The notes under the pieces are model-generated. The model ran no database searches and was not told where the DNA came from. It saw only the letters and a list, made by a program, of their open reading frames with translations. The position numbers were made by a program, and so were the translations under genes. This document shows, one piece after another, positions 1 through 23,102 of a stretch of 23,102 nucleotides of DNA. Where the stretch lies: positions 1 to 23,102 of IMG/VR virus record IMGVR_UViG_3300036909_000142; one strand, 5' to 3'. Position 1 is the stretch's first letter, and every line of letters begins with the position of its first letter. Source of the DNA: a virus.

Positions 1-614
1 CTATCCTGGAGGCCTTTGGCGGACTCACGCCCACCGGGCCTATCGGATTCTCCCTGGCCTTTGTCGACGGCTCGAACAACCCGATAACCGGCGTCACGTT
101 CAACCTCTCGAACAACCCGCTCGCCTACACGGGCCTGCAAACCAACACGGGCAGCACTTACGCGGGCAACATCGGCTCCGGCGCATGGCAGCTACAGGCC
201 GCCGCGCCTATGGCCCTGTTTCCGCCTACAACGCTGGAACTGGTGGCCAGCAATGCGCCCAACGCCTACACGATTGCGGGCAGCACGTTTGCCATCACGC
301 CTAGCCAGATGGGCTACTGTACGCCATATCTGACTCTCACGAGCGAGTCGCCAACTGGCCTCGCGCCAGCAGTCGGCGTAGTGGCATCGCTAACCGTGAC
401 GAATCTGGACGGGGCGGGATTAGGCATCATCGGGCCAACCGTGCAGCAAACAAGCAACACCGCCGGCCTTGTGCAGTTCCCATCCAGCGTGCCAACCACT
501 GGAGCGGTCGTAACGCTCACGATTGGCGGCGAGACGCAACAGACGACTATCCCGCCTGGCACGACAGGAGCAGTGTCGCTGGCCGAGATAATCGCACAGC
601 AAGGAACAGCGTGA
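1..614 (+). CDS. Partial phage structural protein, C-terminal part (beta-rich, Ig-like)
   Basis: The reading frame is open from base 3, with no stop before the TGA at 612-614, so this is the 3' end of a gene that begins upstream of the window. About 203 residues are visible. They are rich in Gly, Thr, Ser, Asn, Pro and Val, with almost no charged residues. The last 90 residues contain a stretch beginning VTNLDGAGLG followed by alternating hydrophobic strands, a pattern seen in Ig-like or carboxypeptidase-regulatory-like beta sandwiches of phage tail and fibre proteins. No catalytic motif is visible. Its stop overlaps the start of the HNH gene by 4 bp (GTGA), so the two are co-transcribed. A tail-tip, fibre or decoration role is inferred from composition and neighbours; the exact family is not recognised. 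Confidence 0.6.
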   Translation, partial: ILEAFGGLTPTGPIGFSLAFVDGSNNPITGVTFNLSNNPLAYTGLQTNTGSTYAGNIGSGAWQLQAAAPMALFPPTTLELVASNAPNAYTIAGSTFAITPSQMGYCTPYLTLTSESPTGLAPAVGVVASLTVTNLDGAGLGIIGPTVQQTSNTAGLVQFPSSVPTTGAVVTLTIGGETQQTTIPPGTTGAVSLAEIIAQQGTA

Positions 615-961
615 ACGCACCGTGCAAATACCCTGGCTGCCGAATGCTGACCCGCGAGGGATATTGTCCGCGCCACACGATACCGAGAGCAGACAATCGG
701 CCAACGGCCGCACACAGAGGCTACAGCCGACACTGGAGCAAGGTCGCCAAGCTGCATAAGGCCGAGCACCCACTATGCCAACTGTGCGAACTAGAGGGCC
801 GTGTGACCATCGCCACCATCAGCCACCACGTCAACACAGTAAGTAGAGGGGGAAGTGTGATCGTCGCAGAGGACGAGCTTGTGGCTTGTTGCGCCGTCTG
901 CCACCAGCGTATCGAGCACCTGGGACACGATTGGAAGCGGGCAGCAAGGAGATTGACTTGA
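611..961 (+). CDS. HNH endonuclease
   Basis: A 116-residue protein starting at GTG within a GTGA overlap with the preceding stop. The N-terminus has Cys-rich pairs (CKYPGC near 5-10, CPRH near 19-22). A stretch typical of phage HNH proteins follows (RGYSRHWSKVAKLHKAEHPLCQLC, roughly residues 36-60). The HNH core is ISHHVNTVSRGG (about 74-85), then CCAVCHQRIEH (about 97-107), so the two His of the first strand, the Asn region and the zinc-binding Cys pairs are present. The length fits the small HNH proteins encoded beside phage packaging genes. In HK97-like phages such proteins stimulate or complete terminase cutting at cos sites. Here it is separated from terS by about 3.5 kb, so that role is inferred. 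A stand-alone nicking enzyme is an alternative. Confidence 0.85.
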   Translation: MNAPCKYPGCRMLTREGYCPRHTIPRADNRPTAAHRGYSRHWSKVAKLHKAEHPLCQLCELEGRVTIATISHHVNTVSRGGSVIVAEDELVACCAVCHQRIEHLGHDWKRAARRLT

Positions 962-1085
962 CAATAACATCCTCCATTCGACCTAGACGACTGGGCCCGG
1001 ATAGCTCGAAAGTGTTATTTTGAGCGTAACCGCATGGTATCTCCCGCAAATTTTTGACCGAGTTACTTATTAGGGGGTATTGATA

Positions 1086-1137
1086 GCCGCCGGCCGGCTT
1101 TAACCAGCAACTCCCCGCCGGCCGGCGGCTCGTTTTG
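1086..1137 (+). terminator. GC-rich hairpin, likely terminator of the tail/HNH operon
   Basis: A perfect 12-bp inverted repeat, GCCGCCGGCCGG at 1086-1097 and CCGGCCGGCGGC at 1118-1129, encloses a 20-nt loop and is followed by TCGTTTTG. This is the form of a Rho-independent terminator with a short, imperfect U-tract. It lies 125 bp after the HNH stop and ends just before the next start codon. The loop contains TTTAACCAG, which recurs in the loop of another hairpin at 18082-18120. The rest of 962-1085 holds no convincing gene. TTGACC at 1054-1059 could be a -35 box, but no good -10 follows. Confidence 0.55.
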
Positions 1138-1140
1138 ACT

Positions 1141-1953
1141 ATGGCTCGAAGCAAACCATCCGCCGAACCGCTCGCGTACATCGCAGTCGATCTAAGGCCG
1201 CTGGCCGTGCCCTTGGGCGACGTGCTGCTTGACCCGCGCAACTCCCGGGCCCATCCCGAATCAAGCATCGTGGCGATTGCGGCGAGCCTGGAGCGGTTCG
1301 GACAACGGACGCCTATCGTGGCCGTGCGGGGGACTCGGATCATCATCAAAGGCAACGGCACCCATCAGGCAGCGGTACGGCTGGGTTGGACGCACATTGC
1401 GGTAAGCTGGGTGGATGACGACGACGCGACGGCCCGGGCCTACTCGCTGGCTGACAATCGCAGTCAGGAACTTTCGGGTTGGAACGACGCGGAATTGGCG
1501 GAAGCAATTAAGGCCCTGTCGGCCAGCGATGAAGCGTTGACCGAGGCCCTCTCGTTGGAACTGCTGGCCAGCCAGCGGGACTTGTTTGCCATCGCGGACG
1601 GCGTGGATCCGAAGGCGCCGGGGGAGGTTCCCGAGGCTATCAGCGAGGAATCGCAGAAGCTCAAGGAGTTCATCGAGCGGCGGAAGGCATCGGTCGCCCG
1701 GGGCAACGACAAGGCGGAAGTCAATTTCTGGGTCTGCCTGGTGTTTCAGTCCTGGCTGCAAAAGATGGAGTTTTTGTCGAAAATCGCCGACGTGCCAGTG
1801 CTCTATGGAATGTACGCCAACGGGGAGGTATTGGCGGCTAAAGTGGGGCTTCCAGTGACTCCCAACGCGCAGAAGGTGATTGAATCGCCGCTTGACAAAA
1901 AGCTAACAGCGTTGGTACTCTTAACGAAAGACCCTGATCTTGTTACGTCGTAA
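1141..1953 (+). CDS. ParB/sulfiredoxin-fold nuclease-like protein
   Basis: A 270-residue protein from the ATG at 1141; an in-frame TTG two codons earlier is also possible. Residues about 23-115 match the phage-type ParB nuclease domain: PLGDVLLDPRNSRAHPESS, then an IAASLERFGQRTPIV segment, then IIIKGNGTHQAAVRLGW, where the usual GHGR box reads GNGTHQ. The segment ends with the family-typical YSLADNRSQELSGWNDAELA. Such domains in phages sit beside methyltransferases or PAPS-reductase-like genes and have been linked to DNA binding, nuclease or CTPase-like activity. The second half (about 130-270) is not recognised. A small gene and a PP-loop gene follow closely, suggesting one operon. The altered motif box makes enzymatic activity uncertain. 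Confidence 0.8.
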   Translation: MARSKPSAEPLAYIAVDLRPLAVPLGDVLLDPRNSRAHPESSIVAIAASLERFGQRTPIVAVRGTRIIIKGNGTHQAAVRLGWTHIAVSWVDDDDATARAYSLADNRSQELSGWNDAELAEAIKALSASDEALTEALSLELLASQRDLFAIADGVDPKAPGEVPEAISEESQKLKEFIERRKASVARGNDKAEVNFWVCLVFQSWLQKMEFLSKIADVPVLYGMYANGEVLAAKVGLPVTPNAQKVIESPLDKKLTALVLLTKDPDLVTS

Positions 1954-1984
1954 CGTGTTTCTTTTTTTGTGAAGGAGTTCTACT

Positions 1985-2086
1985 ATGGCCAAAGGTGGAA
2001 GCGGCAGCCCGGCGCAGAGCCGGATGAACGTACCGGGCGGCAATCCCGGCCCGCGCGGCGGGACCCGCCCCGTAGGCGGAGGCTGA
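1985..2086 (+). CDS. 33-residue Gly/Pro-rich small protein
   Basis: A short frame beginning MAKGGSGSPAQSRM and ending GGTRPVGGG. It is preceded by a textbook ribosome binding site, GAAGGAG at 1971-1977, with 7 nt to the ATG. Its TGA at 2084-2086 is 3 nt before the next ATG. The next gene's own binding site (GGCGGAGG, 2075-2082) lies inside its last codons, so the two are probably coupled. The composition is almost wholly Gly, Pro, Arg, Ser, Ala and Asn, so it is likely disordered and basic. Short Gly/Asn/Arg-rich reading frames are common in phages, but no function is known to me. Confidence 0.55.
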   Translation: MAKGGSGSPAQSRMNVPGGNPGPRGGTRPVGGG

Positions 2087-2089
2087 GTA

Positions 2090-2998
2090 ATGCTCGGCAC
2101 TCCGGCATCGCGTAAAGTATGCGAAGAAGTCGCCTCCCTATCCGGGGAGGCGATTTTCTTAGGTTTCAGCCGCGGCAAGGATTCGGTGGCCGCATGGCTG
2201 TGGTTGCGCGAGTTCTTTCCGCGCGTGATCCCGTTTCACTGTGCGACATTGCCCGGGCTGGGGTTCGTCGAGCGGTCCCTCACGTATTATGAGGAGTTCT
2301 TTCAGACGCCGATCCTCCGTTGCGTGAGCGCCGACTTGTGCATGGCGTTGTCCGATCTGGTTTACCAGCCATGCGAGGACGAGGATTGGATCGACGCCCT
2401 GGCACTGTCGCCGGCCGCCGACAACGATCAGGTAGTGCGGCAGTTGCGGGCCGCCTACGGGTTGCCTTCCGCCTGGGTCGCCTGGGGCATCAGCGCAACC
2501 GATTCGATTGTTCGCCGGTCGGCTAAAAAGTATCAGACCGGCAAGAGCGAAAAGAACCGCACGTTGTACCCGTGCTTCGACTGGCCACGCGCCTTGATTC
2601 TGAACGCCATCGAGTCCGCTGGCGTGAAGCTAGCGGAGGATTACACGATGGGCAACCGCTCCTTCGCCGGTATCCCTGGAGTCCGGCACTTGGATCGCAT
2701 GCGCGAGCTATATCCCGAGGACTTCGAGCGCGTGAAATTCTTTTACCCGTTTTGCGAGGCCACGCTGGCCCGCAACGACTTCCGGCGGATGAGCGTCGCC
2801 ACCTCGAACAAGCCCAGCTTGCCGGACACGGGGATCGGCTCGACCGGCTCGACTTCTGCCAGCACCCAAGCCCAATCCTCTGCGCTGCCGAGTTCACCCG
2901 GGCAGCCGGCCGCCGCTTCATCCACGCCGACGCGGAAACGCCGGCAGTCCACCAGTCGGACCACGGCCACGGCAACGCCGACCGGCTCCGAACCGTAG
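2090..2998 (+). CDS. PAPS-reductase-like PP-loop protein
   Basis: A 302-residue protein. An N-type ATP-pyrophosphatase PP-loop is visible at residues 27-32 (SRGKDS) after the strand AIFLGF, as in phosphoadenosine-phosphosulfate reductase and IbrA/DndC-like proteins. The next strand reads VIPFHCATLPG, and the conserved region appears to continue to about residue 235. After that the tail is low-complexity Ser/Thr/Pro-rich. This tail (2743-2998) is exactly antisense to the ASCH gene, so it may be a by-product of a convergent overlap and not a domain. The Cys motifs of true PAPS reductases (ECGIH) are not seen, so sulfate reduction is unlikely; an adenylation or nucleic-acid-linked role is more plausible. 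A strong binding site (GGCGGAGG) sets the start. Confidence 0.75.
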   Translation: MLGTPASRKVCEEVASLSGEAIFLGFSRGKDSVAAWLWLREFFPRVIPFHCATLPGLGFVERSLTYYEEFFQTPILRCVSADLCMALSDLVYQPCEDEDWIDALALSPAADNDQVVRQLRAAYGLPSAWVAWGISATDSIVRRSAKKYQTGKSEKNRTLYPCFDWPRALILNAIESAGVKLAEDYTMGNRSFAGIPGVRHLDRMRELYPEDFERVKFFYPFCEATLARNDFRRMSVATSNKPSLPDTGIGSTGSTSASTQAQSSALPSSPGQPAAASSTPTRKRRQSTSRTTATATPTGSEP

Positions 2999-3123
2999 GG
3001 CTTTTTCGCCGCGCAGATTAACAGCGGGCCGCGATATTTCGTCGGCCAGGACCGGCACTCGATAGTTTTCTCGCCGCGCGCGATCATCGACGCCCAAGGC
3101 TGCCGCACTGAGAGCGCCTTCAT
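2743..3123 (-). CDS. ASCH-domain protein
   Basis: A 126-residue protein on the minus strand with a very recognisable ASCH opening: MKALSVRQPWASMIARGEKT, followed by IECRSWPTKYRGPLLICAAK. The GxKxxExR motif appears as GEKTIECR (residues about 17-24). The C-terminal GKLGLFEVA matches the usual end of the domain, so the gene is near full length. ASCH domains have a PUA-like fold and are thought to bind RNA; some relatives act as ribonucleases or amidohydrolases. The start overlaps the stop of the XRE gene by 4 bp (ATGA), showing translational coupling in a leftward operon. The 3' part overlaps the convergent PP-loop gene by 256 bp. No substrate can be assigned. Confidence 0.85.
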   Translation of the reverse strand: MKALSVRQPWASMIARGEKTIECRSWPTKYRGPLLICAAKKPYGSEPVGVAVAVVRLVDCRRFRVGVDEAAAGCPGELGSAEDWAWVLAEVEPVEPIPVSGKLGLFEVATLIRRKSLRASVASQNG

Positions 3124-3356
3124 CGCGACATGCCTTCCCGGACAATCAGGCTGTCGGCCGTGACGCCGAGCGCGTCGGCCAGCCGCGCCAGCGTTTCAGC
3201 GATGGGAGCGCGCTTGCCGCCCTCCATCACTGAGAGATGCGACTGCCGGACGCCGGCCAGCGCCGCGAGGGCCTCCTGAGTCAGTTTTTGTTCCAGACGC
3301 AGCGCGCGGATGCGTGCGCCGGTAGTGTCTGCCGGCTTTTCTGTTTTCTTTTTCAC
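3120..3356 (-). CDS. XRE-family helix-turn-helix regulator
   Basis: A 78-residue protein starting at GTG, with AGGAG 9 nt upstream on the minus strand. After a Lys-rich start (MKKKTEK), residues about 14-70 form a Cro/C1-type HTH: ARIRALRLEQKLTQEALAAL, then AGVRQSHLSVMEGGKRAPIA with the recognition helix, then ETLARLADALGVTADSLIV. It has no extra dimerisation or protease-sensitive domain, so it is a short regulator like those controlling phage switches or toxin-antitoxin pairs. It is co-transcribed with the ASCH gene. The palindrome filling the spacer of the leftward promoter (3991-4007) is the obvious candidate operator, which would make the operon autoregulated; that link is inferred. Confidence 0.88.
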   Translation of the reverse strand: MKKKTEKPADTTGARIRALRLEQKLTQEALAALAGVRQSHLSVMEGGKRAPIAETLARLADALGVTADSLIVREGMSR

Positions 3357-3420
3357 GATTCGATTCTCCTAGGGTTTCTTTCTGTTTCCGCCCCCGCGAA
3401 GTGCAGGGAGTGGAACGGGG

Positions 3421-3711
3421 CTAGATAGGTGTTCGGTGGCCGGTCATCAGGCCAGCCGTTCGCAGTGCAGCTTCGGTGTGCGACTGAACGCAGAACTCGT
3501 AACAAGACAATTCTCCCGACACCACCTCGCCCGCTGCTGCGCAATCAGCGCGGCAGGCTAAACGGTATCGCGTGAAGTTCTCTCGCTCTATCAGGTTACG
3601 GGCTTTTAGCTCCGCGTCAACCGCTCGCAGGAACGCGATCGCCGTAGGCCAACTGCCCCGAGGGGCTGTTGTAGTTAGGCGTAGTAATTCTCGACGCCAC
3701 ACGCCGCGCAA
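3421..3711 (-). CDS. Hypothetical small protein in the leftward operon
   Basis: A 96-residue frame starting at TTG (an internal GTG is also possible) and overlapping the preceding gene by 37 bp. It contains a plausible helical segment (TAIAFLRAVDAELKARNLIE) and a Cys-bearing middle (YRLACRADCAAAG, then SCYEFC). No family is recognised. Support comes only from its place in a leftward run of genes and its protein-like composition. A competing 63-codon frame at 3353-3544 overlaps the XRE start by 4 bp but is Arg-rich and less protein-like. Start and existence are both uncertain. Confidence 0.4.
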   Translation of the reverse strand: MRGVWRRELLRLTTTAPRGSWPTAIAFLRAVDAELKARNLIERENFTRYRLACRADCAAAGEVVSGELSCYEFCVQSHTEAALRTAGLMTGHRTPI

Positions 3712-3890
3712 TCGGCAGCGTATCTGTCTTCGTCACCGGGGATCTCGCCCGTTGTGTCGGGCCAGGCGATAACGTACCTGAATCCGTTCACGCACTTCGT
3801 AGCGAGGAGCAACTTGGCCTCCTCGACGCTGCTGCTGCAGTAGCTGACGAGCCGCGAGCCGTTAATCAGGTTGATCGTGATTTTTTTCAT
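3675..3890 (-). CDS. Hypothetical 71-residue protein, first gene of the leftward operon
   Basis: It begins MKKITINLINGSRLVSYCSS with a GAGG binding site 8 nt upstream on the minus strand. The predicted layout is a beta strand, a helix (SVEEAKLLLAT) and another strand (GFRYVIAWP), a small alpha/beta protein. The C-terminus carries two Cys (CAAC) and ends VENYYA. No family is recognised. It is the promoter-proximal gene of the operon that continues to the XRE and ASCH genes, about 90 bp downstream of the predicted leftward start point. Early-expressed phage genes of this size often modulate the host, but nothing here shows what it does. Confidence 0.6.
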   Translation of the reverse strand: MKKITINLINGSRLVSYCSSSVEEAKLLLATKCVNGFRYVIAWPDTTGEIPGDEDRYAADCAACGVENYYA

Positions 3891-3985
3891 TTTCTCATCC
3901 TCTGCCCGTTAGGGCTGTTTGTGGTTTGGTTCAGAAACGGTTTAGATGGATCGCGTTAGTCGCCTTCTTTTCCCTTGCCGCTGAA

Positions 3986-4014
3986 ATAATATACTTGAGT
4001 CAAGTATCCGGCAA
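3986..4014 (-). promoter_or_regulatory. Leftward promoter with palindromic operator in its spacer
   Basis: Read on the minus strand, TTGCCG (4014-4009) and TATTAT (3991-3986) are 17 bp apart, matching 4/6 and 5/6 of the sigma-70 consensus. The 17-bp palindrome ATACTTGAGTCAAGTAT (3991-4007, 8-bp arms around one G) fills the spacer and touches the -10, a classic repressor position. A second inverted repeat, CCCTTGCCG (3972-3980) with CGGCAAGGG (4009-4017), encloses the palindrome. Transcription would begin near 3979 and enter the gene starting at 3890. On the plus strand, TTGAGT (3995-4000) with GATATA (4018-4023) is a weak overlapping divergent candidate. Confidence 0.6.
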
Positions 4015-4066
4015 GGGGATATACCGTAAGTCGATACTGCGCAACGACTTGTATACCGGTCTCTGA

Positions 4067-4080
4067 TAACTGGACAGTTA
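4067..4080. promoter_or_regulatory. Second palindrome, possible operator
   Basis: TAACTGGACAGTTA is a perfect 6-bp inverted repeat with a 2-bp centre, 60 bp to the right of the first operator-like palindrome and of different sequence. It could bind a different regulator or an early repressor. The surrounding 4021-4210 has no gene that I can support; it is AT-richer than the flanks and includes a doubled GGTAATC near 4180-4195. Confidence 0.35.
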
Positions 4081-4210
4081 GTATTTTCGGGAACAACTAC
4101 CCCCCGTACGCAGAAAACCATTACAGAATAACACCTTACGGAAACTAAACCGCGAAAATAGCCTAAAACAGCCTGTTTGGTAATCTAGGTAATCGTAGCG
4201 AAAACCAACA

Positions 4211-4260
4211 AGTCAGCACAAGTCAGCACAAGTCAGCACAGGTCAGCACAAGTCAGCACG
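4211..4260 (+). repeat. Five tandem 10-bp repeats upstream of terS
   Basis: Five adjacent copies of AGTCAGCACA: three identical, the fourth beginning with G and the fifth ending with G. One copy per helical turn means a protein bound to each would sit on the same DNA face. Directly upstream of terS this resembles terminase recognition sites (pac or cosB-like) or iterons. A binding array for a regulator of the late promoter about 60 bp further on is the alternative. Confidence 0.75.
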
Positions 4261-4273
4261 CTCTAGGCCCTCC

Positions 4274-4302
4274 TGCGCAAAAGCGCTCGGATTCGTTGCG
4301 CA
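4274..4302. promoter_or_regulatory. Inverted repeat before the terS promoter
   Basis: TGCGCAA (4274-4280) and TTGCGCA (4296-4302) are a perfect 7-bp inverted repeat separated by 15 bp, centre to centre about two helical turns. It lies between the tandem repeats and the -35 box at 4319, a place suited to an activator or repressor of late transcription, or to part of the packaging site. Confidence 0.35.
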
Positions 4303-4318
4303 AGCGCACAGATTTGGC

Positions 4319-4347
4319 TTGATTTGCCCCCGTGAATCTGCTATCCT
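4319..4347 (+). promoter_or_regulatory. Candidate promoter for the packaging operon
   Basis: TTGATT (4319-4324) and TATCCT (4342-4347) are 17 bp apart, each matching 4 of 6 sigma-70 consensus bases. Transcription would start near 4354, about 80 nt before the terS GTG. No other promoter-like pair of this quality was seen between 4261 and 4432, where no gene is evident. Confidence 0.45.
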
Positions 4348-4432
4348 CTGCCTGGGGAGTTGCGATTTACATCGGATTGTCGATGCTGCGCGATCCCGTT
4401 TCTGTTTCTGTTTTGCGGCTGGAGGGCTACCA

Positions 4433-4927
4433 GTGAGTGGCCCCCCCCGCACTCCCACTGCCGTCCTGGCCGCCCGTGGCTCGCGTCGCGCCAAACAACG
4501 GACAGGCGAGCCGCAGTCGTCGCGGCCGCTCGGCGCGCCTCCCTCCCGGTTGTCGGTCGAGGAAAAAGAGGTCTGGCGTTCGGTCCTGGCCGACCTGCGC
4601 GACTTGAAAGTCGGAAAAAAACCAGACAGCCGGACCCTGGAGCGGTACTGTATCGAAACCTGCCTCTGGCGGCGCGCCCGCGAGTTCATCGCCAAGTACG
4701 GCGTGAGCTACCCCATTAAGGAGCTGCGCAAGAACCCCGACGGTTCGCAGAGCGAGGTTATCAAGTGCTTCTGCCAGTTTCCGCAAGTGGCGGAGATGCA
4801 CAAGCGCGCGCAGACCCTCTTGCGGATCGAACAGGAGTTCGGCTTGACCCCGGCCAGCCGCGCCCGGCTGAACATGGAAGCCGCCCAGGCCACGCAACTG
4901 CCGACGCGACGGCGAGGGGCGAAATGA
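4433..4927 (+). CDS. terS: Terminase small subunit, P27-like family
   Basis: A 164-residue protein. The GTG at 4433 is chosen because GGAGGG lies 6 nt upstream (4421-4426) and because the resulting start, MSGPPRTPTAVLAARG, matches the P27-type opening (GPPPKPTALKLLRGN); a longer frame upstream lacks both. The middle has the family pattern LSVEEKEVWRSVLADLRDLK followed by a Tyr-rich helix (RYCIETCLWRRAREFI). The end has QEFGLTPASRARL, also typical. The small subunit recognises packaging DNA and loads the large subunit. Its stop overlaps the large-subunit start by 4 bp (ATGA). The tandem 10-bp repeats 170 bp upstream are candidate binding sites. Confidence 0.88.
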   Translation: MSGPPRTPTAVLAARGSRRAKQRTGEPQSSRPLGAPPSRLSVEEKEVWRSVLADLRDLKVGKKPDSRTLERYCIETCLWRRAREFIAKYGVSYPIKELRKNPDGSQSEVIKCFCQFPQVAEMHKRAQTLLRIEQEFGLTPASRARLNMEAAQATQLPTRRRGAK

Positions 4928-6819
4928 AGGACCAAACCGCAATCACCACCGCTTGGATTCGCAACGCCGCGGACGAACGCGCCGCCGGCCGGGGCTACCG
5001 CTTCGACCTGGAACGGGCCGCCTGGGCGGTGTGGTGGATTGAGCGTTTCTGCCGGCTGTACGAAGGCGACTGGGCCGGGCAGCCGCTGGTGTTGCGTGGG
5101 GCCTGGTCGCAATCGCTAGAGCCGTGCCTGGATGAATGGGACGCGGGCGGTAAGAAGAAAACGATCAAGCGACTTCGGGAGTATGCCGAGTGCGTCAAGG
5201 CCGGCGAGCGGTGCGATTGGCAACTCGAAAGCGTAGCTCGCCTTTTCGGCTGGGTGGGATTCGAGGAACGCTGGGGGCGCGAGGTCCGGCGGTTTCAGCG
5301 TGGCTTGATCCTAGTGGCAAAAAAGAACAAAAAAACTCCGTCAATGGCGGCCGTGGCCTTGTACCTGCTATGCGGCGACGGCGAGCAAGGCGCGAAGGTG
5401 TTTCTGGGCGCCAAGGATGGCCAGCAAGTCCGTAAGAACGTGAGCCAGCACATTCTCCAGATGATCGACCAATCGCCGGAACTGCGGGCGGCGTGTAAAG
5501 TCAACTTGAACGAAATGAGCGTCGGCCACCTCGAAAGCCGGTCCTTCCTGATGCCGCTGTCGTCGTCCAACGAGCGGACGCAAAAGAGCAAGGAAGGGCT
5601 GAACGGTTCAGTGCTCATAGATGAGCTACACGTTTGCGACCGTGAATTTATGGGCCGACTGACCCGTATGGGTTTGAGCCGGTCGGAACCGATCATCCTG
5701 CAATTCTCGACCGCCGGCGACGACCCCGATTCCTACGGCAAGGAAGAGCGCGACAAGGGGGCGGAAGTCAACGCCGGCCGGCGGGACAATGACCGCTACT
5801 TTTTCACAGAGTATGCCGCGCCGCAAGACCTGGAGGATAGCGAGCTTGCCGCCGATCCTGAAAAGTATCTGACGATGGCCAACCCGGCTTTGGGCCACAC
5901 CATCGACATTAAGGAGGCCCTCGACGATTACCGGCAATCTCTCAATTCGACCATCGCCGAGTTCGGGCGGTTCAAGATGTACCGCTTGAATATCTGGCAG
6001 CGGGCGGCGTCCCCGTGGATTCGGCCTAACGACTGGCTGCGGTGCGGCCGGCTCTTCACGGCGGAAAGCCTGCATGAGCAACCGTGCGGGGCGGCACTTG
6101 ACCTGGGGCAGACCGATGACATGACGGCCTTGTCGCTGGTGTTTCCCGAGGTTCCCGAGGAATGGGCGGAGGCGGCCCGCGAGGCGAAAGAGGAAATCAA
6201 GGCGGGCGTGGAAGGCCAACCGGACCAAGAGAAGCAAGCCGCCGCGGTCAAGAGCCTCGATCTGCCGGTGAAGGTGCTGACTTACTACTGGCTGCCAGAG
6301 GCCGCCGTCGTGAAGTACGGCGCCCAAGTGCCCTATGCCGACTGGGCGCGGGATGGGTTTCTGCGCGTCACGTCGGGAGCGACAGTGGACCAAAACGAAT
6401 TACTAGCGGACATGCTGGAAATCTTCGGCCAGTTCGCCGTTAAAATGTTCGCCTTTGATCCGTGGTTCGCACAGCCGATTGTCGATGCTTTGCGAAAGTC
6501 GGTGGACTTCCCGGAGGAGTATTGCTGGCCATTTCGACAGACGGTGGGTAAGTTCGCTTATCCGGCGGCGCTATTCGAGCGGCTGATTCTTTCTGGCAAG
6601 CTGCACCACAACGGACACCCGATCACCGCCTGGCAGGCCGGACACGTCCAGTGCAAAACCGACGCGAGCGGCAACATGCGGCCGGTGAAGCCCGATAAGC
6701 TGAACCGCAAGAAGATCGACGGCGTGGTGGCAACGATTATGGCTTTAGACGCGGCGACGTTCATGGAAAGCGTGTACGACAGTTGCTATGAAGACATGGA
6801 AGGATTTAGGACCGTGTAA
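4924..6819 (+). CDS. terL: Terminase large subunit, HK97-like
   Basis: A 631-residue DNA-packaging motor. The N-terminal ATPase shows a Walker-A-like segment, LILVAKKNKKTPSMAA (about residues 128-143, a degenerate form usual for this family), Walker B VLIDELHV (230-237, with D233 and E234) and the coupling motif FSTAG (261-265). The C-terminal RNase-H-like nuclease supplies acidic residues in ALDLGQTDDM (D393), FAFDPW (D512) and KIDGVVATIMALD (D599). The length is slightly above the usual 500-600, with an extra Lys/Arg-rich stretch near residues 74-122 before Walker A. The start at 4924 overlaps terS (ATGA), and the TAA shares a base with the next ATG. It cuts concatemers and translocates DNA through the portal. 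Confidence 0.95.
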   Translation: MKDQTAITTAWIRNAADERAAGRGYRFDLERAAWAVWWIERFCRLYEGDWAGQPLVLRGAWSQSLEPCLDEWDAGGKKKTIKRLREYAECVKAGERCDWQLESVARLFGWVGFEERWGREVRRFQRGLILVAKKNKKTPSMAAVALYLLCGDGEQGAKVFLGAKDGQQVRKNVSQHILQMIDQSPELRAACKVNLNEMSVGHLESRSFLMPLSSSNERTQKSKEGLNGSVLIDELHVCDREFMGRLTRMGLSRSEPIILQFSTAGDDPDSYGKEERDKGAEVNAGRRDNDRYFFTEYAAPQDLEDSELAADPEKYLTMANPALGHTIDIKEALDDYRQSLNSTIAEFGRFKMYRLNIWQRAASPWIRPNDWLRCGRLFTAESLHEQPCGAALDLGQTDDMTALSLVFPEVPEEWAEAAREAKEEIKAGVEGQPDQEKQAAAVKSLDLPVKVLTYYWLPEAAVVKYGAQVPYADWARDGFLRVTSGATVDQNELLADMLEIFGQFAVKMFAFDPWFAQPIVDALRKSVDFPEEYCWPFRQTVGKFAYPAALFERLILSGKLHHNGHPITAWQAGHVQCKTDASGNMRPVKPDKLNRKKIDGVVATIMALDAATFMESVYDSCYEDMEGFRTV

Positions 6820-7277
6820 TGGAAATCAAAGTATTCGACGAATACGGCGAGCATGTTTTCCTCAGTGCGCACACGATTGAGGTGCGCTGCGATGGCTGGG
6901 AAAAGGACCATGTCCACGTTGACTATTCATGCGACATGGAAACCTACGATGACGGCGGCCCGGCACTTCGCAGAGTTCCAATCGGCTTTAATTGCCGCAT
7001 GAGCGTCGATCGGCGACTGACAAATGAACCAACTAAAGCCCCCGTGTCTTCCACGCCCAAGCGGCAATTGACCCGCTTTCAGATAGTGGAAGTCCGCGAA
7101 TGTGACATCCCCGTGGCAATCGAGATGAAAATAGGCGGCCGGGAATACGTCGCTTTTCTCGACCCAGTCCAATATGCGGCGTTCCCCGGGCTGCGTTGCG
7201 GGAATTACGTCGAGAGCATCGCTGGGGCAGAGCGGGAATTACTAGCTGACGTGATTGTCGGATTGGATAAAGAATGA
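6819..7277 (+). CDS. Hypothetical 152-residue protein between terL and portal
   Basis: The start ATG shares one base with the terL stop (TAATG), and the stop overlaps the next gene by 4 bp (ATGA), so it is clearly part of the packaging operon. The protein is acidic. It has a His/Cys-containing first half (EVRCDGWEKDHVHVDYSCDM) and a second half beginning QLTRFQIVEVRECDIPVAIE, which looks like a small beta-rich domain. No motif or family is recognised, and no signal peptide or membrane segment is visible. Location alone would suit a packaging accessory or a head-associated protein. Confidence 0.7.
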   Translation: MEIKVFDEYGEHVFLSAHTIEVRCDGWEKDHVHVDYSCDMETYDDGGPALRRVPIGFNCRMSVDRRLTNEPTKAPVSSTPKRQLTRFQIVEVRECDIPVAIEMKIGGREYVAFLDPVQYAAFPGLRCGNYVESIAGAERELLADVIVGLDKE

Positions 7278-7570
7278 CGACAACTTTGACTCCCTACCTC
7301 ATCCCCGCTGGGTGCGCCTTCGTCGGGCTATTGCTGGCCGCGCTGGTGCTCGTTTCAGTTTACGCCGCGATTCGGGTTCCGAAGGATCGCCGGTTCATTC
7401 TATTGCTCGACGGGCTGCTGATAATCGGAGGCATATGTTTCGCGGTCGGGGCGTGGATGATGCCCGTGCTCTTGCTTCCGACGGCCGGCGGCGGTTGCGT
7501 ATTTCTGGCCATACGCCTACACCAGGGCCAGCAGCGACGGAACTTTGAGACGCGAAGGCGTGGAGGATAA
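7274..7570 (+). CDS. Small membrane protein
   Basis: A 98-residue protein with hydrophobic segments at about residues 8-34 (IPAGCAFVGLLLAALVLVSV) and 43-80 (ILLLDGLLIIGGICFAVGAW, then PVLLLPTAGGGCVFLAI). That gives two to three membrane spans and a basic tail (RLHQGQQRRNFETRRRGG) likely to face the cytoplasm. The start overlaps the previous stop by 4 bp, and the portal gene begins 3 nt after its stop. It could be a holin-like or superinfection-exclusion protein. No endolysin is next to it, so neither role is supported beyond topology. Confidence 0.65.
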   Translation: MTTTLTPYLIPAGCAFVGLLLAALVLVSVYAAIRVPKDRRFILLLDGLLIIGGICFAVGAWMMPVLLLPTAGGGCVFLAIRLHQGQQRRNFETRRRGG

Positions 7571-7573
7571 TCT

Positions 7574-9286
7574 ATGCTCATTGAGAAACTCGACTCGACT
7601 TACGACCCGTCGGAATGGTTGATAAATTGGTTTTCCGGCGGCGAGCCCACGGCCAGCGGCGAGCACGTCAATGAGGATACGGCGATGCGGATTCCCGCCG
7701 TCCGCGCTACAATCAACGTCCGCGCTGAAGCGATGGAAGTGCTACCGATACAAATTTTCCGTAAGGAAAAGTCGGGCCGCCAGACGCTGGTAGACGATCA
7801 TCCGGTTTTGGATTTACTGAACCGCAAGCCGAATGAAGAGATTGCCGCGCCTGAAATGTGGTACGGGATGCAACGCGATAGCGACCTGTTTGGCAACGGC
7901 TTCGCCGTGATTCAGCGCACGGGACGGGGCGATCCGGTGGGACTGTGGAAGCGGGATGCGCGGCCGGAAAAAACCAAGATGATGCGCGATCCAAAGACGA
8001 AAAAACTTTTCTTCCGCTGCCGCGACGAACAGGGGCAGGACCAAGACGACGTGCCGCTGGAGGACATGCTGCATGTAAAGTACAACAGCAAAAACACGCT
8101 GGCCGGCAAGTCTCCGGTGAACGACTTGAAAGAGGCCATCGGCGGCAACAAGGCGGCCGAACGGTATTGCAACGAACTATTCGCTAACGGCGCGGCGCTC
8201 GAAGGCCACTACACCAGCCCGAAGAAAATGAGCCTGCCAGCCTATCAGCGATTAACGCATTCCATCGAGGAATCCGCCCAGCACGGCAATCGCCATAAAC
8301 GTCCACTGCTCGAAGAGGGCATGACGTTTGAGCAAGTCACTTTCGACGCCAACAACGTGCAGATGATCGAGGGTCGCAACTTTATGATCGTCGAAGTGGC
8401 CCGTATCTGGCGCGTGAATCCGTACTTGATTTTTGTAGCGGCCTACGGCGCCAAGGCCCCGGCTGAGTTGTTCCGTGAGTTTATGATGCTCACGATGATG
8501 GCGGTCTGTACGATGTGGAAAGGGGCCATCGACCTGCGATTGCTCAAGCCGCCCTACTCTTGTCAGTTCGACATGAAGAAATTCATGGAGGGCGACCCCG
8601 CCGCGCAGTCGGCGTGGTATCGGACCATGTTTACAATCGGGTATTACTCGCTTAATGAAATTCGGCGAGAGCAGGGAGCCAACCCCATTGTCGATTCCAC
8701 GGGCAAGCCGGACCCCAACGCCGACGAGCATTTCGTACCGCGCAACATGATCCCGCTTTCCAAGTGCAACGATTCAGCCTGGGCGTTGGGAAAAAACGGC
8801 GCGGACGGCGTTACGCCCGCCCCTGGGGCAGTGTCCGGCGGCGACGGCTCGACCCCGGCCGAACCGGGCGACTTGCCGGCGACAGAAGCCCGGTCGGCAA
8901 ACCAAGCGGCCTTGTTCGATCCGCGCGTCGAGCAGCTTGCGGCCAGCGAGGCGGTGCTGACCGCCGCGATCCACCGCATGGAACGAATCGCTCGCAATGA
9001 GGCCATCCGCGCCGCCAAAGACCCGGCAAAATACTCCGCCCGCCTGGATGCATTCTGGATCGACCACGGCAAGGTGCTGGAAGAGGCGTTGCGGTTGCCG
9101 CTGCGGGCGGTGGCGGCGATCCGTGGGCCAGCCAATGGCTTCCACTCGACCGATGAAGAGTTGTCGGCCATGATTGGCGAGTACACGCAAGAGAAACGCG
9201 AGGCGTTGCTGAAGGCGGCGGAGTGCCGGCCGGAGGAACTGGCCGCCCGCGTGGCAGAGGCTGTGAAAGATTGGGGTTGCCCGTGA
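7574..9286 (+). CDS. Phage portal protein, HK97 family
   Basis: A 570-residue protein with GGAGG 7 nt before the ATG. Hallmarks of the HK97 portal family are a start region with DTAMRIPAVRATINVRAEAM (about 36-55), PIQIFRKEKSGRQTLVDDHP, LLNRKPNEEIAAPEMWYGMQ (the conserved NP..S/A..F-type segment), DLFGNGFAVIQR, MLHVKYNSKNTLAGKSPVND and FEQVTFDANNVQMIEGRNFM followed by EVARIWRVNPYLI. The portal core ends near residue 410. After a Gly/Pro/Ala linker (GADGVTPAPGAVSGGDGSTP) there is an extra helical, Ala/Glu-rich C-terminal part of about 140 residues. It forms the dodecameric ring through which terminase pumps DNA. Confidence 0.94.
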   Translation: MLIEKLDSTYDPSEWLINWFSGGEPTASGEHVNEDTAMRIPAVRATINVRAEAMEVLPIQIFRKEKSGRQTLVDDHPVLDLLNRKPNEEIAAPEMWYGMQRDSDLFGNGFAVIQRTGRGDPVGLWKRDARPEKTKMMRDPKTKKLFFRCRDEQGQDQDDVPLEDMLHVKYNSKNTLAGKSPVNDLKEAIGGNKAAERYCNELFANGAALEGHYTSPKKMSLPAYQRLTHSIEESAQHGNRHKRPLLEEGMTFEQVTFDANNVQMIEGRNFMIVEVARIWRVNPYLIFVAAYGAKAPAELFREFMMLTMMAVCTMWKGAIDLRLLKPPYSCQFDMKKFMEGDPAAQSAWYRTMFTIGYYSLNEIRREQGANPIVDSTGKPDPNADEHFVPRNMIPLSKCNDSAWALGKNGADGVTPAPGAVSGGDGSTPAEPGDLPATEARSANQAALFDPRVEQLAASEAVLTAAIHRMERIARNEAIRAAKDPAKYSARLDAFWIDHGKVLEEALRLPLRAVAAIRGPANGFHSTDEELSAMIGEYTQEKREALLKAAECRPEELAARVAEAVKDWGCP

Positions 9287-9693
9287 CACACAAACCGCAA
9301 CGTATCGCACGTATACCATTCCGACTCCCCGATGGCTTCGCCGACAATGGCGAACAACTTGTGCAATTGATGGATATTCATCTAATGTGCGAGGGCTACC
9401 GGCGTGTTCCAGACAACGAGTTGAGGTTAGCCGCCGTCGTGTTTCATTGCTTTTGCGAATCATCAGGCTTGCGTTGCTGCCAGTGCTTTCCGTGCGACAG
9501 TCCCGATAAGTTTTGGGAATTCCGCGCTAAGTCGCCTTGTGGTAGGTATGCGTGCGGCGTGGCGGTGGAGATGTCGCTTTTCTCCGACTGTGGCCCATCG
9601 CCGAAAACGATTGTTAATGCAATCACAAGGCACCTGAATCGCGGTTTTGAGGACTTCGCCAGAACACACCAAGGAGTGAACCATGTCGAGTGA
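9283..9693 (+). CDS. Hypothetical Cys-rich 136-residue protein
   Basis: The GTG at 9283 is preferred because it makes a 4-bp GTGA overlap with the portal stop; a longer frame from 9223 would run inside the portal gene. The middle is unusually Cys-rich (FHCFCESSGLRCCQCFPC, later CGRYACG and DCG), which could bind zinc or iron-sulfur or simply reflect cytoplasmic thiols. A helical C-terminus follows (KTIVNAITRHLNRGFEDFAR). No family is recognised. It overlaps the next gene by 11 bp. Confidence 0.65.
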   Translation: MTHKPQRIARIPFRLPDGFADNGEQLVQLMDIHLMCEGYRRVPDNELRLAAVVFHCFCESSGLRCCQCFPCDSPDKFWEFRAKSPCGRYACGVAVEMSLFSDCGPSPKTIVNAITRHLNRGFEDFARTHQGVNHVE

Positions 9694-10099
9694 ACTGGAA
9701 GGCGATGGCCCGGGCGTTCCCGTGTCAAATGTGTTTTGCGTTCTAGGGAAGCCGCTGCCGCCTCCCAGCCGCAAAAAAGCCATCATGCACATTTCCGAGG
9801 AGTTGGTTTGCGAATTGCTACGCAAGGCACTTCCGTTCCCTGCTGACATTGAAATCCGCGCCTTGCGTATTCAGCCGTTTCGGTCTGTCGTGGAAGTCTT
9901 ATTGCGTGGGGATGCGCTACCGGACGCTTGCGAGTGCCCGGAAGGAAACACACCACTTCTAGTTTCGCCGTGTTTCCAAAGTACCGGCGAAAAAGATGAA
10001 ATGAGTTTTGTAAACTGGGGGGCGGGATTTATCACCCCGGCCAGTGACCCGAGGGCTATCCAGTTTCGCTGTAACGATTACTACCGGGAGTCGCCATAA
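9683..10099 (+). CDS. Hypothetical 138-residue protein
   Basis: AAGGAG lies 6 nt before the ATG. The central part (MHISEELVCELLRKALPFPADIEIRALRIQPFRSVVEVLL, split by eye into helix and strands) looks like a compact alpha/beta domain. The rest is loop-rich, with several Cys and an ending that reads FRCNDYYRESP. No motif or known family is evident. The stop shares a base with the next ATG (TAATG). It belongs to the run of small genes between portal and protease. Confidence 0.65.
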   Translation: MSSELEGDGPGVPVSNVFCVLGKPLPPPSRKKAIMHISEELVCELLRKALPFPADIEIRALRIQPFRSVVEVLLRGDALPDACECPEGNTPLLVSPCFQSTGEKDEMSFVNWGAGFITPASDPRAIQFRCNDYYRESP

Positions 10100-10386
10100 T
10101 GCCTGAATTGACAGTACCTATCGTAATGAGTCTGACGCCTGAGTCAGCAGCGTTACTGGAACACGTCGCGGATATTCTCACGCGCATGGAAGGGTGTATC
10201 GTCAGCGTGTTGGCGTTGAATCCGGGCGATACTCTAGTTTTACGGTCTCAATACAAACTATCACAAGCGGCCTACGAGCGGCTTTCGTCGTCAATGAAAG
10301 AACTATTCCCAGACCACAAGTACGCACTCCTGGAGTGTGGATTGTCCCTGGAGGTTCTCCGGCCAATGGAGATTGACCATGCCTGA
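10099..10386 (+). CDS. Hypothetical 95-residue protein
   Basis: A small alpha/beta protein. The middle has a helix (SAALLEHVADILTRMEG), a strand (CIVSVLALNPGDTLVLRS) and a second helix (YKLSQAAYERLSSSMKEL). The C-terminal strand contains CGLSLEVLRP. No catalytic residues or family are recognised. It overlaps its neighbours by 1 bp upstream and 8 bp downstream, so it is tightly embedded in the operon. The pattern VLRSQYKLSQAAYERLSSSM is reminiscent of small phage ASB-like or decoration proteins only in a general way. Confidence 0.65.
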   Translation: MPELTVPIVMSLTPESAALLEHVADILTRMEGCIVSVLALNPGDTLVLRSQYKLSQAAYERLSSSMKELFPDHKYALLECGLSLEVLRPMEIDHA

Positions 10387-10819
10387 AATAACCACCACAA
10401 CGCCCTTACCGGCATTGCAACGGGTGCTCGCGATCTTGCGGGCGCAGCATTGGTTTTACTACTCGCAGCACTGGCAAGCGACGAACTACCAATCGCACCT
10501 GCTTTTTCAGCGGCTCTATGAATCACTGCCGGAACAATTCGACGGCTTGGCGGAAAAGCTGGTGGGACTGTTTGGAAAACCTGCCGTCGATGCCTTGCCG
10601 GCCATGCAATCCGCAGTCGAGGCGGTGGCCGCCTGGGCGACGTTCCCTGACCAACTCCAAGCCGCGTTGCAATCTGAATCGGACCTACGCGGGGCGATAT
10701 TATCGGCCCTCGAAAGCGTGGCCGACAATCCCGGCGTCGGGCTGGATAACTTTCTGCGTGGCGTGATCGACGACCACGAAACAAACTGGTATCTCTTACG
10801 ACAGGCACAAGGAGGCTGA
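10379..10819 (+). CDS. Dps/ferritin-like protein
   Basis: A 146-residue helical protein starting at the ATG at 10379, with GGAG 7 nt upstream; a longer frame from 10337 lacks a site. Residues 13-61 read like the first two helices of Dps-type ferritin-like proteins: LRAQHWFYYSQHWQ, SHLLFQRLYESLPEQ, FDGLAEKL. H31-W32 match the Dps HW motif. H40, D55 and E59 keep the spacings of Dps metal ligands (H, then D at +15, then E four later), while one usual Asp is Gln44 here. A further long helix pair follows. Phages are known to carry ferritin-like or DUF5856-type proteins of unknown role. Iron binding, DNA protection or an unrelated head function are all possible. Confidence 0.6.
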   Translation: MPEITTTTPLPALQRVLAILRAQHWFYYSQHWQATNYQSHLLFQRLYESLPEQFDGLAEKLVGLFGKPAVDALPAMQSAVEAVAAWATFPDQLQAALQSESDLRGAILSALESVADNPGVGLDNFLRGVIDDHETNWYLLRQAQGG

Positions 10820-10820
10820 C

Positions 10821-12245
10821 ATGGCGTTTTCCTACGATACGAAACCTATTTCCAGCGAACAACTCGACGCCGAACCGATTGACACCGTACTCGGCAAAGT
10901 GACGGTCGCTGCCCAGCCGGCCGGTGATGGCCTCTACACCCTTACCGGGCAGCTTTCTGCCGTCAATGAAACTTCCACCCGTTGGCAGCGCGTCCAAGTG
11001 GCTCACCTGATGGCCGTCGGCGAGGCTGGCCGCAAGATCGGCGTGGACCGAAAAAACGAAGTCATCCACGGCTGGATACTGGCCCAGGCCGGCCCGTTCA
11101 AGTCGGATGGCCGCGGCGAGTTCGACGACAAATCGCTAGCCCTGATTCTCAGTCAGGCCCGCAAGGCGCCCAACGGGCTCAAGTCGCGGCTGGCCCACCC
11201 CAACGAATCCAACGACGGGATCGGCAAGCTGCTGGGCCGGGTGAAAGACCCCTACCCGGATTTTGTGGTTCCCAAGGAATCGGAAGGCCAGCCCGGAGGC
11301 GGCCGGGTCGCGTGCGTGCGAGGCGACTTGCATATCGACCCGTCGGCGCACAAGGCCGAGTTCGATATGGCCGAGTGGCTGATGACGGTTTGCGAGTCGG
11401 ACCCGGACGCGATTTCTTCGAGCCTCGTGCTTGACAACCAATCGGAATATCGAATCAAGCCCGACGGCACGCCGATGCTGGATGCGGACGGCGACCCGCT
11501 GCCGCCGCTATGGCGCCCAACGGTCCTGCACGCCTCGGATTGCGTCGATACCGGCGACGCAGTCGATGGCCTATTGTCGGCCAGCATACCAGCCGAGGCC
11601 CTTTCGGCGATGCCCAACGGCCTGTTATGGCAGGCGGAGAAAATGCTCAATCAGCAGTTCGCCGGTAAGGACCGCGAGTTCATCGAGGGGCACCTACTCA
11701 CCTTCCTGTACCGCTACCTCGACCGGCGATTCACGGGTGAGAAGCTGACTGGACTGGAGCGCCGCAACCGGAAGATCGAATCTGAGCGGGATAGCAAGAT
11801 TGCTGCGGCACTCAACGGCACGCTGGAAGAACGGCCGGCCGTGGTTGTGGGCAGCGAGCGAATCCTGCAAGCTGGCCCGGCGCACCGTCTGGCGATGGGC
11901 GAGGATGGCCCGGCCGGCGACGTGGTGCCCACGGAACAGGCTGGCCCGAAGCACGATGGCTGCCGGAGCACGCTGGCCTTTCACTCGGTAACGCTTTGCC
12001 GATTGTGCGGAGCGGAAATGTCGGGTTGCGGTTGCGACCATCGGGGGCTCGAATCGCGGGTTACGATTCTGGCCAAGGAGCCGTGTGCGGCGTGCCTGGC
12101 TGCCGACCCGTCGCATGACGGCGCACCGGCCAGCCCGCCGGACACGCCCGACCAGGCCCCCGATCCTGAAAACCCGCAAGGCGTAAGCAAGCTGCCGGAT
12201 CGGCGGCGGCTGGAACTGGACGCGATGACTTTTGAGGAGGACTGA
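10821..12245 (+). CDS. Probable prohead maturation protease, with Cys-rich tail
   Basis: A 474-residue protein with AAGGAGG 5 nt before the ATG. Residues 80-205 carry the pattern of HK97/herpes-type prohead proteases: a strand with HGWILAQAGPF, then LKSRLAHP (H126 as candidate catalytic His), a GIGKLLGRVKD strand, VACVRGDLHIDPSAHKAEF (H171 in the strand before), and DPDAISSSLVL, where S199-S201 hold the likely nucleophile. Its place between portal and capsid genes fits. The part after residue 300 is unusual: a charged linker, then C381, a CxxC pair at 393/396, a CxC pair at 403/405 and a CxxC pair at 422/425, suggesting one or two zinc-binding knuckles, and an acidic disordered end. The tail may act as scaffold. 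Confidence 0.65.
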   Translation: MAFSYDTKPISSEQLDAEPIDTVLGKVTVAAQPAGDGLYTLTGQLSAVNETSTRWQRVQVAHLMAVGEAGRKIGVDRKNEVIHGWILAQAGPFKSDGRGEFDDKSLALILSQARKAPNGLKSRLAHPNESNDGIGKLLGRVKDPYPDFVVPKESEGQPGGGRVACVRGDLHIDPSAHKAEFDMAEWLMTVCESDPDAISSSLVLDNQSEYRIKPDGTPMLDADGDPLPPLWRPTVLHASDCVDTGDAVDGLLSASIPAEALSAMPNGLLWQAEKMLNQQFAGKDREFIEGHLLTFLYRYLDRRFTGEKLTGLERRNRKIESERDSKIAAALNGTLEERPAVVVGSERILQAGPAHRLAMGEDGPAGDVVPTEQAGPKHDGCRSTLAFHSVTLCRLCGAEMSGCGCDHRGLESRVTILAKEPCAACLAADPSHDGAPASPPDTPDQAPDPENPQGVSKLPDRRRLELDAMTFEED

Positions 12246-12257
12246 AAATCTTTTCAG
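12242..12257. promoter_or_regulatory. Palindrome at the head of the accessory unit
   Basis: CTGAAAA (12242-12248) and TTTTCAG (12251-12257) form a perfect 7-bp inverted repeat with a 2-bp centre. It overlaps the protease stop and ends 9 bp before the -35 box at 12266. The centre is too short for a good RNA hairpin, so an operator for one of the regulators in the unit is the better reading. Confidence 0.4.
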
Positions 12258-12265
12258 ATTACCCG

Positions 12266-12293
12266 TTGACGCGGCCGCCGCTCGCGTTATATT
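12266..12293 (+). promoter_or_regulatory. Strong sigma-70-like promoter
   Basis: TTGACG (12266-12271) and TATATT (12288-12293), each 5/6 to consensus, are 16 bp apart. Transcription would start near 12300, leaving a leader of about 190 nt before the next gene. That leader contains the interleaved inverted repeats and the short hexamer tract. This is one of the best promoters in the window and separates this unit from the morphogenesis operon. Confidence 0.65.
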
Positions 12294-12303
12294 TACGGGC
12301 AGT

Positions 12304-12393
12304 GAGCTTTGCGGGCTTCCCATAAACGACAATTCACGCCGCCGGTTTTTCATGCGCTCTCGGCCCGCAAAGCTCGCATGGAGGATCGGCGGC
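12304..12393 (+). promoter_or_regulatory. Leader with two interleaved inverted repeats
   Basis: GAGCTTTGCGGGC (12304-12316) pairs perfectly with GCCCGCAAAGCTC (12363-12375). GCCGCCG (12338-12344), inside that loop, pairs with CGGCGGC (12387-12393), outside it. The two helices cross, so they either form a pseudoknot or exclude each other. Each second-helix arm is followed by a T run (GGTTTTT at 12344-12350, CTTTTT at 12393-12398). This suits an attenuator or structured leader RNA. No protein-coding gene is supported in 12246-12491. Confidence 0.5.
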
Positions 12394-12404
12394 TTTTTGC
12401 GCGT

Positions 12405-12452
12405 TGGCGATGTCTGTGGCCTTGGCAATGGCACTGGCACTGGCGATGGCGT
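12405..12452 (+). repeat. Short TGGCNN hexamer tract (8 units)
   Basis: Eight consecutive in-phase hexamers: TGGCGA, TGTCTG, TGGCCT, TGGCAA, TGGCAC, TGGCAC, TGGCGA, TGGCGT. The last ends 25 bp before the binding site of the gene at 12492. The unit and its type of variation are the same as in the long tract at 13119-13478, so the gene between them is bracketed by the same repeat. Confidence 0.85.
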
Positions 12453-12491
12453 TGTTTTTTTTCCTATCCCACTCTTGAAAGGACGTTTCAA

Positions 12492-13112
12492 ATGGAAGCT
12501 CGCGTAACAATTTCGATGACCAACTACATCGCGCACCCTTACTGGCCGGCGCGTAACCGCGTGATCGAGATCGAAAAAAAGTCCGGCGTCAACCGGCAAA
12601 AGTCGGACGAAAAGCGGCAGGCCGCGCTCAAAGCCGAGTGCGAGAAAGAGGGCTACACGCTCGCCCAATATGAGCAGTTCAAGATCGATGCGGCCGAGCA
12701 GTGGTATCGCCGTGAGGGCAAGATCATCATTCCGCGCCACCAACTGGCGGGCGCTTTCGTTCAGGCAATCGGCACGTCGCCCAAGGCCCTCCGCGGCGCG
12801 TTTGACAAAGACAACTTTCGCGCCTTGATTCAACTCGGCGACTTCGTGACCAACCGCACGAAAGCCGATGGAATGTTTTCCCGCTTCGCCAAACTGGAGG
12901 GCAGCAACCAGCGGAGTTTCCAGGAAAACGAGTACATCGGACGTTACCTGGACGTGGGCGAGCCGTTCGAGGCGACGGGCGTGATCGGCATTCCGAATCC
13001 GAAGCACGCCGACACCGTGAAGTCGCTCTTGTGCCACGTTGTTGAAATGATCGGCGTGGGAGCATCGCGGAAGATGGGATTCGGCCGCGGCGTAGTGAAA
13101 AGCTGGGACTGA
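12492..13112 (+). CDS. RAMP-like (Cas7-like) protein of unknown function
   Basis: A 206-residue protein with AAAGGA 8 nt before the ATG; a longer frame from 12309 would translate the hexamer tract and has no binding site. It opens with a beta strand (MEARVTISMT), then a Lys/Glu-rich helical insertion (residues 28-75). KIIIPRHQLAGAFVQ (77-91) sits where RAMP proteins have their helix after strand 1. The end is a predicted strand (FEATGVIGIP), a helix and the glycine-rich loop GVGASRKMGFGRG (188-200), the hallmark of Cas5/6/7-type RNA-binding folds. A phage family of unknown function shares this plan. No CRISPR array or cas gene is present. RNA binding is inferred from the fold-like pattern only. 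Confidence 0.5.
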   Translation: MEARVTISMTNYIAHPYWPARNRVIEIEKKSGVNRQKSDEKRQAALKAECEKEGYTLAQYEQFKIDAAEQWYRREGKIIIPRHQLAGAFVQAIGTSPKALRGAFDKDNFRALIQLGDFVTNRTKADGMFSRFAKLEGSNQRSFQENEYIGRYLDVGEPFEATGVIGIPNPKHADTVKSLLCHVVEMIGVGASRKMGFGRGVVKSWD

Positions 13113-13118
13113 AATCCT

Positions 13119-13478
13119 TGGCTCTGGCACTGGCCTTGGCCCTGGCAATGTCGCTGGCCCTGGCAATGTCGCTGGCCGTGGCACTGGCGGTGGCGATGGC
13201 AATGACTTAGCTGGTGGCGATGGCAATGGCACTGGCGATGGCATTGGCGATGACTTAGCTGGTGGCAGTGGCACTGGCAATGTCGCTGGCAATGGCCCTG
13301 GCGGTGGCGATGGCAATGACTTAGCTGGTGGCGATGGCTCTGGCACTGGCTTTGGCACTGGCTGTGGCGGTGACGATGACTTAGCTGCTGGCCCTGGCAA
13401 TGGCATTGGCGATGGCATTGGCCCTGGCGGTGGCGGTGACGATGACAGTGGCAATGTCGCTGGCAATGGCCTTGGCCG
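13119..13478 (+). repeat. Tract of 60 uninterrupted TGGCNN hexamers
   Basis: From 13119 to 13478 the sequence divides into exactly 60 hexamers with no insertion or deletion. Most are TGGCNN with the last two bases free. Variants are TGTCGC, TGACGA, TGACAG and the pair TGACTT-AGCTGG (C), which recurs at 13203, 13251, 13317 and 13377. A 41-nt stretch is repeated exactly at 13184-13224 and 13298-13338, 19 units apart. One plus frame reads Gly-X throughout without a stop but has no start codon; the Ala/Leu frame has four TAG stops. The flanks (13113-13118, 13479-13542) show no gene. It follows the RAMP-like stop by 6 nt. Confidence 0.95.
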
Positions 13479-13555
13479 AAGCACGGCAGGTCGTTGGGCT
13501 GCGGCGGGAACAAGGGTTTTGTGTCGAGTAACATTTCTACTTAAAGGAAAAGTTT

Positions 13556-14575
13556 ATGAAGTTGACATTGAAATGGATTGACGACCTACTGGCGGAGGCT
13601 GATTTTCGGGCAATGAATATTCCTTTTTCCGTGAAAGAGATTCGTTTTTCGCAAATCGACCTTTATGAATCGTGCCAAAACGGGGCGAGGCTTGGCGATC
13701 AGGTGGTTGCTGAACTGGTGTCCGATTATGCGCAGGCCATGCGCAATGGTGCTCCTTTTCTGAGAATGGCCGCCTATCTTGGAAAAGCCGGTTACGTCCT
13801 GACCTCGGGCGTGCAGCGAAGCTGTTCCTTCAAGGAGCTTATCGACGCCGGGGATATTTCAGGTGACCCGCTGATCGAGATTTACGCACTCCAGACCAGT
13901 GATAAGATGCTCATCGAGGGCATCACGCGATCCGCTAATGTCCCGCATGGAGGCCGGTCGAATCTTGGGGAGCGGATGTCCAACGCCGTACACATGGTGC
14001 GCGTGCTTGGCATGACGACTGTCGACGCTAGAAAACTTTTCATGGTGTCGGAGTCAGCCATTAACATGCGAATCAGGGTCGATGCTCTTCGCAAGAACCT
14101 TGGCGAGAAGGGTATTGATACGTCGCGGGTTCCAGCATCCACAATGGAATGTTTGGGCCAGATCGACAACGACGATCACGCATTTACTCAACTCGCCACA
14201 CTGGTCAGCCAACATGTGCCGAGCTGTTCGCGGGTCGATACGTTCGTTAAGCGAATCAAGAAGGCAAAGTCTGATGGCGACCGCGGTAAGGTCGTAAAGC
14301 AGATCGAAAGCGAACTTGCGGAAGAATCGCGAGAATTCAAAAACCGCAAGAAGGCCCGCATTACGGCGCCCAAGGCCCCATCTCGTCCGTGGCGAGACAA
14401 GTTCGTTCAGTCGCTATCGAAGCTGGCTGATTTTCTGGACTTCGGCCATGACGGCGAGGGATTCGACCGCCTCACTACCCTCCAGGTCGCGACCCAGGTC
14501 GATGAAAAGGCCGTGCGCGATTTATGGGCGCGGCTGGAACTTCGGATGTCGCTGGTATTGAAGAAAGGCTGGTGA
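13556..14575 (+). CDS. Divergent ParB-like protein with helix-turn-helix
   Basis: A 339-residue protein with AAAGGA 7 nt before the ATG. Residues about 27-112 look like a degenerate ParB N-terminal domain (EIRFSQIDLYESCQNGARLG, an LVSDYAQAMRNGAPF helix, YVLTSGVQRSCSFKELI). In the box usually reading DGxHR, GVQR takes its place. Residues about 120-178 are the stronger part: EGITRSANVPHGGRSNLGER, then a helix and LFMVSESAINMRIRVDALRK, as in the KorB/ParB HTH (A..AN..HG.R...). The remaining 160 residues are helical, with a Lys/Arg-rich stretch near 265. It probably binds DNA as a regulator or partition-like factor. By eye it is AT-richer than the structural genes around it, which suggests separate origin. 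Confidence 0.6.
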   Translation: MKLTLKWIDDLLAEADFRAMNIPFSVKEIRFSQIDLYESCQNGARLGDQVVAELVSDYAQAMRNGAPFLRMAAYLGKAGYVLTSGVQRSCSFKELIDAGDISGDPLIEIYALQTSDKMLIEGITRSANVPHGGRSNLGERMSNAVHMVRVLGMTTVDARKLFMVSESAINMRIRVDALRKNLGEKGIDTSRVPASTMECLGQIDNDDHAFTQLATLVSQHVPSCSRVDTFVKRIKKAKSDGDRGKVVKQIESELAEESREFKNRKKARITAPKAPSRPWRDKFVQSLSKLADFLDFGHDGEGFDRLTTLQVATQVDEKAVRDLWARLELRMSLVLKKGW

Positions 14576-14576
14576 C

Positions 14577-14972
14577 ATGGTCTGCAAGAAAATCCGCACG
14601 GTGTTTGCTACGCAACGCTTTCCGATGTACTCTCGGCAAGTGCTTGATTTTCTGGCGGACGGCCAATGGAAGGGCCACCAATATTTAGCGACACTTCTTT
14701 CGTTGGAGTGCCCACCAGAGTATGCCGCACGACACGCAAGAACGGCAAGCGGATATGGTCACGGCAGAATATCTAACGTGAACCTTCCGATGGATCAACT
14801 ACTCCAAAAAGGATACCGTAGTCTTGTTTCGCGCATGTTGTCACAGTTTTTTGTTTCTGGTTTGATTGAAAAGAAGAAACTTGACGGTCAGACCTATTAC
14901 CGCTTGACGCAGAAAGGAATCGCGGATCATGCAAAGCAAGAGGCTGCTAAAGCTCGACCTGTTGCGCCTTGA
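14577..14972 (+). CDS. Winged-helix-like small protein
   Basis: A 131-residue protein beginning 1 nt after the previous stop, with AAAGG 8 nt upstream. Residues 18-43 (YSRQVLDFLADGQWKGHQYL plus ATLLSL) look like the first helices of a winged-helix domain, and SQFFVSGLIEKKKLDGQTYY followed by RLTQKGIADH (89-118) looks like its recognition helix and wing, as in MarR-like or phage replication-organiser proteins. A loop of about 40 residues separates the halves. It overlaps the next gene by 44 bp. DNA binding is inferred; the target and family are not recognised. Confidence 0.6.
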   Translation: MVCKKIRTVFATQRFPMYSRQVLDFLADGQWKGHQYLATLLSLECPPEYAARHARTASGYGHGRISNVNLPMDQLLQKGYRSLVSRMLSQFFVSGLIEKKKLDGQTYYRLTQKGIADHAKQEAAKARPVAP

Positions 14973-15693
14973 CGGTGGGACGCAGCCGAGAACGGACATT
15001 GACCATACGGTGGTCGATGAATACTCCGACGCCTACGCGGCTGGCGCTAAGTTCCCGGCAGTTATAGTTTTCTTCGACGGAAAAGTCTATTGGCTATCGG
15101 ATGGCTTCCACCGCTGGTGGGCGGCCCGTAAAGCCGAGCGGAAAACGATCCTATGCGAAATCCGCAACGGCACCCAATTTGATGCCCAGTGGTTCTCGTA
15201 TTCCGCGAACCGAACGCACGGCCTGCACCGGGACAGCCGCGATAAAGTAAATGCCGTCCAGGCGGCGCTCTTGCACCCCAACGCCGCCAAGATGAGCGAC
15301 CGGATGATTGCCGAGCACGTCGGGGTTAGTAATCGCATGGTTACTAAATACCGCAGTGTACCAACTGTGAACCGTTCCCAGTTGACACAATCGGTAAGCC
15401 CGGCAAGCCGGGAGGGATTGGACGGAAAGCGACGTAGGCCACCCCGTCCGCGCGGTGGAAAGCCGGCAGAGCCAGTGTCGCCAATTGGCGACAACCTGCC
15501 CGTGGAAGAAGCCGAGGAAGAAACGATCCCAGATAATCCGATTCCGAAGCCGGAAAAATCCAAACTCTGTGGCGCGATGGAAGTTGCGATTCTAAAGTGC
15601 TGGAAATCCTTCGAGTCTTCCGATTCGTCTGTTGTGGCAGCAGTGCTGGAAAGCGTTGCCGAGCGAATCAGAAACGGGACAATAGCAGTCTAG
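14929..15693 (+). CDS. ParB-like nuclease-domain protein with HTH
   Basis: A 254-residue protein. The ParB domain spans about residues 6-100: LDLLRLDGGTQPRTDIDHTV, EYSDAYAAGAKFPAVIVFFD, YWLSDGFHRWWAARKAERKT (the DGxHR box is intact), then WFSYSANRTHGLHRDSRDKV. A HTH follows at about 105-142 (NAVQAALLHPNAAKMSDRMI, EHVGVSNRMVTKYR). After it comes a Pro/Arg/Glu-rich linker and a helical end (EVAILKCWKSFESSDSSVVA). This resembles ParB-HTH proteins common in mobile elements, thought to act as regulators or in DNA partition. Start at the ATG at 14929, with GAAAGGA 10 nt before. A terminator follows its stop, so it is the last gene of the unit. Confidence 0.8.
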   Translation: MQSKRLLKLDLLRLDGGTQPRTDIDHTVVDEYSDAYAAGAKFPAVIVFFDGKVYWLSDGFHRWWAARKAERKTILCEIRNGTQFDAQWFSYSANRTHGLHRDSRDKVNAVQAALLHPNAAKMSDRMIAEHVGVSNRMVTKYRSVPTVNRSQLTQSVSPASREGLDGKRRRPPRPRGGKPAEPVSPIGDNLPVEEAEEETIPDNPIPKPEKSKLCGAMEVAILKCWKSFESSDSSVVAAVLESVAERIRNGTIAV

Positions 15694-15707
15694 TTTTTGT
15701 CAGAGAG

Positions 15708-15744
15708 TGCCCGGCCCGGGGCGTGAAACCCCCGGGCATTTTTT
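15708..15744 (+). terminator. Rho-independent terminator
   Basis: TGCCCGG (15708-15714) pairs with CCGGGCA (15732-15738) and is followed directly by a run of six T (15739-15744). It lies 15 bp after the stop of the second ParB-like gene and closes the accessory unit. Confidence 0.85.
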
Positions 15745-15766
15745 CTAAATTCCGCGTAGCAAACCC

Positions 15767-15794
15767 TTGACAATCCCCGGAGCCGTCTGATACT
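15767..15794 (+). promoter_or_regulatory. Promoter for the capsid and tail genes
   Basis: A perfect TTGACA (15767-15772) and GATACT (15789-15794, 4/6) are 16 bp apart, immediately after the terminator. Transcription would start near 15801, giving a leader of about 175 nt before the capsid gene. A GTG-started frame in the leader (15804-15992) overlaps the capsid start and has no binding site, so no gene is called in 15795-15976. Confidence 0.7.
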
Positions 15795-15951
15795 CTACGT
15801 CCAGTGGCAGGAAAGGCGCCCGTTGACGCCCAACCCGCCAACAAACTATTAGTCGAGTCACGAGCGCCGTTGCGAATCGTGCTCATTGGTCCTGTTTTCA
15901 TTAACAAGGCCAGAGCCTGGTTCGCTGTGGCGTTTCTTTTTGCGCCTCGCC

Positions 15952-15972
15952 GGCTCCGGTCAAAAAGGAGCC
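15952..15972 (+). promoter_or_regulatory. Hairpin over the capsid ribosome binding site
   Basis: GGCTCC (15952-15957) can pair with GGAGCC (15967-15972). The second arm contains the AAGGAG binding site, 6 nt before the capsid ATG at 15977. In RNA this short hairpin would hide the site and could modulate capsid translation, although a 6-bp stem may be opened easily by ribosomes. Confidence 0.4.
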
Positions 15973-15976
15973 ATTT

Positions 15977-17488
15977 ATGGCCGAAGCACTGAATCAAGTC
16001 AAGACGCTTCAAGAGAAGCGCGCCCGCAAGGGCGAGATCGCCAATCGCTGCAATGCCATCCTTTGGATTGACGGCGACAAAAACAAAGGCCCGCGCGAAT
16101 ACAACGCCGACGAAGGCAACGAGTTCGAGCGGTTGGCAGTCGAACACAAGGCCCTGAAAGCCGAGATCGACGCCGACAACGGCCGCCTGACCCGCCAGCA
16201 GCTTGCGATGGACATGCTTCTGGACGCCGACAAGCCCGAGAATCAGGCGTTGGCCCACCGGCAGAACCCGGACGTGGAAGCGGCCCGCCAGAAGGACGAT
16301 GACGATTTCGCCCGCGGCCGCTACACGCTGCGGCACTTCCCCAATAAGGACGGGCACGGGCACGCCCGAGCGTATGAGGCCGGTTTGGCCCTGCTTGGCC
16401 GTGGCGACTACGGCAATCCCTGCCGGCAATGGGCCAGTCGCAAGGCCCGCGAGTTCCGTGGTTCGCTCTCCCGCTACCGGGCTTCCGACGGCGGCCTGGA
16501 CATCGAGAAGCTGGCCCCGTTCGCTGGTGAGGATGCCAATGCGGCGGGCGGATACCTTGTGCCGCCCGAGTTCGAGGCCACGATTATCATCCTGCGCGAA
16601 CTGTACGGCGTTGCACAGCGGGAGTTTTTCAAGATGCCGATGGCGTCGGACACCCTCCAGGTTCCGCGTCGTGCCGGCGGCACCACGGTCTACTACCCCG
16701 GCGAAAACTCGCAACTCACCGAGTCGGCCATGCAGTTTTCGCAACTCACCCTGACCGCGAAAAAGTACGCCCAGATGACCCGCTGGAGCACGGAACTTTC
16801 CGAGGATTCGGTGATCTCCATTGCCGACTTGCTCGCCGGCGAGTGCGCGTACCAGTTCACTAAGGCCGAGGACCTCAACGGATTCAACGGCGACGGCACG
16901 AGCACCTATGGTGGCGTGACGGGCATCATCTACAAGCTGCTCAACACCACCGGCGGTCTGAGTAATGCCGCTTCGCTGGTTGCGGCGGCGGCGACCCATA
17001 CCACGGTCGGAACCACTACGCTGGCCGACTGGAACAAGATCGTAGGGCTCTTGCCCTTGTACGCCGATGCCCGTGCCAAGTGGTACATGCACAAGAGCGT
17101 GTTTTTCGGCGGCATCGTGCCCTTGCTCGAAGCCAGCGGAGGCGGAAATATCGCCAACCTGATGATCGACGGCTACCCGAAGATGTTCCTCGGCGCGCCG
17201 GTGGTATTCACGCAGGCGATGGTCAACTCCGCAACGGCCCTCGGCTCCGGCAATGGCGTGGGCACAGTGATTTCCGTTCCGGCCTTGTACGGCGACATGA
17301 ATGTCACCGGCTACATGGGCATGCGCCGCGGAGTTACCACGCGGACCTCGTGGGAGCGATACCTGGAATACGATCAGGTGGCCCTGCAAGTCACCGAGCG
17401 GGTGGCGATCAATGCGGCCGTCGGCGACTCGGTCGCTCCGGCCACGGTCCCTGGCCCGATGTTGGGCCTGCAACTGCCCTCGAGTTGA
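15977..17488 (+). CDS. Major capsid protein, HK97 fold
   Basis: A 503-residue protein with AAGGAG just upstream. Residues 1-110 are a charged helical scaffold-like delta region (coiled coil, LQEKRARKGEIANRCN, then FERLAVEHKALKAEIDADNG). The folded capsid part begins near 190 with GGYLVPPEFEATIIILREL, then a QVPRRAGGTTVYYPGENSQL N-arm/E-loop region, KYAQMTRWSTELSEDSVISI (spine helix), NGFNGDGTSTYGGVTGI, WYMHKSVFFGG and a C-terminal A-domain strand MRRGVTTRTSWERYLEYDQV followed by ALQVTERVA. HK97-type capsid proteins lose the delta region to the prohead protease; cleavage somewhere between residues about 110 and 190 is inferred. It forms the icosahedral shell. Confidence 0.95.
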   Translation: MAEALNQVKTLQEKRARKGEIANRCNAILWIDGDKNKGPREYNADEGNEFERLAVEHKALKAEIDADNGRLTRQQLAMDMLLDADKPENQALAHRQNPDVEAARQKDDDDFARGRYTLRHFPNKDGHGHARAYEAGLALLGRGDYGNPCRQWASRKAREFRGSLSRYRASDGGLDIEKLAPFAGEDANAAGGYLVPPEFEATIIILRELYGVAQREFFKMPMASDTLQVPRRAGGTTVYYPGENSQLTESAMQFSQLTLTAKKYAQMTRWSTELSEDSVISIADLLAGECAYQFTKAEDLNGFNGDGTSTYGGVTGIIYKLLNTTGGLSNAASLVAAAATHTTVGTTTLADWNKIVGLLPLYADARAKWYMHKSVFFGGIVPLLEASGGGNIANLMIDGYPKMFLGAPVVFTQAMVNSATALGSGNGVGTVISVPALYGDMNVTGYMGMRRGVTTRTSWERYLEYDQVALQVTERVAINAAVGDSVAPATVPGPMLGLQLPSS

Positions 17489-17547
17489 TCCTGGGTAGCG
17501 GTTCGGAGTCCTAAACTTAACAATCAAAACCTTTTGGAGTTTTTTCC

Positions 17548-18063
17548 ATGAATTCTGGAAACCAGTTCAAAACCCAGGCCCTAGCACCGCAGTTGGTGAC
17601 GGGGGCCACTGCCGGCACCACGATCGCCGGTACGGCGGTTTCGCTTGTCGGCTTTGGCTACTGCCAAATCACGGTCAGCCTTGGCACCACGACCAACAGC
17701 GGCGGGCCCACGGCGCTGCAAATCCAAGAGTCGGATTCCACTGCCGGCCCGTGGGTGGCGGTCCCGAGCCTGGTGGTCGGAACCTCTCAGGCGTTGGGTG
17801 GTGGGACTTCGGCCCTACCGGCCAACACCCAGAGCAACACGATCATCGAGGCGTTCAACATCGACGCCAAGGGCCGCAAGAAGTTTGTTCAGCTTGCGGG
17901 CACCTTCGGCAACGCGACCAACGCCAATACCTACGTATCGGCGGAGGCCAGTCTGTCCCGCGCCGAACTGGCGCCGTACACGGCGGCGATGTTCGGGGTG
18001 CGTGAGGTGTTGCAGTCGCCCGGCGAATATGCCGCAACGAGCGGCGGCGTGCCGATCGACTGA
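17548..18063 (+). CDS. Hypothetical virion protein, possible capsid decoration
   Basis: A 171-residue protein with GGAG 8 nt before the ATG. It is rich in Gly, Thr, Ser, Ala and Val with alternating strand-like segments (TIAGTAVSLVGFGYCQITVS, ALQIQESDSTAGPWVAVPSL, YVSAEASLSRAEL) and few charges, as in beta-sandwich virion proteins. It lies directly behind the capsid gene, the usual position of decoration or head-fibre proteins. No specific family is recognised. Confidence 0.65.
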   Translation: MNSGNQFKTQALAPQLVTGATAGTTIAGTAVSLVGFGYCQITVSLGTTTNSGGPTALQIQESDSTAGPWVAVPSLVVGTSQALGGGTSALPANTQSNTIIEAFNIDAKGRKKFVQLAGTFGNATNANTYVSAEASLSRAELAPYTAAMFGVREVLQSPGEYAATSGGVPID

Positions 18064-18081
18064 GTAATCCAGGGAGTCAAG

Positions 18082-18120
18082 CCGCTGCCCGCTTCCGGTT
18101 TAACCAGGGGCGGGCAGCGG
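18082..18120 (+). terminator. GC-rich hairpin after the decoration-like gene
   Basis: CCGCTGCCCGC (18082-18092) pairs perfectly with GCGGGCAGCGG (18110-18120) around a 17-nt loop containing TTTAACCAG. TAAACTC follows instead of a T run, so it is a weak terminator by sequence. It could instead stabilise mRNA ends or trim expression between the abundant capsid genes and the later ones. Its loop motif is shared with the hairpin at 1086-1129. Confidence 0.5.
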
Positions 18121-18149
18121 TAAACTCGCGCAACGCGGAGCCTCGTCAA

Positions 18150-18362
18150 ATGTCGGACACGATCAAAGTCAAGCTACTCGACCGCAGCGGCGGGCGCGGG
18201 ATCGCCGTAGGCGGCCGCAAGCCGGGCCGTATTATGGAAGTCCCGAGCGGCGTAGGGGAAACGTGGATCAAAGGCGGAAAGGCCGAACTTGTGGCCGATG
18301 TCGCCGGCCAAGAACAGATGGTGCCGCAGCACGCCAATCGGGAAAAGATGAAACGCCGGTAA
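18150..18362 (+). CDS. Hypothetical 70-residue basic protein
   Basis: A small protein with CGGAG 9 nt before the ATG. It begins MSDTIKVKLLDRSGGRGIAV and is basic at both ends, finishing NREKMKRR. The pattern of short strands with Gly turns (GRKPGRIMEVPSGVGETWIK) suggests a small beta barrel. Small proteins at this place, between decoration and connector genes, often belong to head completion. The next gene starts 1 nt after its stop. No family is recognised. Confidence 0.65.
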   Translation: MSDTIKVKLLDRSGGRGIAVGGRKPGRIMEVPSGVGETWIKGGKAELVADVAGQEQMVPQHANREKMKRR

Positions 18363-18363
18363 A

Positions 18364-18963
18364 ATGACCGCGTACACCTTCACGAAAGACCTGCTCGTCG
18401 TACCGCCGGCCGTCGAGCCTGTGTCGCTGGCGATGGCGCTGAAGCATCTACGCCGCGACGACCACTCCGACGACGACCTGATAGCCGCTTGGATCACGGC
18501 CGCGCGACAGACTATTGAGCAGTGGTGTTGGTCGAGCTTCATCACGCAGACATGGCAGTATTGGTGGGACCGCTTCCACTGGCAAATGTACCTGCCCCGG
18601 GGACCGCTGATTTCCAAAGTCGGCGATGCCGATCAGTGGCTGAAGTACATCCCGCCGGGGGCGGCAAATAACGTCTATGTGACGGTGCCCACATCGATCT
18701 ATGAGCTGTCCGAGCATCGCAAAATCCCGCTCTATCGAATCCAGTACCTTCAGACCTGGCCGATCACGCGCGGCTACCGCGATGACGTTTGTACGCAAAT
18801 CGTGACCGGCTACGGCCCGGACGGGGGCTATGTTCCGGGACCGATCAAACAGGCGATCTTGTTGCTACTGACGCACATGGACCTTAACCGTGGCGAGGTG
18901 CCGGCGGAAATGCCGACGGCCATCGACCACCTGATTGCCAATTACCGCTTCAAGGAGCTTTGA
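18364..18963 (+). CDS. Head-tail connector protein (gp6/gp15-like)
   Basis: A 199-residue protein. The N-terminal half shows the phage connector pattern: VEPVSLAMALKHLRRDDHSD, then DDLIAAWITAARQTIEQWCW, then a strand with QTWQYWWDRF and PLISKVGDADQW. The C-terminus has the usual helix pair (PIKQAILLLLTHMDLNRGEV, AIDHLIANYRF). In HK97 and SPP1 such proteins dock a ring under the portal and join it to the tail. It sits at the standard position, upstream of the adaptor gene, whose binding site AAGGAG lies in its last codons. Confidence 0.85.
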   Translation: MTAYTFTKDLLVVPPAVEPVSLAMALKHLRRDDHSDDDLIAAWITAARQTIEQWCWSSFITQTWQYWWDRFHWQMYLPRGPLISKVGDADQWLKYIPPGAANNVYVTVPTSIYELSEHRKIPLYRIQYLQTWPITRGYRDDVCTQIVTGYGPDGGYVPGPIKQAILLLLTHMDLNRGEVPAEMPTAIDHLIANYRFKEL

Positions 18964-18966
18964 TTC

Positions 18967-19314
18967 GTGACGCGCGTTTTCATACCGCCGCTGCTGGGCA
19001 TGATGCGTAAGCGAATTGTCGTCGAGTCTCCGCCCACGGTGGTGCAGACCGACGGCGGCCCATCGGCGACGTGGATCAAAGTCTGTGATGCGTGGGCCAG
19101 TTTGATGCCCACCGGCGGAAAAGAACTCTACATCGGCGGCGTGGCCGTGCAGATGGCAACCAACACGTTTACGATCCGTATGCGATACCAGGCGGGGATC
19201 ACGGCAGCCATGCGAGCGACGTATCAGGGGCGGACGTTCAATTTTACGGCCGTCAACGACACGGGCGAATTGCACCGCGACTTGGAAATCACCGCCTTGG
19301 AAGTAACCAGCTAA
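18967..19314 (+). CDS. Phage head-tail adaptor (head-closure) protein
   Basis: A 115-residue protein starting at GTG, with AAGGAG 8 nt upstream. The sequence follows the SPP1 gp16-like family: MMRKRIVVESPPTVVQTDGG (beta strand after the start), WIKVCDAWASLMPTGGKEL, the TNTFTIRMRYQAGITAAMRA segment that corresponds to the conserved H/IRYR..I...MRI strand, YQGRTFNFTAVNDTGELHRD and a final strand EITALEV. It closes the portal channel after packaging. The stop shares a base with the next ATG (TAATG). Confidence 0.87.
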   Translation: MTRVFIPPLLGMMRKRIVVESPPTVVQTDGGPSATWIKVCDAWASLMPTGGKELYIGGVAVQMATNTFTIRMRYQAGITAAMRATYQGRTFNFTAVNDTGELHRDLEITALEVTS

Positions 19315-19715
19315 TGGACCTTTACACTGCCCTCCGCAACGTCTTGATCGGCAACGGCGCGGTAAGCGCCTTGGTTGGCAGCGGTTCCGCAGCTCGCGTC
19401 TATCGCGGTTGGCAGCAGGGCTACACCACTCCGGCAATTATCGTCCAGGATGATGGGCAGACACCGCAAAACGACCTAAGCGGGCACAGCGGGTTTACGG
19501 TCGGCAGCCTGGTGGTAACGTGCCGCGATGCGACCAGTACGGGGGCCGATGCGATCAAAGCGGCGGTAGTGCCGGTGTTGGCGGGCTACGCCGGGACTTT
19601 CGATCTGGTGATTGATTCGGTGGTGTCGAGCACGACAGCCAAGGAAGACGGCAGCAATGACCATTGGTTCGACTGGGCTATCGACCTGACCTCCTTTGTG
19701 TCGGAGGCGATATGA
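19314..19715 (+). CDS. Tail completion protein (DUF3168-like)
   Basis: A 133-residue protein with its ATG overlapping the adaptor stop by one base; a longer frame from 19092 runs inside the adaptor gene. It opens MDLYTALRNVLIGNGAVSAL, then ARVYRGWQQGYTTPAIIVQD, a common DUF3168 start (helix, then Y...P....P.i...). A central part, SLVVTCRDATSTGADAIKAA, and a C-terminal strand fit the fold of tail terminator proteins. It caps the tail tube at the head-proximal end. The stop overlaps the next start by 4 bp (ATGA). Confidence 0.7.
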   Translation: MDLYTALRNVLIGNGAVSALVGSGSAARVYRGWQQGYTTPAIIVQDDGQTPQNDLSGHSGFTVGSLVVTCRDATSTGADAIKAAVVPVLAGYAGTFDLVIDSVVSSTTAKEDGSNDHWFDWAIDLTSFVSEAI

Positions 19716-20296
19716 CCGGCGGCATTCAAGGACTCGACAAACTGCGAAGCACGCTGAAATATCTCGCCGACGATGGCGCAAAGAAAGCCGCAAAGGCGGG
19801 CGTCAACGCGGGATTGGCGGAGATCGTTAAGGCTATCCGGGCTGGCGTCAATTCTTCGAGTATGTCGCCGGAGGCAAAGCAGGCTGTGCGGCAAACCATA
19901 GCCAAGCGGCTGCGCAAAAAGGAAGGGCAGGATTACACCGGCAAGGCCGGCTTCGGCGTTGGAAAGCGCACGTCGTTAAAAAAGCAGGCGGCCCATGCGC
20001 GTTACGTGCAAGGGCAAGGCGGCGGCACTGGAGGGCGTGGCGGCACTGGTATCTCGTCGACCAACGTGCATTGGCTCTTAGGCACTAAAGGCCGCATGAA
20101 TAAAGGCACGGCCCGCCCCGTCATGGGACGCGAGGGCTGGCGGATGATGGGCGGAATCACCGGCCGCATGCCCGATCTATTGACCGGGATTATCTCCAAT
20201 GCCGTTGCCGGATGTCAGGATGTAGTCGGCCGCGTGGCGGCTGCTAAAGTTCAGCAAGTGATTGAGAAAGAGGCCGAAAAGGCCAGGAAAGGATAG
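19712..20296 (+). CDS. Tail completion protein (HK97 gp10-like)
   Basis: A 194-residue basic protein from the ATG at 19712. GIQGLDKLRSTLKYLADDGA followed by KKAAKAGVNAGLAEIVKAIR is the typical N-terminal helix pair of the HK97 gp10 family. A loop with Gly repeats (QGQGGGTGGRGGTGISS), VHWLLGTKGR and a GRMPDLLTGIISNAV helix follow; in relatives HWLE.GT is a hallmark. The usual order places this gene before the DUF3168 gene; here it comes after. It is thought to help attach the tail. The next gene starts 6 nt after the stop. Confidence 0.8.
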   Translation: MTGGIQGLDKLRSTLKYLADDGAKKAAKAGVNAGLAEIVKAIRAGVNSSSMSPEAKQAVRQTIAKRLRKKEGQDYTGKAGFGVGKRTSLKKQAAHARYVQGQGGGTGGRGGTGISSTNVHWLLGTKGRMNKGTARPVMGREGWRMMGGITGRMPDLLTGIISNAVAGCQDVVGRVAAAKVQQVIEKEAEKARKG

Positions 20297-20302
20297 CAGA
20301 TT

Positions 20303-20734
20303 ATGGCCGTATTCAAGTGCAAAGGAATGGCGTTGTCGATGACCATCGCTTCGTCGCTAACGCCCATTGGGCAAATCATGTCGTTTGACGAGGGCGATGT
20401 CGAGCGGCAAACTTTTGAGGCCGACACGCTCGATAATTCCCAAGCCGGAATTATCTACGGCGCGACTGGCCGCGTCGAGCCTGGCAAGATTTCCGGCGAG
20501 TTGTTCTTAGACAAGAACGATTCAGGCCAAGCCGGATTAGTGGCGTTTATCACCACCCCCAGCGCGGCCTCCAGTGTCGGGCAAGTCACCTATGCCAGCC
20601 CGGCCGTCGGTAGCGGCTCACTGGCCCCCGGAACCTTTACGGTTGTCGGTGCGTCGCTCGGATTGACCGTGGCACTCAAGGAAGGGCTGAAGGCAAAATT
20701 CTCCCTGAAGCTCTCCGGCAACGTGGCGCTATGA
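20303..20734 (+). CDS. Major tail tube protein
   Basis: A 143-residue beta-rich protein. It begins MAVFKCKGMALSMTIASSLT, contains RQTFEADTLDNSQAGIIYGA and GKISGELFLDKND, and ends VALKEGLKAKFSLKLSGNVAL. This layout, with a two-sheet core and a long loop, is that of phage tail tube proteins of the lambda gpV/TP901 kind. Its position before the chaperone and tape measure genes is standard. It stacks as hexameric rings around the tape measure. The stop overlaps the next start by 4 bp. Confidence 0.78.
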   Translation: MAVFKCKGMALSMTIASSLTPIGQIMSFDEGDVERQTFEADTLDNSQAGIIYGATGRVEPGKISGELFLDKNDSGQAGLVAFITTPSAASSVGQVTYASPAVGSGSLAPGTFTVVGASLGLTVALKEGLKAKFSLKLSGNVAL

Positions 20735-21099
20735 AAGTTCGCACGACGATCCCTCACCAGCGTATTGCCGTCCAAGGCGGCCCGGTGGAGATTCTCCCCG
20801 TCGGGACGATTATCGATCACCCCTTGGCTTACGTGCATCTCATGGACGGCAGCGCGGAACCGGCCGACGAAGAGGCGGAAAAGTACCGCCTTACGCCGGA
20901 GCGGCAACAGCAGGCGTTGCATATTCGTGAGCGGACGCAAGCGGGCATCCACCCCGACGATTTTGCCGATTATGAAGCCGGCATTATGATCGGCTATGAC
21001 CCGGACGGCGAGCCGATCCCCGGCCCCAACGCTATTCCTATCGAACGTGACAGCGGACTACTTGACGCCGACGGCGAGCCGCTGTACCTGGAATCCTAA
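20731..21099 (+). CDS. Hypothetical 122-residue acidic protein
   Basis: It overlaps the tail tube stop by 4 bp (ATGA). The first half forms short strands (IPHQRIAVQGGPVEILPVGT) and a helix (EEAEKYRLTPERQQQALHIR). The second half is acidic and repeats an Asp-Gly-Glu-Pro theme (YDPDGEPIPGPN, DADGEPLYLES). No family is recognised. Placement between tube and chaperone genes suggests a tail accessory protein. Confidence 0.65.
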   Translation: MKVRTTIPHQRIAVQGGPVEILPVGTIIDHPLAYVHLMDGSAEPADEEAEKYRLTPERQQQALHIRERTQAGIHPDDFADYEAGIMIGYDPDGEPIPGPNAIPIERDSGLLDADGEPLYLES

Positions 21100-21124
21100 C
21101 TCAAACCTGAAACGAGGAAAGTTT

Positions 21125-21511
21125 ATGGACCCGCAAACTCCGCAACTGACCCCGGCCGACCAGCTTTTCGGCCAGCCCTACAAACGCCGCTTTAAGACCC
21201 TGACGCTGCCCGTGTGCGGCGCCACGGTACGCATCCGCTCGCTCTCCGAAAAGGAAATGAGCGCCCACCAGCAAAGTCTGTACGTGAAAACCGTCAACGG
21301 CTGGGACATCAATAAGTCGCTGATGGAGTCGGCGGGGCGGCGTTTCATGGCCTTGTGTCTAGTGGACGGCGAAGGCAACGCCATCTTGGCGATTTCCGAC
21401 AGTGCAAAGTTTGTCGAGTGGGATTCGGCGGACAGCACCTTCCTTTACAACGAGTGCCGCGACTTCACGCGCAGCAAGCCGGAGGACATTGAGGGCACCG
21501 CAAAAAACTAG
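21125..21511 (+). CDS. Tail assembly chaperone, G-like
   Basis: A 128-residue protein from the ATG at 21125, with GAGGAAA upstream; a longer frame from 20996 overlaps the previous gene. It carries VCGATVRIRSLSEKEMSAHQ and ESAGRRFMALCLVDGEGNAI, the usual outline of small chaperones in this position. The last codons GCA AAA AAC before the TAG form the slippery heptamer at 21502-21508. In lambda, gpG and the frameshift product gpGT coat the tape measure and recruit tube subunits. Confidence 0.8.
   Translation: MDPQTPQLTPADQLFGQPYKRRFKTLTLPVCGATVRIRSLSEKEMSAHQQSLYVKTVNGWDINKSLMESAGRRFMALCLVDGEGNAILAISDSAKFVEWDSADSTFLYNECRDFTRSKPEDIEGTAKN
21502..21508 (+). promoter_or_regulatory. -1 programmed frameshift site A AAA AAC
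   Basis: The heptamer is in the correct phase (XXXYYYZ over codons AAA AAC), directly before the TAG at 21509-21511. A -1 slip places ribosomes in the frame that stays open to 21825, joining the G-like frame to the T-like one. It is bacterial-type (A-rich with AAC), and the downstream DNA is GC-rich, so a stimulatory stem is likely. Confidence 0.85.
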
Positions 21512-21825
21512 CAGGCAATCCCCGCCGGCTGGTCGCCGCCCGCCAGGCGTATCGGTTGGGGATTGCCACCGATGACCTGCTGGCCCGGTACTCGCCGGAG
21601 CAGTTTGACGAGGTAATGGCCCTGGTGCAACTGGAAGGCGATGCGGAAATGCGACTGCGGCAAGTGATAACCAACGGGATTCTCGCCACGGCGCAATGGA
21701 AAGTCGAGCCGGAACATATTGACCCGTTCCTGCGTGACTCTTCCGAAGCCAAATCTGGCGGCACCCTCACCCCGCGTCAAGCCCGCGCCCGCATGGCCGC
21801 CCGTAGCCAAGGAGCATCCCCATGA
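21508..21825 (+). CDS. Tail assembly chaperone, T-like extension (made by -1 frameshift)
   Basis: This frame (106 codons with stop) is continuous from the slip point and yields LAGNPRRLVAARQAYRLGI, followed by DDLLARYSPEQFDEVMALVQ, then a helical, Ala/Arg-rich end. No binding site precedes its first in-frame ATG at 21556, so it is best read as the second part of a fused protein (21125-21508 plus this, about 233 residues). The motif YSPEQFDEVMALVQLEG is like the T-domain pattern (P..F......E). The tape measure start overlaps its stop, as expected. In phages the minor fused product binds the tape measure. Confidence 0.8.
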   Translation, partial: LAGNPRRLVAARQAYRLGIATDDLLARYSPEQFDEVMALVQLEGDAEMRLRQVITNGILATAQWKVEPEHIDPFLRDSSEAKSGGTLTPRQARARMAARSQGASP

Positions 21826-23102
21826 GCGCCGCTGGTGATTTGGTCTTTTCCTTACGTGCCGATACGTCGGACTTTTCTTCGGGCATGAGCCAAGCGGTAT
21901 CGTCGGCTCAAAGTGGCAGCAGCGCCATCGCGGAGCACGTCGGCGGCGGCGCCCGGGCATTTGGTTTCCTTGGCAGTGAAATCGGCCATGCCGGCGAGGC
22001 CCTCAAGGGAACCAATGAGGGCCTCGGCGAAATGGTCGGCGGTCTGGGCACAGGCGTCAGTGTCATCGGCGAGACCGTCCACGGCTTGCATTCCATGCAC
22101 GCTGCCCTCGGAATGGCCCGCAACGCTCAGATTGCGCTCAATGCCGTCAGTCCCGCCGGCTGGGCGATGATGGCCGCCGGTGCCGTCGCCGCAGCGGGAT
22201 CCTATCTATTTTTCAAGAATGCCGCAGACCAGGCCGCCGCCGTCGAAGAGCGGAAGAAAAACTTTGAGCCATTAGAACATCTCAAGGGCGATAAGTTCGA
22301 TGATGCGGCCGAAACGAAAGAAATCGCGTTGCAGGAGGCGCTGACCAAGGCCACGCGGGAATACGGCGAAGAATTGCAAGGCACCGGCTTGACGTTTCAC
22401 TGGTGGTATGCCGGGTTTGACGAAGCCGCCGGCCGCATGAACAAGGCAGGGGAGGCATTGGACGATTTTATGGCGAAGGCCGTGTTGCATCGCCAACAAG
22501 AGGCGAGCGGCAAGGTGGACAGCACCATCGATGCGCTGATAAAAGCCAACGAGGCATTGAGCACCACGCCAGAGGAGCGACTGATAGCCGCTCTATCGCA
22601 GACAGCGGCGACTACCGAAGAGGCTACGGCAAAGATACGCGAATTTCAGGAACTCACGGAGCACAATGTCGAACTAAAAGCCGGCAAGGCGGTGGATGAC
22701 ACGCTGAGAAAGATCACTGAGCAGGCCGCGAATCTCGACGTGACGCCGCTCGAAAAGTTCAAGAATGACCTGCGGGATGCGCATACGGAAGCATCGGACG
22801 CCGCCGATGCTGTCTGGGCTTTCGTCAATGCTCAAGAACAAATCAAAGGCGATGCAATCGGCAAGGAACTTGGAAAGTCGGAACAAAACCTCGACATGGA
22901 GGGCATGGACCGTGCGCAGCGGTACATGGCGGAGTTTGCCAATGCCCACCCGACAGCGAATCCCGAGCAAACTGCCCAAGCCCAAGCCATCGCCGATCGC
23001 ATGACGGCCATAGACGATGAAAAAGATGCCGAGAAGGAACTTGACGAGCTACACGATAAAGCCATCGCCAAGAACAAGAAACTGGCCGACGTGGTGCAGG
23101 CC
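21822..23102 (+). CDS. Tape measure protein, N-terminal part (runs off the window)
   Basis: The ATG at 21822 overlaps the T-like stop, with AAGGAG 7 nt upstream. The frame stays open for 427 codons to the window edge. The N-terminus has the tape-measure pattern of a short strand (LVFSLRADTSDFSSGMSQAV) and a Gly/Ala-rich helix region. A hydrophobic segment, PAGWAMMAAGAVAAAGSYLF (about 111-130), and long, charged coiled-coil-like helices follow (for example EEATAKIREFQELTEHNVEL). It sets tail length and is ejected with DNA. The C-terminus, where lytic domains often lie, is not visible. Confidence 0.88.
   Translation, partial: MSAAGDLVFSLRADTSDFSSGMSQAVSSAQSGSSAIAEHVGGGARAFGFLGSEIGHAGEALKGTNEGLGEMVGGLGTGVSVIGETVHGLHSMHAALGMARNAQIALNAVSPAGWAMMAAGAVAAAGSYLFFKNAADQAAAVEERKKNFEPLEHLKGDKFDDAAETKEIALQEALTKATREYGEELQGTGLTFHWWYAGFDEAAGRMNKAGEALDDFMAKAVLHRQQEASGKVDSTIDALIKANEALSTTPEERLIAALSQTAATTEEATAKIREFQELTEHNVELKAGKAVDDTLRKITEQAANLDVTPLEKFKNDLRDAHTEASDAADAVWAFVNAQEQIKGDAIGKELGKSEQNLDMEGMDRAQRYMAEFANAHPTANPEQTAQAQAIADRMTAIDDEKDAEKELDELHDKAIAKNKKLADVVQA

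What the first reader, a model, noticed from the sequence alone, without database searches (positions are those of the whole stretch)
12246..15744. Autonomous accessory unit inserted between protease and capsid genes
The morphogenesis order is interrupted by 3.5 kb with its own promoter (12266-12293) and terminator (15708-15744), and a new promoter restarts capsid transcription (15767). Its contents are a RAMP-like protein, two ParB-like/HTH proteins, a winged-helix-like protein and hexamer tracts. These are regulatory or nucleic-acid-binding, not structural. The genes from 13556 to 15693 look AT-richer than the flanks. This is the layout of a moron carrying a system such as lysogenic control, partition or anti-phage defence.
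Basis: partly seen in the sequence, partly recalled or inferred. Interest (0 to 1): 0.7.

Follow-up and report, generated by a model that had tools for sequence, protein, structure and literature searches.

The report
Hexamer-guide VIPR-like system in a phage
A phage carries, as optional cargo between its protease and capsid genes, a small RAMP protein related to the ancestor of CRISPR proteins, with a long six-base-repeat array that looks like a store of RNA guides; it resembles the newly described VIPR anti-phage systems but uses a six-base instead of a five-base repeat unit.

Summary
The 3.5-kb accessory insert is real: the capsid relatives lack it or carry other cargo at the same site. Its core is not a four-gene set. 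It is one RAMP gene (12492-13112) plus TGGCNN hexamer arrays (13119-13478; short piece 12405-12452). Thirteen RAMP loci in all were found (12 virus records including the window, 1 Planctomycetota genome); 12 of 13 have such an array beside the gene, and the RAMP is the only gene shared between the window and the others. The arrays keep a strict 6-nt register, a fixed Y-G-B-Y tetramer and a near-random NN dinucleotide. Between close relatives the NN changes, and indels come in multiples of 6. The RAMP is a distant homologue of Vipr (PHROG 4652; profile-profile E 8e-8), the protein of VIPR, an RNA-guided phage-encoded system reported in 2026 whose guides are pentamers (YNNGG). Nine SUSP1-type VIPR loci all show period 5, ours period 6; the two protein sets are separate clades. 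Conclusion: a hexamer variant of VIPR, most likely an RNA-guided repressor of rival phages. Guide transcription, processing and the target-reading rule are inferred; no natural target was found. In one lineage the arrays are written into genes, including recT, as Pro-rich linkers.

The parts
12246..15765 (+). accessory insert between the protease-position gene (10821-12245) and the capsid gene (15977)
   Evidence: synteny with L155 (other cargo), L156 and L157 (site empty)
12266..12293 (+). promoter-like site, unproven
   Evidence: 10 of 12 consensus bases, but number of sites in the region at chance level
12405..12452 (+). short upstream hexamer array, 8 units (T-G-G/T-C-N-N), followed by a T-run
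12492..13112 (+). Vipr-like RAMP protein, 206 aa, Gly-rich loop GVGASRKMGFGRG; AGGA at 12480-12483 before ATG
   Evidence: 12-sequence alignment A3; PHROG 4652 shared with Vipr; hhalign against Vipr E 7.6e-8
13119..13478 (+). hexamer array, 60 units of TGGC-NN type, candidate guide-RNA array
13203..13212 (+). separator 1, TGACTTAGCT
   Evidence: recurrent GAC..AGCT separators in L002, L136, L137, L160
13251..13260 (+). separator 2, TGACTTAGCT
13317..13326 (+). separator 3, TGACTTAGCT
13377..13386 (+). separator 4, TGACTTAGCT
13556..14575 (+). 339-aa ORF without significant match; in the insert but not conserved with the RAMP
14577..14972 (+). 131-aa ORF, weak HTH/regulator-like matches; not conserved with the RAMP
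14929..15693 (+). 254-aa ParB-like protein; not conserved with the RAMP
   Evidence: PHROG 1033 E 1.9e-19
15714..15743 (+). terminator-like hairpin with T-run
15767..15794 (+). promoter-like site before the capsid gene, unproven
   Evidence: a similar TTGACT...TATATT lies before the capsid gene in L155 (sequence)

Best explanation
The insert carries a hexamer variant of the VIPR system. The RAMP gene makes a small Vipr-like protein. The flanking arrays are transcribed as guide RNAs. In these the tetramer Y-G-B-Y (TGGC here) is the protein-binding scaffold that repeats every 6 nt, and the variable NN dinucleotides carry the address. The GAC(NN)AGCT motifs mark the boundaries between guides of mostly 8-13 units. 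By homology to VIPR, RAMP subunits would coat the RNA and the NN pairs would recognise double-stranded DNA of competing phages or satellites non-contiguously, repressing their transcription. Shown here by computation: homology of the protein to Vipr, the array unit, linkage of array and gene in 12 of 13 loci, hypervariability of NN, and the cargo-site position. Inferred: transcription and processing of the arrays, coating, DNA targeting, the target spacing, and the role against rival phages.
For: RAMP homology: PHROG 4652 matches all 9 known-type Vipr proteins (SUSP1 Vipr E 1.4e-96) and 6 of 12 of our RAMPs (best 3.5e-6). hhalign of the two alignments gives E 7.6e-8, probability 94.5, 159 columns including the G-loop; score 55.7 against at most 21 in 30 column shuffles and 26.9 reversed. 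A search of 145 genomes of the phylum of L046 (Verrucomicrobiota) with our profile brought up one locus with a YNNGG pentamer array. Linkage: a DNA-only scan for the array found a new RAMP locus, L009, and the protein profile found 11 virus loci, 10 with a period-6 array beside the gene, plus one Planctomycetota genome with array and terminator. Unit: period 6 in all array-bearing loci, period 5 in all nine SUSP1-type loci; consensus Y-G-B-Y-N-N. Hypervariable NN: entropy 3.4-3.6 of 4 bits against 0-1.6 in 12 ordinary TGGC-type hexamer repeats without a RAMP. L141 against L142: all 6 array indels are multiples of 6 and 90 of 118 mismatches fall in NN. Non-coding in L002 and in the Planctomycetota genome: stops in all six frames. 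Several SUSP1-type VIPRs also sit among morphogenesis genes. System description: PMC13142463.
Against: No natural target of any hexamer guide was found, so neither the 1-nt skip rule nor any DNA targeting is supported directly for hexamers. No RNA data. The unit is not the published pentamer, and in the distant clade it is not GGY but GCY/GTY. No conserved accessory (vap) gene. One RAMP relative (L145) has no array in the stretch seen. Sense-strand array RNA of the window is not less structured than shuffles (z -0.09).
Confidence: 0.75

Rival explanations
1. The RAMP is an RNA-binding protein that coats hexamer-repeat RNA for a structural or autoregulatory role, such as control of its own mRNA or packaging, without any guide function; NN varies only because it is not contacted.
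For: Arrays often end just 5' of the RAMP start codon and several lie inside mRNAs of other genes; no targets found.
Against: Homology to a protein shown to use such RNAs as guides (PMC13142463). Separators divide the close-clade arrays into blocks of guide-like length.
Confidence: 0.17
2. The four genes RAMP, 13556, 14577 and 14929 form one operon-encoded system (partition, lysogeny control or defence) with the hexamer tract as a minor element.
For: They are adjacent on one strand with a terminator after the last; DNA-binding-type matches for 14929 and weakly for 14577; some VIPR types have DNA-binding accessory proteins (PMC13142463).
Against: No homologue of the three ORFs beside any other RAMP; GC differs from RAMP and array; 77 nt between array and 13556.
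Confidence: 0.1
3. The array is a microsatellite or a coding repeat (Gly-X, Ala-X or Pro-X) and its place beside the RAMP is chance.
For: One sense frame is open through the window array; hexamer repeats of TGGC type exist in many bacterial genomes.
Against: Stops in all frames in L002 and L160; NN entropy far above ordinary repeats; linkage in 12 of 13 loci; where the arrays are coding, one synonymous third position is 98% G and the other is free, which codon use cannot give.
Confidence: 0.02

Closest known systems
VIPR (Viral Interference Programmable Repeat), type II as in Escherichia phage SUSP1, PMC13142463
   Same: Phage-encoded single small RAMP with a Gly-rich loop, homologous by profile; flanking arrays that alternate a fixed motif with hypervariable NN; guide blocks of similar unit number; several members placed as cargo among structural genes.
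   Different: Unit is a hexamer (Y-G-B-Y-N-N, TGGCNN here, CGYCNN in a second clade) instead of the pentamer YNNGG; the proteins form a separate clade (support 100/99); no conserved accessory gene; separators GAC..AGCT instead of the SUSP1 tail; one lineage has arrays inside coding genes; target rule unknown.
Class 1 CRISPR-Cas RAMPs (Cas6, Cas7, Cmr6)
   Same: Weak sequence matches at the Gly-rich loop (Cas6 Pfam E 0.13; Cmr6 in PDB E 0.07); the Cas7 backbone also covers RNA in 6-nt steps (established knowledge).
   Different: No CRISPR array or other cas gene recognised in the window; far weaker matches than to Vipr.
Short hexamer repeats (microsatellites) of bacteria
   Same: Some share the TGGC tetramer.
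   Different: Only 1-4 different NN, against 13-16 here, and no RAMP within the fetched stretch.

Membership tests
VIPR | Vipr-family RAMP protein | tested here: met
   PHROG 4652 shared; hhalign E 7.6e-8 with shuffle and reversal controls
VIPR | Single RRM fold with G-loop and thumb | not testable with these tools
VIPR | Flanking repeats alternating a fixed motif with hypervariable NN | tested here: met
VIPR | Pentanucleotide unit YNNGG (GGY/NN) | tested here: not met
   period 6 in all array-bearing loci against 5 in nine known-type loci. The window unit GGC-NN-T contains GGY-NN plus one T; the second clade has GCY/GTY. The preprint allows 'a related consensus' (fig. S17), which could not be read.
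VIPR | Phage or provirus location | tested here: met
   window and 11 other IMG/VR records; one bacterial genome with an integrase-like ORF nearby
VIPR | Accessory vap gene next to vipr | tested here: not met
   no shared neighbour in 13 loci; the preprint says 'typically', so not decisive
VIPR | vrRNA expressed and bound by the protein | not testable with these tools
   only indirect: + strand terminator right after the array in L160
VIPR | Conserved structured 3' tail of the guide | tested here: inconclusive
   short GAC..AGCT separators recur in five loci; no Rfam match; no conserved fold tested
VIPR | Target read by NN with a 1-nt skip | tested here: inconclusive
   no target found with skips 0-4 in fetched loci, nor with skip 1 in IMG/VR (exact) or 294 genomes of the Planctomycetota phylum (up to 3 mismatches)
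Class 1 CRISPR-Cas | cas genes and CRISPR array | tested here: not met
   no cas match beyond weak Cas6/Cmr6 G-loop hits; repeats of the array are not CRISPR-like

The most novel reading that the evidence does not exclude
A second non-contiguous guide code: a clade of Vipr-like proteins reads hexamer guides with its own scaffold and perhaps its own target spacing. In one lineage (L141-L143) the guide arrays are written inside protein-coding genes, including recT, in the one frame that always yields a Pro-[Ser/Thr/Ala/Pro] linker, so that one stretch of DNA encodes both a protein linker and a guide array. A unit of 6 instead of 5 makes this possible because it keeps the reading frame.
Probability: 0.4. 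Interest if true: 0.85.

Novelty: new variant of a known kind. Interest (0 to 1): 0.72.

Why it matters
VIPR is proposed as a forerunner of CRISPR and as a minimal programmable DNA binder. A sister clade with a hexamer unit shows that the repeat length and the scaffold bases can change with the protein. That gives a natural comparison to work out how RAMP proteins set the register of guide and target. It also extends the system to phages of other, probably Planctomycetota, hosts. Arrays that double as protein linkers would be a new way to store guides.

Tried and rejected
Coding or microsatellite origin of the array: rejected. Four-gene operon as the conserved unit: rejected. Known RNA families, including hammerhead ribozymes, in 13 loci: none at gathering threshold and none with E up to 1 in the window insert. 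RAMP relatives in GenBank phages and plasmids: none; in the genome collection by short peptides: none. Pattern TGACTTAGCTNNTGGCNNTGGC gave chance coding matches besides the true contig. Natural targets: none; the scans covered few guides, needed exact matches in IMG/VR, and the pattern crosses degenerate separators of L137, so it was a poor test. Folding of array RNA: close-clade sense strand like shuffles (z -0.09 and -1.76), distant-clade sense strand less structured (z 2.6); not informative on strand. NN composition as a test of the codon-wobble rule: ambiguous. A period-6 null from loci fetched with the TGGC pattern was biased and not used. Supplement of the preprint could not be read.
Full report
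What was checked. The window is a 23,102-base IMG/VR virus record. Terminase, portal and capsid genes are clear by Pfam and PHROGs; the gene at 10821-12245 has no family match but is conserved between portal and capsid in relatives, so it is called the protease-position gene. The insert lies between it and the capsid gene. The promoters are consensus matches at chance number.

Is the insert an accessory? A capsid search in IMG/VR found three relatives. In L156 and L157 (capsid 47% identical) the capsid follows that gene after about 0.3 kb. In L155 (58% identical) the gap is 2.2 kb and holds an 88-aa ORF, two further ORFs that look by eye like a WbqC-type protein and a methyltransferase, and, just before the capsid gene, a solo array of about 24 YNNGG pentamers with a terminator-like hairpin. 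So the site is a cargo site, and two phages of one family carry two different VIPR-like elements there.

What travels with the RAMP. The RAMP had no relative in GenBank phages or plasmids. IMG/VR gave one relative at 54% identity (L002) with a different flank but the same TGGCNN array right after the gene. As a blind test I scanned IMG/VR with a DNA pattern of the array alone. It found L009, which carries a RAMP with an array on each side. A profile of three RAMPs then found 11 virus loci at 30-66% identity; 10 have a period-6 array next to the gene, many ending just before the start codon. A search of 294 genomes of the Planctomycetota phylum found one more, with RAMP, array, the same type of separators and a terminator on the same strand. 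An all-against-all comparison shows that the RAMP is the only gene shared by the window and the other loci.

Anatomy of the array. The unit is Y-G-B-Y-N-N: TGGCNN in the window's clade and CGYCNN in the distant clade. The second base is G in 87-100% of units of every array, and the two N carry 0.03-0.46 bits of information. The array of the Planctomycetota genome, which is AT-rich, is looser (TGAC/TCAC-NN). The window array has 60 units and four TGACTTAGCT separators; blocks in the close clade are mostly 7-16 units long, with longer ones where separators are degenerate. Ordinary TGGC-type repeats in loci without a RAMP have 1-4 different NN (entropy 0-1.6 bits), while these have 13-16 (3.4-3.6 bits). 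L141 and L142, whose genes are 94-99% identical, differ in the arrays: all six indels are multiples of 6 (6-72 nt), and 90 of 118 mismatches fall in NN. The arrays of L002 and of the Planctomycetota genome have stops in all six frames.

Comparison with what is known. A literature search brought up PMC13142463: VIPR, phage-encoded RAMP proteins (Vipr) with guide RNAs of 9-16 YNNGG repeats, where the NN dinucleotides read double-stranded DNA with a 1-nt skip and repress rival phages. I took SUSP1, placed its Vipr by gene size, position and flanking YNNGG arrays, and collected eight homologous loci. PHROG 4652, which is the Vipr family, also matches 6 of 12 of our RAMPs. Profile-profile comparison gives E 7.6e-8 with clean controls. 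With one statistic, all nine SUSP1-type loci peak at period 5 and all array-bearing virus loci of ours at period 6 (the Planctomycetota locus). The two protein sets are separated by one branch with support 100/99. The preprint's main text does not mention hexamers, but it allows 'a related consensus' in a figure that I could not read. So the finding is filed as a variant, not as a plain member.

Mechanism. The step from homology to function is inference: the RAMP coats the array RNA, the tetramer is the scaffold, and the NN pairs are the address. I looked for natural targets with skips 0-4 in the fetched loci, and with a skip of 1 in IMG/VR and in 294 genomes, and found none. This is a weak test because the host and its rival phages are not known and the IMG/VR scans required exact matches. 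Rivals are a non-guide RNA-coating role and a four-gene operon.

A further feature. In L141-L143 three arrays lie inside ORFs that are conserved on both sides of the array or end with it. One ORF is a RecT-family protein (Pfam E 1.1e-11). All nine cases use the frame that reads Pro-[Ser/Thr/Ala/Pro]. In that frame one codon class has 98% G at its third position and the other has 39/19/19/24% A/C/G/T, while the rest of the ORFs has 9/45/36/10%. Codon choice cannot produce this, so a nucleic-acid code overlies the protein code. This supports the view that the arrays are selected as RNA or DNA, and it suggests why a frame-neutral unit of 6 could be favoured.

Limits. The host of the window phage is unknown; Planctomycetota is suggested only by the single genomic relative.

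Noticed in passing
L155:7534-7700: Solo pentamer (YNNGG, about 24 units) guide-like RNA with a terminator-like hairpin just before the capsid gene of a phage related to the window phage; no Vipr gene recognised in the 14.5-kb record.
   Followed up: partly
L141:7009-7134, 8266-8670, 9340-9591; same genes in L142 and L143: Hexamer arrays inside coding genes (RecT family and two others) read as Pro-[STAP] linkers with one third codon position fixed as G.
   Followed up: yes
L162:2400-2700: A genome in the phylum of L046 (Verrucomicrobiota) carries a Vipr-like gene with two pentamer arrays, found by the hexamer-RAMP profile (E 4e-4).
   Followed up: partly
window 4208-4259: Tandem repeat ACAAGTCAGC, 5.2 copies, before the terminase genes; possible iteron or binding site.
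   Followed up: no
window 3120-3356 and 2743-3123, - strand: XRE-like repressor ORF (by eye) next to an ORF that looks like an ASCH-domain protein, on the opposite strand; possible lysogeny region.
   Followed up: no
window 1135-1953 and 2090-2998: ParB-like protein (PHROG 620, E 3.5e-27) and a protein similar to phage phosphoadenosine phosphosulfate reductases (PHROG 2302, E 1e-11).
   Followed up: no
window 12304-12316 / 12363-12375: Perfect 13-nt inverted repeat (GAGCTTTGCGGGC) in the leader between the promoter-like site and the first hexamer piece; function unknown.
   Followed up: no
L145:8798-9451: RAMP relative (31% identical) without any period-5 or period-6 array in the 19-kb stretch.
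   Followed up: partly

Follow-up and report, generated by a model that had tools for sequence, protein, structure and literature searches.

Introduction

The described system most like the locus analyzed here is VIPR, reported in a 2026 preprint (PMC13142463; bioRxiv 2026.04.26.720920), whose main text describes a small phage RAMP protein, Vipr, together with vrRNAs made up of 9 to 16 YNNGG units, in which the NN dinucleotides specify DNA under a rule that skips 1 nt. According to the same text, the system is used against competing phages, falls into seven types, and includes a vap accessory gene and an invariable structured 3' tail on the vrRNA; the preprint presents it as RNA guidance of a noncontiguous kind, possibly older than CRISPR. 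TIGR-Tas, as described in PMC12045711, resembles the present locus in having a phage-associated repeat array that serves as guides beside one protein; that description also sets it apart, in that it was mined from the guide-interaction domain of Cas9 and not from a RAMP, and in that its array layout is unlike contiguous hexamers.

The DNA studied here, called the window throughout, is a stretch of 23,102 nt of viral DNA (IMG/VR record IMGVR_UViG_3300036909_000142, positions 1 to 23,102) in which the gene for a small protein lies between two tracts of hexanucleotide repeats. The Cas7 family of class 1 CRISPR systems (Csm3, Cmr4/Cmr6, type VII Cas7, and Cas7-11), in which Cas7 covers 6 nt per subunit, shares its fold and G-loop with this protein; the window differs in encoding a single small protein whose sequence matches to CRISPR families are marginal. 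No repeat-spacer array was found among the tandem repeats, and no other cas gene among the scanned proteins, of this 23-kb fragment. Judging from sequence and predicted structure, we put at roughly 70% the probability that the locus encodes a VIPR-like system, carried by a phage and guided by hexanucleotide-repeat RNA.

Organization of the locus

The gene and both flanking tracts lie where the original prediction placed them:

12405..12452, + strand, upstream tract of 8 TGNCNN hexamers (candidate guide RNA segment)
12492..13112, + strand, gene for a RAMP (Cas7-fold, Vipr-like) protein of 206 aa (AlphaFold2 pLDDT 90.4, PDB matches, Vipr profile match)
13119..13208, + strand, candidate guide block 1, 15 hexamers
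13209..13214, + strand, separator AGCTGG (the AGCT unit also recurs in T-type relatives)
13215..13256, + strand, candidate guide block 2, 7 hexamers, then AGCTGG at 13257-13262
13263..13322, + strand, candidate guide block 3, 10 hexamers, then AGCTGG at 13323-13328
13329..13382, + strand, candidate guide block 4, 9 hexamers, then AGCTGC at 13383-13388
13389..13478, + strand, candidate guide block 5, 15 hexamers

The window holds 43 copies of the motif TGGCNNTGGC, where dinucleotide shuffles predict 1.47. All eight upstream units fit TGNCNN (seven TGGC and one TGTC), and the 60 in-phase downstream units (13119-13478) consist of 45 exact TGGCNN units, 7 TGAC units, 4 TGTC units, and 4 units that read AGCTGG or AGCTGC. 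The counts and phase originally given, 8 and 60 in-phase hexamers, therefore hold, and the description of all of them as TGGCNN was slightly overstated, because 15 of the 60 downstream units are TGAC, TGTC, or AGCTGG/AGCTGC. The AGCT units split the downstream tract into blocks of 15, 7, 10, 9, and 15 hexamers. This tract has stop codons in two of its three forward frames; its Gly-X frame is open.

The RAMP protein

The proposed identity of the protein as a RAMP is confirmed at the level of its predicted fold, because the best solved structures among the matches listed for the model are CRISPR RAMPs: Csm3, Cmr, type VII Cas7, and Cas7-11. The AlphaFold2 model, for which the input was a 12-sequence family alignment, has a pLDDT of 90.4 and a pTM of 0.79. 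Foldseek matched it to solved CRISPR RAMPs at an E value of 3e-6, and the best solved match, Csm3, aligned over 141 residues at 3.9 Å with a Z score of 12.6; a comparison with viral models returned a phage protein annotated as "Cas system-associated RAMP superfamily" (E value, 3.7e-7). The glycine-rich G-loop that had been noted in the protein is present as GVGASRKMGFGRG. At the sequence level, Pfam and PADLOC gave only marginal matches to Cas6/Cmr6, those of the window protein falling at the glycine-rich loop; its match to the Cas6 family was below the cutoff (13.8 bits versus 25) and covered the G-loop stretch only.

Linkage of the gene and the tracts in relatives

Twenty relatives were found, 19 of them in viral contigs and 1 in a metagenome-assembled genome (MAG) of the Actinomycetes; a tblastn search of INPHARED and PLSDB gave no matches. 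Hexamers consistently accompany the gene, as expected under the original prediction: the best repeat period is 6 in all 21 family members, and strong period-6 tracts adjoin the gene in 20 of the 21, the tract being weak in the remaining one (L146). In all 19 whole contigs tested, the gene has a tract of 5 or more units on its own strand, 4 to 187 nt away (Fisher's test, P = 6e-9, for a sample that includes the close relatives L142 and L143, which are not independent). For comparison, loci from 23 phages that are related to L143 and L144 by a structural gene, and that are not known to carry the RAMP gene (it went undetected in 15 of their contigs), contain only 7 short runs, of at least 6 units, in 689 kb. 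A blind search of IMG/VR for (TGGCNN)6 independently recovered one relative, L110, with tracts on both sides of the gene. The TGACTTAGCT pattern gave unrelated coding matches in other viral contigs, except for L134, which is the same contig as L009.

The repeat unit varies by clade, being TGGCNN in close relatives (53 to 66% identity to the window protein) and CGCCNN in distant ones (29 to 38%), and both units fit YGNCNN. The RAMP fold and the hexamer tracts of the relatives together appear to uphold the proposed tie between a RAMP and 6-nt repeats without a CRISPR array.

Two side observations concern repeats elsewhere. The sole member from a cellular genome, in the Actinomycetes MAG, has a large array (L172, 9633-11278) in which CGCCCG+T breaks recur between blocks. 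Many phage contigs (viral loci L010 to L129) also carry long TGGCNN tracts with an open Gly-X frame (GYGSGD type).

Evolution of the arrays

The near-identical phages L142 and L143 allowed 160 hexamer pairs to be aligned, which differ at positions 1 to 6 by 5.6, 1.9, 8.7, 1.9, 28.7, and 25.6%. Their genes diverge by 3.6%, with changes of 0.4, 0.4, and 9.8% at the three codon positions, and the gene is, by this pattern, under purifying selection. Turnover of the NN dinucleotides (26 to 29%) thus exceeds that of third codon positions (9.8%), and the fixed G and C stay nearly constant (1.9%), a contrast expected of guides that can be swapped. The NN changes are clustered in blocks, with 32 switches where 70 ± 5.5 were expected from shuffling, and whole hexamers have been gained or lost. 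This pattern fits an exchange of guide segments along a constant scaffold better than drift acting evenly on the array.

Relationship to VIPR

A putative vipr gene of SUSP1 was located by its layout, with GGTNN pentamers around the gene, and five relatives of it were gathered; each of these six SUSP1-clade Vipr loci is laid out much like the window locus but has a best period of 5. When the profile of the window family was compared with the Vipr profile by hhalign, the two aligned over 146 columns, including the C-terminal G-loop, with a probability of 93.6 and an E value of 2e-7, whereas an unrelated phage family used as a negative control gave a probability of 0.1. By profile comparison, then, the window protein is a homologue of Vipr.

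The likeness extends beyond this profile homology. In both systems, a small phage-encoded RAMP with an RRM core and a G-loop is flanked by tandem repeats in which fixed bases alternate with hypervariable NN dinucleotides, and several guide-length segments are present without a CRISPR array; VIPR has 9 to 16 repeats per vrRNA, and the putative guide segments of the window are the five blocks and the 8-unit upstream tract listed above. The differences lie in the unit, which is a 6-nt TGGCNN or CGCCNN here and a 5-nt YNNGG in VIPR, in the short AGCT separators with no detectable structured tail, and in hexamer NNs that give no codon-register signal. No structured 3' tail was found in the window, where blocks with their separators fold no better than shuffled sequences; the window instead has a structured leader, placed 5' of the upstream tract. 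Rfam, hammerheads included, gave no match at the gathering score in ten relatives and, at the window locus, nothing better than a match at chance level.

We therefore regard the family, as read from its sequences, as a VIPR-like relative, a variant rather than a member of the characterized VIPR type, because the pentamer unit was not found in it. The main text of the preprint mentions "a related consensus" (fig. S17), and the hexamer type may already be covered there (PMC13142463).

Searches for targets and a decoding rule

Searches for targets of an NN code with skips of 0 to 4, carried out in the family viruses and the related-phage loci, gave results equal to those of shuffled controls, and two exact 1-nt-skip patterns had no match in IMG/VR. 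Four guides from the Actinomycetes array (L172) had no convincing match in related genomes; 24 three-mismatch matches of L172 guides (6 in the control) were rejected as targets, as they look like codon-like composition.

A codon-register test, which assumes that targets resemble phage coding DNA, gave a z of 2.76 (P = 0.010) for 28 pentamer guides, a small control set, as the published VIPR rule predicts. For 96 hexamer guides, the same test gave z values of -0.1 to -1.5, compared with 6.5 or more in simulations of coding targets, and the other hexamer registers likewise showed no codon-register signal, skips of 0 to 4 being covered in all. Either the hexamer rule differs, or the targets are noncoding or of another composition, or the NNs are not a code. 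The guide reading is weakest at this point, where targets were not found and the codon-register signal is missing.

Alternative explanations and proposed function

The purpose originally suggested for the tracts was a filament or an autoregulatory RNP, in which the RAMP coats its own transcript and the hexamer RNA is a scaffold with unconstrained NNs rather than a guide. This would suit a Cas7-fold protein beside a 6-nt ruler, and it is in keeping with the results of the target searches and the codon-register test. We nevertheless consider it unlikely, and it appears less well supported than a guide RNA array: the NNs are replaced in blocks that lie between identical blocks, and faster than third codon positions; the arrays are split by AGCT separators into guide-length segments; and the homologous Vipr is described as RNA guided (PMC13142463). 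It is more improbable still that the tracts act as DNA, as iterated operator, replication, or recombination sites bound by the RAMP or by neighboring ParB or HTH proteins, even though DNA-binding-like genes lie nearby (ParB-like in the window and a small HTH_17-like one, below the cutoff, in L142) and neither strand of the L138 tract has an open frame. The RAMP is an RNA-binding fold, the tract follows the strand of the gene in all 19 whole contigs tested, the unit changes with the protein clade, and the NNs are replaced in unit-scale blocks, all of which argue against DNA sites.

We give very little credence to the view that the tracts encode low-complexity Gly-X, Ala-X, or Pro-X peptides and that their closeness to the gene is incidental. 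TGGCNN and CGCCNN hexamers can never yield a forward stop codon, most (TGGCNN)6 matches in IMG/VR are open in the Gly-X frame, as is the window tract, and some tracts of L142 to L144 lie in frame as Pro-[S/T/A] linkers; yet the frame that would be read differs among members (Ala-X in L142d and Pro-X in L145), and conservation is at the level of the hexamer. Coding does not account for the T-type tracts taken together, because stop codons interrupt two of the three forward frames of the window tract and L138 lacks any open frame. Some C-type (CGCCNN) tracts may double as coding sequence, because CGCCNN can encode Pro-[S/T/A] and tracts of L142 to L144 are in frame: in these phages, two hexamer tracts form Pro-rich stretches, within an ORF for a RecT-family recombinase and within another ORF (e.g., L144 5100-5269), as though guides had been concealed in protein-coding DNA.

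Under the preferred reading of an RNA-guided system, for which we infer the strand, processing, and binding of the RNA, the hexamer array would be transcribed with or near the RAMP gene, and its RNA would be cut or trimmed at the AGCT separators to give guide RNAs of about 7 to 15 hexamers. One RAMP monomer would sit on each hexamer, holding the fixed TGGC (or CGCC) and presenting the NN for pairing, and the resulting RNP might bind and silence DNA from rival phages or from other mobile elements, which is what VIPR is reported to do. The more specific idea that the family is a hexanucleotide branch of its own among VIPR-like systems, with TGGCNN and CGCCNN alphabets that track the protein clades, a decoding rule other than the 1-nt skip, and a position bridging the 5-nt VIPR unit and the 6-nt Cas7 footprint, is put forward tentatively, at slightly less than even odds. 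A hexamer-guide relative of VIPR would mean that neither unit length nor scaffold sequence is fixed in such systems; the hexamer family would be a second code to solve, would link VIPR to the 6-nt footprint of Cas7, and would open to experiment the way in which RAMP monomers set the periodicity of guides.

Promoter, leader, and neighboring genes

Three further features flank the gene and its tracts:

12266..12293, + strand, sigma-70-like promoter candidate, TTGACG-16-TATATT (10/12 matches, weak)
12304..12393, + strand, structured leader with two interleaved inverted repeats, pseudoknot-like (putative function)
13556..14575, + strand, next gene, 339 aa, without a Pfam or PHROG match

The strong promoter posited upstream of the locus was not established, because the one 10/12 site compares with 0.6 sites of that quality expected by chance. 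The leader is immediately 5' of the 8-hexamer tract; its repeats pair 12304-12316 with 12363-12375 (a perfect 13 bp) and 12338-12356 with 12375-12393, and its RNA folds with a z of -2.5. No conserved partner gene of the vap accessory type was identified among the neighbors inspected in the window and in L142; by position alone, the 339-aa gene is a possible accessory gene. Elsewhere, the window carries two ParB-like genes (1135-1953 and 14929-15693), a PAPS-reductase-like gene (2090-2998), and, at 4208-4259, 5.2 tandem copies of a 10-nt unit, ACAAGTCAGC.
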